Virus record (IMG/VR): IMGVR_UViG_3300047380_001399
Location: 1 to 41,799 of that record
From: a virus
Length of the DNA stretch: 41,799 nucleotides
Direction: 5' to 3' (one strand)
The notes under the pieces: generated by a model
Told to the model about the DNA's origin: nothing
Databases searched by the model: none
The model's input: only the letters and a program-made list of their open reading frames with translations
In this document: positions 1 through 41,799 of the stretch, piece after piece
Numbering within the stretch: position 1 is the stretch's first letter
How the letters are laid out: every line of letters begins with the position of its first letter
Program-made: the position numbers and the translations under genes

Positions 1-1248
1 AGACACTCTCTTCCATCCGTTGTAATCCCAACGTAATGTCCAAGCCGCACCTTTTCTTAAGTCTCTTAAGATTTCACGGTCAATTTCAGCAGCCACTTGT
101 TCTGATAATAAAGCTGTTAATTCAGCCTCAGCATCAATGTTATGGAATGCAGAAACATCTTGTGCTAATTCTGGAGACCATTGTGCTCTTAGTTTTCTTT
201 CTGTAACCGATACAGTAACTGCATCAAGGTCAAAAGAAACTTCACCCATTTGGTCTTCGAATTCTAAGTCAGCATATACTCTGTAAGTCGCACCAACCGT
301 AGGGTTAGCCGCGAATGTAGTACCTGTATAACCATCGATTGAACAGTTAGCACATCCAACAACAGGTGTTGAAGTATCAACTGATAAATAAATTACACCG
401 TCAGCAGTACAAATATCATCATACTTACCACCTGGTCCTGTATAGTTTCCTGGAGGGAAGTTAGTTTGAGATTCGTTACCGTATTGAACGATACCTTTAC
501 CGTACTTCTGTGTTACCACGTTAAAGTTAAAGTAATCACCACCTATTTGTACTTCTAATGATGCTAAGAAATCCTCAGTATCTTGTTCGTTACCTGTAGG
601 TCCGATTAATTTACCTTGACCTGCAGATGCAAATCCTGATAATGCAACTAAAAGTGTTCTTTGGTTACCTGCATAATCACCTGCAGCCGCAACTACTAAT
701 GATGAACCATCCCATTTTACTAATGTGGTATTAGCAGCAATTCCTGAAAACGCTCCTTTAGAGTAATCGAATAACCCAGCTGGGTCTGAATTCGGTGCAG
801 AACCTTCGTAAAATCTATCATAAAGGTTTTTACCTGAACCGTAGTTTACTGACGTACCAGAAGGACCATTAGGTGCTCCGAAAGGTGCAACATGTGTTCC
901 ATCAGCATTTCTGTTCTGAATTTTAGGTACAAAGTAGAATAATTTACCGATTGGTAAGTTCATCGCTTGTACTGATACGATATCATTAGCTAATAATTTA
1001 GAGAATACTCTTCTAATGATAGGGAAGACTACTGTTTCAAATGAACCTGAGTTATCTGAAGCAGATGCTTCGTTAATTAAGTGAGACGCTTGGTTTTCAT
1101 ATAATTGTGCCATGTTCTCTTTTACGTGACCTTTAAGACCCTCTAGGAATCCTAATTTGTCCCATTTGTTGATTGTGTCTTCTTTGATAACTTTAAGGTG
1201 TTTTAACCCAATATTACCAACAAGACCTGATTCTAATAATGCTCCCAT
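1..1248 (-). CDS. gp23: Major capsid protein, T4 gp23-like (3' end beyond window)
   Basis: Forms the capsid shell. The ATG is at 1248-1246 and 416 codons are open to the window edge, so the C-terminus is missing. The C-terminal half of the visible part has the gp23 signature of a regular helix rich in Ala/Glu: KLRAQWSPELAQDVSAF followed by IDAEAELTALLSEQVAAEID. Residues 75-105 (PIIRRVF, NDIVSVQAM, GKLFYFV) match the start of the mature gp23 core. Residues 1-60 look like the cleaved propeptide: NQASHLINE ends at Glu60 and is followed by Ala, just as T4 gp23 is cut after FLTE-65 before Ala. It lies 24 nt downstream of the scaffold gene and is probably co-transcribed with it. Identification is by sequence recognition; the cleavage site is inferred. 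Confidence 0.93.
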   Translation of the reverse strand, partial: MGALLESGLVGNIGLKHLKVIKEDTINKWDKLGFLEGLKGHVKENMAQLYENQASHLINEASASDNSGSFETVVFPIIRRVFSKLLANDIVSVQAMNLPIGKLFYFVPKIQNRNADGTHVAPFGAPNGPSGTSVNYGSGKNLYDRFYEGSAPNSDPAGLFDYSKGAFSGIAANTTLVKWDGSSLVVAAAGDYAGNQRTLLVALSGFASAGQGKLIGPTGNEQDTEDFLASLEVQIGGDYFNFNVVTQKYGKGIVQYGNESQTNFPPGNYTGPGGKYDDICTADGVIYLSVDTSTPVVGCANCSIDGYTGTTFAANPTVGATYRVYADLEFEDQMGEVSFDLDAVTVSVTERKLRAQWSPELAQDVSAFHNIDAEAELTALLSEQVAAEIDREILRDLRKGAAWTLRWDYNGWKRVS

Positions 1249-1272
1249 TTTAGTATTTGTTTTTTTTAAATT

Positions 1273-2805
1273 TTATTTTTGAAGTTTACCCATTAAATCC
1301 TTCATTCTCATGAACTGAGGATTTTCGTAAGTTTTACTTTCGATAAGATTTGTAGCAGAACCTTTAGATGGTGATTTCTGTACTTTAGATGCAACTGATT
1401 CAGTTACAACTGCAGAACTTCCTTTCGAGTCTAAATCTTCTTTTACAGTCTTATAAAGACTTTTCGATTCCTTGATTGTTTCAGCAGAATCAAAACGTCT
1501 TAAAATGTTTATTTTTTCTTGTTTTGTTGTCGAATGCTCAGTAAACAGTCGAGTAGCGTATGCTAGATTTGAATTGAAAACAGCAACTTCATTAAGTTTT
1601 TCTTTAAAGATGTTAAGTGCCTTACGGTACTCTTCATTTTTTTCTCTTAATTGTTTTACTTCTTTCTCAAGTGATTCATTGTACCTTGCTCTATTAGGAA
1701 TAGAATGTGGTTTTGAAAGTCCTTTAGATTTATCAGAAGATGCTTTCTGTCCAGCAGCGTGACTTCTCACCATACCTTCTTTAGCCTCTTCGTAATCTTT
1801 GTGAGATTTTGAATCATCACCTTTTTTACCTCCGAACTCTTCATTAGATTCTTCATAATCCTTGTGAGATTTTGAGTCGTCTCCTTTTTTACCTCCATAC
1901 TCTTCGTAATGTTCCTCTTTGTGATGTTCTTCAGCATCGTGGTGTGCGTCTTTTTTCAACTTCTCAATTTGTGAGTAGTCGTCTTCAGCTGCGTCACCAT
2001 AATAGTTTCCGTCATCCTCTCCGAGTTCAATTTCATAAACTACTTCGTCTCCTTCGTTAGATTCTTCATAATCCTTGTGAGATTTTGAATCGTCACCTTT
2101 CTTACCTCCGTATTCTTCATTTGATTCTTCATAATCTTTGTGAGATTTTGAATCATCGCCTTTCTTACCTCCGAATTCTTCGTTAGATTCTTCGTAGTCC
2201 TTATGAGATTTAGAGTCGTCACCTTTCTTACCTCCGAATTCCTCCATTTGAATTTGATATTCAACATCAGCCTCATCATCTTTAAGTGTGATTTCGTCAC
2301 CGTCTTGTGTAACAACGATTCCGTCTTCTTCACCCATAGCTTTAAAGACCTTAAGGATTTCTTCGTCAGATGCGCCTGTAAGGTCAAGTGGTAAAAGAAT
2401 TTCTTCTTCGTCATCCACTTCTAACTCATCACCTGGTAAATCCATCATAAGCATATCATCAGTATCAATTTCCATATCATCCTCATCCTCATCGGATTCG
2501 TCTTCAATGTCCATGTCAACATCTAGTTCCATGTCGTCTTCAATGTCAAGTTCGTCTTGTTCTTTTGTTTCGTGCTTTACAGATTTCTCCATATCGTCAC
2601 CTTCTTCCATTTTTTCACCTTCCATTGCTTCAACAGACACTTCGTCTTCAATCTCTTCTTCATTTAGAGATTCTTTTACTAATTCACTGATTTCTTCCTT
2701 CATAGTAGAAGCAAGTATTCCTTTTGCATTCTCCGTAACGGCTTCCTTCAAATTTTCCATTTGTAGTAGCGCTTCTTCAACTAAGTTTTGTTTTTTTTGT
2801 GCCAT
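1273..2805 (-). CDS. gp22: Prohead core scaffold protein, gp22-like, with 21-residue repeats
   Basis: Predicted internal scaffold around which the capsid assembles, assigned mainly by its position between the protease and gp23 genes, as in T4. 510 aa against about 270 in T4. Residues 1-40 are a basic/helical start (LVEEALLQMENL). Residues 50-140 are extremely acidic with Asp/Met runs. Then come five copies of a 21-residue unit built on GGKKGDDSKSHKDYEESNE (three in tandem, a 71-codon offset, then two more). A coiled-coil-like stretch follows (about 375-410, SLEKEVKQLREKNEEYRKAL), and the C-terminus (ENPQFMRMKDLMGKLQK) is amphipathic, as expected for the capsid- or portal-contacting end of gp22. 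A terminator lies upstream and a late-type motif precedes the start, so gp22-gp23 probably form one transcript. The expansion by repeats is unusual for the family. Confidence 0.8.
   Translation of the reverse strand: MAQKKQNLVEEALLQMENLKEAVTENAKGILASTMKEEISELVKESLNEEEIEDEVSVEAMEGEKMEEGDDMEKSVKHETKEQDELDIEDDMELDVDMDIEDESDEDEDDMEIDTDDMLMMDLPGDELEVDDEEEILLPLDLTGASDEEILKVFKAMGEEDGIVVTQDGDEITLKDDEADVEYQIQMEEFGGKKGDDSKSHKDYEESNEEFGGKKGDDSKSHKDYEESNEEYGGKKGDDSKSHKDYEESNEGDEVVYEIELGEDDGNYYGDAAEDDYSQIEKLKKDAHHDAEEHHKEEHYEEYGGKKGDDSKSHKDYEESNEEFGGKKGDDSKSHKDYEEAKEGMVRSHAAGQKASSDKSKGLSKPHSIPNRARYNESLEKEVKQLREKNEEYRKALNIFKEKLNEVAVFNSNLAYATRLFTEHSTTKQEKINILRRFDSAETIKESKSLYKTVKEDLDSKGSSAVVTESVASKVQKSPSKGSATNLIESKTYENPQFMRMKDLMGKLQK
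1774..1899 (-). repeat. Two further copies of the same 63-nt repeat
   Basis: Anchors cctcc at 1892 and 1829, again 63 nt apart and in the same frame as the upstream block. The last copy diverges at its end (EEAKEG instead of EESNEE). The two blocks are separated by a His/Glu-rich segment (HHDAEEHHKEEHYEE). Confidence 0.93.
2050..2238 (-). repeat. Three tandem 63-nt in-frame repeats in the scaffold gene
   Basis: Three consecutive 63-nt units, each encoding (F/Y)GGKKGDDSKSHKDYEESNE plus Glu or Gly. Anchor sequence cctcc occurs at 2231, 2168 and 2105, exactly 63 nt apart. The units differ mostly at synonymous positions, which shows selection on the protein rather than a very recent duplication. 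Confidence 0.95.
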
Positions 2806-2840
2806 TTTAGTTATTTTTTTGCAAAATGTTTATTTATAGT

Positions 2841-2856
2841 TTTTATAATAAATATA
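2841..2856 (-). promoter_or_regulatory. Late-type promoter motif upstream of scaffold gene
   Basis: Sense strand TATATTTATTATAAAA, ending 35 nt before the scaffold ATG. A further TATAAATA, the T4 late -10 sequence itself, sits between it and the gene on the sense strand (2831-2838). Confidence 0.55.
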
Positions 2857-2896
2857 CACGAATTAAAAAAAAATCACTTTATAAAACAATAGGCAA

Positions 2897-2922
2897 AAAA
2901 AAATCGGGGTTTACCCGATTTT
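2897..2922 (-). terminator. Rho-independent terminator
   Basis: Stem AAATCGGG (2901-2908) with CCCGATTT (2914-2921), 5-nt loop, and on the minus strand a run of about ten T directly after the stem. It separates the 69-aa gene from the gp22-gp23 unit. Confidence 0.8.
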
Positions 2923-2947
2923 AATTTTATAATATGTATGTGAAGTA

Positions 2948-3157
2948 TTACTCGATTACTTCATCAATTTTACTTTCGACACATGCAGATATTCTCCAAT
3001 CGTGAGTAAAACCTTCAAAGGCTTTAGTAACTTTAGCCTCAACATCTGTTACGTTAAAACCTTTAACTAATTTTTCTTCTCTGATTTTTTTAATCTTACC
3101 TGAATGCTCGTCTGGCATATCATACTGAATTTTTGCTACAAAATACTTTTCTTCCAT
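2948..3157 (-). CDS. Small DUF4494-like protein, 69 aa
   Basis: Function unknown. The pattern YFVAKIQYD, a charged loop with GKIKK, EEKLVKGFNVTDVEAKV and a C-terminal SKIDEVIE resembles the DUF4494 family of small Bacteroidetes and phage proteins, but this is from memory of the pattern and could be wrong. No signal peptide, membrane segment or cysteine cluster that suggests a catalytic role. It lies 24 nt downstream of the protease gene and ahead of a terminator, so it should be the last gene of the portal-protease transcript. In T4 no gene occupies this position between 21 and 22. Confidence 0.75.
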   Translation of the reverse strand: MEEKYFVAKIQYDMPDEHSGKIKKIREEKLVKGFNVTDVEAKVTKAFEGFTHDWRISACVESKIDEVIE

Positions 3158-3181
3158 TTTATTTTTTTTTCTTAGTTTTAA

Positions 3182-3904
3182 TTAATATCCTAAATAATCG
3201 GTTAATTTTTTCATTAAGTCAAGTGATTTGTCTAAACCTTTTTCAGGTTCACCATTTACACTTCTTTGTTTTGTCTCTTCTTCAATGTTCTCATCGTACT
3301 TCATTCTATCATCTTGATTAAGGAATAAGTAAGCTCCTGGTGTTGATGGTGAAGATACTAAATCAAAACAAATTAATTCAAAATCGTCCTGCACTTCATT
3401 CCTTTCACCTTTTTTAACTAAAGAACCTACACCACGAGATGATACCCCCATAGTGACTCCCTGTCTCATAAGATTTGCCGCTTGGTCTCCTGGACATGAT
3501 ACAACACCTGTTTTATGAAAACCTGGTGATGTCAATAATTTTATTTTACCCATTAGAACATTACCTTCCCACCACATATCAGTTATCAAGTGTGATACAC
3601 GGTCTAAGTCGATAAGTGACGATTCAGGGTGATTAAGTTCTGATATCGATAATCCTTTCTTTATTGCCTCTTGGTATTTTTCACCTTCTCTCCTTAATAT
3701 TGATTCGGGATATATTCTACCGTTTCTATTTGGTGTGTCGTATTTTTGTAATACTGCGTAAAACTCAAAAGGTTTAGAATGGTCTAATTGACCGTATGAT
3801 TCTTTTATAATATCGGCGTTACGTTTATCGTTTGGGTTTATAAAACCGGCATCCCACTCAATTAAAATCCCTTTACCCGTATCATTTGGTCCTAATATTT
3901 TCAT
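3182..3904 (-). CDS. gp21: Prohead maturation protease, gp21-like
   Basis: Serine protease (family S77-like) that cleaves scaffold, capsid protein and internal head proteins, normally after [LI]xE. 240 aa, close to T4 gp21 (212 aa). Catalytic candidates are His92 in ELNHPESSLIDLDRVSHLI and Ser155 or Ser156 in TMGVSSRGVGSL, followed by FDLVSSPSTPGA (about 180-191), the conserved block after the active-site serine. N-terminal YDTPNRNGRIYP (55-66) is also typical of phage prohead proteases. It sits upstream of gp22 and gp23 in the same order as T4. Its presence predicts that proteins with [LI]xE leaders elsewhere in the window are processed. Confidence 0.92.
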   Translation of the reverse strand: MKILGPNDTGKGILIEWDAGFINPNDKRNADIIKESYGQLDHSKPFEFYAVLQKYDTPNRNGRIYPESILRREGEKYQEAIKKGLSISELNHPESSLIDLDRVSHLITDMWWEGNVLMGKIKLLTSPGFHKTGVVSCPGDQAANLMRQGVTMGVSSRGVGSLVKKGERNEVQDDFELICFDLVSSPSTPGAYLFLNQDDRMKYDENIEEETKQRSVNGEPEKGLDKSLDLMKKLTDYLGY

Positions 3905-3910
3905 ATCTTT

Positions 3911-3924
3911 TATTTTATAAATAT
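3911..3924 (-). promoter_or_regulatory. Late-type motif before the protease gene
   Basis: Sense strand ATATTTATAAAATA, ending 6 nt before the ATG, in the 27-nt gap after the preceding gene. Confidence 0.5.
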
Positions 3925-3931
3925 GCTACGT

Positions 3932-4318
3932 TTAGTATTCCATCGAGATAAAAACGTCCCATTCACTTATTCTAATTGGAGTTACTCTTAATAATTGGTT
4001 TATTTTGTCACTAACGAATATCTTATATTCTGTTGTTAAAACAGAATCGTCACCTTCTCCTGAGAAAAAAACGTAGTTATTCGCGAAGTCTGTAACTTCC
4101 TGTCCTTTATAAATTACTTTACCAATTTCAACCCGAACACTTATATCTTCGTCTTGAATATCACCTTCTATCATAACACTACTTGGTAAAATAAAAGTAT
4201 CCCCATAACCAAATTCATATATAAATTTTTTAGGGTCTATAAGATTATTAAGATTATCTACAAGCGTATTTGCTTCAAATAATCTTAATAATTGACTTTC
4301 ATTAATTACGACTTTCAT
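3932..4318 (-). CDS. Hypothetical virion-type protein with [LI]xE leader
   Basis: 128 aa, not recognised. The N-terminus MKVVINESQLLRLFEAN contains two possible gp21-type cleavage signals (INE-7, LFE-15). The rest looks like a small beta-rich domain (YGDTFILPSSVMIEG, ISVRVEIGKVIYKGQEV, NYVFFSGEGDDSV) and ends in a helix plus strand (RISEWDVFISMEY). Lies between the portal and protease genes, the position of genes 67 and 68 in T4, so a prohead core component is possible but not shown by sequence. Confidence 0.8.
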   Translation of the reverse strand: MKVVINESQLLRLFEANTLVDNLNNLIDPKKFIYEFGYGDTFILPSSVMIEGDIQDEDISVRVEIGKVIYKGQEVTDFANNYVFFSGEGDDSVLTTEYKIFVSDKINQLLRVTPIRISEWDVFISMEY

Positions 4319-4325
4319 TTAGTTG

Positions 4326-4341
4326 TTTTAACTATAAATAG
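4326..4341 (-). promoter_or_regulatory. Late-type motif
   Basis: Sense strand CTATTTATAGTTAAAA, 7 nt before the ATG of the 128-aa gene. Confidence 0.5.
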
Positions 4342-4342
4342 A

Positions 4343-4780
4343 TTAAACAGACTGTTTTTTAGTTTTATGTAGTATAAAATATTTTGATTTCATTAACGGA
4401 TACCCATATAATGTATTAACTATTTGTTTTATCCTGTCTCTAAGTATCAACGATTTAAAGTCTATTTGTTCTTTTACAAATAATGTTACCTCTAAATTCA
4501 TAAAACTTCTTTTACCTAATTGTATACCACTACTTCTTAAATCTAAATCGACTATGTTATGTTTTTCAAATAATAACGGGTCCACCGATTCTAATAAGTG
4601 ATGTTTAATGTCCCTCTCTAACATACCTGTCGTTCTAACCCAATTATGAGCCGTCATTGTTGGTTCCACCCAACTTTGTATGAGAATATAAACTGATTTT
4701 AATTTTTTTGCATCTACTGTTCCATAACTACATTTCGCGTTTTCGTATCCCGTTAATTGGGACGTTTTTCCTTTTTTCAT
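4343..4780 (-). CDS. Hypothetical protein, 145 aa
   Basis: Not recognised. Starts with a basic stretch (MKKGKTSQLTGY), then a mixed alpha/beta protein with WVEPTMTAHNWVRTTGMLERDIKHHLLESVDPLLFEKHNIVDLDLRS-type alternation and a basic C-terminus (HKTKKQSV). No leader of the [LI]xE type and no late-type motif at its start, unlike its neighbours. Its gap to the bS21 gene is 108 nt and serves both strands. Probably a head or neck protein given its position between portal and protease genes; this is context only. Confidence 0.75.
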   Translation of the reverse strand: MKKGKTSQLTGYENAKCSYGTVDAKKLKSVYILIQSWVEPTMTAHNWVRTTGMLERDIKHHLLESVDPLLFEKHNIVDLDLRSSGIQLGKRSFMNLEVTLFVKEQIDFKSLILRDRIKQIVNTLYGYPLMKSKYFILHKTKKQSV

Positions 4781-4864
4781 ATAAATTCATAATATCTAAT
4801 GTTTATTTGTTCGTTAAAAATATAACTATAAAAAGTACGATTGTCAAAATATTGATAAGTTGAA

Positions 4865-4881
4865 TATATTTATTATAATAA
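4865..4881 (+). promoter_or_regulatory. Late-type motif before the bS21 gene, plus strand
   Basis: Sense strand TATATTTATTATAATAA, 7 nt before the ATG. It is one of two copies in the plus orientation, which shows that the motif follows the sense strand of the gene and is not a strand-composition effect. Confidence 0.55.
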
Positions 4882-4888
4882 GTCATAT

Positions 4889-5080
4889 ATGTTAATAATA
4901 GAAATAGGAAAAAAAGAAAATATCGAAAGAGCCTTAAAAAGGTATAAGAATAAAGTTTATAAGACTAAACAGTTGAATAGGCTTCGAGAGGAAAAAGAGT
5001 TTACTAAGAAGTCTACTAAGAGACGTAAACAAAAACAAAAAGCCATTTATATCCAAAAAATAAAGGATTCAGAAATCTGA
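4889..5080 (+). CDS. rpsU: Ribosomal protein bS21, phage-encoded
   Basis: 63 aa, full length for bS21. MLIIEIGKKENIERALKRYK closely follows the bS21 start, and KEFTKKSTKRRKQKQKAIYIQK matches its second half (xxFTKPSxRRRxxxKAxYxQ). bS21 binds the 30S platform next to the 16S rRNA 3' end. In Flavobacterium ribosomes bS21, bS18 and bS6 bury the anti-Shine-Dalgarno sequence, and a tyrosine near position 54 is, as I recall, part of that pocket; this protein has Tyr54. The gene has no Shine-Dalgarno sequence, its own late-type motif and its own terminator, and it is the only plus-strand gene within the left 14.9 kb. It could replace host bS21 and bias translation toward phage messages (inference). 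Confidence 0.93.
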   Translation: MLIIEIGKKENIERALKRYKNKVYKTKQLNRLREEKEFTKKSTKRRKQKQKAIYIQKIKDSEI

Positions 5081-5091
5081 ACCCTTTTTTT
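5063..5091 (+). terminator. Terminator of the bS21 gene
   Basis: Stem GGATTCAG (5065-5072) with CTGAACCC (5077-5084), one A-C mismatch, AAAT loop, then eight T (5085-5092 region). It overlaps the stop codon. Confidence 0.75.
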
Positions 5092-5113
5092 ATTTTATAT
5101 ATGTAATTTAAAG

Positions 5114-5848
5114 TTATAAACCGTGTTCTAATTGTTTTAACTTATAAAGTGAAGTTAATGAAATTTCGGACTCATTAATATGACTTATAGTCTGATTTAC
5201 TTTTTCATGTAAATCTTCATCATTCGATTCATTAATTTTTTCAGTTAATTTTTCTAATACAATACTTTTAGAATTTACAATCTCTTCAGCTAATTCAGTT
5301 TTAGAGAGTGATAAAAGAGCCTTTAATTCTTTTTTATCTTCCTCACTGATATCACCATATTCCTTATTAAATGTGTTTGTTGCTATTTTTAACATAGAAC
5401 TTAAAGGAATGTTAACTGATTCGTTAATTTTCACATCATCTTTATTTTCACCTAATAACTTTTTTATATTATTTTTACACTCTAAAACTTCTTCTAAGTT
5501 TCTAACCGAGTTATTATAAACTACAGTATCAATATCGGTATAGTTGTTATCTGAATTATTTTTTAATCCTTCAGAAACCCACATATTAATTTCTTTAATT
5601 TTTTTATCCTCAGTAGTTAATATATCTTTTATTGTTTCAATACATTCATTTACGTAGTCATCAACAATTTCTTTGGATAAACCTTTTTTATTGGAAAGTT
5701 CATCATAAAGAAAATATGCTTCAGCAAGTTTCTCGTTCTCAATTACATGATTTTTAAATGACTTCATATTGGTTTTAAAAGAATTTTTACCATATGACTT
5801 AGTCATTAAAGATTCTATATTTGATTTTATTTGTCCGAATTTATTCAT
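5114..5848 (-). CDS. Helical head-operon protein (gp67/68-position), unknown
   Basis: 244 aa, mostly charged amphipathic helix (EEDKKELKALLSLSKTELAEEIVNSKSIVLEKLTEKINESND), no membrane segment. Several INES/INE tripeptides (about 142, 205, 224) fit the [LI]xE signal of gp21-type proteases, as expected for a prohead core protein that is cut during maturation. It directly follows the portal gene; in T4 that place holds the core proteins gp67 and gp68. Assignment as a core component is inference from position, composition and cleavage-like sites; I see no sequence match that proves it. Confidence 0.75.
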   Translation of the reverse strand: MNKFGQIKSNIESLMTKSYGKNSFKTNMKSFKNHVIENEKLAEAYFLYDELSNKKGLSKEIVDDYVNECIETIKDILTTEDKKIKEINMWVSEGLKNNSDNNYTDIDTVVYNNSVRNLEEVLECKNNIKKLLGENKDDVKINESVNIPLSSMLKIATNTFNKEYGDISEEDKKELKALLSLSKTELAEEIVNSKSIVLEKLTEKINESNDEDLHEKVNQTISHINESEISLTSLYKLKQLEHGL

Positions 5849-5854
5849 AACGTT

Positions 5855-5870
5855 TTTTATTATAAATATT
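5855..5870 (-). promoter_or_regulatory. Late-type motif overlapping the portal stop codon
   Basis: Sense strand AATATTTATAATAAAA, 6 nt before the ATG of the 244-aa gene; its upstream end overlaps the last codons of the portal gene. Confidence 0.5.
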
Positions 5871-7725
5871 AGTCATCTAGTAATGTTCTTAGTTCATCTT
5901 CAATTTTACCTAAAGAATCTCTCCCTTTCGATAAGTCAATTTCGGATATACCATTAATCATATCATTTTCTAATATCATATTTAAATCTTTTTCTGAAGT
6001 ACTTTCAGGTGTAACCTCAGCCGTAGTGTCACCACCCGTATCTGTACCACTATCACCTAAATCACTACCTAAATCACCACCTAAATCACCACCTAAGTCG
6101 CCTCCAAAATCACTTCCACCACCACCAAATCCGGTGTCAGAAGGTTCTGTAACCTCACCTTCAGGTGCGCCACCTTCTCCAGGTTTATCACCATATAATT
6201 TATCGATGTTTGCAAATATTCCTGTTTTAGTAATTGTTTCAGGTGTTTTTTCAAGTTCCGCTCCAACAGCCTTTTCGATTCTTTGTTGTTGTAAATCTAA
6301 TTTAATTTCTTCATCTGAGAAACCAAGAATATGTTTTTTAGCCCAAGAAGATGAAACAGGTTGTATACCATTACCTGGGTCAGAAACCGCATCACGGTAA
6401 AGAGCAACTTTTTGTTGCCATTGTTCAACTTTAAGTAAGTCCGCTTGTGTTGATGGGTTAGTAAGACCTAATGTAAAATTATTTAATTCGTCTTCAAAAC
6501 CTAATAGATACAAATGTATTATAGCAATTTTATTTAACTCTTGAATCATAGATTTTTGAATTCTATTGATTGTACGAGCGAATCTTATATCTTGTAACGC
6601 TAAGTTTTTACCATCACCAACAACCTCTTCAAACCCTAAAAATGCTTTAGGTACTCTAAGTGCAGTTAATAATTTCTTTTGTATATATTCAATATCAGCA
6701 ATTTCTGATAAGTTTTGTGCTCCTGGTAATGTGTCGATAGGGTTAGGTGCGTTAGCGTCTCTAACGGGTATGAAGTAATCTTGGTCAACCGCCATTTGAT
6801 TATATCTTAAATCGACATTACCGTTATTAGAGTCCACAATTTGGTCTCTTTTAAATTTGTTAGCAACTCTCTGTACGTAAGGTTCGACATCTTTGTCATC
6901 CATGTTACCTACAAAAACTTTGAATACTCGTCTTTCAGGTGCTCTTGATGTTCTATAAACTAACATAGCATCTTCAGATAAAATAAGTTGTTTCCATATT
7001 CTTCTTGCCTTTTCTAACATAGAAGTACCATAAGGTAATTTACGGTCATCACCTAATAATCTAAAGTGAGCCACTTCCCACGTATTTAATACCATATCTT
7101 TATTTTGCCATAAGAATTTTAAAGCATCGTTATCGGTATCTGTACTATTTTTTTCAGGTTTAATTTTCATTCCTCGTTCTTGACGAGTAATTTCAATATT
7201 AGGTAGTTGTTGTACCCCCATAACCCCTTTCTCAGGGTCTAATTTTAGATAAACGAAGTTATCCCCATACTTACAAGTATTTCTTGTCCACATAGGTAGA
7301 TTAGTACTAATATCGAGTCTATTGTTAAATAAATCCCCAAGTACTGATTTAATTCGTTTACTTTCTGAGTAAATTTGTAATATATATCCATCTTCATTCG
7401 CAGTTGTTGATTCTTCCCCATATATATCTAACGCCGCAGATATTTCGGGCGTATATTCCATACTTTCATAATCATAAAATGAAGCTAGTCTAGTCGGTTC
7501 ATAATATACCGCTTGAGTATATAAGTTGTTCTCTACCTTCTGCCATTGTTGACCAAGATAGAGTGTTTGTTGGGCTTGAAGTTTTTCTCTCTCATACTCC
7601 TTTTTATCGGGAGTCTTTAAAAGTTCTTTCTTATCAAACTTAAATACGGGAGCTTGTTGGTCTAACGTTGAGTCAGGACCAAATACCTTAGTAAGTCGTT
7701 GCCATATAGTATAATTTTCTGCCAT
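5869..7725 (-). CDS. gp20: Portal protein, gp20-like, with Gly/Asp-rich C-terminal tail
   Basis: Dodecameric portal vertex through which DNA is packaged. 618 aa against 524 in T4. The block RLASFYDYESMEYTPEISAALDIYGEES (about 79-106) is the typical gp20 start of core; later CKYGDNFVYLKL, VAHFRLLGDDRKLPYGTSMLEKARRIWKQL and APERRVFKVFVGNMDD are the usual stem and crown blocks. Residues about 520-580 form a low-complexity linker with GGDLGGDLGGDLGSDL repeats absent from T4 gp20, ending in a helix (DLNMILENDMINGISEIDL). It lies 48 nt after the terminase gene; T4 has the tail sheath and tube genes 18 and 19 between these two, which are missing here. Confidence 0.92.
   Translation of the reverse strand: MAENYTIWQRLTKVFGPDSTLDQQAPVFKFDKKELLKTPDKKEYEREKLQAQQTLYLGQQWQKVENNLYTQAVYYEPTRLASFYDYESMEYTPEISAALDIYGEESTTANEDGYILQIYSESKRIKSVLGDLFNNRLDISTNLPMWTRNTCKYGDNFVYLKLDPEKGVMGVQQLPNIEITRQERGMKIKPEKNSTDTDNDALKFLWQNKDMVLNTWEVAHFRLLGDDRKLPYGTSMLEKARRIWKQLILSEDAMLVYRTSRAPERRVFKVFVGNMDDKDVEPYVQRVANKFKRDQIVDSNNGNVDLRYNQMAVDQDYFIPVRDANAPNPIDTLPGAQNLSEIADIEYIQKKLLTALRVPKAFLGFEEVVGDGKNLALQDIRFARTINRIQKSMIQELNKIAIIHLYLLGFEDELNNFTLGLTNPSTQADLLKVEQWQQKVALYRDAVSDPGNGIQPVSSSWAKKHILGFSDEEIKLDLQQQRIEKAVGAELEKTPETITKTGIFANIDKLYGDKPGEGGAPEGEVTEPSDTGFGGGGSDFGGDLGGDLGGDLGSDLGDSGTDTGGDTTAEVTPESTSEKDLNMILENDMINGISEIDLSKGRDSLGKIEDELRTLLDD
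6054..6104 (-). repeat. 12-nt tandem repeat encoding GGDL units in portal tail
   Basis: Repeats of accacctaaatc and variants encode GDLG/GSDL units. A likely slippage or recombination site; length may vary between relatives. Confidence 0.85.
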
Positions 7726-7730
7726 ACTTC

Positions 7731-7746
7731 TTTTTTAGATAAATAG
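7731..7746 (-). promoter_or_regulatory. Late-type motif before the portal gene
   Basis: Sense strand CTATTTATCTAAAAAA, 5 nt before the ATG. Confidence 0.5.
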
Positions 7747-7773
7747 TAACATTATTTGAATTAAACTAAACAT

Positions 7774-9546
7774 TTAAAATTTTCCAAATAACCAAGAATT
7801 ATCTTGATAGTCTTGCCTAGTCGCTTGTCCTCTGTGTCTATTGTGGTTTATTCCCCCTGGTAATGCAGATAAACTTGGATGAAAATCGTTAGAGGTATTT
7901 TTGACGGGAGTTTCATTAACTAACCAACTTTCCATCATGGCTTTAGTTTGTTCTGTCACCTTTTCTAATTGAGTAAATGAATTTTCCCCAACATAAATCG
8001 CCATAGCTATAGCCATAATTAAATCATCATGTTGTCCTTTTTGGTGGTCGGGTCTACCGTTAATGTAAACAAAAGTGTTTAATTCATTTAATAACCTTGT
8101 TGACCTTATTTCAAAATTATGTCTTAAGGCCTCTTCAAATGATGCCACAATCTGTACTCTTTTATTATTGAAATTTAATCCAGGAATCTTATCTAAAGTT
8201 TTAGGGTTATATTTCCATTTATCAGCGGCATTAACACCTTCAACATATAAGTTTTTATATCCTAATTCTTGTAACTTTCTTGATGTAGATACACCCATAC
8301 CACCCGTAATATCAATTACAATAAATGCTGAATACATTGTCGCCCATTTAAATGCTATTTCTGCGACGACATCTGGTGGTACCTTACCTAAATACTCAAG
8401 AACTTGTTCTCTTGTTTCAAAATCTATTATAGTAAATGTTGTATAATCCTCACTATCACCACGAGAAACATCAATACCCATAATATATTTATGTCCTTGT
8501 ATTGGCTCTTTCCATTGCCATAAAGAACCACCTATAAACTTATTTATTGGTTCTTGTATATAGTTTTGTTTAATAATTTCAATCGTACTATTTGGGATGA
8601 CGTTATCCCCTGAACCCAAGAAGTTACACTCCAATTCCTGTGAGATTTTTCTTCTATCGAATTTAAGTTTTTTAGCCATACCTTCGAACCATGAAGAATA
8701 AACTTTGTATCCATTTGCTAATTTTTCTTTAATTTCTACATAATCCCTTTCACGAGGTTTTATGTCGGTATAGTTTATTATAATTTTACTATCATCATAA
8801 TCTTCTCTATTTAACATGTAATGGATAATATCATTACATTTTATAAGTTGTAGGTCTCTAGCGTAACGAGGGTCACGATACCAATACATCTCAGTTATTT
8901 TAAAATCATTCATACCCCTTAGTGCTTGGTCATAAATGGTATAATATATCGGGTCAAACCCGTTAGGCGTAGAAATTACGATAACTTTACCACCTGTAGA
9001 AAGTGACGCCATACATGCAGACCAAAAGTCATCATCAGCATCAATAAACGCAGCCTCGTCAAAAATAAGTATTGTTGGTGTATACCCACGAAGTGCATCT
9101 TTTGAGGTTGCAACTGCTTTAACTTCACAACCATTTGATAATTTAAAATGTCTTTGAGAATTTTTTTCGTTAGAATAAGATATCCCAAACCATGTAGGCC
9201 ATTGGTCAATAAAACTTCTAACCTTATTAGCGAATTCTTGTGATGTATCTAATTTGTTTGCAATTATTAGTACCTTTTCAGGTTTTTTCTTAGACGCAGT
9301 AACCACTTTTTTTGATGCCCAAGCTGCGGTAACTGTAGATACACCGGCCTGTCTATACTTTAAGGCAATATTTTCCTCATAAGTATCATAATCATTAATT
9401 AATGTTTTTTGGTCTGAAAATAATTCTAAAGGTACGTACTGTGATTGTGTATTATCGTAGGTTTGTAGATAAGTTTTTAACGCGTAAGGGGTATCTTTTA
9501 CACACCTAGCATATTCCAATAAAACTTGCTCTCTTGATAGTCCCAT
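7774..9546 (-). CDS. gp17: Terminase large subunit, gp17-like
   Basis: Packaging motor ATPase and headful nuclease, 590 aa (T4 gp17 is 610). ATPase domain: KYRQAGVST (63-71) at the Walker A position, but without the canonical GK[ST] lysine, a variation known in phage terminases; Walker B TILIFDEAAF with Asp163-Glu164; coupling motif ISTPNG (191-196). Nuclease domain: MGIDVSRGDSEDYT (Asp359), FIVIDITG (Asp412) and GQHDDLIMAIA (Asp507-Asp508), the three acidic metal sites of the RNase H-like fold. No small terminase gene was recognised nearby. The gene follows the 423-aa structural gene by 20 nt and has no late-type motif of its own, so it is probably part of the upstream transcript. Confidence 0.94.
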   Translation of the reverse strand: MGLSREQVLLEYARCVKDTPYALKTYLQTYDNTQSQYVPLELFSDQKTLINDYDTYEENIALKYRQAGVSTVTAAWASKKVVTASKKKPEKVLIIANKLDTSQEFANKVRSFIDQWPTWFGISYSNEKNSQRHFKLSNGCEVKAVATSKDALRGYTPTILIFDEAAFIDADDDFWSACMASLSTGGKVIVISTPNGFDPIYYTIYDQALRGMNDFKITEMYWYRDPRYARDLQLIKCNDIIHYMLNREDYDDSKIIINYTDIKPRERDYVEIKEKLANGYKVYSSWFEGMAKKLKFDRRKISQELECNFLGSGDNVIPNSTIEIIKQNYIQEPINKFIGGSLWQWKEPIQGHKYIMGIDVSRGDSEDYTTFTIIDFETREQVLEYLGKVPPDVVAEIAFKWATMYSAFIVIDITGGMGVSTSRKLQELGYKNLYVEGVNAADKWKYNPKTLDKIPGLNFNNKRVQIVASFEEALRHNFEIRSTRLLNELNTFVYINGRPDHQKGQHDDLIMAIAMAIYVGENSFTQLEKVTEQTKAMMESWLVNETPVKNTSNDFHPSLSALPGGINHNRHRGQATRQDYQDNSWLFGKF

Positions 9547-9566
9547 CTATACATAATAAGTTTTTT

Positions 9567-10838
9567 TTATGATAAAGAAATACCCAACCCGTCTAAAAGA
9601 CCTGAAAGGTCATCATCATCGTCATCATCGTCATCGTCATACTGTGATATTGCATCTTCATAATCTTGAGACTTTAATTCTTCTATAATCTCATCCACCA
9701 TTTTAGCTACAATTTTTTTACCATCATCAGAACCAGACATAATCATTTTAGCAACATCGAAAAATTCATCAGTAGTTAATGAAGAAAATCGTGAAAATAA
9801 ATAATTTTGTATTTCTCTTAAATCGTCATCGTATAATTTTTCAGGATACGAAGCCATAAATTTTTCCCAAATTACTGGTCCTAATCGTAAATCCCATATT
9901 TCGTAAGGTAATGTATCTTGAGATGCCATAACCATATCCGCAGCTTTAGGGTCGTCAGGTAATCCTTGGGTACCTAAGACTTCGTAAACACCTTTTAGAA
10001 GTTCATGTATCAATATAGGAAAAAACAATCCTTTAGCCTTTATAGTTGGTGGGTCAGTAGTATCATCAACTTCTTCCTTACCTTCCATTCCTTGACCACT
10101 TTCAGCAGCTTTCATAACCATTTCATCTGGCATAATCCAGTATAATAAATCATTAACGGACATTAATACACCATATAAATTTAATAGTTTTGGGTCAAGT
10201 TTTTCTAACTCATCTTTAACTAAATGATACATGTAATGACCTTTTTTAGATGCTCCTTGAATTAAAGTGTTAATAAAACGTCTTTTAGCCTTTTCTAAGT
10301 CAAACTTTTCAAAAGCGGCCATAAAATTCTCTAAATCATCTTCCGCTTCATTTTCTTCAACACCAAACTGGTCTAAAACATCTTCGTCTTCAGGTTCTTC
10401 AGAATCCTTTCTCATTTTTGACATATCAATCTGACCTGGCATAGACGTTAATTCAACATCATATTGAAATGCATCATCAGGTAATGATAATTCTTTTTTA
10501 ACGACATCAACAGCCAATTGCTCCAAATAACCTTCATTATTTGACTCAATCTGTTTTACTTGTTTAACGGCTTGCATCAACATACCCTGTAAATTCATTA
10601 ACTGATTCTGAGTTACTTCATTTACACCTGTATATCTCTTAACTTTTTCAACTACATCACGAAATCTTTTTGATGCGACTAACTGTTCAAATGAATTATC
10701 TAATTCATCATTGTCTTTCCTCGGTAACCCCGGATTATCAGACATAGGTGTCTCACCTTTTTCTAATTTTGATTGAATTCCTTGGTCCATTCTTTCAGGA
10801 CCATCATATTCGATTTGTTCTTTAATTTTTTTCTTCAT
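9567..10838 (-). CDS. Acidic structural-operon protein with poly-Asp run
   Basis: 423 aa, not recognised. Helical and acidic, with a predicted disordered linker (EEPEDEDVLDQFGVEENEAEDD, about 147-168), a more hydrophobic helical core (LIQGASKKGHYMYHLVKDELEKLD; FFPILIHELLKGVYEVLG) and a C-terminal run of ten Asp followed by LSGLLDGLGISLS. Starts inside the preceding gene (17-nt overlap) and ends 20 nt before the terminase gene, which suggests translational coupling. A head, neck or packaging accessory role is likely from position only. Confidence 0.8.
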   Translation of the reverse strand: MKKKIKEQIEYDGPERMDQGIQSKLEKGETPMSDNPGLPRKDNDELDNSFEQLVASKRFRDVVEKVKRYTGVNEVTQNQLMNLQGMLMQAVKQVKQIESNNEGYLEQLAVDVVKKELSLPDDAFQYDVELTSMPGQIDMSKMRKDSEEPEDEDVLDQFGVEENEAEDDLENFMAAFEKFDLEKAKRRFINTLIQGASKKGHYMYHLVKDELEKLDPKLLNLYGVLMSVNDLLYWIMPDEMVMKAAESGQGMEGKEEVDDTTDPPTIKAKGLFFPILIHELLKGVYEVLGTQGLPDDPKAADMVMASQDTLPYEIWDLRLGPVIWEKFMASYPEKLYDDDLREIQNYLFSRFSSLTTDEFFDVAKMIMSGSDDGKKIVAKMVDEIIEELKSQDYEDAISQYDDDDDDDDDDLSGLLDGLGISLS

Positions 10839-11973
10839 CTTTAAATGATATATTTAGATTGTCAAATTTAAGAAAATTTGGTAAGTCTTTATCCTCCACC
10901 TTAGCTTTAGGTGCTGGTTTGTGTTTCGGTTGGTAAGGATTTTTTCTCTTTGGTTTTGTACGAGTAGGTGTCTTCACAGGAGCTTCTTTAGTCCCAGGTC
11001 CTTGTTCAATAATATCCATTAAATCTTTTTTAGTCATAGAAGGTTTATTTACATCTTTTATCAAAGATACAATACTTTCTTCAATTTTTCTAATATTTTC
11101 TTTACGTTCCTTAATTTGTTTACCAACAGAACTAACACATGCATCAAATTTCTTCTCAGCGTTTTTCTTCCAAGTTTTTTTAGGTCCATACTTACCTTGT
11201 ATACTATCCATACAAATGGCATACTCACTATCCTCTTCAAACATACCTAAAGTAGTCATAACAGGGCGTATAATAGTATCATCTACCTTTTTGCTCTTCT
11301 TCTTTTTCTTTTTACCCTTCTCTTCCGCAATACCCATACCGTCACCACCAGCTTTAGGATTAACTCCATAATTAGCGGGTCCGTCATCATTACCAACACT
11401 ATTACCATCATAAGGGTTATAACCTGATTCTTTTTCTAATGAATTATCAGCATCTTTATCTTCTAATAGTTCATTATCATCATCATGTAACTCATCGGCA
11501 GGTTCAAACATTTTAACTAACATGTTAAAGTTATCAGTAAAGTAACTTCTTAAATAAGCTCTTTTACCATGTACTATTAATCCGTCTCTATCTGTTTCAT
11601 ACTCTTCCCAATCGTCCCAATAGAAATCAACTGCGTCTTCGACAGCGTCTTCTAATTCACGACTAAAAGGACTTGGCATTTTTTCGGGTTCACCTAATTG
11701 TTTGTGAATTGATTGATTGAAGAAATGTTGGTCAGAACTACCCCACTCATTTAATTCTTCTTCACCTAATTCATTGGATAGTTGTTGTGCCGACTGGTTG
11801 GCCATTGCAAGGTCATTTTTTATTTTTTCTGTCTTATCGCTAGTCGTGTCTTGTTCGTTAACTAGTTTCTTATGTAAAACACTGATTTGTTTACCGTCTA
11901 ATTTCTTAAGGGTATTTAATTTAAATCCCTCCCTTAATAAGTCCATTATTTTAAATTTACTTTTCATCTTCAA
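10822..11973 (-). CDS. Structural-operon protein with [LI]xE leader and Lys-rich linkers
   Basis: 383 aa, unknown. N-terminal 40 residues are basic/helical and end in LVNEQ (possible gp21-type cut after Glu40). Middle part has WGSSDQHFFNQSIHKQ and a compact acidic/aromatic segment (DAVDFYWDDWEEYETDRDG), then a linker with EKGKKKKKKSKK, a helix with two cysteines (AICMDSIQGKYGPKKTWKKNAEKKFDACV style) and a Pro/Lys-rich tail (TPTRTKPKRKNPYQPKHKP) expected to contact nucleic acid or be disordered. It overlaps both neighbours by 17 nt. Start could alternatively be Met3 or Met10. Confidence 0.78.
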   Translation of the reverse strand: MKMKSKFKIMDLLREGFKLNTLKKLDGKQISVLHKKLVNEQDTTSDKTEKIKNDLAMANQSAQQLSNELGEEELNEWGSSDQHFFNQSIHKQLGEPEKMPSPFSRELEDAVEDAVDFYWDDWEEYETDRDGLIVHGKRAYLRSYFTDNFNMLVKMFEPADELHDDDNELLEDKDADNSLEKESGYNPYDGNSVGNDDGPANYGVNPKAGGDGMGIAEEKGKKKKKKSKKVDDTIIRPVMTTLGMFEEDSEYAICMDSIQGKYGPKKTWKKNAEKKFDACVSSVGKQIKERKENIRKIEESIVSLIKDVNKPSMTKKDLMDIIEQGPGTKEAPVKTPTRTKPKRKNPYQPKHKPAPKAKVEDKDLPNFLKFDNLNISFKDEEKN

Positions 11974-12367
11974 TAAAACTTTTTTCGTAACTTAATACGA
12001 TATCTCTTTCATATAGTTTATCTTCTACAGATTTAACACTATCTCCGTAACCGAAAACTAATCTTTTAAATTTATCATTTATAATCGAGTCACTATCTTC
12101 ATTTTCCCATGCTAAAGATATAACCCCATCAATCGAATCATATACACCAAAAAAGTCAGAATCTTGTATTAAATGTAAATCAATGTTTACGTTTCTTAAA
12201 ACACCAACTTTCTTTATATATTGAATATGGGGTGGTGAAGGGTTACCATTAGCTGGTTGTGCGTCCCATTCATCACCCCATACATCGTCTACATCTGAAA
12301 AGATGAATTCGTATATATTATCCCCTTTATAATTGGGACCTAATTCATTTATATAAACTAATTTCAT
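11957..12367 (-). CDS. Hypothetical phage protein, 136 aa
   Basis: Not recognised. N-terminus MKLVYINELGPNYKGDNIYEFIFSD has an INE signal at residue 8. The rest alternates strands and acidic loops (DDVWGDEWDAQP; NIDLHLIQDSDFFGVYDSIDGVISLAW) and ends in a helix. Its ATG overlaps the previous gene's stop by 4 nt and its own end overlaps the next gene by 17 nt, so it is part of a tightly coupled four-gene string leading to the terminase gene. Confidence 0.8.
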   Translation of the reverse strand: MKLVYINELGPNYKGDNIYEFIFSDVDDVWGDEWDAQPANGNPSPPHIQYIKKVGVLRNVNIDLHLIQDSDFFGVYDSIDGVISLAWENEDSDSIINDKFKRLVFGYGDSVKSVEDKLYERDIVLSYEKSFIEDEK

Positions 12368-13584
12368 AGTAACTCACCTTTAGAAGTTACTTTAAATTGT
12401 TTTTTACCAGATTCAAAAATTAAATTTCCTTTATTAGTTTTACCTAAAAATTTAATATTAGTATTTTCTTTAAGTATAAACTCTGAAGTTAATTCCTGTT
12501 CAATACTCTCTGATAATCTTTTTATTTCTTTTTTAACTGATATATTGTTAACTTTCTCAGCTAAGAATTTCTTAATTTTTTTAGATTCTGTAATCTTTTT
12601 TTCACCATCGGTAACTACAAAGTACTTTTCTAATACCTTATCAACTTTTGACTCACCAAATATTTCATCAACCATAGATTTCATAGAATCACCTTCAGCC
12701 ATTTCACCTTCAGGTTCTTCCATATCCATATCCATATCCATATCTAAGTCTAAATCTAAATCTAATTCATCATCACCAGATTCAACATCAATATCAACTT
12801 CACCTTCCATATCATAATCAGTTTCATCTTCTTCAAAATTAGCTAAAATATCTTCTTTATCTTCTTCAGAAAGTTTGTCTAATTCAACTGCAGATATAAT
12901 TGAATTTAAAACGTACTTAATGTCTTCAGAGGATAATCCTTGATTTTTATCGTAAGTTCTTAGTTTCTGTCCTATTTTACCTGTTAATTTTTGAATTACC
13001 TTGAATGAGCTCTCTTCATCTTCAACCTCAACCTCAACTTCTTCTTCTTCAGTATCATCTAAATCTAAATCCATATCTAAATCATCAACACTTTCTTCAG
13101 AATCCATATCCATATCAACATCCATATCAACATCCATATCTAAATCCGCTTCAGGTTCCATTGATGGTTCATCAACATCGATATCAACGTCAACTTTAGG
13201 TTCTGGTGTTTTTAAAACAAATTTCTTTTGTTCACCTATAATGTTAACTCCTTCAGTATTTTCATGTATTCTATTAAGTTCACCAGCAATAAGATTCACT
13301 TTTTTCATTGCTTGAGAAAATGATTTGTAATGTTTACGGTTCTGCATTGGTTCGTTATAATCAAGTTCTGATTCACTTATACCAACTTTTACTACGTATC
13401 CTGTTTTTTCTTTTACAATTCCGTAGTACTTTCCATCGGCCATCTGAATTGAATAGTCGGCTTTGGAGTTTTTGTTTTCACTTAAAGTAGTGGGTTTTGA
13501 ACCATAATTAGAAATCTCAAGAATTCTACTAATTTGTTCTTGACCTTCTAATTTCTCACTACCTAGAGGTTTTAAATCTGCCAT
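12364..13584 (-). CDS. Highly acidic protein with two Asp/Met repeat tracts
   Basis: 406 aa, unknown. Residues 40-110 form a folded-looking region (YSIQMADGKYYGIVKEKTGYVVKVGI). Two tracts of alternating Asp-Met/Asp-Leu (about 128-190 and 250-290; DMDVDMDVDMDMD, DLDLDLDMDMDMDME) flank a helical segment. The C-terminal 110 residues are basic/helical, ending KFLGKTNKGNLIFESGKKQFKVTSKGEL. The composition resembles the acidic section of the scaffold protein in this window, so it may be a second scaffold or core protein or bind basic surfaces. First gene of the string leading to the terminase gene; no late-type motif seen at its start. Confidence 0.8.
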   Translation of the reverse strand: MADLKPLGSEKLEGQEQISRILEISNYGSKPTTLSENKNSKADYSIQMADGKYYGIVKEKTGYVVKVGISESELDYNEPMQNRKHYKSFSQAMKKVNLIAGELNRIHENTEGVNIIGEQKKFVLKTPEPKVDVDIDVDEPSMEPEADLDMDVDMDVDMDMDSEESVDDLDMDLDLDDTEEEEVEVEVEDEESSFKVIQKLTGKIGQKLRTYDKNQGLSSEDIKYVLNSIISAVELDKLSEEDKEDILANFEEDETDYDMEGEVDIDVESGDDELDLDLDLDMDMDMDMEEPEGEMAEGDSMKSMVDEIFGESKVDKVLEKYFVVTDGEKKITESKKIKKFLAEKVNNISVKKEIKRLSESIEQELTSEFILKENTNIKFLGKTNKGNLIFESGKKQFKVTSKGELL

Positions 13585-13613
13585 ATCTCTATATTTTTAA
13601 TATTTTTTAATTT

Positions 13614-13772
13614 TTAATTATATAAACCATTAACTCCACCCAATCTAACAGTGTCGCACTGAGTAATTGATTGATTTTTATCGTTCACATATGTAGCATG
13701 CATTGGTGTAAATGAGGTTGTCCCACTCACAGGTATTGTGTATTCTGTCGATGTACATCCAGTTTGTGCCAT
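13614..13772 (-). CDS. 52-aa hypothetical protein with its own late-type motif
   Basis: Short open frame, ATG 13772-13770, stop 13616-13614. The product starts MAQTGCTSTEYTIPVSGTTS and ends LGGVNGLYN. It has two Cys, many Thr/Ser and a beta-strand pattern, resembling a small virion decoration or fibre-type peptide; no family recognised. Support for it being real: a well-formed late-type motif 7 nt before the ATG and placement in an otherwise empty 260-nt gap between two genes of the same strand. Confidence 0.6.
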   Translation of the reverse strand: MAQTGCTSTEYTIPVSGTTSFTPMHATYVNDKNQSITQCDTVRLGGVNGLYN

Positions 13773-13779
13773 AATAGTT

Positions 13780-13795
13780 TTTTATAATAAATATA
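13780..13795 (-). promoter_or_regulatory. Late-type motif before the 52-aa gene
   Basis: Sense strand TATATTTATTATAAAA, identical in these 16 nt to the copy before the scaffold gene; 7 nt before the ATG. Confidence 0.55.
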
Positions 13796-13845
13796 CCGTA
13801 AGTTAAGAATTTCCATTTTTTCTTAGCCTACGTTATAATTATAGT

Positions 13846-14589
13846 TTATTTTTGCTCAGATAAAGAAAGACGATTATCAATAACATCATTCTGAAAATCG
13901 AATAGTTTCTGTATATATCCATTCCTTCTTAGATATTTAAAAACTAAATTCTCATAAGAGTATTCACCCTCTTTTTCTAAACCACAACCTCTATATTTTT
14001 TTAACTTATCTTTTACTTTTTGTATTTTCTCTAAAGAAGTCTCTAAATCATCATCCGATTCTTCAACATCATCAATCACTAAATCTATTATGTCTTCCCA
14101 CTGCTCAACCTTATCAGTAATAATTTTTTTATTGATATTAACCTCCTCTTTAGTAGGTTCAACTAACCATTCATTAAATAATACTGAATACACCCCTGTT
14201 GATATGTGTGGTTCATTTATATCTTGAACATATAGTTCAACTTCATAACCTTTAACGGTTATATCGTGTGTGGAGTTAAATAATGTTTTTTTTAGTTTAA
14301 ATAAGTCCTTATAAAGTTCCTTTTCATTTCCTGACTCATTAAAGTCATACATAATGTGTAAATCTATATCTGAAAATTCGGACCAATTGTAATTAGATAG
14401 TGACCCGGTCATTGTTATATCTTGTATAAAAATGTCGTAATCTAAAAACTCAATGAATTTATTAGCGATTTCGATTAACTGTAAACGAATTTCTTCTTTC
14501 ATCACGGCATTTGTAGGGTCATCAGGATTATCCCAAATAGTGGGATTTAACTCATCTTTTACATCAAAACTAGAAATTATATTATCCAT
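13846..14589 (-). CDS. Nucleotidyltransferase-fold protein
   Basis: 247 aa. GSLSNYNWSEFSDIDLHIMYD (62-82) is the hallmark of the pol-beta-type nucleotidyltransferase superfamily: Gly62-Ser63, then Asp74-x-Asp76 as metal ligands; Glu118 in GYEVELYVQD is the likely third carboxylate. C-terminal part is helical (about 150-245). Such proteins transfer NMP to proteins, RNA or small molecules, or act as MNT-type antitoxins/toxins; the substrate cannot be told from sequence. Its place just upstream of the head operon and its late-type motif suggest late expression. All catalytic residues are present, so it is probably active. Confidence 0.8.
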   Translation of the reverse strand: MDNIISSFDVKDELNPTIWDNPDDPTNAVMKEEIRLQLIEIANKFIEFLDYDIFIQDITMTGSLSNYNWSEFSDIDLHIMYDFNESGNEKELYKDLFKLKKTLFNSTHDITVKGYEVELYVQDINEPHISTGVYSVLFNEWLVEPTKEEVNINKKIITDKVEQWEDIIDLVIDDVEESDDDLETSLEKIQKVKDKLKKYRGCGLEKEGEYSYENLVFKYLRRNGYIQKLFDFQNDVIDNRLSLSEQK

Positions 14590-14590
14590 G

Positions 14591-14601
14591 TTTATAAATA
14601 G
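14591..14601 (-). promoter_or_regulatory. Late-type motif
   Basis: Sense strand CTATTTATAAA, 1 nt before the ATG of the nucleotidyltransferase gene. If it is a -10 element, the message would be leaderless or nearly so. Confidence 0.45.
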
Positions 14602-14610
14602 TGAGTTTTA

Positions 14611-14859
14611 TTACTTTGTTAATTTTTTATATTTGTATTTCCTTCCTATCTCTTTATTAAAGAATCCTCCTTGAGATTCTGCCATTCTAAATTTAGTATA
14701 CATTGAGTGTGGTACTTTTTCGTATTCGTACTCCATACCATTTTTAAATGTTACCACTAACTTCTCATTAGAGGTATTATAAACTGTCTTTTTTAAGTTA
14801 GATGAGTCAATTTCATTTATGATTAATTTCCCTTCTATTTTTTCATTTTTAATTGCCAT
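14611..14859 (-). CDS. KTSC-domain protein
   Basis: 82 aa, almost entirely one KTSC domain (PF13619 pattern): INEIDSSNLKKTVYNTSNEKLVVTFKNG, then YEYEKVPHSMYTKFRMAESQGGFFNKEIGRKYKYKKL. The domain is common in phages and bacteria; function unknown, often fused to RNA- or nucleotide-related proteins. Basic C-terminus. It is 21 nt upstream of the nucleotidyltransferase gene and may be co-transcribed with it. Upstream is the terminator of the UVR-motif gene, so it needs its own promoter; the AT-rich gap (TTATTTATATATTATT on the sense strand) has only a partial late-type motif. Confidence 0.88.
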   Translation of the reverse strand: MAIKNEKIEGKLIINEIDSSNLKKTVYNTSNEKLVVTFKNGMEYEYEKVPHSMYTKFRMAESQGGFFNKEIGRKYKYKKLTK

Positions 14860-14902
14860 AATATATTTTTTTAATAAGTATAGGAATAATATATAAATAA
14901 AA

Positions 14903-14922
14903 AACCCTCCGTATGGAGGGTT
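14903..14922 (-). terminator. Terminator of the UVR-motif gene
   Basis: Perfect stem AACCCTCC/GGAGGGTT with a 4-nt loop. On the minus strand it is followed by TTTTTTATTT, directly downstream of the UVR gene stop codon. Confidence 0.88.
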
Positions 14923-14927
14923 CTTTA

Positions 14928-15281
14928 TTACTTTCTTAAGTTTTTAATTTTATCCCTAAGTTTAATCGATTCTTCAAAATTCTCTTCAGTAATAGAAATA
15001 CCTAATTTTTCTTTTAAGTCTTTTATTTCTTTTCCATTTTTTTCCAAGTTTTTAATTTTGTCTCTAAGTTCAACCGCTAATTCAAAATTTTCTTCTGATA
15101 TAGCATTATCTAATTCTTTTTTTAATTGATTCGTATTATTATCGGTAGTACTCGTAGTCGATTTACTATCGTAATAAAAAATGTATCCATTAGGTCCTAC
15201 TTTATAGTAAGTTGGTTTTATTTCATTAAAGAATGAGTCAAACTCATCGAATAGTTCATTAAATTTTCTTTTTCCAAACAT
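14928..15281 (-). CDS. Double UVR-motif protein, possible Clp adaptor (McsA-like)
   Basis: 117 aa from ATG 15281 (MFGKRKFNELFDEFDSFF). A longer frame from a TTG at 15326 is rejected because it would run over the opposite-strand promoter element. C-terminal half holds two UVR motifs: LKKELDNAISEENFELAVELRDKIKNLE and LKEKLGISITEENFEESIKLRDKIKNL. UVR motifs mediate coiled-coil pairing in UvrB/UvrC and in McsA with the Clp/McsB system, and ClpC itself carries one. No zinc-binding cysteines of McsA are present and no UvrC nuclease domain. It is divergent from a ClpC-like gene 211 nt away, which has a UVR-like segment of its own, so a partnership is the best guess. Ends at a strong terminator, so it is a single-gene unit. 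Confidence 0.82.
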   Translation of the reverse strand: MFGKRKFNELFDEFDSFFNEIKPTYYKVGPNGYIFYYDSKSTTSTTDNNTNQLKKELDNAISEENFELAVELRDKIKNLEKNGKEIKDLKEKLGISITEENFEESIKLRDKIKNLRK

Positions 15282-15308
15282 ATTATTAGTTTTTTTTATT
15301 TTATTGTT

Positions 15309-15316
15309 TATCTTTG
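15309..15316 (+). promoter_or_regulatory. Host-type TAnnTTTG promoter element upstream of clpC
   Basis: TATCTTTG followed by TACTTAACAAATGG, the same layout as the element before the peptidase gene (TATATTTGTAC...AACAAATGG). The ATG it leads to (15327) gives only MAKNVP before a stop, so it may drive a leader of about 170 nt before clpC. Confidence 0.45.
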
Positions 15317-15356
15317 TACTTAACAAATGGCAAAAAACGTACCATAAGTTATATAA

Positions 15357-15432
15357 TGTCCATATGACTCATCATTATAGAGGAATAGTGACATAATGAC
15401 AGTTAACCTAAATTTAATATGACAAAATGTCA
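15357..15432. promoter_or_regulatory. Candidate operator repeats in the clpC leader
   Basis: Three related elements: TGTCCATATGAC (15357-15368), direct repeat TGACA-TAA-TGACA (15389-15401) and a perfect inverted repeat TGACA-AAA-TGTCA (15420-15432). Repeated TGACA/TGTCA half-sites in a 165-nt gene-free gap between divergent genes are typical of regulator binding sites, but no regulator was recognised in the window. The remaining gap holds no gene. Confidence 0.4.
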
Positions 15433-15491
15433 AGTAGTTGATAAACGAACAATTTTTGTTATATTAGTAATGATAAATTAATTAATATAAT

Positions 15492-17510
15492 ATGATAGAA
15501 GAAGTAGACCCAAACGAAAAGGGTGGTCGTAACCCTAAAGAAGTGAGTAACTCTAAAACACCTGTGTTAGATAATTTTTCTCGTGACCTAATTAAACATG
15601 CTGAACAAGGTAAACTTGACCCTGTTGTTGGTCGTGAGAGAGAAATTAATCGTATCGCACAAATCCTTTCCCGTAGAAAGAAAAACAACCCAATTATCAT
15701 TGGTGAACCAGGAGCGGGTAAAACTGCCATAGTAGAAGGTTTAGCTATGAAAATTTTTGAAGGTGATTGTCCTCAAAACTTATGTGATAAAAGAATAGTA
15801 TCATTAGATATGACATCTATTGTCGCTGGAACTAAATATCGTGGACAATTTGAAGAAAGATTAAAAGTTATCTTAGATGAGTTATATGAAAACCCTGAAA
15901 TAATTGTCTTCATTGATGAGATACACACTATTATTGGTGCAGGTAACTCTTCAGGTTCGTTAGATGCGTCTAATATATTTAAACCGGCATTAGCAAGGGG
16001 TGAACTCCAATGTATTGGGGCAACAACTCTTGATGAGTATCGAGAGAATATTGAAAAGGATGGTGCACTTGAGCGTCGTTTTCAGAAAGTAGTAGTTGAC
16101 GGTGCAACACCTAAAGAGACATTAATAATTTTACAGAATTTAAAATCAAGGTATGAATTTCATCATAAAGTAAGTTATAGTGATGAATCATTAGAGGCTT
16201 GTGTGACCTTAGCAGATAGATATATTACTGATAGAGAATTTCCTGATAAGGCAATTGATATTATGGATGAGGTAGGTGCCAGTGCGCAAATCAATGTTAA
16301 ATTACCTGAAGTTATTGAAAAGTTGAAGGAACAAGCATCATCTATAAAAGATGAGAAAATACAAGTCGTGAAATCTCAACAATATGAGAAAGCAGCAGAA
16401 CTTAGGGATAAGGAGAAAAAGATTCTAAAGAAATTAGATTCGGAAAAGGTTAAGTTTGAAAAACAAAAGGATGTTACACGTAAACCAATAACTGAAGATA
16501 TGGTTTATAATGTAGTTGCAACTATGACTAAAATTCCAGTTAGTCGTTTAAACAATGATGAAAAAGAATCTTTACTAAATCTTGAAGATAATCTCAATAC
16601 CACAGTAATTGGTCAAGAATTGGCGGTTCAAAAGATTTCAAAGGCGATACGTAGAAATCGTGTAGGAATTAAAGACCCAAATAGACCAATAGGTTCTTTT
16701 ATCTTCTTAGGTTCTACCGGTATAGGTAAAACTCATTTAGCTAAACAATTAGCTAAAGAAATTTTTGGAGATGAGGATGCGTTAATAAGAATGGATATGT
16801 CTGAATATCAAGAAAAATATACGATGTCTAGACTTATTGGTTCACCTCCCGGATATGTCGGTCATGACCAAGGAGGACAATTAACTGAAGCAGTTAAGAA
16901 TAAACCATATTCCGTAGTTTTGTTTGATGAAATTGAAAAGGCTAATAAAGATATATTCTCACTACTCTTACAAATGATGGATGATGGTCACCTTACAGAT
17001 AGTTTCGGTCGTAAAATAAATTTCAAAAATTGTTTGATAATTATGACTTCTAACTTAGGAGTTAAAAAACTTCAAGATTTCGGTACAGGTGTTGGTTTTG
17101 AAACAACAAACAGAATGTCGAATAATGAAGAAATGAAAAAAGCTCTCCTTCAAAAAGAGTTAAAAAATCATTTTACTCCTGAATTTTTAAATCGTGTTGA
17201 CGAAGTGGTGGTATTTAACCCACTAAAAGAAAAAGAAGTTTCACAAATAGTTGAGATTGAATTACTAAAATTAACAACACGTTTAGAAGATATGAACTAC
17301 AATATCACTATTAGTGATACGGTTAAAGAATTTATTTCAAATGTTGGATTTGATGAAAAATATGGGGCACGTCCGATTAAAAGAGCAATTCAAGAAAAGA
17401 TTGAAGACTTAATATCTGAAGAAGTTTTACGTGGTACAATCACTGAAGACAAACCATTTGTTCTTGATATGAAAGATGAAGAAGAACTTATTGTAAAGAA
17501 AGGGAATTAA
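15492..17510 (+). CDS. clpC: ClpC-type AAA+ unfoldase lacking the N-domain
   Basis: 672 aa Hsp100 ATPase with two AAA+ modules. D1: Walker A GEPGAGKT (71-78), pore loop KYRG (115-118), Walker B VFIDEIH (139-145). A short middle region carries a UVR-like segment ([22 protein letters not shown], 291-312), as in ClpC and unlike the long ClpB middle domain. D2: Walker A GSTGIGKT (407-414), pore loop GYVG (454-457), Walker B LFDEIEKA (477-484), Arg finger LNRVD (566-570), sensor 2 GARPIKR (625-631). GVGF (533-536) sits at the ClpP-docking loop position, so it should thread substrates into a ClpP protease, presumably the host's since none is encoded here. The roughly 145-residue Clp N-domain is absent: the protein starts at the linker ([10 protein letters not shown]) and an in-frame stop lies 3 codons upstream of the ATG. 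It ends at a terminator and is followed by a peptidase gene. Confidence 0.93.
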
Positions 17511-17527
17511 TTTTCCCTTTTCTTTTT
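17499..17527 (+). terminator. Terminator at the clpC stop codon
   Basis: AAAGGGAA (17499-17506) pairs with TTCCCTTT (17513-17520), loop TTAATT containing the stop codon, then TCTTTTTT. Because the peptidase gene has its own promoter just after it, the two genes need not share a transcript. Confidence 0.7.
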
Positions 17528-17545
17528 TATTTGAAGAATAAATTG

Positions 17546-17553
17546 TATATTTG
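17546..17553 (+). promoter_or_regulatory. Host-type TAnnTTTG promoter element before the peptidase gene
   Basis: TATATTTG, 19 nt before the ATG. A TTTG lies upstream at 17530-17533, but the 12-nt spacing is shorter than the usual 17-23 of flavobacterial promoters. Confidence 0.5.
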
Positions 17554-17572
17554 TACTCTAAATAATAAACAA

Positions 17573-18685
17573 ATGGATAATACACGACTCAATAGACTAA
17601 AAGACGTACTATCAGTACCAACAAAAACGTATCAGGAAGAAAATATGGTACAATACCTACGCGACGTATTGGATGCAATGCCCGATGTTGAGTATTATAC
17701 TGACGACATGAATAATGTCTACGCCACTAAAGGTACTTTAAATGAGGGTGAGTATTATCCAATGTTTATTGCCCACACAGACACAGTACATAGTTTGGTC
17801 GATGAAATAGTTGTTCAAGAAGAATCACTTATCAAACCCAACACCTTTGGACATACTTACGGTGATGAAGAATTTCTATCCCTAAAGGGTTATACACCAA
17901 ACGGTAGTCCAACAGGTATTGGTGGAGATGATAAGTGTGGTGTTTTTATCGCATTAGAGCTTTTAAGAGCCCTACCCAAAGTTAAAGTTGGACTATTTGT
18001 GTCCGAAGAAACGGGGTGTCACGGTTCGAGTAAATGTGATATTAACTTCTTGAACGATGTGGGTTATGCGGTTCAATTTGATGCACCTGGAAATAACTTA
18101 ATTACTGAGGTATGTTCAGGAACAAGATTGTACGAAAAGGATGGGGATTTTATTAATAAAGCTTTACCACTTTTTAATGAAATTATGGGGGTTAATGCCG
18201 ACCCACAATCTCACCCATATACTGATGTCTCTCAGATTAAACGTAAAGGGGATTTTAGTTGTATTAATTTCTCATGTGGTTATTACAATATGCACACAGA
18301 GAATGAATTTGTAGTTGTAGATGATGTTAACAGAGCGGTAGAATTTTCTATTAAATTAGTTAATAGACTTGAAAATAAGAAATATATCTATGAGTACGAA
18401 AAACCTAATTATAACGACTACGGGACTCTATTTGATGTTAATGATGACGTTTTAGGTGAGTGGGACGACTATGAAGAAGAGACCTATGAATTAGAAAATA
18501 TCACAGTAACCGATTACAAAGAAGGGTTATCAATTGAATCTAAGTTTACTGGTGACGTTATCTATATGGATGAAAGTGAAGTGGGGGAACTCTATGAAAT
18601 TTTAAGAGAAAAATTACTGTCAATGAATTATCAAGACGAACTTGATGAGGCTTCGGCAGAAGGTTCTACAAGATTTTTTAATTAA
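17573..18685 (+). CDS. Clan MH zinc peptidase (M20/M28-like aminopeptidase)
   Basis: 370 aa from ATG 17573; a TTG-initiated longer frame overlaps the promoter and is rejected. Ligand pattern of co-catalytic zinc peptidases: His68-x-Asp70 (FIAHTDTVH), Asp119/Asp120 in GIGGDDKCG, Glu145-Glu146 (FVSEETGCHGS), Asp170 (VQFDAPG) and His241 (NMHTENEFV). M20 enzymes such as peptidase T normally have a lid domain of about 100 residues between the fourth and fifth ligands; here only 70 residues separate them, so it is either a lid-less M20 or closer to M28. No signal peptide, so cytoplasmic. An acidic tail of about 90 residues (DEASAEGSTRFF end) has no recognised domain. Next to a ClpC-type unfoldase it could finish digestion of released peptides to amino acids (inference). 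Its stop overlaps the opposing gene by 4 nt. Confidence 0.85.
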   Translation: MDNTRLNRLKDVLSVPTKTYQEENMVQYLRDVLDAMPDVEYYTDDMNNVYATKGTLNEGEYYPMFIAHTDTVHSLVDEIVVQEESLIKPNTFGHTYGDEEFLSLKGYTPNGSPTGIGGDDKCGVFIALELLRALPKVKVGLFVSEETGCHGSSKCDINFLNDVGYAVQFDAPGNNLITEVCSGTRLYEKDGDFINKALPLFNEIMGVNADPQSHPYTDVSQIKRKGDFSCINFSCGYYNMHTENEFVVVDDVNRAVEFSIKLVNRLENKKYIYEYEKPNYNDYGTLFDVNDDVLGEWDDYEEETYELENITVTDYKEGLSIESKFTGDVIYMDESEVGELYEILREKLLSMNYQDELDEASAEGSTRFFN

Positions 18686-20598
18686 TCCTCAAATGGGTCA
18701 AATAATTGATAATTAGAAATTAACTTCTCTATTGTCGATAATTTGGCCCTTCCTTTTTTAATTTTCCATTGTGGGTTATTTCTACGTAGTTCAAAATCTA
18801 TTTTATTATCTTCAGGTTTTATCCCTTTTATTTCTATCGTAACATCACCATTAGGACCATTTAAAGTTTCAACTTCTATTTTTTCGTTAAAACCAAACTT
18901 TTTTTCTACCACATTAAAAATTCTTTTATATTCCTCAATATCTACATAGTCATCAGACTCCTCAATTTTTTCAAGTAACTTATCTAAAGCAGAGTCCATA
19001 GGGCTATCAAAATAATACTTAAAGGTTTCGTCATCTACGTGTTCATACGCCATATTGTGAGGTTCTTCAACATTCATACTGATATTTTCATCCATATACC
19101 ACTCTAACATTTCTTTTAAACTCAAAGATTTACTGTACTCGATATTACTGTCATACATTTTTATTAAATCATCGATTGATACTGAGTATTTATAGAAACA
19201 TGTATCTTCTAGTTTAAACCCTTCAGGTTCATATAAGTTACACAACTCATCTGTAAGTGCCTTTTGGACACCTATTTTCATAGATTCGTCTTGAGCGTTA
19301 CCATACGCATCATCAAAACTTTCGTAGAAATCGTTATCAAAATTCATTAAAAAATCACCCATTTTGGATAAAGGGAAATTATCATTATCAACTAATGATA
19401 AATCGTATAACTCATAATAATCCTTTAAATCTTTACCTAACTCTTTGAATTTTTTTAACTTTTCTCTTGATACGTTTGGAGAAGTTTTGAATGAACCTTT
19501 AAATTTATCACCAAGTAATTCAAGTATTTTTTTTAATGTTTTTAGGTGTGATGAATTAAGTGAGTACAAAGGGTACCCTTCTTTGATGTCTTCTTCAAAA
19601 TTATAACGGTCATAATAATAATTATCCATACCGTAAGGTAGTTCAATAGCGTTTGAGTAACTACTAAGTTCATAGTCTTCTAACTGTTCGTTCATTATAG
19701 AAAGAAACTCTTCAGCACCTTCAAATCTAAGGTATACTTGTTCAGTATCCATATAATTAAAATATCGTGCGGTAAGTGTTTGTTTTGAGGCCTTTAATTT
19801 ACCCTCTTTAACTTTAATTAATTTTTCGTAATCAGTATTACCTTTAAGTATTTTTTTAAGTACTTCAGAAATCGGCTCAAACCTATCAAGTAAAAAATCT
19901 TCACTCCTTTGATTATCTTTTTGGTCGTAAATCCAAATATTACCATTTTCATTAATATTAATGGCCATTTTACCTAAAGTTTCGTCACTAGACTGTTTAT
20001 CAATTACGTAAACTAATACTCCAGAATCACCATATCGATTAAAATAACTTCGATTATCTTTAGACGCCGTACACCATTTAGTATTTGCACCATAGTAACA
20101 TGACGCATCATGACTATAAGGTCTTACCACTAAAAATCTACTATCCTCATAAAGTTTATCGGTATCTTTTATGGCCTCTCTTTCTAATTCTCTATCTTTT
20201 TTCTTTTTGTCCATTGCAGATAAGACCGTTTGTAACTCCCAATATGACTTATATCTGTGTATATCTTTAGGAGCACCTTTTATATATGTGTCATTAATAC
20301 CTGAATGTAATTTTTTAGCTAAATCAATATCTTTATCAGTAATTGTTAATGATAGGTCGTGGAAAGTATTAATTAAATCTGTAATTTGAGTGATAACATC
20401 GGGAAGTGACGCACCATCATTAATTTTCATGAATTCAATTACTTGTTTAATAGTCCACTCAGAATACTTCTTAGTGCTCGATGGGTCACTATCAATAATC
20501 TTAGATATAAAATCATTATCTTTGTATATTGGCTCATCACCATACTTAGAAATAAGATTCTCTTTTTTACCTTCGTTTAATAATGTACTGAATTTCAT
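18682..20598 (-). CDS. Large phage protein with YGANTKWCT motif and T4-style leader
   Basis: 638 aa, unknown function. N-terminus MKFSTLLNEGKK closely mimics the T4 internal-protein targeting peptide (MKTYQEFIAE, cut after Glu), so the mature protein may begin at Gly10 inside the head. Residues 150-235 form a conserved-looking domain: EDSRFLVVRPYSHDASCYYGANTKWCT (Cys167, Trp175, Cys176), then LVYVIDKQ, GKMAININENGNIWIYDQKDN. I recognise the GxxTKWC-type block from other phage proteins but not its function; a reactive cysteine is possible. The remaining 400 residues are charged, with several Tyr/Asp-rich helices. Late-type motif precedes it. Convergent with the peptidase gene (4-nt overlap). 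Confidence 0.85.
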   Translation of the reverse strand: MKFSTLLNEGKKENLISKYGDEPIYKDNDFISKIIDSDPSSTKKYSEWTIKQVIEFMKINDGASLPDVITQITDLINTFHDLSLTITDKDIDLAKKLHSGINDTYIKGAPKDIHRYKSYWELQTVLSAMDKKKKDRELEREAIKDTDKLYEDSRFLVVRPYSHDASCYYGANTKWCTASKDNRSYFNRYGDSGVLVYVIDKQSSDETLGKMAININENGNIWIYDQKDNQRSEDFLLDRFEPISEVLKKILKGNTDYEKLIKVKEGKLKASKQTLTARYFNYMDTEQVYLRFEGAEEFLSIMNEQLEDYELSSYSNAIELPYGMDNYYYDRYNFEEDIKEGYPLYSLNSSHLKTLKKILELLGDKFKGSFKTSPNVSREKLKKFKELGKDLKDYYELYDLSLVDNDNFPLSKMGDFLMNFDNDFYESFDDAYGNAQDESMKIGVQKALTDELCNLYEPEGFKLEDTCFYKYSVSIDDLIKMYDSNIEYSKSLSLKEMLEWYMDENISMNVEEPHNMAYEHVDDETFKYYFDSPMDSALDKLLEKIEESDDYVDIEEYKRIFNVVEKKFGFNEKIEVETLNGPNGDVTIEIKGIKPEDNKIDFELRRNNPQWKIKKGRAKLSTIEKLISNYQLFDPFED

Positions 20599-20605
20599 TT
20601 AAAAC

Positions 20606-20620
20606 TTTTATAATAAATAG
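20606..20620 (-). promoter_or_regulatory. Late-type motif
   Basis: Sense strand CTATTTATTATAAAA, 7 nt before the ATG of the KWCT-motif gene. Confidence 0.55.
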
Positions 20621-20651
20621 TATATTAATAGGATAATTGGTTTTAAAGGCT

Positions 20652-20659
20652 TATATTTG
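20652..20659 (+). promoter_or_regulatory. Host-type TAnnTTTG promoter element
   Basis: TATATTTG only 4 nt before the ATG of the secreted CAP-like gene, so the transcript would start at or very near the start codon (leaderless). Confidence 0.5.
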
Positions 20660-20663
20660 TTAT

Positions 20664-21179
20664 ATGAAAAAGATACTACTAATATTACTAACACTTATTT
20701 CTATCGTAAGTTACTCACAGGACTTAGGTGAAATACAAAGACATTTACTGAATTTAGTAAATGAAGAAAGAAGTAATAGAGGTTTAAGTACTTTTGTAAC
20801 CGACACACTAATAAATAATGGGGCTAAAATACATACCGATTACTTAAGTACGATAAGAAGTTACAAACAAGTGTCCCACACTAATCCTAACTTAAAATAT
20901 AAATACCCATCTGATAGAATTAAAATTGCAAGTAATTCAAAATATACTAATTCATCAGAAAATGTAACCGCGTTTACCTACGACTCATCTAAAACAGATT
21001 TAGAAATCGCTACACAAGCTCATAATAATTTTATGAATTCAAAATACCATAAAATGAATGTTTTAACTGAATATGGGGATTATCTTAATGAAGGTTATAT
21101 ATTACCAAGTCACTATGGTCACCACGTTGTTTACAATAAAAAATTGAATGCAATTATTGTAGTTCAAATGTTTCCGTAA
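20664..21179 (+). CDS. Secreted CAP/SCP-like protein
   Basis: 171 aa from ATG 20664; the preceding TTG start would overlap the promoter. Signal peptide MKKILLILLTLISIVSYSQ (basic start, hydrophobic core, cut probably after SYSQ). Mature part resembles the bacterial CAP superfamily: RHLLNLVNEERSNRGLSTF, HTDYLSTIRSYKQVSHTNP, SSENVTAF, AHNNFMNSKYHKMNVL, GHHVVYNKKLNAIIVVQMF. The usual CAP signature residues (two His and two Glu/Asp) are partly present: His in SHT, Glu in SSEN, His in KYHKMN. Role outside the cytoplasm, e.g. periplasmic; phage function unknown, possibly altering the infected cell envelope. Host-type promoter, so probably expressed without late factors. Confidence 0.82.
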   Translation: MKKILLILLTLISIVSYSQDLGEIQRHLLNLVNEERSNRGLSTFVTDTLINNGAKIHTDYLSTIRSYKQVSHTNPNLKYKYPSDRIKIASNSKYTNSSENVTAFTYDSSKTDLEIATQAHNNFMNSKYHKMNVLTEYGDYLNEGYILPSHYGHHVVYNKKLNAIIVVQMFP

Positions 21180-21191
21180 AATAAATTATAA

Positions 21192-22442
21192 TTAACCCCT
21201 TCTTTGATTAGAGAACGTAAAGATTATATCTTTTAAATAAGCTACTTTAATCTTCTCACCATCCACCACTGCAGTTCTAACGGCAGATTTAGTAGTAATT
21301 TTTGGGGAATAGTAACTTATTGGACCATCAGTTGCCGGATTTGGATTTGTAGTCCCTATCATCGGTGGTCGAGTACCTAACATACCAACTAACTTTCCGT
21401 CAACTATGAAACCACTATCGGTAAGTTTAGCATCTAAGACTCCGTCAAACTCCCAATCAATACCTAACTCATCTGCACGTTCAACACTAAGTGCCAAGTG
21501 CCAAGTACCATTACCGTAACTGTCCCAAACTCTATAACCTTCTCTATATTTACCTACTCCGTCAGCATAAACAGGAACCATCCACTTTGTTGACTCATTC
21601 TTAATCTTTTTACCAGGTGTTTTTTCTCCATCAATTTTTAATTCATTTTTTACTTCATATTGTTCAGCATTTGGTTCTAAAGTAATTTTTCTGAATTCCT
21701 CACCTCTTTTATCGTCGCCTTGTCCGTAGAAGTTATCTCCCTTTTTTACTTTGATTTTTAAATCGAATCCTGTTTCTTCTTTAATTGCGTTAATTAAAGC
21801 TTGTGCGTATTGATTAGCCCTCATATCAGCTAAATACTGATTCATTTCTTTAGGGTCAGTTTTACCGTTATATGGTTTTGCACTTGGGTGGTCTAATTTA
21901 GAATAACCACTTGGTACCTTTAACGTAGGTGTACCTGAATCGGCACTACCCTTAATTGTTACATTAGTTAATTTATCCCCTCCACCAGCATTTATATATT
22001 TAATAAAATCGTTTACAATCTTCTTAAACTGTACATTAGCCTCAGGATACTTATCAAAGTAAGGCATAACCATATTATCCGCATATGGAAGACTACTTCC
22101 CTGTACGTTATATATTGGAATGGTAACTATAACGTTAGGTGGTGTTTCTTTACCTGGTATTTCCTTACCACCACCAACTAACTTAGTTATGTATCTAATG
22201 TCATATCTACCTTCACCTACATTTACCGCTAATGGATTTGTTGGGTTAACATCAAAGTTAAGTGAACCAGAAACTTCCTGATTCCAATTTTCAGACCTAC
22301 CCTTCTGTTCATATTTTTTTCTGTCTCGTCTAGAAAACTTTGTTTTAACACCAGTTAAATCACCTCTTCTCTGTTCTTCAATTACTTGTTTTACGATATT
22401 TTCAATATCACCTTCCGTTAACTTTATATGTCTTTTAACCAT
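21192..22442 (-). CDS. Virion-type protein with [LI]xE leader and possible OmpA-like domain
   Basis: 416 aa. N-terminus MVKRHIKLTEGDIENIVKQVIEEQ is a leader with LTE-10 and IEE-23 cleavage-like signals, shared in style with other proteins here. Residues 135-230 vaguely fit an OmpA-like peptidoglycan-associating domain: FKKIVNDFIKYINAGGGDKLTNVTIKGSADSGTP, then MNQYLADMRANQYAQALINAIKEE, the N-x-x-L-x-x-x-RA pattern. The C-terminal 170 residues are beta-rich with WHLALSVERADELGIDWEFDG. If correct, a tail or ejected protein that touches the cell wall; the OmpA-like match is weak. Convergent with the CAP gene, 12 nt apart, no terminator seen. Confidence 0.8.
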   Translation of the reverse strand: MVKRHIKLTEGDIENIVKQVIEEQRRGDLTGVKTKFSRRDRKKYEQKGRSENWNQEVSGSLNFDVNPTNPLAVNVGEGRYDIRYITKLVGGGKEIPGKETPPNVIVTIPIYNVQGSSLPYADNMVMPYFDKYPEANVQFKKIVNDFIKYINAGGGDKLTNVTIKGSADSGTPTLKVPSGYSKLDHPSAKPYNGKTDPKEMNQYLADMRANQYAQALINAIKEETGFDLKIKVKKGDNFYGQGDDKRGEEFRKITLEPNAEQYEVKNELKIDGEKTPGKKIKNESTKWMVPVYADGVGKYREGYRVWDSYGNGTWHLALSVERADELGIDWEFDGVLDAKLTDSGFIVDGKLVGMLGTRPPMIGTTNPNPATDGPISYYSPKITTKSAVRTAVVDGEKIKVAYLKDIIFTFSNQRRG

Positions 22443-22453
22443 TTTTAATGTAT

Positions 22454-22468
22454 TTTTATTATAAATAG
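22454..22468 (-). promoter_or_regulatory. Late-type motif
   Basis: Sense strand CTATTTATAATAAAA, 11 nt before the ATG of the 416-aa gene. Confidence 0.55.
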
Positions 22469-22491
22469 TTTCTTATTAGAAAAAAAGTATT

Positions 22492-22499
22492 TATATTTG
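22492..22499 (+). promoter_or_regulatory. Host-type promoter element of the tmRNA gene
   Basis: TATATTTG, 30 nt before the mature 5' end of the tmRNA. TTTC lies 19 nt upstream (22469-22472) in place of the TTTG -33 element. The precursor would carry a short 5' extension removed by RNase P. Confidence 0.5.
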
Positions 22500-22529
22500 T
22501 ACCAAGAAACAAATGTTCTTTGAAAATAT

Positions 22530-22919
22530 GGGGGCGAATGGAATTGATTGGCAGGGTCAGTTATACGGGGCACGTAGTCAAACTTCATCTATGACTTAAA
22601 TCTATGATGGAAATTTTTTAGACGGCAACGTACTAAACAAAATGTCAGCTCTAGGTTTACTTAGAACTGAACAAGTAGCTGTAGCGTAAGACGTTAACAG
22701 TGAAGAGGGGTCGGTCAGGACATATACCTTTCAACAGAAGTCCGTTGTGTGGTGGAAAAACGATTAAACCCTAAATTGAATCGTACATCTATTGTTAGTG
22801 GAGGATGTAAAAATTGAACTAAATATTACGGAACATTGTGAACTAATGTTGTCCTAAACGTGTAGTCCTTTATAGGTGGACTGAACAAGACGCGGGTTCG
22901 AATCCCGCCGCCTCCACCA
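22530..22919 (+). ncRNA. ssrA: tmRNA (transfer-messenger RNA), phage-encoded
   Basis: 390 nt, complete. Acceptor stem GGGGGCG (22530-22536) pairs with CGCCTCC (22909-22915), including a G3-U70 wobble (22532 with 22913), the identity element for alanyl-tRNA synthetase. Discriminator A and an encoded CCA follow (22916-22919). The T arm is GCGGG-TTCGAAT-CCCGC (22892-22908), and the 5' section GAATGGAATTGATTGGCAGGG resembles the conserved tmRNA start. UAGAC directly before the resume codon (22619-22623) matches the UAGUC signal of E. coli. tmRNA with SmpB (not found here, so presumably host) rescues stalled ribosomes and adds a degradation tag. Pseudoknots were not modelled. It has a host-type promoter and a strong terminator. 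An opposite-strand frame over its 3' end is an artefact of the T arm. Confidence 0.95.
22624..22689 (+). other. tmRNA tag-peptide reading frame, 21 codons
   Basis: Resume codon GGC (Gly, as in Bacteroidetes tmRNAs). The tag begins GNVLNKMSALGLL, continues RTEQ and ends VAVA before TAA. Host-type tags are about 9-10 residues ending ALAA. This one is twice as long, contains Leu-rich hydrophobic residues and ends VAVA rather than LAA. Confidence 0.85.
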
Positions 22920-22923
22920 ATAG

Positions 22924-22960
22924 ATGCCAATTAAATTAATTTTAGTTGGCATTTTTTTTT
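22924..22960 (+). terminator. Terminator of the tmRNA gene
   Basis: ATGCCAA (22924-22930) pairs with TTGGCAT (22946-22952); the stem extends through TAAA/TTTA, followed by T9. Confidence 0.9.
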
Positions 22961-22979
22961 GATATATGGTAAAAAGGCT

Positions 22980-22987
22980 TATCTTTG
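22980..22987 (+). promoter_or_regulatory. Host-type promoter with both elements
   Basis: TTTG (22958-22961), 18 nt, TATCTTTG: a textbook flavobacterial promoter before the zinc-finger gene. The -33 element overlaps the T run of the tmRNA terminator. Confidence 0.7.
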
Positions 22988-23027
22988 TAGGGTAATCATC
23001 AGTAATCACCATAAAAAAAATATCATC

Positions 23028-23777
23028 ATGACAGTAACAGGAATCAACATCGAAGAAAAAGTAAGAAACTACCAAGGAGCAAACACATTCATTCAAAAAT
23101 TACAACCATCACTTTTAAAGTGGGGTCGTCTAACACCAAAACAATACGCAGTGGCAGAAAAACTAATCATGAAAGAAGTACGTTTAGGGGAAGTTAAAAT
23201 TGAAGAACTACCTATGGAGTTAAAGGCTATCGTACAATACACAGGAGAATCTAACTTCGTTAATGACCTAAAAGTTAAATACAAAAAATACCGTCAGTTG
23301 ACTGAAAAACAAGTTTCTGCTGGTTACAAAGCGATTGACCGTGAGATTCAAAAAGACTCTCAAAAAGAGTTGAACATAAAATTGGTTGGTAACACAATCA
23401 AACTCGGTCGCAAAATCGCTCTAAGTATCAAAGAGAACTACGATATGGATTTTCACCCAATCTTAGTTGATGTTACAGAAGTGATGACTATTTCTAACAA
23501 AGCCTTCAAATTGAAAGCTAAACTCACAAAGGACAACGCAGGTATCTGCAGATGTTGTGGACGAACTCTTACTGATGAGATGTCCCAAGTTACAGGTATC
23601 GGTCCGGTATGTGCAGGGTACGTAGGTGTTAAACACCCAAAGAACTCTAACGATGTTGCCAAGTTCAAAGAGGACATGTCCAACAAAATCGATGAAATCG
23701 GAGAATTCGAGTTTTGGATTCCAAAACGAGCAATCATCGAATGGAAAGGGACGGCAGGAGTAATGTTGAGATGGTAG
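23028..23777 (+). CDS. C-C-C-C zinc-finger protein (DUF6011-like)
   Basis: 249 aa from ATG 23028. Helical N-terminal two thirds. Then ICRCCGRTLTDEMSQVTGIGPVCAGYVG (173-200): Cys174, Cys176, Cys177 and Cys195 with the CGRxL...GxGPxC pattern of DUF6011-type metal-binding motifs found in phage and actinobacterial proteins; function unknown, nucleic-acid binding is plausible. Codon choice differs from the neighbours, with many C-ending codons (AAC, ATC, TTC), suggesting selection for high expression or a separate origin. It has the best host-type promoter in the window and its own terminator, so it is likely an early, strongly expressed gene. Confidence 0.85.
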   Translation: MTVTGINIEEKVRNYQGANTFIQKLQPSLLKWGRLTPKQYAVAEKLIMKEVRLGEVKIEELPMELKAIVQYTGESNFVNDLKVKYKKYRQLTEKQVSAGYKAIDREIQKDSQKELNIKLVGNTIKLGRKIALSIKENYDMDFHPILVDVTEVMTISNKAFKLKAKLTKDNAGICRCCGRTLTDEMSQVTGIGPVCAGYVGVKHPKNSNDVAKFKEDMSNKIDEIGEFEFWIPKRAIIEWKGTAGVMLRW

Positions 23778-23783
23778 AAAGAG

Positions 23784-23813
23784 TGGGGGGAGTGATGACC
23801 CCCCATTTTATTT
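23784..23813. terminator. Bidirectional-type terminator between convergent genes
   Basis: TGGGGGG (23784-23790) pairs with CCCCCCA (23799-23805), 8-nt loop, followed by TTTTATTTT on the plus strand. It overlaps the 3' end of the GT25 gene. Confidence 0.82.
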
Positions 23814-24557
23814 TAAATCTTCTTCAGTGGGTTCTGTTAATGAATTACCCGCACTCATGTAACGAGTCTGATAAGTATAATCTTCTTTAGTTGCAATAGC
23901 ATTCAAATTAGACGTGTAGAGCTCTCTTAAATCTTTTCGGGGGTGAGTAGTCGTAACGGCAGATAAAAACTCGTCAGACACTATTATATTCTTTTTTAAG
24001 GTATCTAAATGGTCCTCCACTAACTTCCTTAACCCCTCTTTATTTAATATGTAAGTATGTGTGTTATAAAAATAGGAAGGTCTTATAAAATGTTCTTTAC
24101 CTATTTCGTAAGAACTATGTATGTTTGGGAAATTTACATGTAATGGATTATGTGACATTAAACATAAGTCCCATTGATAATCGATAAGTTCTTCGAATAT
24201 AGACCATTGTAATGTGCCGTCAGTGTCAAAATCATCCTCAAGTATCATTATATTTTCATACCCATTTAAATAAGCGTCTTCCCAACACATAGTATGTGAA
24301 ATCATACCACCAGCTTCACCATACGTAGTGGGTCTCTCCCACCAATGCCAATTAGGGTTTAAATCTGAAATATTCCAATTATGGTATAACTCATAACCTA
24401 AATCAGTTTCAGTTTTTAAACGAGTACCTAAAAATGCATCAATAATGAATACTGGAGTGTCGTAAGGTAAAGGTATTTTACTCAACCTGTTGTATAGGTC
24501 TTGTATATATTCTTCACTATGGTCTAAAGAAATAACATATACTTGGTCTAATTTCAT
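23808..24557 (-). CDS. Family 25 glycosyltransferase
   Basis: 249 aa. N-terminal VYVISLDHSEEY (6-17) is the GT25 start (sugar-nucleotide Rossmann-like). TYGEAGGMISHTMCWEDAYLNG (78-99) matches the GT25 block GExGCxxSHxxxW, and IMILEDDF (103-110) is the acidic metal/nucleotide site. GT25 enzymes include LPS galactosyltransferases and collagen hydroxylysine galactosyltransferases. Complete length, active residues in place. The late-type motif before it is weaker (one extra T). Possible roles are glycosylation of virion proteins or host surface change; see the oxygenase and GT17 genes further right. Confidence 0.88.
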   Translation of the reverse strand: MKLDQVYVISLDHSEEYIQDLYNRLSKIPLPYDTPVFIIDAFLGTRLKTETDLGYELYHNWNISDLNPNWHWWERPTTYGEAGGMISHTMCWEDAYLNGYENIMILEDDFDTDGTLQWSIFEELIDYQWDLCLMSHNPLHVNFPNIHSSYEIGKEHFIRPSYFYNTHTYILNKEGLRKLVEDHLDTLKKNIIVSDEFLSAVTTTHPRKDLRELYTSNLNAIATKEDYTYQTRYMSAGNSLTEPTEEDLK

Positions 24558-24566
24558 GGAAGTACT

Positions 24567-24583
24567 TTTTATTATAAAATATA
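24567..24583 (-). promoter_or_regulatory. Late-type motif, imperfect
   Basis: Sense strand TATATTTTATAATAAAA has an extra T compared with the others; 9 nt before the GT25 ATG. Confidence 0.4.
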
Positions 24584-24688
24584 TTACTTACGAATAAATT
24601 AAAGGATTACCCATATAAAATTTAAAGCACCATCACAAAAATACATATAAAGTTTTTAACCACAAAATTATAACACCATTAAAATAAA

Positions 24689-24714
24689 AAAAGGTACCGT
24701 TTCCGATACCTTTT
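24689..24714 (-). terminator. Terminator after the 26.8-24.7 kb gene group
   Basis: AAAAGGTA (24689-24696) pairs with TACCTTTT (24707-24714), 10-nt loop; on the minus strand followed by TTTTTTTATTTTAA. The rest of the 190-nt gap (24558-24749) holds no gene. Confidence 0.8.
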
Positions 24715-24749
24715 AATAGATTGAATTACCCCCTTTTTCTTAAAAAAGT

Positions 24750-25379
24750 TTATGAAAGCATATTATCTCTAATGTCTTTCAACTTTAATTCCATTTTGGA
24801 ATTAACGTCCCCTATAACAGGCTTCAACTTATCGACAAATGTGTCTTCAAGTTTTTTGACCATATCTGAGTTGTCTGTACTCACCATTGAATATTTACTA
24901 CCCATATCTTCGGAGTATGCTTGAGATATTTTCTGAGCCAAAAATCTTGGGTCATTAAATAATTCCGATACTTCGTCCATTTCAGTGTTACCTATAGCAC
25001 TAACTAATATTTCTTGTTCAATATCAGTAAGTTGTAACTTACTTTTTAAGTATTCAGCCAATTTTTCTTTAACTATGTCAAGAAAACGAGGACCTTCCTC
25101 ATCAAACATTTGACTTAATACTTGAACCATATTTTCATTAATTACTTTCTGGTTAATACCATGAGACTTTAATGTTCTCACTTCATTAAACAGTACATTA
25201 AACGTTTTATTATTTTGTATTGTGGAGTGTTTATTTATATTTTTAGGTACCATAGAGAATCTACCTTTAACTATTTTTTCTTCAGTTAATGATACCTTTT
25301 TTTCTTCTTGTAAAATTTGAATGTTTCTTCTTATTGAATCTTGTATACCCATTTTATTAATCTTGTTTTTTCCAAACAT
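24750..25379 (-). CDS. Virion-type helical protein with leader
   Basis: 209 aa, or 200 aa if ATG 25352 (MGIQDSIRRNIQILQEE) is used; that start lies 4 nt after the upstream stop and is favoured because the leader MGIQDSIRRNIQILQE then ends in a [LI]xE site like the others. Soluble helical protein (MVQVLSQMFDEEGPRFLDIVKEKLAEYLKSKLQLTDIEQEILVSAI; coiled-coil-like C-terminus DTFVDKLKPVIGDVNSKMELKLKDI). No family recognised. Last gene before the terminator. Confidence 0.78.
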   Translation of the reverse strand: MFGKNKINKMGIQDSIRRNIQILQEEKKVSLTEEKIVKGRFSMVPKNINKHSTIQNNKTFNVLFNEVRTLKSHGINQKVINENMVQVLSQMFDEEGPRFLDIVKEKLAEYLKSKLQLTDIEQEILVSAIGNTEMDEVSELFNDPRFLAQKISQAYSEDMGSKYSMVSTDNSDMVKKLEDTFVDKLKPVIGDVNSKMELKLKDIRDNMLS

Positions 25380-26769
25380 GAAACGATTCTGTAAATTCAG
25401 AGCTTTTCACTTTTGTCTTTTTATAGTTTGAGTCTTCAACAGGTCTCTTAAATAAATATCCCTGACCTTTAAGTTTTTCTAATATCTCTTTTTGTTTTTT
25501 TGTAAAATCATTACCAACCTCATCAGAACTAACCAAAGATGCTAAACCTTTAAGTTCTTTTTGTTTCATAACCTCCTCATAAGGTTCTTCTTTAACTGGT
25601 TGATTAACCACTAATTTAGGTTCTTTGACCTCAACCTCTTTTTTAAATTCAATATCTTTATTGATATCTCCTTTAACTATTTCAAAATCCCTATCATCAG
25701 GTCCATCGTTATTTTTAATTGAGAAGTACTGTGTCCCTACAAGACCACCTAATCCTTTTTCCTCACCAAACCCTAAATTAACATTAGAATCTTTTGGGTA
25801 TGAACCCAATTTAATTAGTTGACCATCTTCTTTATCAGAACCCTTAGCTCTTACTACGGCCATAACAAAACCTCTATCACCAACAATATTTTGACTATGT
25901 AAGTCTTTTAAATGTTGTTCGATATCTCTTTTATCTTGTAAATCAAATATTACTCTTTCTTTACCTTTTTCTGAAACAGTATAAAAATATATGTCTCTTA
26001 ATTTTTCTTCTATTTTGTCTGATATTGATTTCATTTCTTTTTGTTCAAATATTTTATTTTCATGTAAAGATGTTGTGAAGTATTCTGTTAGTTTAATCCA
26101 TCCCGGTTGACCACCCGCTTTTTCGTCATCATAAAAAAACCATTCACCATTTTCTTTCTTTAATTTAAATGGTTTATATTTACCATTTTCAACTCTACTT
26201 TCACCCTGAAAAAATAATTCACCATTATTATCAAATAACGAGTCTTTAATTATTTTAGGTTGAGTATCACCTGATATATTTTTCCATATTGGAAAATCAT
26301 CTATAATGGCACTTTTTTTAAATCCAGTACATATACCACCACCTTCTATTACGGGTTTACACAATTTTAATGTCGCTTTGGTTGACGTTAAACTACCTTC
26401 ACTGTCGGTACATCTAATACAAAAATTAGATTTCCAATTAGTAGTTGGGGAATTATCGTTACCACCATTATCATCATTATCATCATTGTCATCATTATCG
26501 TTATTTGATTGTTCACCTACATTCTCAATTCCCGTACATGTAAAAGTCCTAACCTCTCCAGAGGTATTACTAGCAATGGTCATGTTCGGATAAATAGTAT
26601 AATCCTTATCACTTGCTGTTGTTACCTTAATTACATCTTCGGTCCCATCTTTTGTGATTTCAAACTTTTTAGCATTACCCTTTCTAAATATCTGTGGTAG
26701 ACATTCTTTATCACGAATGTACTCTAATCTTTGAATGTTAATACTTTTTTCTTCGTTTAGTTGTTTCAT
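25357..26769 (-). CDS. Virion-type protein with Asn/Asp linker
   Basis: 470 aa, unknown. Starts MKQLNEEKSINIQRL (LNE at 4-6). A small N-terminal domain (residues 25-90, with TIYPNMTIASNTSGEVRTFTCTG) is followed by a poly-Asn/Asp linker (92-116), a Cys-containing beta segment (FCIRCTDSEGSLTSTKATLKLCKP, GGGICTGF) and a longer domain with GWIKLTEYFTTSLHE and GFVMAVVRAKGSDKEDGQLIKLGSYP. C-terminus Lys-rich. Overlaps the next gene by 23 nt if that gene starts at its first ATG. Confidence 0.8.
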   Translation of the reverse strand: MKQLNEEKSINIQRLEYIRDKECLPQIFRKGNAKKFEITKDGTEDVIKVTTASDKDYTIYPNMTIASNTSGEVRTFTCTGIENVGEQSNNDNDDNDDNDDNGGNDNSPTTNWKSNFCIRCTDSEGSLTSTKATLKLCKPVIEGGGICTGFKKSAIIDDFPIWKNISGDTQPKIIKDSLFDNNGELFFQGESRVENGKYKPFKLKKENGEWFFYDDEKAGGQPGWIKLTEYFTTSLHENKIFEQKEMKSISDKIEEKLRDIYFYTVSEKGKERVIFDLQDKRDIEQHLKDLHSQNIVGDRGFVMAVVRAKGSDKEDGQLIKLGSYPKDSNVNLGFGEEKGLGGLVGTQYFSIKNNDGPDDRDFEIVKGDINKDIEFKKEVEVKEPKLVVNQPVKEEPYEEVMKQKELKGLASLVSSDEVGNDFTKKQKEILEKLKGQGYLFKRPVEDSNYKKTKVKSSEFTESFHVWKKQD

Positions 26770-26780
26770 AATATTATTTT

Positions 26781-28655
26781 TTAAAAGTCTTCATTCTCTA
26801 ATGGTTTAACTATATTACCACCTTCTAACTCGTTTTCGATTTTTTCCATTTCTGCTTTCATTTCATCAAGTTCCCCCTCCAAACCACCAATAAAACTATC
26901 TTGTTTTGTTGGTGAACTTAAAACTTGTTCAGATTCAACAAGTAAATTAACTACATTCATTACAAAACCAGGGTCCAATGTTGCCAACTCCAAAAGAAAC
27001 ATACCCCCTTCGTCATCAGTATCTATTTTATTACCGGCAAAAGGTATAGCTTGTTTTATTATTTCTTCAAAAAGATTTTTATCATCGTCAAGTTCTTCAA
27101 TACCTCTATGCCACAATGCCCAATTAATTGCCCATTTGTTTATTCCAGTCGCATCCGTTAAAAATCTACACGCCTCAATTTTTTTAGCTATTTGATTTTT
27201 TCTACTTTCCATTTTTTGTCTTGTGGTATCCCCCTTAACCTCAAGATTTTTCGTACACGCTTTAAAGTCATCCCTTTTGAGCCAACTCATTGCTGCTCCG
27301 CCAAGGACAGGTACTATACTCAAGACTAAGTTAATTTTAAAAGAGTTTAATATCACATCTCTAACATACGCGACCTTTGCAGATTTAGGCCCATAGTTGT
27401 CTATTAATTTTTTGTAATTTTTTTTACTTTTTCCCCATGGGAAACCTCTTTTAGAACCTGAAAGAAACAAATTCGAAATATTAGCTCTAATTTTCTGTCT
27501 GAGGACTTTATCAGATTCAGCTACTCCCTTTATGGCCTTAATAGGGTTAACACTTTCGTCGCCCCAAAACTTAAATACTGAAAAAAAGTCATCTGTAATA
27601 CCTTTCCAAAATTGTTCCCAAGCGGGTACATGTTTTGCGGTCTTACCCCATAGTTTATAAAAATCCCAACCACCGTCTGTTTCTTTAGTTAATGACTTCC
27701 AAACTCTTTTGAATTCTGGGTCTTTTGATGCTACATCATCCAAATAGTTTTTAATCGACACAAATTCATTATTACTTTTCTTATAAAGTGTCTCCATCTC
27801 TTTTTTTAATTGAGTATCTAATTTACCATAAAGATTTGTATTGGTTGTCTTTGTTCTTGCCGCGGCTATCTTTTTAATTTTATTAGCTCTCTCGTCAACA
27901 ATACCGGCCAATTCTTTTAATCTTTTACTTATTTCAAGGTTAAAAGTCCTTTTAGGGTTAGCTAAAATTAATATTTCTTCGTCTGACAGAGATTCTTTGA
28001 CTTTTTTCCATTTTGAACTATCAAATATATCGGATACCTTAGTTCCATCTTTCAAAGTCATTGAATTTTTTTCAGGTATTTTACTACTAGCCACTTTAAG
28101 TGTCTCATCTGCGGTTTTTACTAAATCGGCAACTTCCTTAGATATCTTAGACATTAACGAGTCAGGTACTATATTACTATTTTTAATCGTTACCATTACA
28201 TCTTTCATGACCGTATCATAAGCGTCCTGAAGACTAAGACCCTTTTCTTTTATTAAGTTTTTTATTGCGGTATCGGCATCCGTAACTAATTTACCAAGAC
28301 TCTCATATAATTTTTCAGAGTTAAATATTGAATCAACAAGTTTTTCATAGACCTTAGGGTCTGTTTTTTTAGAAAGTTCTAATACATTATCAACACTCTG
28401 TTTTAATGTTGTTGTGTTATCAGTTAAATCTTTCATTTCTTTTTTAAGTAAAGTGGATAACTCATCTGAAACTTTAACTCCTCCAATAACTATTTCATCA
28501 GCAGCTGATTTTACTATTAAAGAAGGGTCTACATTCTTACCTGCCTTTACACCCATCATCAATAAATCATCCCAAAACGATTCATTTATAATGAATTTTA
28601 AACCCATTATATCTTGTATTCTACTAACTTCAGTTATTATTTTTTTATTCTTCAT
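26781..28655 (-). CDS. Large helical virion-type protein with leader and one hydrophobic segment
   Basis: 624 aa, unknown. Leader ITEVSRIQDIMGLKFIINES: cleavage signal INE at 23-25; residues 8-19 match the leader of the HExxH protease gene (INEISRIKGIMGI). Residues 40-310 are long amphipathic helices with many Lys/Asp (colicin- or tape-measure-like composition). Trp-rich region 313-365 (WKSL, WDFYKLWG, WEQFWKG, FKFWGDE). Hydrophobic segment INLVLSIVPVLGGAAMSWL (441-459) is a likely membrane helix. C-terminus acidic. Perhaps an ejected protein that enters the cell envelope; not shown. Confidence 0.82.
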   Translation of the reverse strand: MKNKKIITEVSRIQDIMGLKFIINESFWDDLLMMGVKAGKNVDPSLIVKSAADEIVIGGVKVSDELSTLLKKEMKDLTDNTTTLKQSVDNVLELSKKTDPKVYEKLVDSIFNSEKLYESLGKLVTDADTAIKNLIKEKGLSLQDAYDTVMKDVMVTIKNSNIVPDSLMSKISKEVADLVKTADETLKVASSKIPEKNSMTLKDGTKVSDIFDSSKWKKVKESLSDEEILILANPKRTFNLEISKRLKELAGIVDERANKIKKIAAARTKTTNTNLYGKLDTQLKKEMETLYKKSNNEFVSIKNYLDDVASKDPEFKRVWKSLTKETDGGWDFYKLWGKTAKHVPAWEQFWKGITDDFFSVFKFWGDESVNPIKAIKGVAESDKVLRQKIRANISNLFLSGSKRGFPWGKSKKNYKKLIDNYGPKSAKVAYVRDVILNSFKINLVLSIVPVLGGAAMSWLKRDDFKACTKNLEVKGDTTRQKMESRKNQIAKKIEACRFLTDATGINKWAINWALWHRGIEELDDDKNLFEEIIKQAIPFAGNKIDTDDEGGMFLLELATLDPGFVMNVVNLLVESEQVLSSPTKQDSFIGGLEGELDEMKAEMEKIENELEGGNIVKPLENEDF

Positions 28656-30378
28656 TTTCTTGTTTTTTTAATATTTCTTCCATTTTTGCTATGGTATCTT
28701 CACCAACCACACCATCAAATCCTTCACCACCAAGATAATCTAGTTGGAATTCATAAACGGCACTTGACGTATCTGGCCCAAAATCCGCGTCTGGTTTATC
28801 ACTTAAATAAACTTTATTTTCGTTATCTTTAGTTTTTATTTTATTTAATAATGTTTGAACGTATTTCGTGGAGACCCCCTTGTCCCCTTCTTGGATGGTA
28901 CCCGTTCCATTTCTCAACATTTTAACGGTTATGTTATGACCACTTCTAAATGAAATGGTATCCTTTAAACTACTTCCAAGTTTATCTAAATCTATTTTTT
29001 CTGCGTCGGTTGGACCCTTAGTATATGAAGCTATAAGCCCCCCACCTTCTTCAGTATTAGGAATTTCTTTTATTGATTTTTCAATCGCACCTTTAATTTT
29101 ATCGATACCGTTTGTATTTTCAGTTCCGTCCTCATTCCAAACTAAACTCCAAAGACCTTTACCCATTAATTTAAGGACCTCACCTATACCTTCATCATAT
29201 GCCATATCCATTATTGCTCCATAATCTGAACCTATTTGTTTTGAAGTTCCGTCAGGTAGTTCTGCAATAAAATTTCTCATTCTTCTTCTCTTTTCCTCGC
29301 CAAGAGATTTACCGACACTGTAGGCCAACCAAATTTGGTCAAATGTATATGTAAGACCCACAGCTAAACCTAATCCTTTAGATAACTTCGCTAACGCATA
29401 TAATTGTTTACCAAGAGGTAACTTAAGTAACATTGACTTTGCTTTTAGTACCGAGTATTTAAGTGTTTCTTTAGACAATAATGAAGCATTTTTTATACTC
29501 GCCTTTCTAAAAATTAGATATTTTTCTAAATCGGCTTTAGGTAAATTTTCTAAACCTTTTTCACTCACATTCTTTATTATTTTTACCATATCGTCAGGTG
29601 CACCTGCAACTTCTTGTAAAACCTTTAATTCGTACTTACCTAAACCTTTAAACATTTTAATTACCTTAAAAAATTCATCACCTGGTATTACAGCTAAAGC
29701 TCCTGCCATTCCAGCTGAATAATAATCTCTTTCCTCTATGTAAAGATACGCGTCTGCAAGGGCTACACCACCTGCGGCTACTAATGAAACAGTACTTACA
29801 GTACCTAAAGCTACTGCTACAGAACCTCCAGCGGTAAAAGGTGCCGCGGCAATCGCAGCAACAAAACCTAACCCAATAAGTCCCATTTCTAAATAACCTA
29901 ACGTCTCATGAGTACCTCTATTTTCGGCTTTAGGTCCATAAAAAGAACTCCAATCATTCCAATCCATATCATAAATTTCATCTAAGTACTTATCACTACT
30001 ACAATAAACTGTTGTATTTGATGTACAATCACAAGATTTTACTTTACCACATAATTTTACAACGGCTCTTTCAGACTTGTATGGTAAGTAGTATTTACCA
30101 TTTTTACCACTTTTACGAGGTTCTTGAGGTTCTTCATTGGTAATATATAGTGACATTTCATCGTCAAGTTGTTCAGCTTCAGTTTTCTCTTTCGGTTTGG
30201 ATTTTTTAGTCTTATTAGGGCCGGGAATCTTTGTTCCTGTTATCGATGTAGTACCTGGTTTACCAATATTACGTGTCCAAGCTGGGTCTTGTTCCATTAA
30301 AGTCTTAGACCTATCGTAGTTCATTAAAACAACAATTTGTTTTAATTCTTCCGTTATTATTTTATTATTGTTATCCAT
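28645..30378 (-). CDS. Virion-type protein with membrane hairpin and peptidoglycan-binding domain
   Basis: 577 aa. Leader IITEELKQIVVLMNYDRSKTLMEQ (LME at 27-29). Cys-rich patch LCGKVKSCDCTSNTTVYC (109-126). Two adjacent hydrophobic stretches, LGLIGLGFVAAIAAAP-like (165-180) and VAVALGTVSTVSLVAAGGVAL (187-207), as in the pre-toxin/pore regions of large toxins. Helical middle part with a second weak hydrophobic run (LAVGLTYTFDQIWLAY). C-terminal 70 residues form a PG_binding_1-type domain: GDKGVSTKYVQTLLNKI, DADFGPDTSSAVYEFQ, FDGVVGEDTIAKM. Suggested role: contact with cell wall and membrane during DNA or protein entry. No lytic catalytic motif seen. Overlaps the next gene by 11 nt. Confidence 0.85.
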   Translation of the reverse strand: MDNNNKIITEELKQIVVLMNYDRSKTLMEQDPAWTRNIGKPGTTSITGTKIPGPNKTKKSKPKEKTEAEQLDDEMSLYITNEEPQEPRKSGKNGKYYLPYKSERAVVKLCGKVKSCDCTSNTTVYCSSDKYLDEIYDMDWNDWSSFYGPKAENRGTHETLGYLEMGLIGLGFVAAIAAAPFTAGGSVAVALGTVSTVSLVAAGGVALADAYLYIEERDYYSAGMAGALAVIPGDEFFKVIKMFKGLGKYELKVLQEVAGAPDDMVKIIKNVSEKGLENLPKADLEKYLIFRKASIKNASLLSKETLKYSVLKAKSMLLKLPLGKQLYALAKLSKGLGLAVGLTYTFDQIWLAYSVGKSLGEEKRRRMRNFIAELPDGTSKQIGSDYGAIMDMAYDEGIGEVLKLMGKGLWSLVWNEDGTENTNGIDKIKGAIEKSIKEIPNTEEGGGLIASYTKGPTDAEKIDLDKLGSSLKDTISFRSGHNITVKMLRNGTGTIQEGDKGVSTKYVQTLLNKIKTKDNENKVYLSDKPDADFGPDTSSAVYEFQLDYLGGEGFDGVVGEDTIAKMEEILKKQENEE

Positions 30379-30380
30379 TA

Positions 30381-30393
30381 CTTTATAAATATG
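30381..30393 (-). promoter_or_regulatory. Late-type motif
   Basis: Sense strand CATATTTATAAAG, 2 nt before the ATG of the 577-aa gene. Confidence 0.45.
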
Positions 30394-31065
30394 TTAATTA
30401 AGGGGATTTGACTTACCTCTACTTATTCCTGTTTCCCACGTACCTGTGGAATCAATATGATTACCCTTACCTCTATTAACACCACTGTTCCATACTGCTA
30501 CAGTTAATGTGTTAGCGGGACCTCTACTTATTCCCGTTTCCCATGTTGTAACATTGGCATTTGTTGATGAGGAATCAGCCTCTCCACCACCGTCTTCTTG
30601 TTCTCCCATCTCTTCTTTGTCACCATAGATTTCAGGGTCTTTTAATCCGTATTTTTTAATCATCTCACCAGCAACTGAATTTGCCTCATCTTCAATAGGT
30701 CCACCAACGTTGGATACCTTACCTTCAAGGTCCCCTTTTTCATTTTGCATGTGATGTACTAACTCATGAGCGATAGAACGTAAAACGTCTACCAATGCCC
30801 TTCCTAAGGTAAAGACTCTTATTTCAGAATCCTCAAATTTCTCATCTTCACCGTCTTTGTACTTATAAACTGCGGTTGTCTTAATTCCGTCTTTATCATT
30901 TTGAAGTTTAACTTCAACGTCATTATTGATGTTAAGTTCTTTTTTTACGAAATCGACAAAATCATCAATGGTCTTTTTCTCTGAGGAATCAAATTGTGAT
31001 TCGCCTTCAGATATGATACCCATGATTCCTTTTATTCGTGATATTTCATTTATTAAGTGACCCAT
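30394..31065 (-). CDS. HExxH metalloprotease with leader and C-terminal W-x-x-G-x-x-RG repeats
   Basis: 223 aa. Leader MGHLINEISRIKGIMGIISE (ends ISE-20, followed by Gly). Protease core: SIAHELVHHMQNEKG (98-111) with His100-Glu101-x-x-His104 as zinc site and Glu125/Glu127 in GPIEDEANSVAGE as the likely third ligand (gluzincin pattern; resembles DUF4157/ImmA-type small proteases). Residues 175-220 contain three repeats, WETGISRGPAN, WNSGVNRGKGN and WETGISRGKSN, separated from the core by a disordered Glu/Gly/Ser linker. The repeats could bind a receptor surface or be pulled into the virion. Target unknown. If packaged, it may cleave a host protein at infection or process virion proteins. Confidence 0.85.
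   Translation of the reverse strand: MGHLINEISRIKGIMGIISEGESQFDSSEKKTIDDFVDFVKKELNINNDVEVKLQNDKDGIKTTAVYKYKDGEDEKFEDSEIRVFTLGRALVDVLRSIAHELVHHMQNEKGDLEGKVSNVGGPIEDEANSVAGEMIKKYGLKDPEIYGDKEEMGEQEDGGGEADSSSTNANVTTWETGISRGPANTLTVAVWNSGVNRGKGNHIDSTGTWETGISRGKSNPLN
30406..30543 (-). repeat. Three W-x-x-G-x-x-RG-x-x-N coding repeats
   Basis: Units at residues 175-185, 192-202 and 210-220, spaced 17 and 18 residues. The first and third are nearly identical in DNA as well (acctctacttattcc, gtttccca). Confidence 0.88.
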
Positions 31066-31070
31066 AATTC

Positions 31071-31086
31071 AATAAATATTATAAAA
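31071..31086 (-). promoter_or_regulatory. Late-type motif
   Basis: Sense strand TTTTATAATATTTATT, 5 nt before the ATG of the HExxH protease gene. Confidence 0.42.
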
Positions 31087-31122
31087 AAGCATTATCTTCC
31101 ATTGCAGTTAAATAAAAAGGCT

Positions 31123-31130
31123 TATCTTTG
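31123..31130 (+). promoter_or_regulatory. Host-type promoter with both elements
   Basis: TTG (31102-31104), 18 nt, TATCTTTG, 24 nt before the lipoprotein ATG. The 12 nt around the -7 element (AAAGGCTTATCTTTG) also occur before the zinc-finger gene (AAAGGCTTATCTTTG at 22973-22987). Confidence 0.68.
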
Positions 31131-31154
31131 TATTAAATAAAATACATAAACATT

Positions 31155-31634
31155 ATGAAAAATATACTATTCCTTTTATCTTTACTCATCACATTAGTTG
31201 GATGTGAGAAATACGAACTAGAAACTTACCCTACATTAGATGGTACATACCTTGTTAGTTTTATTAGACACGATGGTGTCAATACCTATGAAGGGTACGA
31301 TGAAAATAACACAACATATGATGGTATGGTATCTACAACTATTGGTGATTTAAATGTTGGTACTGAAAAGGTTTCATTTAGTGGTAGAACTTTCTACAAA
31401 GGTTATCAAGTAACTCAAGGAAGTGATGATTGGACCGAATCATATTACTGTGAAGTGATTCAAGGAATCGATGGTTATTGGGATGATTTATTGATTGATT
31501 ATGACGGACTCCCAAGGAACTTTATAATTGAAGAAGATGGTTTAGAACATTTGGTACTAAAATTTCCTAATCAACACTTGAATAATGGTGAAAATGTTAA
31601 TATGTGGATTAGACTCTCAAGAGTAGGTCCTTAA
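31155..31634 (+). CDS. Phage-encoded lipoprotein
   Basis: 159 aa. N-terminal MKNILFLLSLLITLVGCEKYE is a lipoprotein signal peptide with lipobox LVGC; Cys17 would be lipidated. The mature part is acidic and aromatic, beta-rich (DGTYLVSFIRHDG, GTEKVSFSGRTFYKGYQV, WIRLSRVGP), similar in style to Bacteroidetes small lipocalin-like lipoproteins. No catalytic motif. Lipoproteins expressed from host-type promoters in phages often block secondary infection; this is the leading guess but unproven here. Own promoter and terminator: a single-gene unit. Confidence 0.85.
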   Translation: MKNILFLLSLLITLVGCEKYELETYPTLDGTYLVSFIRHDGVNTYEGYDENNTTYDGMVSTTIGDLNVGTEKVSFSGRTFYKGYQVTQGSDDWTESYYCEVIQGIDGYWDDLLIDYDGLPRNFIIEEDGLEHLVLKFPNQHLNNGENVNMWIRLSRVGP

Positions 31635-31639
31635 ATAGA

Positions 31640-31672
31640 AAAAGTGGTCAATCGACCACTTTTACTTTTTTA
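31640..31672. terminator. Bidirectional terminator
   Basis: AAAAGTGGTC (31640-31649) pairs perfectly with GACCACTTTT (31654-31663), loop AATC, followed by ACTTTTTT. It serves the lipoprotein gene and overlaps the 3' end of the opposing gene. Confidence 0.88.
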
Positions 31673-32162
31673 ATATGTTTTGAACGTGTCTTATATTTCT
31701 AATAAACTTTTCAGGGTTTTCTTTTGCCCATTCCTTAATAGATTCGGGTAGTTTGGATTTTTTTAATTCTTCCATCACGACAACACTTAGATTCCTTTCT
31801 TTACCTCCATTAGACTCAACCATAACGTCACCTAACGACATTAATAAGTCTCTCTTAAGTTTAGGTGTCTCAGCGGAGAAAGTTATTGAGAACTCATTAT
31901 TTTCGGCCCACGACCTTAAATCTTTTAAGTTTAAAAACTTTTTCTCTTCAAAAGGGAATTTTTTTAATAACCTGTCAGGTGAAGTGTAAATACCATATAT
32001 TTTCATACTAGGACTAACTAATAAAGTTATTTTGTGTTCATCCATCCCAAAGAAAACGGGTTTCTTTAAGAAGATTTTACCTAATAATCTATTAATAAGT
32101 TCAACCATAGAAGAACCCTGAGATTTTTCATTATCGTTATGTGGTGTAAAATTTCCTGACAT
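31662..32162 (-). CDS. Hypothetical protein, 166 aa
   Basis: Not recognised. Polar start (MSGNFTPHNDNEKSQGSS), then an alpha/beta protein with VFFGMDEHKITLLVSPSMKIYGIYTSPDRLLKKFPF, LNLKDLRSWAENNEFSITFSAETPKLKRDLLMSLGDVMV and a basic helical C-terminus. No membrane segment. Late-type motif overlaps the region directly before its ATG, so a late function is likely. Confidence 0.75.
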   Translation of the reverse strand: MSGNFTPHNDNEKSQGSSMVELINRLLGKIFLKKPVFFGMDEHKITLLVSPSMKIYGIYTSPDRLLKKFPFEEKKFLNLKDLRSWAENNEFSITFSAETPKLKRDLLMSLGDVMVESNGGKERNLSVVVMEELKKSKLPESIKEWAKENPEKFIRNIRHVQNILKK

Positions 32163-32174
32163 AACTATAAATAG
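32163..32174 (-). promoter_or_regulatory. Late-type motif abutting the ATG
   Basis: Sense strand CTATTTATAGTT followed immediately by ATG. It is in the 14-nt gap after the 105-aa gene. Confidence 0.45.
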
Positions 32175-32176
32175 TC

Positions 32177-32494
32177 TTAATTATATTCTTCTTCAGGTTT
32201 TCTATCAGGAAAAACAATATAATATTCATTTAAAAATGATAACAACTCATCTTCATCAATAAATTGTTCATCAACCTCTTCTACCTCATCGTTCCATGTT
32301 TCCATACCATCAAAATCCATGTCATAGTCATCAAAAATATCTGTAGTCATATCAATATTATATCCAAACTCTTCAACATAATGATATTCAATAGTATCGG
32401 ATACAATATTATCATTGTTTAACACTTGAAACTCGACTTTTAGTATATTATTACTTTTATTTATATATGAACTTATAATTTCTATAATTTCCAT
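32177..32494 (-). CDS. Small acidic protein, 105 aa
   Basis: Not recognised. Very acidic (IDMTTDIFDDYDMDFDGMETWNDEVEEVDEQFIDEDELL). Same length as the divergent neighbour 32542-32859, with similar layout: a beta hairpin (ILKVEFQVLNND), an acidic middle and a C-terminal DELLSFLNEYY helix, suggesting distant paralogy. Such small acidic phage proteins can be DNA mimics or anti-defence factors, but nothing here proves it. Confidence 0.7.
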   Translation of the reverse strand: MEIIEIISSYINKSNNILKVEFQVLNNDNIVSDTIEYHYVEEFGYNIDMTTDIFDDYDMDFDGMETWNDEVEEVDEQFIDEDELLSFLNEYYIVFPDRKPEEEYN

Positions 32495-32541
32495 TTCCTT
32501 AATTAAATAAATCGTTTATTTTATATACAAATATCTAAAAA

Positions 32542-32859
32542 ATGACAAAACACCTAATAGAACTACTTGATTATGATTTTATTGACGGAACATTAAACAT
32601 AATGTTTTCACTAAATAATGAAGAAGGATACAGAGAAATAGAAATTTGTGAAGGAGACTTCTCAGATTATATTGAATCAATAGGAAATTTAGAAGTATTT
32701 AGTGACGAATGGGATTACGCGACAGAAAGTCATTACACCAAAGATTGGGTCATATCATATGATGAGTATATTGAGGATTATTTAGAGAAGAATGATTTAC
32801 TAGAATTTATTATTGACTACTTTTCAGATAAGGATTATCCTGAACTAATAATAGAATAA
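32542..32859 (+). CDS. Small acidic protein, 105 aa, divergent partner
   Basis: Not recognised. Hairpin GTLNIMFSLNNEEGYREIEI, an acidic/aromatic middle (FSDEWDYATESHYTKDW) and DLLEFIIDYFSDKDYPELIIE at the end. First gene of a plus-strand group with two 2OG-Fe(II) oxygenase genes, the next starting 3 nt after its stop. Shares the layout of the divergent 105-aa protein. No obvious promoter of either class precedes it, only an AT-rich stretch. Confidence 0.75.
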   Translation: MTKHLIELLDYDFIDGTLNIMFSLNNEEGYREIEICEGDFSDYIESIGNLEVFSDEWDYATESHYTKDWVISYDEYIEDYLEKNDLLEFIIDYFSDKDYPELIIE

Positions 32860-32862
32860 TAC

Positions 32863-33441
32863 ATGAGAGTTAATACATTAATAATTGATGATTTCTATAT
32901 CAATCCTGATGAGGTAAGAGAATACGCCTTAACTCAAGATTTTGATGTAGATGGTAATTACCCTGGTCATCGTACAGTCTCACATTTAGATGACGACTTA
33001 AAAGATAGTTTACAGAATTTAGTAGAACCATTTGCAGGTAAAATCACATATTGGGGAGGAGACTATTCAGGTAGTTTTCAATACACAACATCAGAAGACC
33101 GTTCTTGGATACATTCAGATAGTACCACAGGATGGGCAGCAGTATTATACTTAACTCCAGACGCACCTGTAAGTTCAGGTACTGGATTATATAAACATAA
33201 AGAAACAGGTCTTTGCGGTTGGGATAATAGTAAATATACTGAGGAAGAGACTTCGTTAGCCCCTCATATGTCAGAAGCCAGAGATTATACTAAATGGGAC
33301 TTAGTCGATAGATTAGGTAATAAATTTAATCGTTTAGTAATGTATCGTTCAGATAACTATCACGTATCAATGGATTACTTTGGTAAAGATAAGTATGATG
33401 GTAGATTGTTTCAGGTATTCTTTTTTACAACTGAATACTAA
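32863..33441 (+). CDS. 2OG-Fe(II) oxygenase-like protein (DUF6445-like)
   Basis: 192 aa. Double-stranded beta-helix ligands all present: His84-x-Asp86 in WIHSDSTTGWAAVLYLTPD, distal His167 in MYRSDNYHVSMDYFG and Arg181 in DGRLFQVFFF for 2-oxoglutarate. N-terminus IIDDFYINPDEVREYAL is typical of this phage family. Oxidises an unknown substrate (protein side chain, nucleobase or small molecule). Probably co-transcribed with the small acidic gene before it and the oxygenase gene after it (14-nt gap). Confidence 0.82.
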   Translation: MRVNTLIIDDFYINPDEVREYALTQDFDVDGNYPGHRTVSHLDDDLKDSLQNLVEPFAGKITYWGGDYSGSFQYTTSEDRSWIHSDSTTGWAAVLYLTPDAPVSSGTGLYKHKETGLCGWDNSKYTEEETSLAPHMSEARDYTKWDLVDRLGNKFNRLVMYRSDNYHVSMDYFGKDKYDGRLFQVFFFTTEY

Positions 33442-33455
33442 TTATAAATTAAAAT

Positions 33456-34172
33456 ATGAAAGATTTAATTAACCCTAATTTAGACTTAAAAAAAATACAT
33501 AAATCCTTTAAAGAGAAGGGTTATGTTGTTATAGATAACTACTTAAAAGATGAAGTCGCTGAAAATTTAAATAATTTCTTTAGTTATGAAATGCCCACCG
33601 ATTGGTGGTCAATAGCTACGTTTCCGTCTAAAAATATTAATGGAGTTAGTTATTTTAGAAATACACCTGAAGAATACAATAACATACAGAAAGCAAGACA
33701 ATACTCCACAGACTCTTTTGGTAGAAACGAATTTTCATATTCTTTTCATCGAACTTTAGATAATCATTTTGATGATTGTGATTGTACCGAATGTCAGATT
33801 AGAAAGTTTTTGGATGGTAATGAATCTCACGACTTAGTCTCAAAAGTAACTGATTTAACAATTACGGGCTCTAATGAGGTTTTCGCTGCTTGTTATGTTC
33901 CTGGTGATTTTTTATCACCACATCAAGATAGTCCTAATGGCATTATCGGATTCGTTTTACAGTTAACTAAAGATTGGAAACCTGAATATGGTGGATTACT
34001 ACATTTTTTAAATGATGATGGGGATGTTGTTGAAAATGTTGAAACACCTAAATTTAATAGTTTAACACTATTCTTACTACCTGAAGATAAAGGTAAACTA
34101 CATTATGTTTCCCACGTAAACCCAGGAACACCTGAGATACGATTATCCCTCACTGGTTGGTATAGGAATTAA
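33456..34172 (+). CDS. 2OG-Fe(II) oxygenase, prolyl-hydroxylase-like
   Basis: 238 aa. N-terminal GYVVIDNYLKDEVAENL is the usual capping helix region. Catalytic core: DFLSPHQDSPNGIIGFVLQLTKDW (His156-x-Asp158), GGLLHFL, then LHYVSHVNPGTPEIRLSLTGWYRN with distal His216 (or His220) and Arg229. Cys-rich insertion DDCDCTECQI (106-115) might bind a metal or form disulphides. Fold and residues complete, so likely active. Substrate unknown. The 3' end overlaps the opposing thioredoxin-like gene by 30 nt. Confidence 0.88.
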   Translation: MKDLINPNLDLKKIHKSFKEKGYVVIDNYLKDEVAENLNNFFSYEMPTDWWSIATFPSKNINGVSYFRNTPEEYNNIQKARQYSTDSFGRNEFSYSFHRTLDNHFDDCDCTECQIRKFLDGNESHDLVSKVTDLTITGSNEVFAACYVPGDFLSPHQDSPNGIIGFVLQLTKDWKPEYGGLLHFLNDDGDVVENVETPKFNSLTLFLLPEDKGKLHYVSHVNPGTPEIRLSLTGWYRN

Positions 34173-34550
34173 TTCGGGGTGTAAGTCAAAAACCATTTTT
34201 ATTAATGTTTCTAAACAGTAACATTCCTTACCTGATTGGTCGTAAATTAATTGACCATCCACCACACTAATTATTCTAGGGTTAAATTGGTGATGTTTGT
34301 AATCCCATATTATACTATCGTTCAACCCAAAATATTCCATAATTTTTGGATTTTCATTTATAGTGGTTTGGAAAAATACTACTTCAGGAAATTCGTCATT
34401 TAAATTTTTATTTACACTTTCTATTTTATCATTAAAAGGTTTAATACTTAAAGTGGAGTCTTCTTGACCTTCCTTAAATAAAAACCATATAATCTTATGG
34501 TGTTTAGTTATGTGTTCAAATAGATTATTATCGTTTACGTTATATACCAT
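34143..34550 (-). CDS. Thioredoxin-like fold protein without CxxC
   Basis: 135 aa. KIIWFLFKEGQEDST, FPEVVFFQTTINENPKIMEYFGLND, PRIISVVDGQLIYDQ and LIKMVF follow the beta-alpha-beta pattern of thioredoxins, but the CxxC active site is absent at the first helix. CYC (about 111-113) lies near the C-terminus instead, so redox activity of the usual type is unlikely. Starts in the stop codon of the preceding oxygenase-like gene (TAATG), indicating translational coupling. Fold assignment moderate. Confidence 0.7.
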   Translation of the reverse strand: MVYNVNDNNLFEHITKHHKIIWFLFKEGQEDSTLSIKPFNDKIESVNKNLNDEFPEVVFFQTTINENPKIMEYFGLNDSIIWDYKHHQFNPRIISVVDGQLIYDQSGKECYCLETLIKMVFDLHPELIPIPTSEG

Positions 34551-35149
34551 TATCTAAAAGTTTTTCCCGTTACATTTAAAGTTATTGTACGTTTTACGCC
34601 TGAAAGTATAGGTGTGGTTCTTTGTAGTAAGTAAGATGGGAATATGACCACATCGCCGACACTAAACTTAGGTCGTAATATTTCATAACCACAATTAAAC
34701 TCAGTATCCCCACCATTATATTCTTCTTTAAGAGATAAATGTAGAGTTACTGATAATTTATTAGTATTTGAATTTACTATATCAGAATACCATAAGTAAT
34801 GACCACTATTATCTGTATAGGTGTTATACTCCATAAATTGATTAATACCATCCACATTAAAATTCCAACCCATTTCCTGATTAGCACTAACAGATAAATC
34901 ATAAATTTTATCATAAATCCATGAAGTCTCATCATTTATTGGTAAGTAACTAACGCTATTTCTTCTTTTCGTATCGACAGAAATATCGGAATAATCCAAT
35001 TCGTTAATTTCTGAATCTAATTTTTCACATATTAATATTATATCATTAATTTCTTTATCATTAAATATTTCTTTATAATAGTAGTAATTTAACATATCGG
35101 GGATAGTATCAATAGTTTCGGTTTTGGCGGTAAAATTTGTTTTAGACAT
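34550..35149 (-). CDS. Oxygenase-fold protein with replaced iron ligands
   Basis: 199 aa. Overall a PKHD-type 2OG-Fe(II) oxygenase: YYKEIFNDKEINDIILICE, RRNSVSYLP, then the core SGHYLWYSD, YNGGDTEFNCG, GDVVIFPSYLLQRTTPILSGVKRTITLNVTG. In active relatives the core reads WHxD and later PSxxxHxVxPVxxGxR. Here Tyr121 replaces the first His (only Asp123 is kept) and Gln176 replaces the distal His, while Arg187 remains. It may therefore be an inactive or re-purposed homologue, or it uses another metal geometry. Coupled to the thioredoxin-like gene. Confidence 0.78.
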   Translation of the reverse strand: MSKTNFTAKTETIDTIPDMLNYYYYKEIFNDKEINDIILICEKLDSEINELDYSDISVDTKRRNSVSYLPINDETSWIYDKIYDLSVSANQEMGWNFNVDGINQFMEYNTYTDNSGHYLWYSDIVNSNTNKLSVTLHLSLKEEYNGGDTEFNCGYEILRPKFSVGDVVIFPSYLLQRTTPILSGVKRTITLNVTGKTFR

Positions 35150-35199
35150 AGATTTCTATTATATTATTATTATCTTTATAAAATAAAAGTAAGTGACCT

Positions 35200-35394
35200 A
35201 TGACAGATATCAATATAAGTAATTATTATTTTAAAGCCGAAAATGTTTTATTTTCATGTACTAACCTATCTCAAGTAAAAAATTCATTAAACTATATTAA
35301 ACTTTATTATAAGTTAACGGGAGATTATTGTGGGTACACAATTTTAGTTAGAAAGTATCATAAACTACTAAATGAGTTAACTACGAATGATTAA
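35200..35394 (+). CDS. Small hypothetical protein, 64 aa
   Basis: Not recognised. MTDINISNYYFKAENVLFSCTNLSQVKNSLNYIKLYYKL then RKYHKLLNELTTND: a single Tyr-rich basic domain, perhaps helical. Overlaps the GT17 gene by 8 nt, so both are probably translated together. The gap upstream (35150-35199) contains TATCTTTA, a near match to the host-type -7 element. Confidence 0.7.
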   Translation: MTDINISNYYFKAENVLFSCTNLSQVKNSLNYIKLYYKLTGDYCGYTILVRKYHKLLNELTTND

Positions 35395-37072
35395 TCAAAA
35401 AATAATTGATAGTTTTTTATTTTATAATGAATTAGATTTACTAGAATTAAGACTTGAAGAGTTGTATGACCATGTTGACTTATTTTTAATTGTAGAGTCA
35501 ACTAAAACTTTTACGGGAAAGGATAAACCATTATATTTTAAAGAGAATATTAATCGTTTTTCAAAGTGGAAAGATAAGATAAAACATTATATTGTTAAAG
35601 ATACTCCAACAATAGTTAGTGAAAATATAATACAATCCCACACCACTATTGATTCTCAAAAAACTATAGAGTTCTATCGAGAGTCACACCAAAGAAACTC
35701 TATAGGTTTAGCACTAAAAGAATTAAAACTTAATTTTGAAGACATTATCATAGTTTCCGATGTTGATGAATTTCCTAATCATAAAATTTTTAACAAATTA
35801 TCTGATGATTTACCATATGGTCCTGTAATTTTTAAACAAAAATGGTTAGTATGGAATACTAAATTAGAAAAAATGCATTACTGGTTAGGTTCTACCGCTT
35901 TTTATTACTCTCATTATATATCAAATAATAAAATATTTCAAAAAATTAGAGATGATAGATGGTCAGAGTATGAAGACACCCGTTTCACAATTAAAGAGAA
36001 TGGGGGGTTCCATTTCTCTTGGTTTGGGGATTTTAATTTTATAAGACAGAAATTAAATGCTTTCTCACACACCGAACTATTGACTGAATTTTGGGACGAT
36101 GATAATAACATCACTAACTTAATTAAAGACATGTACGCGTCGAATGGTATAGATAAAGATGGTACTACCGGTAAACTAAAACCTTTTACTCAAGATAATT
36201 ATGATTTACCTAAAATATGGGATAAGATTAAAAACACAGAAATTAACATTAAACAACCAAAAATTTACGATTGTTTTTTATTTGACCATGAATTAGATAT
36301 GTTAAATTTGAGGTTACATGAGATGAATAACTATGTTGACCATTTCATATTAATCGAATCTAGAAATAGTCATACAGGTAAAGATAAAGAGTTATTTTTT
36401 CAAAAACATAAAGGTTTATTTTCTAAATTTTTACACAAAATTGAACATGTAGTGATTGATTTACCAAATGAAATTTTATATGAACCTCACCCATTAGGTG
36501 TAAATGACGAGGATAATCTCAATAAATTTAGAGAAAACTATAATAGAAACGCAATAAAAGATACTTTAGAAAGAATAATACCTAACGATGATGATGTAAT
36601 ATTAATCTCAGATGTGGATGAAATATGGGACAATGACATACTGAGTAGACTTAAAAATAATCAAGTAACTTTTGACACTTTTAAAACTATACTTCAAAGA
36701 TGGCACTATTGGAATTTTAAATGGGATTTTGAAAATATGTTTTGGCCAGGACCCGCCTTTTGTAGATGGTCTTATTTAAAGAGTACAACACCACAAAAAA
36801 TAAGAAATGTTAGGTATGAACAAGAAACACATCTTAATGATATTAATGGGTGGCATTTATCATGGTTTGGTAATGTTGAATGTAATATGCATAAATTAAG
36901 AAATACCCATCACCAAGAATTAAATATACATGATAAAGAATCAGTACGTAATATGATTAATAATGGTTATCTATTTGATGGTGAAAAAATGGTTAGTTTA
37001 GAATGGGACTACTACCCAAAATATAGACATTTGATTGAAGATGGTAAGTTATATAAAAATATTCATGAATAA
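35387..37072 (+). CDS. Double-domain GT17-family glycosyltransferase
   Basis: 561 aa composed of two copies of the same domain. First: IIDSFLFYNELDLLELRLEELYDHVDLFLIVESTKTFTGKDKPLYF with DxD-type SDVDE at 124-128. Second, starting near residue 292: IYDCFLFDHELDMLNLRLHEMNNYVDHFILIES with SDVDE at 408-412. Both keep GGFHFSWFG / NGWHLSWFG blocks. GT17 is the family of beta-1,4-mannosyl-glycoprotein N-acetylglucosaminyltransferase-like enzymes, also found in giant viruses and phages. Both halves look intact, so two linked transfers or a dimer-like unit is possible. Ends at a strong terminator. Likely target unknown: virion glycoprotein, host glycan or modified DNA. Confidence 0.88.
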   Translation: MINQKIIDSFLFYNELDLLELRLEELYDHVDLFLIVESTKTFTGKDKPLYFKENINRFSKWKDKIKHYIVKDTPTIVSENIIQSHTTIDSQKTIEFYRESHQRNSIGLALKELKLNFEDIIIVSDVDEFPNHKIFNKLSDDLPYGPVIFKQKWLVWNTKLEKMHYWLGSTAFYYSHYISNNKIFQKIRDDRWSEYEDTRFTIKENGGFHFSWFGDFNFIRQKLNAFSHTELLTEFWDDDNNITNLIKDMYASNGIDKDGTTGKLKPFTQDNYDLPKIWDKIKNTEINIKQPKIYDCFLFDHELDMLNLRLHEMNNYVDHFILIESRNSHTGKDKELFFQKHKGLFSKFLHKIEHVVIDLPNEILYEPHPLGVNDEDNLNKFRENYNRNAIKDTLERIIPNDDDVILISDVDEIWDNDILSRLKNNQVTFDTFKTILQRWHYWNFKWDFENMFWPGPAFCRWSYLKSTTPQKIRNVRYEQETHLNDINGWHLSWFGNVECNMHKLRNTHHQELNIHDKESVRNMINNGYLFDGEKMVSLEWDYYPKYRHLIEDGKLYKNIHE

Positions 37073-37074
37073 AA

Positions 37075-37098
37075 AAAGGACGGTTAAAACCGTCCTTT
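37075..37098. terminator. Bidirectional terminator
   Basis: AAAGGACGGTT (37075-37085) pairs perfectly with AACCGTCCTTT (37088-37098). A and T runs on both sides make it usable from either strand. Confidence 0.9.
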
Positions 37099-37130
37099 AA
37101 TAATTTTCGAATAGAACCGAAAGTTATTTA

Positions 37131-37967
37131 TTAATTAAATTTATTAAATCTATTAAACATTTCTCTTATTGTTTTTCTATCCTTATCAAACGACTCATGT
37201 AAGTCCTCATCAACTTCTTCGTACATAGAACCACATTCCACACATTCACCTTCATCAAGTTCAGAACCACACTGTTCACAAGTATCACACTCTTCACCCA
37301 TCTCTTTTGATAATGAAAAAATCTTACCAATAGGTTTATCCATTTTAGCTACGGTTACTAAACTTTCGTCAGTCTCACCACAACCCTCACACATTTCTTC
37401 ATCTATTGTCTTTGAGTCTGTTTCAACAAAACCTATTGACATGTTGGTAACTTGTTCACCATATACATCAGCATCACCACCCTGTGAATCAAACTCATAC
37501 GCGGAATCTTCATCATTAAATTTTTCTTTTCCGTCCATGTGAGTATCCATCATACTCTCCTCATCATGATATTCTGCGGGTGACATATCACCACCAAACA
37601 TTTTCATTATGGAATCAATATCTAAACCATATGAATCATCAGAATAAGAACCATCAAATTGTTCAGGTCCACCTGAATCATAATCGTAAGCTGAATCCAC
37701 ATTAGATAAATCCATGTCGTCAGCCTCCATTTCGTTAGTTTCTTTTTTTGATTTTACCTTCGATTCATTCACATTATGATTACGATAAGTTTTTACGTTA
37801 CCTTGATTATCAACAGTGATACCCCCATCGTCTTTAATACTATTATCAACCGTTAATGGTTGTAAATTACTTGGTACGTTACCTGTGGCATAACCATTAT
37901 AAAATGATGAATGATTTTGAAGAATAGAATTTCTTTCTTCGTCTGATATTGTCATATAATTTCTCAT
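37131..37967 (-). CDS. Acidic protein with C-terminal zinc-ribbon-like cysteines
   Basis: 278 aa, unknown. N-terminal MTISDEERNSILQNH (from Met5) resembles a short conserved leader in related phage proteins. Residues 75-170 are acidic and disordered (YDYDSGGPEQFDGSYSDD). Cysteine pairs MCEGCGE (191-196) and CDTCEQCG ... CVECG (about 226-246) look like a zinc-binding fold. The C-terminus is a basic helix (RKTIREMFNRFNKFN). Late-type motif before it. Position and composition suggest a structural or assembly protein; no family match. Confidence 0.78.
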   Translation of the reverse strand: MRNYMTISDEERNSILQNHSSFYNGYATGNVPSNLQPLTVDNSIKDDGGITVDNQGNVKTYRNHNVNESKVKSKKETNEMEADDMDLSNVDSAYDYDSGGPEQFDGSYSDDSYGLDIDSIMKMFGGDMSPAEYHDEESMMDTHMDGKEKFNDEDSAYEFDSQGGDADVYGEQVTNMSIGFVETDSKTIDEEMCEGCGETDESLVTVAKMDKPIGKIFSLSKEMGEECDTCEQCGSELDEGECVECGSMYEEVDEDLHESFDKDRKTIREMFNRFNKFN

Positions 37968-37976
37968 AATCTTTGT

Positions 37977-37992
37977 TTTTACTATAAATATG
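37977..37992 (-). promoter_or_regulatory. Late-type motif
   Basis: Sense strand CATATTTATAGTAAAA, 9 nt before the ATG of the 278-aa gene. Confidence 0.52.
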
Positions 37993-38035
37993 TTGATATA
38001 TTCATTTCTCGTTTGACATAGTAAACGGATTAAGT

Positions 38036-38043
38036 TATATTTT
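38036..38043 (+). promoter_or_regulatory. Possible host-type promoter
   Basis: TTTG (38012-38015), 20 nt, TATATTTT. The last base of the -7 element is not the usual G; 11 nt before the ATG of the 85-aa gene. Confidence 0.38.
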
Positions 38044-38054
38044 AAATAAAAACT

Positions 38055-38312
38055 ATGAATAGAGAAGAAATAGATGAAATTGCTGAAGGAGCAATTGTTA
38101 TGGATGGATTTGATGATTGTATCGTTGGAGTTAGCGAAGAATTTGGTCGTGGAACAAGAATTGTGTATTCAAAACAACGTATAATTCAAAAAATGGTAAA
38201 AACTGACCTTATGACTGAGGAAGAGGCCGATGAATATTTTTATTTTAATATGGTAGGTGGTCATTTCGGTGAAAGAAACCCAATTTTCTTAACTACTTCT
38301 ATGGCAGTTTAA
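38055..38312 (+). CDS. Conserved phage protein, 85 aa
   Basis: Function unknown. IVMDGFDDCIVGVSEEFGRGTRIVYSKQRIIQKMV, MTEEEADEYFYFNMVGGHFGERNPIF is a compact, well-structured sequence of a type I recall from many phage genomes. Gly-rich turns and the conserved FDDCIVG and NxxG blocks suggest an alpha/beta fold; possibly an inhibitor or modulator of a host protein. A possible host-type promoter lies just upstream. Confidence 0.82.
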   Translation: MNREEIDEIAEGAIVMDGFDDCIVGVSEEFGRGTRIVYSKQRIIQKMVKTDLMTEEEADEYFYFNMVGGHFGERNPIFLTTSMAV

Positions 38313-38323
38313 TATTTTATCCG

Positions 38324-38331
38324 TATATTTG
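38324..38331 (+). promoter_or_regulatory. Host-type TAnnTTTG promoter element
   Basis: TATATTTG, 21 nt before the ATG of the 130-aa gene; no TTG at the expected upstream spacing. Confidence 0.45.
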
Positions 38332-38352
38332 TTTTAACGAAAAAAACACAAT

Positions 38353-38745
38353 ATGTCAGATTTTATAGAACAATTTAAAGCAGATAAAGGGGTGAGGGAC
38401 TTAATTAAGAGAAAAGTCTTAACCTCACAAGATTTAAGAGCATCTTGGAGATATGACTCCCACGACTTGAATTTCAGAATTACTCACATTAAGAGACACA
38501 GTGAATGGAGTACCTCATTATTTGTTAATGTTGCGGTTTCTGGTGGATTGAAAGGTTGGGGTTGGAGAACTGATGAAAATGGTCTATGTAATATTAATAA
38601 TACTCGTGACTTTCGTAGTGCCATCTCAAGAAATCGTGAGATTAGACGTTTTGTTGAAAAGTCGGTAGCACATGAACTTAAACTTTTTGGGATTAAATCG
38701 TGGGAGGTTAATATTGGTAAATTAAATATTAAAGAATCTATTTAA
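38353..38745 (+). CDS. Hypothetical protein, 130 aa
   Basis: Not recognised. Basic protein with alternating strands (DLNFRITHIKRHSEWSTSLFVNVAVSGGLKGWGWRTDENG) and a helix with Arg/Glu (REIRRFVEKSVAHELKLFGIKSWEV). No membrane segment. Carries a host-type promoter element, so likely early. The stop codon abuts that of the opposing DUF4314-like gene with no gap. Confidence 0.75.
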   Translation: MSDFIEQFKADKGVRDLIKRKVLTSQDLRASWRYDSHDLNFRITHIKRHSEWSTSLFVNVAVSGGLKGWGWRTDENGLCNINNTRDFRSAISRNREIRRFVEKSVAHELKLFGIKSWEVNIGKLNIKESI

Positions 38746-39381
38746 TTATCTACCGAACATCATCATATAGTATTTAAGAGCCTTACTAGTTAGGGTTCTT
38801 ATTTTTTTCTCTAAATTTCTATTCGAATAGTCATCGGTCCCTTCGTCTTCAACCATTTTCATAGCCATTCTAATAAATTCATCTCTTGTTTGTTGAGACA
38901 TCTTCATTAACTCCTCAACCATGTCTTCATCATATTCTCTACCTGACTTCATTTCTTCAAATTCAATAAATTTTTGAAGATATTTTGGTCCAGAGACTAA
39001 AAATTGACCTGATTCGAACATATTAACTAAACCTGACTCCCTAATCTTACTTAAAAAGTCAAAGAATATTTTTTCATTAGAATACTTAAAAATTTCTTTA
39101 AGACTTATTAGGTTATCTAAATTTGGGTTATTATGAGCTTCTTTGATATTTGTTTTTAAATCTCTCTCCATCATCCATATGTCCTCTGAAGACACTAAAG
39201 ATAATGATGAACCATTTTCCCATTTAACTGAAATTATCTCCTCACCCTCATCAAACGGGTCTTTAGTGACGTTATTTACCACACCTTTAGTACCACCAGG
39301 AACTGGTGAATATGGGTCTTTCATATAAATTAAAATTATATTATCACCTTCCTTTACACTTGGGTTTACATCTTTAGCCAT
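38746..39381 (-). CDS. DUF4314-like protein
   Basis: 211 aa. Residues 9-70 match the DUF4314 pattern: VKEGDNIILIYMKDPYSPVPGGTKGVV, then ISVKWENGSSLSLVSSEDIWMM, an SH3-like beta barrel. The remaining 140 residues are helical with YLQKFIEFEEMKSGREYDEDMVEELMKMSQQTRDEFIRMAM. DUF4314 occurs in mobile-element and phage proteins, function unknown. A late-type motif precedes the ATG. Confidence 0.8.
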   Translation of the reverse strand: MAKDVNPSVKEGDNIILIYMKDPYSPVPGGTKGVVNNVTKDPFDEGEEIISVKWENGSSLSLVSSEDIWMMERDLKTNIKEAHNNPNLDNLISLKEIFKYSNEKIFFDFLSKIRESGLVNMFESGQFLVSGPKYLQKFIEFEEMKSGREYDEDMVEELMKMSQQTRDEFIRMAMKMVEDEGTDDYSNRNLEKKIRTLTSKALKYYMMMFGR

Positions 39382-39390
39382 TTAAAGTCT

Positions 39391-39405
39391 TTTAAAATAA
39401 ATATA
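39391..39405 (-). promoter_or_regulatory. Late-type motif
   Basis: Sense strand TATATTTATTTTAAA, 9 nt before the ATG of the DUF4314-like gene. Confidence 0.48.
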
Positions 39406-39430
39406 ACGTATAACAGTTTAGTATTAGTGA

Positions 39431-39446
39431 CATATTTATAATAAAA
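39431..39446 (+). promoter_or_regulatory. Late-type motif, plus strand
   Basis: Sense strand CATATTTATAATAAAA, 8 nt before the GTG start of the membrane-protein gene; the second plus-strand copy of the motif. Confidence 0.55.
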
Positions 39447-39454
39447 CATTACAA

Positions 39455-40084
39455 GTGAAAGTTTTAGTTACAGAAGAACAATATCAAGTATTATTAAACG
39501 AGAGAATCGGAGAACAAGTAACGTCTACCTTAAAAAGGTTAGATAAATTACTTAAAAAAATAATTACAGACGTAAAACAACAATTTGGTATTAGTACTAA
39601 ATTCGCCCTGACTTACGGAGCAGGTATCGGTGCACTTATGGAGCCTGTTGAAAAATACCTTAATGGTCAGTTTACAGGTTTAGAATCTTGGCAGGTATCC
39701 TCATTGGTTATTGCCGCAATATCTATCGTTTATTTTGAAGGTAAAGAGTACGATAAACTCAGAAAAGATATTGAACAACAAGGTTTAGATGATGAATTAA
39801 AGTCTGCGGTTAGTAAAACTCAACAACTTAAAGATAAATTTAGTGCAATGTTAAGCGTTCTTGGTATTAGTGTGTATAGAGGTGGAGATATATTAGCATA
39901 CACTTTTTTATTACCTATTTTAGGTATGATTATTAATGTCGCAAATACCTTTGGTTTTGATTCTGTAGAAATGGCAACATTAACAACATCATTAGTTCAT
40001 TCAGGTCTTATAACTGTTTCGTCAGTAGTCTTTAGAGACGTAATGCAGAAAATTGCTAGTAAGTTATCTAGTCGACATCGATAA
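39455..40084 (+). CDS. Membrane protein with [LI]xE leader (GTG start)
   Basis: 209 aa. GTG start at 39455 chosen because a late-type motif sits 8 nt upstream and the leader MKVLVTEEQYQVLLNERIG matches the style of the other virion-type proteins (LNE at 14-16). Hydrophobic segments at about 82-94, 146-165 and 176-193. A charged helical section (97-130) lies between. No family recognised. If packaged with its leader, it could be inserted into the host membrane at infection; an alternative is an ordinary membrane protein whose N-terminus resembles the motif by chance. Confidence 0.8.
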   Translation: MKVLVTEEQYQVLLNERIGEQVTSTLKRLDKLLKKIITDVKQQFGISTKFALTYGAGIGALMEPVEKYLNGQFTGLESWQVSSLVIAAISIVYFEGKEYDKLRKDIEQQGLDDELKSAVSKTQQLKDKFSAMLSVLGISVYRGGDILAYTFLLPILGMIINVANTFGFDSVEMATLTTSLVHSGLITVSSVVFRDVMQKIASKLSSRHR

Positions 40085-40400
40085 AATTAAAATCTTTATC
40101 GACCTCATAGTAGTGTACACTCATTGAGTAGTATAGGTCTTTAACTTTATTTTTTTCTCTTAGTTTACCAATCTGTTTTCTTTTGTCAGATTCACCCATC
40201 ATTATACCGATAACTTTTTTACCTTTTGGTGGTTTATATTCAGTCGGTAAACTAACAGTGACTGGTACTGGTTTAATAAAATCTAAAATACTATTAATTA
40301 ATTTTGTTTTTGTACCTGTACGGTGAAGAGAGTACTCTTTACAGATTAGTTTAATTTCAACTAATGATAACTTCTTTAAATTTTCTCGCGTGTGTTCCAT
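40068..40400 (-). CDS. SAP-domain protein
   Basis: 110 aa. Residues 6-42 fit a SAP motif (ENLKKLSLVEIKLICKEYSLHRTGTKTKLINSILDFI): two short helices that usually bind AT-rich DNA. The rest is basic with VIGIMMGESDKRKQIGKLREKNKVKDLYYSMSVHYYEVDKDF. Could be a nucleoid- or DNA-associated factor. A host-type promoter element stands 4 nt before the ATG on the minus strand, giving a nearly leaderless message. Confidence 0.78.
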   Translation of the reverse strand: MEHTRENLKKLSLVEIKLICKEYSLHRTGTKTKLINSILDFIKPVPVTVSLPTEYKPPKGKKVIGIMMGESDKRKQIGKLREKNKVKDLYYSMSVHYYEVDKDFNFIDVD

Positions 40401-40404
40401 ATAA

Positions 40405-40412
40405 CAAAGATA
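40405..40412 (-). promoter_or_regulatory. Host-type TAnnTTTG promoter element, minus strand
   Basis: Sense strand TATCTTTG, 4 nt before the ATG of the SAP-domain gene. It is the only clear minus-strand copy of this element. Confidence 0.5.
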
Positions 40413-40447
40413 CGGATTTTATCTTAATAAAAAAAATGCAATATAAT

Positions 40448-40915
40448 TTAATCGGGAATATGTACTATATTTTTTACACTAAACCAATTATATTCGAAAC
40501 CATATTTTGCTTTAGCATTATATTCATCATTGTGATTAGTCCAATCAAAACTACATGAACTTAAAAAACCAACCATATCATCACCCTCATCATCGGAGGT
40601 TTTAGTTACAAATTCCATATTTTCATTTAAGTGATAATCACCAAATGTATTTATCACTGCGGATAAAATTTTATCTAATTCTTTACATAATGGTCCGTGG
40701 TCTGGGTCATCTACCATGAAAGGAATTTCAACTTCAAAATAAACTGTACCGTTTTGATTAGCACCATATATTTTAGTTATTAAATTTGTCGCTTTTAATT
40801 TCCTAAGTAGTGGGGATTTACTTTCAACTACGTACAATAGTATTTGTACGGCTCTTCTAGCTACACCTCTAAATTCTTCTTCACTTTTAAATTCCATATC
40901 TTTTTTCGTATTCAT
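40448..40915 (-). CDS. Hypothetical protein, 155 aa
   Basis: Not recognised. Starts MNTKKDMEFKSEEEFRGVARRAVQ (Met7 at 40897 is an alternative). Alpha/beta pattern: helix, VYFEVEIPFMVDDPDHGPLCKELDKILSAVINTFGDYHL and EFVTKTSDDEGDDM, ending YNWFSVKNIVHIPD. Overlaps the 3' end of the HExxH protease gene by 29 nt, so it is probably co-translated with it; may act together with that protease. Confidence 0.72.
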   Translation of the reverse strand: MNTKKDMEFKSEEEFRGVARRAVQILLYVVESKSPLLRKLKATNLITKIYGANQNGTVYFEVEIPFMVDDPDHGPLCKELDKILSAVINTFGDYHLNENMEFVTKTSDDEGDDMVGFLSSCSFDWTNHNDEYNAKAKYGFEYNWFSVKNIVHIPD

Positions 40916-41744
40916 CAGATAAGAAAGAGATTAACTCTAACGAATCTTTATCATTTAGTTGATGTGCGTACTGACTTCTTTTAAACCAATCACCTATAAC
41001 TTGTTTAATTGGTTGATTACGAAGTTTAGCGACTCTTATAATACCTTTAAGTTCTGCAGGTATTTCGTGACTTTGTTTATAATACTCTTTACCTGTTGGG
41101 TCTTCATCCCCCTCTTCTTTAAAATGTATTTCATTATCAGGTCTCATATAATTTTCTTGAAATATATGTTCTATTTCGTGAGCAACTACGTCATTTATAT
41201 CTGCAATTAAATCGTACATAAGTGAAGGGTAATGTTCAGGATTAATAATTATTAGTACTGAAATTGTATCTCCGTCAGACATTAATGCCCCATTAATCAT
41301 GTAGGGTTCTTTTATACTATAATCGGCATTGTAAGTTAATTCTATGGAGAATGACGGTATATTGTACGACCTACTTATGTTTAACTTTTTAAAGTCATTA
41401 TCAAAGTCATATTCAATTTCATTCGTTTCAGTGATGTCTTCAGGTAAAAAGTATTCACCATAATTTTCACTTTTAACAATATTTGTTATGTCTCTAACTA
41501 TACGTCTAATTGGTTCATTAATACCCTTAGCCTCATTTATGATGTTAGACTCATTGATAGATTCTTTAACAGTTAATAGTAACTCATTTGTAATAGTTTC
41601 GGGATTTTCGTCTTCATAAAACCCTGTTTTTATTCTAAAATAGTTGTTCTTACCTAAATTACGCGCATAAGACTCAGAACCTACACTATTAGTTATAGTT
41701 TCTATAATACCATCATAATAATCTTGAAATTCATTACTTATCAT
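40887..41744 (-). CDS. Second HExxH metalloprotease-like protein
   Basis: 285 aa from ATG 41744; a GTG further upstream at the window edge is not used because the late-type motif lies directly before this ATG. VVAHEIEHIFQENYM (187-201) holds the zinc motif His189-Glu190-x-x-His193; Glu227 or Glu231 in HEIPAELKG is the probable third ligand. The N-terminal 90 residues contain several INE tripeptides (ESINESNIINEAKGINE, 61-77), which gp21-type proteases could cut to free the catalytic domain. No signal peptide. Target unknown. The 55 nt to the window edge may contain the 3' end of another minus-strand gene but are too short to judge. Confidence 0.83.
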   Translation of the reverse strand: MISNEFQDYYDGIIETITNSVGSESYARNLGKNNYFRIKTGFYEDENPETITNELLLTVKESINESNIINEAKGINEPIRRIVRDITNIVKSENYGEYFLPEDITETNEIEYDFDNDFKKLNISRSYNIPSFSIELTYNADYSIKEPYMINGALMSDGDTISVLIIINPEHYPSLMYDLIADINDVVAHEIEHIFQENYMRPDNEIHFKEEGDEDPTGKEYYKQSHEIPAELKGIIRVAKLRNQPIKQVIGDWFKRSQYAHQLNDKDSLELISFLSDEYEKRYGI

Positions 41745-41759
41745 ACTAATAAATATATC
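41745..41759 (-). promoter_or_regulatory. Late-type motif abutting the ATG
   Basis: Sense strand GATATATTTATTAGT followed directly by ATG. Confidence 0.45.
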
Positions 41760-41799
41760 AGTATCTGTTAAGTAGAAAAGGAATTGATAAACCCGCACC

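Follow-up and report, generated by a model that had tools for sequence, protein, structure and literature searches.

The question raised by this locus is why a phage should carry a tmRNA, and what reads the tag that it encodes. The locus lies in a 41.8-kb viral record, analysed in its entirety and referred to here as the window, in which the genes concerned are spread over positions 14928-22919. The original prediction was of a four-gene module comprising a UVR protein, an N-domain-less ClpC, a clan-MH peptidase, and a tmRNA, and these genes were confirmed by covariance and profile matches. The interpretation placed upon them stands in part: the co-occurrence of tmRNA, ClpC, and peptidase and the position of GVGF on the ClpP loop are upheld, whereas the need for host ClpP, the McsA identity, and the type of tag are not. 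The features are as follows.

14928..15281, minus strand: small protein with two UVR motifs, an optional member, divergent from clpC (profile match)
15492..17510, plus strand: ClpC-type double AAA+ unfoldase, no N-domain, GVGF loop at 533-536, UVR motif at 280-312 (Pfam, alignment)
17573..18685, plus strand: clan-MH (M42/PepT-like) di-metal peptidase, directly 3′ of clpC (Pfam; alternative TTG start at 17531)
22530..22919, plus strand: one-piece tmRNA (ssrA), 7-bp acceptor stem, G3-U70, encoded CCA end (Rfam)
22624..22689, plus strand: tag-coding frame with GGC as resume codon (22624), 21 codons GNVLNKMSALGLLRTEQVAVA, and stop codon TAA (22687-22689)

The tmRNA and its tag

The window tmRNA matches Rfam RF00023 at 84.7 bits (gathering threshold 47, E 1.3e-31) over model positions 1-374 of 374. 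In every one of 27 distinct complete tmRNAs, that of the window among them, seven of seven acceptor positions are paired and the G3-U70 pair is present. The 3′ end is CCACCA in the window, while some relatives have CTA, CAA, or CTT, where CCA repair would be required. A tmRNA was present in 40 of 70 records, 38 over the cut-off and two partial; one further record (G063), with just a short tRNA-like match, was left out of this count. When the tmRNA was compared with phages by blastn, short end pieces were the only matches.

With default settings, ARAGORN found no tmRNA in the window and none in many relatives. Elsewhere it reported shortened tags in some relatives, a different peptide for one relative (L632) and one host (L228), and the identical 21- or 22-residue tag frame in seven scanned relatives. 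Tags were read from the resume codon aligned with host tmRNAs, in place of the ARAGORN output.

After the resume codon there is a short open frame, not remarked upon previously, encoding a tag of 21 residues followed by a stop codon. Single changes in this frame, among relatives found through ClpC, comprise 57 synonymous and 27 nonsynonymous changes, with third positions accounting for 91 of 159; the other two frames in the same relatives give 22 synonymous to 71 nonsynonymous and 7 to 89. Judging from these changes, selection acts on the long tag at the codon level. Among the distinct 21-codon tags of the ClpC-selected set, G11, L12, and A21 are present in 23 of 23 and R14 and V18 in 22 of 23. 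A21 is also found in 72 of 72 tags of a larger set, partly picked by patterns fixing some such residues. The conserved core, K....GL.RTEEV, sits well inside the tag rather than just at the C-terminus. Conservation along the length of the tag suggests that something reads it. Tags from terminase-chosen relatives are 21 or 22 residues long and end in VA in all 11 cases, and of two DNA patterns for the tag, one matches 109 viral sequence stretches and the other at least 119.

The window tag ends in AVA, and those of relatives in TVA, AVA, SVA, YAA, and others. Clp unfoldases are known to read an LAA end; the window tag has neither this canonical ssrA degron end nor the [AS][LM]AA of the host family. 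Tags of the likely host family, Flavobacteriaceae, are nine residues long, of the GENNYALAA type, and end in AA in 31 of 31 tmRNAs read. Phage and Flavobacteriaceae tmRNAs are alike in being one-piece, with a glycine resume codon behind similar upstream sequence, but the phage tag of 21-22 residues is unrelated past the first two residues and ends in VA or AA. The prediction had invoked the recognition of tmRNA tags by Clp unfoldases, and the phage tag differs from the host type that is recognised in this way.

A tblastn search with one tag peptide against 50,697 phage records gave no match, a 21-residue query being insensitive. Among 1239 distinct ORFs of at least 100 residues, taken as ordinary phage proteins, none had a tag-like C-terminus, the rough expectation being far below one. 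At phage-protein C-termini Ala is mildly low (1.6 % versus 2.7 %), and AA and VA ends occur about as often as chance predicts (1 and 3 versus 0.9 and 2.0).

ClpC, peptidase, and UVR protein

The window ClpC is a protein of 672 residues matching Pfam AAA_2, AAA, and ClpB_D2-small, with two AAA modules, a C-terminal small domain, and a middle domain bearing the UVR motif. Bacterial ClpC (Bacillus subtilis, Staphylococcus aureus, Bacteroidota) shares the two AAA modules, the middle-domain UVR motif, and the VGF loop. The GVGF segment is at the residues originally given and, in a sequence alignment, falls on the KYVGF segment of B. subtilis ClpC, in agreement with the proposed ClpP-contact loop. 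A ClpP-docking [VIL]GF is present in all 108 ClpC loci read, which come from 96 records and comprise 71 distinct proteins.

There is no Pfam match to Clp_N in the window ClpC, and its relatives are too short for an N-domain. At most 103 residues are open before the first AAA module in the 107 phage loci measured, unlike bacterial ClpC relatives, where 178-265 residues precede it in 16 of 20 (those measurable). Two records with ClpC frames of 794 residues were considered as candidates for an N-domain and rejected; the surplus precedes the first Met, which itself lies 53 residues before the landmark. In a tree, the 21 phage ClpCs included form one clade (support 100/100). PADLOC returned AAA-type matches for ClpC and a weak match for the UVR protein.

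The peptidase matches Pfam M42 (28.7 bits versus 23.2), with NCBIfam scores under the cut-offs, and a fold search matched PepT and TET peptidases at a TM of about 0.5. Residues H68, D119, D120, E145, E146, D170, and H241 are invariant in 14 of 14 aligned sequences, including that of the window, and presumably form the metal site, following the PepT pattern of His, Asp, Glu, Asp/Glu, and His plus a catalytic Glu.

The UVR protein contains two UVR stretches (53.7 bits versus a cut-off of 21.5). It had been likened to McsA-type adaptors, and this identification was rejected. Zinc-binding cysteine pairs are a defining feature of McsA, yet the window protein contains no cysteine. Among 39 distinct relatives, cysteine is absent from 23, occurs once in 15 and twice in one, and CxxC is found in none. 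McsA is the best NCBIfam match, at 46 bits against a cut-off of 210. The UVR motif is common to McsA (protein-arginine kinase activator) and the UVR protein, which differs in having no cysteine pairs and a second UVR motif. The structure model is weak (pLDDT 70, pTM 0.42), and a fold search with it found nothing at E ≤0.001, the weak matches including McsA and ClpC structures. A search for the UVR protein in phage records gave no match.

Co-occurrence and gene order

Carriers of the module are a large group of uncultured T4-like phages. ClpC is present in 50 of 50 large records chosen by the tmRNA tag, and the association is therefore beyond chance; ClpC identity across these records is 67-100 %, with one record in two pieces at 67 % and 57 %. 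Selection through terminase, which took the nearest 80 of at least 580 relatives, all inside the same clade, gave ClpC in 27 of 27 loci with at least 9 kb upstream and a tmRNA in 11 of 13 records of at least 60 kb. The two records without one end 4.3 and 2.8 kb upstream of terminase, short of the expected locus. Likewise, the tmRNA or its tag is in all 18 ClpC-selected records of at least 60 kb. The expectation that the genes would co-occur in related phages is thus borne out, near-invariantly for tmRNA and ClpC and also for the peptidase, but not for the UVR gene, which adjoins just 59 of 80 ClpCs.

All module carriers belong to one viral clade, and the co-occurrence therefore does not represent many independent events. 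The distance from ClpC to tmRNA is 1.1-6.5 kb, with other genes between (nine records measured). The genes between peptidase and tmRNA vary among relatives. The huge phages LR745206 and LR756502 have a related N-less ClpC and no tmRNA over the cut-off, and Cellulophaga phage Calle (MT732432) combines a long-tag tmRNA with a related peptidase, no Clp protein being listed in its annotation.

ClpP and SmpB

No ClpP was found in the 41.8-kb window record, and it had been suggested that host ClpP would be needed. For the phage of the window this is wrong: a 198,834-bp record (G001), 99.96 % identical to the window over the 22 kb compared, encodes a ClpP (PF00574, 191.6 bits) about 40 kb away. Host ClpP therefore need not be the partner. 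The Ser/His/Asp triad is present, GMAASMG, MLHQ, and the Asp of ASRDLW aligning with solved ClpPs, and the protein scores under the NCBIfam cut-offs. Of 22 records of at least 150 kb, 14 yielded no ClpP; these records may be fragments. SmpB, the partner in a trans-translation system, is present in one of 50 phage records and is assumed to be supplied by the host.

Proposed mechanism and alternatives

It may be that these phages have a pathway of their own by which incomplete proteins are marked and destroyed. The chances are about even that the phage tags proteins on stalled ribosomes with its own degron and that these are then destroyed by its own ClpC working with a ClpP of the phage or the host. 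Based on the conserved parts of the tmRNA, it would be aminoacylated by host AlaRS and, together with host SmpB, would enter ribosomes stalled on broken mRNAs, there appending a phage-specific 21-residue tag ending in -VA in place of the host GENNYALAA. In the phage ClpC the N-domain used by host adaptors has been lost, while both ATPase modules and the ClpP-docking loop remain, and we infer that its pore recognises the phage tag directly. From ClpC, tagged chains would then pass into a ClpP, encoded by the phage in species that have one (such as that of the window) and otherwise by the host, and the adjoining metallopeptidase would trim the peptides released. The likely gain would be that ribosomes keep turning during takeover and truncated chains are removed via a phage-controlled route. 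It is possible, with a probability somewhat short of even, that this amounts to an orthogonal degron system, in which a private 21-residue tag and an adaptor-blind private ClpC (with a phage ClpP in some lineages) allow the products to escape host ClpXP, and that two unrelated phage groups, both likely flavobacterial, evolved or exchanged long tags.

The ending in VA rather than LAA could instead protect, such that ribosomes are rescued and tagged proteins are kept from host ClpXP, with ClpC and ClpP retained for virion assembly or host-protein turnover, for example. The absence of LAA, a length more than twice that of host tags, the two huge phages with ClpC and no tmRNA over the cut-off, and the long tag of Calle with no annotated Clp are consistent with this, but losing LAA alone would not require 21 conserved residues, and such protection is considered unlikely. 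It is similarly improbable that tmRNA, ClpC, peptidase, and ClpP have no functional link and are separate auxiliary genes from the ancestor of one clade, kept for separate reasons. The single clade of phage ClpCs would fit, as would the lack of one operon, given the spacing of tmRNA and ClpC and the remote ClpP of the longer record; against it, ClpC and the tag are kept together in every tag-selected record despite divergence, whereas the UVR gene and intervening genes come and go.

Recycling of amino acids, as originally proposed, would supply phage synthesis from host proteins that had been tagged, degraded, and trimmed. The substrates of tmRNA are nascent chains that have stalled and not host proteins that are already folded, which counts against this, and there is no sign of bulk proteolysis in the sequence; recycling is accordingly rated as rather improbable, even though the peptidase adjoins ClpC with its metal ligands intact and the same role is proposed for phage Melnitz (PMC9004378). 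Least probable, and very unlikely, is that the long tag acts as a peptide itself, for instance as a helix, delivered by tagging, that blocks or redirects host ClpXP or some other host factor. The conserved core well inside the tag would suit such a role, and an unrelated family (Calle, phi38:1) has a longer tag in which the M-E...EV.V spacing resembles part of the window-clade tags, but we know of no similar sequence.

Relation to known systems

Replacement by a phage of both the host label and its reader, as in the preferred reading of tagging followed by degradation through the phage ClpC, would be a specific and testable answer to why phages carry tmRNA. It rests on a tag common to the phages, unlike that of the host, with a dedicated unfoldase in every case examined. 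If true, viruses can own most of one branch of protein quality control, and the pair of orthogonal degron and unfoldase would be usable in biotechnology.

According to the available parts of the reports, complete tmRNAs occur in mycobacteriophages, phage G (PMC4131195), Wildcat (PMC7474061), Melnitz (PMC9004378), and Calle (PMC8776804), and those parts describe neither a conserved phage-clade tag nor a paired phage ClpC. Likewise, among the literature matches listed, no description of such a tag or of a phage tmRNA-ClpC pairing was found. As far as the available parts of the sources go, SPO1 Gp53 is an adaptor-like protein for ClpCP (PMC6873191) and jumbo phages encode ClpP, ClpS, ClpA, and ClpX (PMC7824862); these are single Clp parts, whereas here the unfoldase, the tag maker, and often the protease travel together.

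Calle and phi38:1 share with the window a long tag and a related peptidase nearby and, being cultured, make part of the proposal testable now. The tmRNA of Melnitz, an OM43 phage, is described as two-piece (PMC9004378), in contrast to the one-piece tmRNA of the window. In the huge phage LR756500 the tag is short, GNNAEMRMAA, and unlike that of the window.

Features of the phage module

The record is linear (41,799 bp) and carries phage portal and terminase genes, the terminase matching T4-like phages. All four features originally predicted were confirmed at the positions assigned to them:

14928-15281, minus strand: UVR protein, with two UVR motifs
15492-17510, plus strand: ClpC; the two AAA modules are present, the middle domain bears a UVR motif, and residues 533-536 read GVGF
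17573-18685, plus strand: M42/PepT-type peptidase, with invariant metal-ligand motifs
22530-22919, plus strand: tmRNA, a full-length Rfam match

The structural model of the peptidase (pLDDT 80, pTM 0.73) matches PepT and tetrahedral aminopeptidases at a TM of about 0.5. The gene at 18682-20598 is convergent with the peptidase gene and varies among relatives; its 638-aa product has no more than a weak family match (phrog_17056). Between the peptidase and the tmRNA, 20637-21179 encodes a small protein that begins like a signal peptide and weakly matches phrog_16914.

A conserved phage tag

Aligned to the resume codon of host tmRNAs, the window tag is read from GGC as GNVLNKMSALGLLRTEQVAVA, followed by TAA at 22687. 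Relatives selected by ClpC gave 41 tmRNAs, including that of the window (30 distinct), whose tags include GETFAKLQAVGLLRTEEVYAA and GNTIAKLSTLGLIRTEEVTVA. A strict tag pattern fits 39 of the 41; the exceptions, L122 and L123, have the tag GNVYNEMAMFGLVADEAIVNA, likewise of 21 aa. The set includes 23 distinct 21-codon tag DNAs, and when changes were counted along a minimum spanning tree of these, 91 of 159 fell at third positions. Of the single changes, 57 were synonymous and 27 nonsynonymous in the tag frame; the corresponding counts were 22/71 and 7/89 in the two alternative frames. The terminase-selected records are the least biased set, and here all 11 tags end in VA, ten of 21 aa and one of 22 aa. 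ARAGORN independently gives the identical 21- or 22-aa tag for seven loci (L081, L087, L113, L115, L634, L635, and L638); for L632 it reports a different peptide, and for the remaining relatives shortened tags or none.

Two tag patterns match 109 and at least 119 viral-contig stretches, partly overlapping, nearly all of which translate to the 21-/22-aa form; the exceptions are L369 and L436, cut by contig ends, and L458, a chance match. The conservation figures of this larger set (79 distinct tag DNAs, 55 peptides) are only supporting, since the search patterns fixed some residues. Taken as a comparative case, the evidence for the predicted phage tag is strong.

Co-occurrence of the genes

The ClpC-, tag-, and terminase-selected sets overlap and all lie within one clade. 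Starting from ClpC, the tmRNA was detected by Rfam in 40 of 70 records (38 over the cut-off, two partial; 10 of the 80 loci were left out) and in 16 of the 18 records of at least 60 kb, the other two (G011 and G070) having it by tag pattern. Starting from the tag, ClpC is present at 67-100 % identity in all 50 records, picked from 60 of at least 60 kb among the matches listed; that of G164 is in two pieces (67 % and 57 %). Starting from the terminase, ClpC is present in 27/27 loci with at least 9 kb upstream (of the best 80 loci), and the tmRNA is over the cut-off in 11 of 13 records of at least 60 kb; the remaining two stop 4.3 and 2.8 kb upstream of the terminase, short of the tmRNA region.

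The peptidase, whole or partial, is found at 76 of the 80 ClpC loci, and at the other four the contig stops within about 150 bp past ClpC. A divergent UVR gene lies within 1.5 kb of ClpC at 59 of the 80; tblastn added two, one farther off (L034) and one cut (L053). The UVR gene is a less constant partner than the peptidase. Joint occurrence of the four genes in related phages, the check originally suggested, holds for ClpC, tmRNA, and peptidase, which are near-constant, but not to the same extent for the UVR gene. In more distant relatives (L060, L063, L074, and others) the peptidase gene is on the strand opposite clpC and its product is without the C-terminal extension, thus clpC and the peptidase gene are no fixed operon.

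ClpC and ClpP

The 21 phage ClpCs in the tree form a single clade (100/100). At 107 phage loci there are at most 103 open residues ahead of the first AAA module, versus 178-265 in bacterial relatives (the 16 of 20 in which the landmark was found), so the phage proteins are too short for an N-domain. Two further phage records have long open frames, with the first Met merely 53 residues ahead of the AAA landmark. The proposed placing of GVGF on the ClpP loop was borne out by sequence alignment to KYVGF of Bacillus subtilis ClpC. The loop is kept at 108/108 phage loci (GVGF 96, GIGF 6, GLGF 5, SVGF 1), representing 96 records and 71 distinct proteins, with the incomplete L038 and L045 uncounted.

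ClpP was found in 13 of 50 records (8 of the 22 of at least 150 kb) and, within the window's own sub-clade (ClpC identity of at least 77 %), in 7 of 13, including all five of at least 150 kb. One of the ClpP-bearing records is G001, which matches the window at 99.96 % identity across 22 kb. The ClpP it encodes retains the catalytic residues and can be aligned with solved ClpP structures.

In G149 (L529) and G156 (L528), clpC is broken in Walker A, the first part running GEPG-C... and the second starting ...SHN-CGKT. Stops separate the parts, and G156 has an additional ORF there; the arrangement resembles an intein, probably of the split type. Stops also mark the break between the two pieces of clpC in G164 (51528-53521), which may reflect a pseudogene, another insertion, or an error in sequencing.

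Working parts of the tmRNA and likely hosts

A fully paired 7-bp acceptor with the G3-U70 pair is present in 27/27 distinct complete tmRNAs (three truncated ones were excluded), and the remaining acceptor pairs change on both sides. With these parts intact, the phage tmRNA is likely to be charged by host AlaRS. SmpB is present in only one of 50 phage records, therefore host SmpB must serve; the sole exception, the 296-kb phage record G156 (L506, L527), carries SmpB and ClpP alongside ClpC and the tag pattern.

We infer that Flavobacteriaceae-like bacteria are the hosts from two observations: in the tree, the phage ClpC falls with those of Bacteroidota (branch support 84/92), and among cultured phages the best terminase matches, at 26 % identity, are to Flavobacterium phages. 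In the comparison family, reached via a genome titled Flavobacteriaceae bacterium AqS4, 56 of 60 genomes have a tmRNA over the cut-off. All 31 host tags read (the 30 best-scoring loci of the family search and L221; 25 directly, six by ARAGORN) are of 9 aa and end in AA, mostly GENNYALAA.

Proposed route and comparison with known phages

The best supported reading is a route from phage tmRNA tagging through ClpC and ClpP to the peptidase. The phage tmRNA and host SmpB would rescue ribosomes and append the phage tag, the N-less, adaptor-blind phage ClpC would carry tagged chains to ClpP, and the peptidase would trim the resulting peptides. Co-conservation, the ClpP loop, and the missing N-domain suggest that the phage ClpC reads the phage tag. 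Against this route, ClpP was not found in many lineages, all of the genes come from one clade, and related parts occur separately in other phages. Among huge phages, LR745206 and LR756502 encode an N-less ClpC, yet no tmRNA over the cut-off; in LR756508 the ClpC is more distant and there is a tmRNA, with an ARAGORN tag unlike that of the window clade.

Published work already describes phage tmRNAs (PMC4131195, PMC7474061, PMC9004378, PMC8776804), ClpP, ClpS, ClpA, and ClpX in jumbo phages (PMC7824862), ClpP in marine viral genomes (PMC5332604), and an adaptor-like protein of ClpCP in phage SPO1 (PMC6873191). In the literature searched, no report was found of a clade-wide phage-specific tmRNA tag or of the pairing of such a tag with a phage ClpC. 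Related parts are also seen apart in Cellulophaga phages Calle and phi38:1, where a long-tag tmRNA precedes, by about 1.3 kb, a peptidase related to that of the window; the Calle annotation lists no Clp protein, and 10.7 kb of phi38:1 was covered. Read from GGA, the Calle tag is GNNTNAVNAQIEANMEAVNAILNLEVAVGV, and ARAGORN reports the last 22 residues of the long tag for both. The tmRNAs of these cultured phages are at 42950-43309 in Calle_1 (L545) and 3324-3683 in phi38:1 (L547); the latter is unannotated in the stretch examined, and the Calle record places its tmRNA about 52 bases off.
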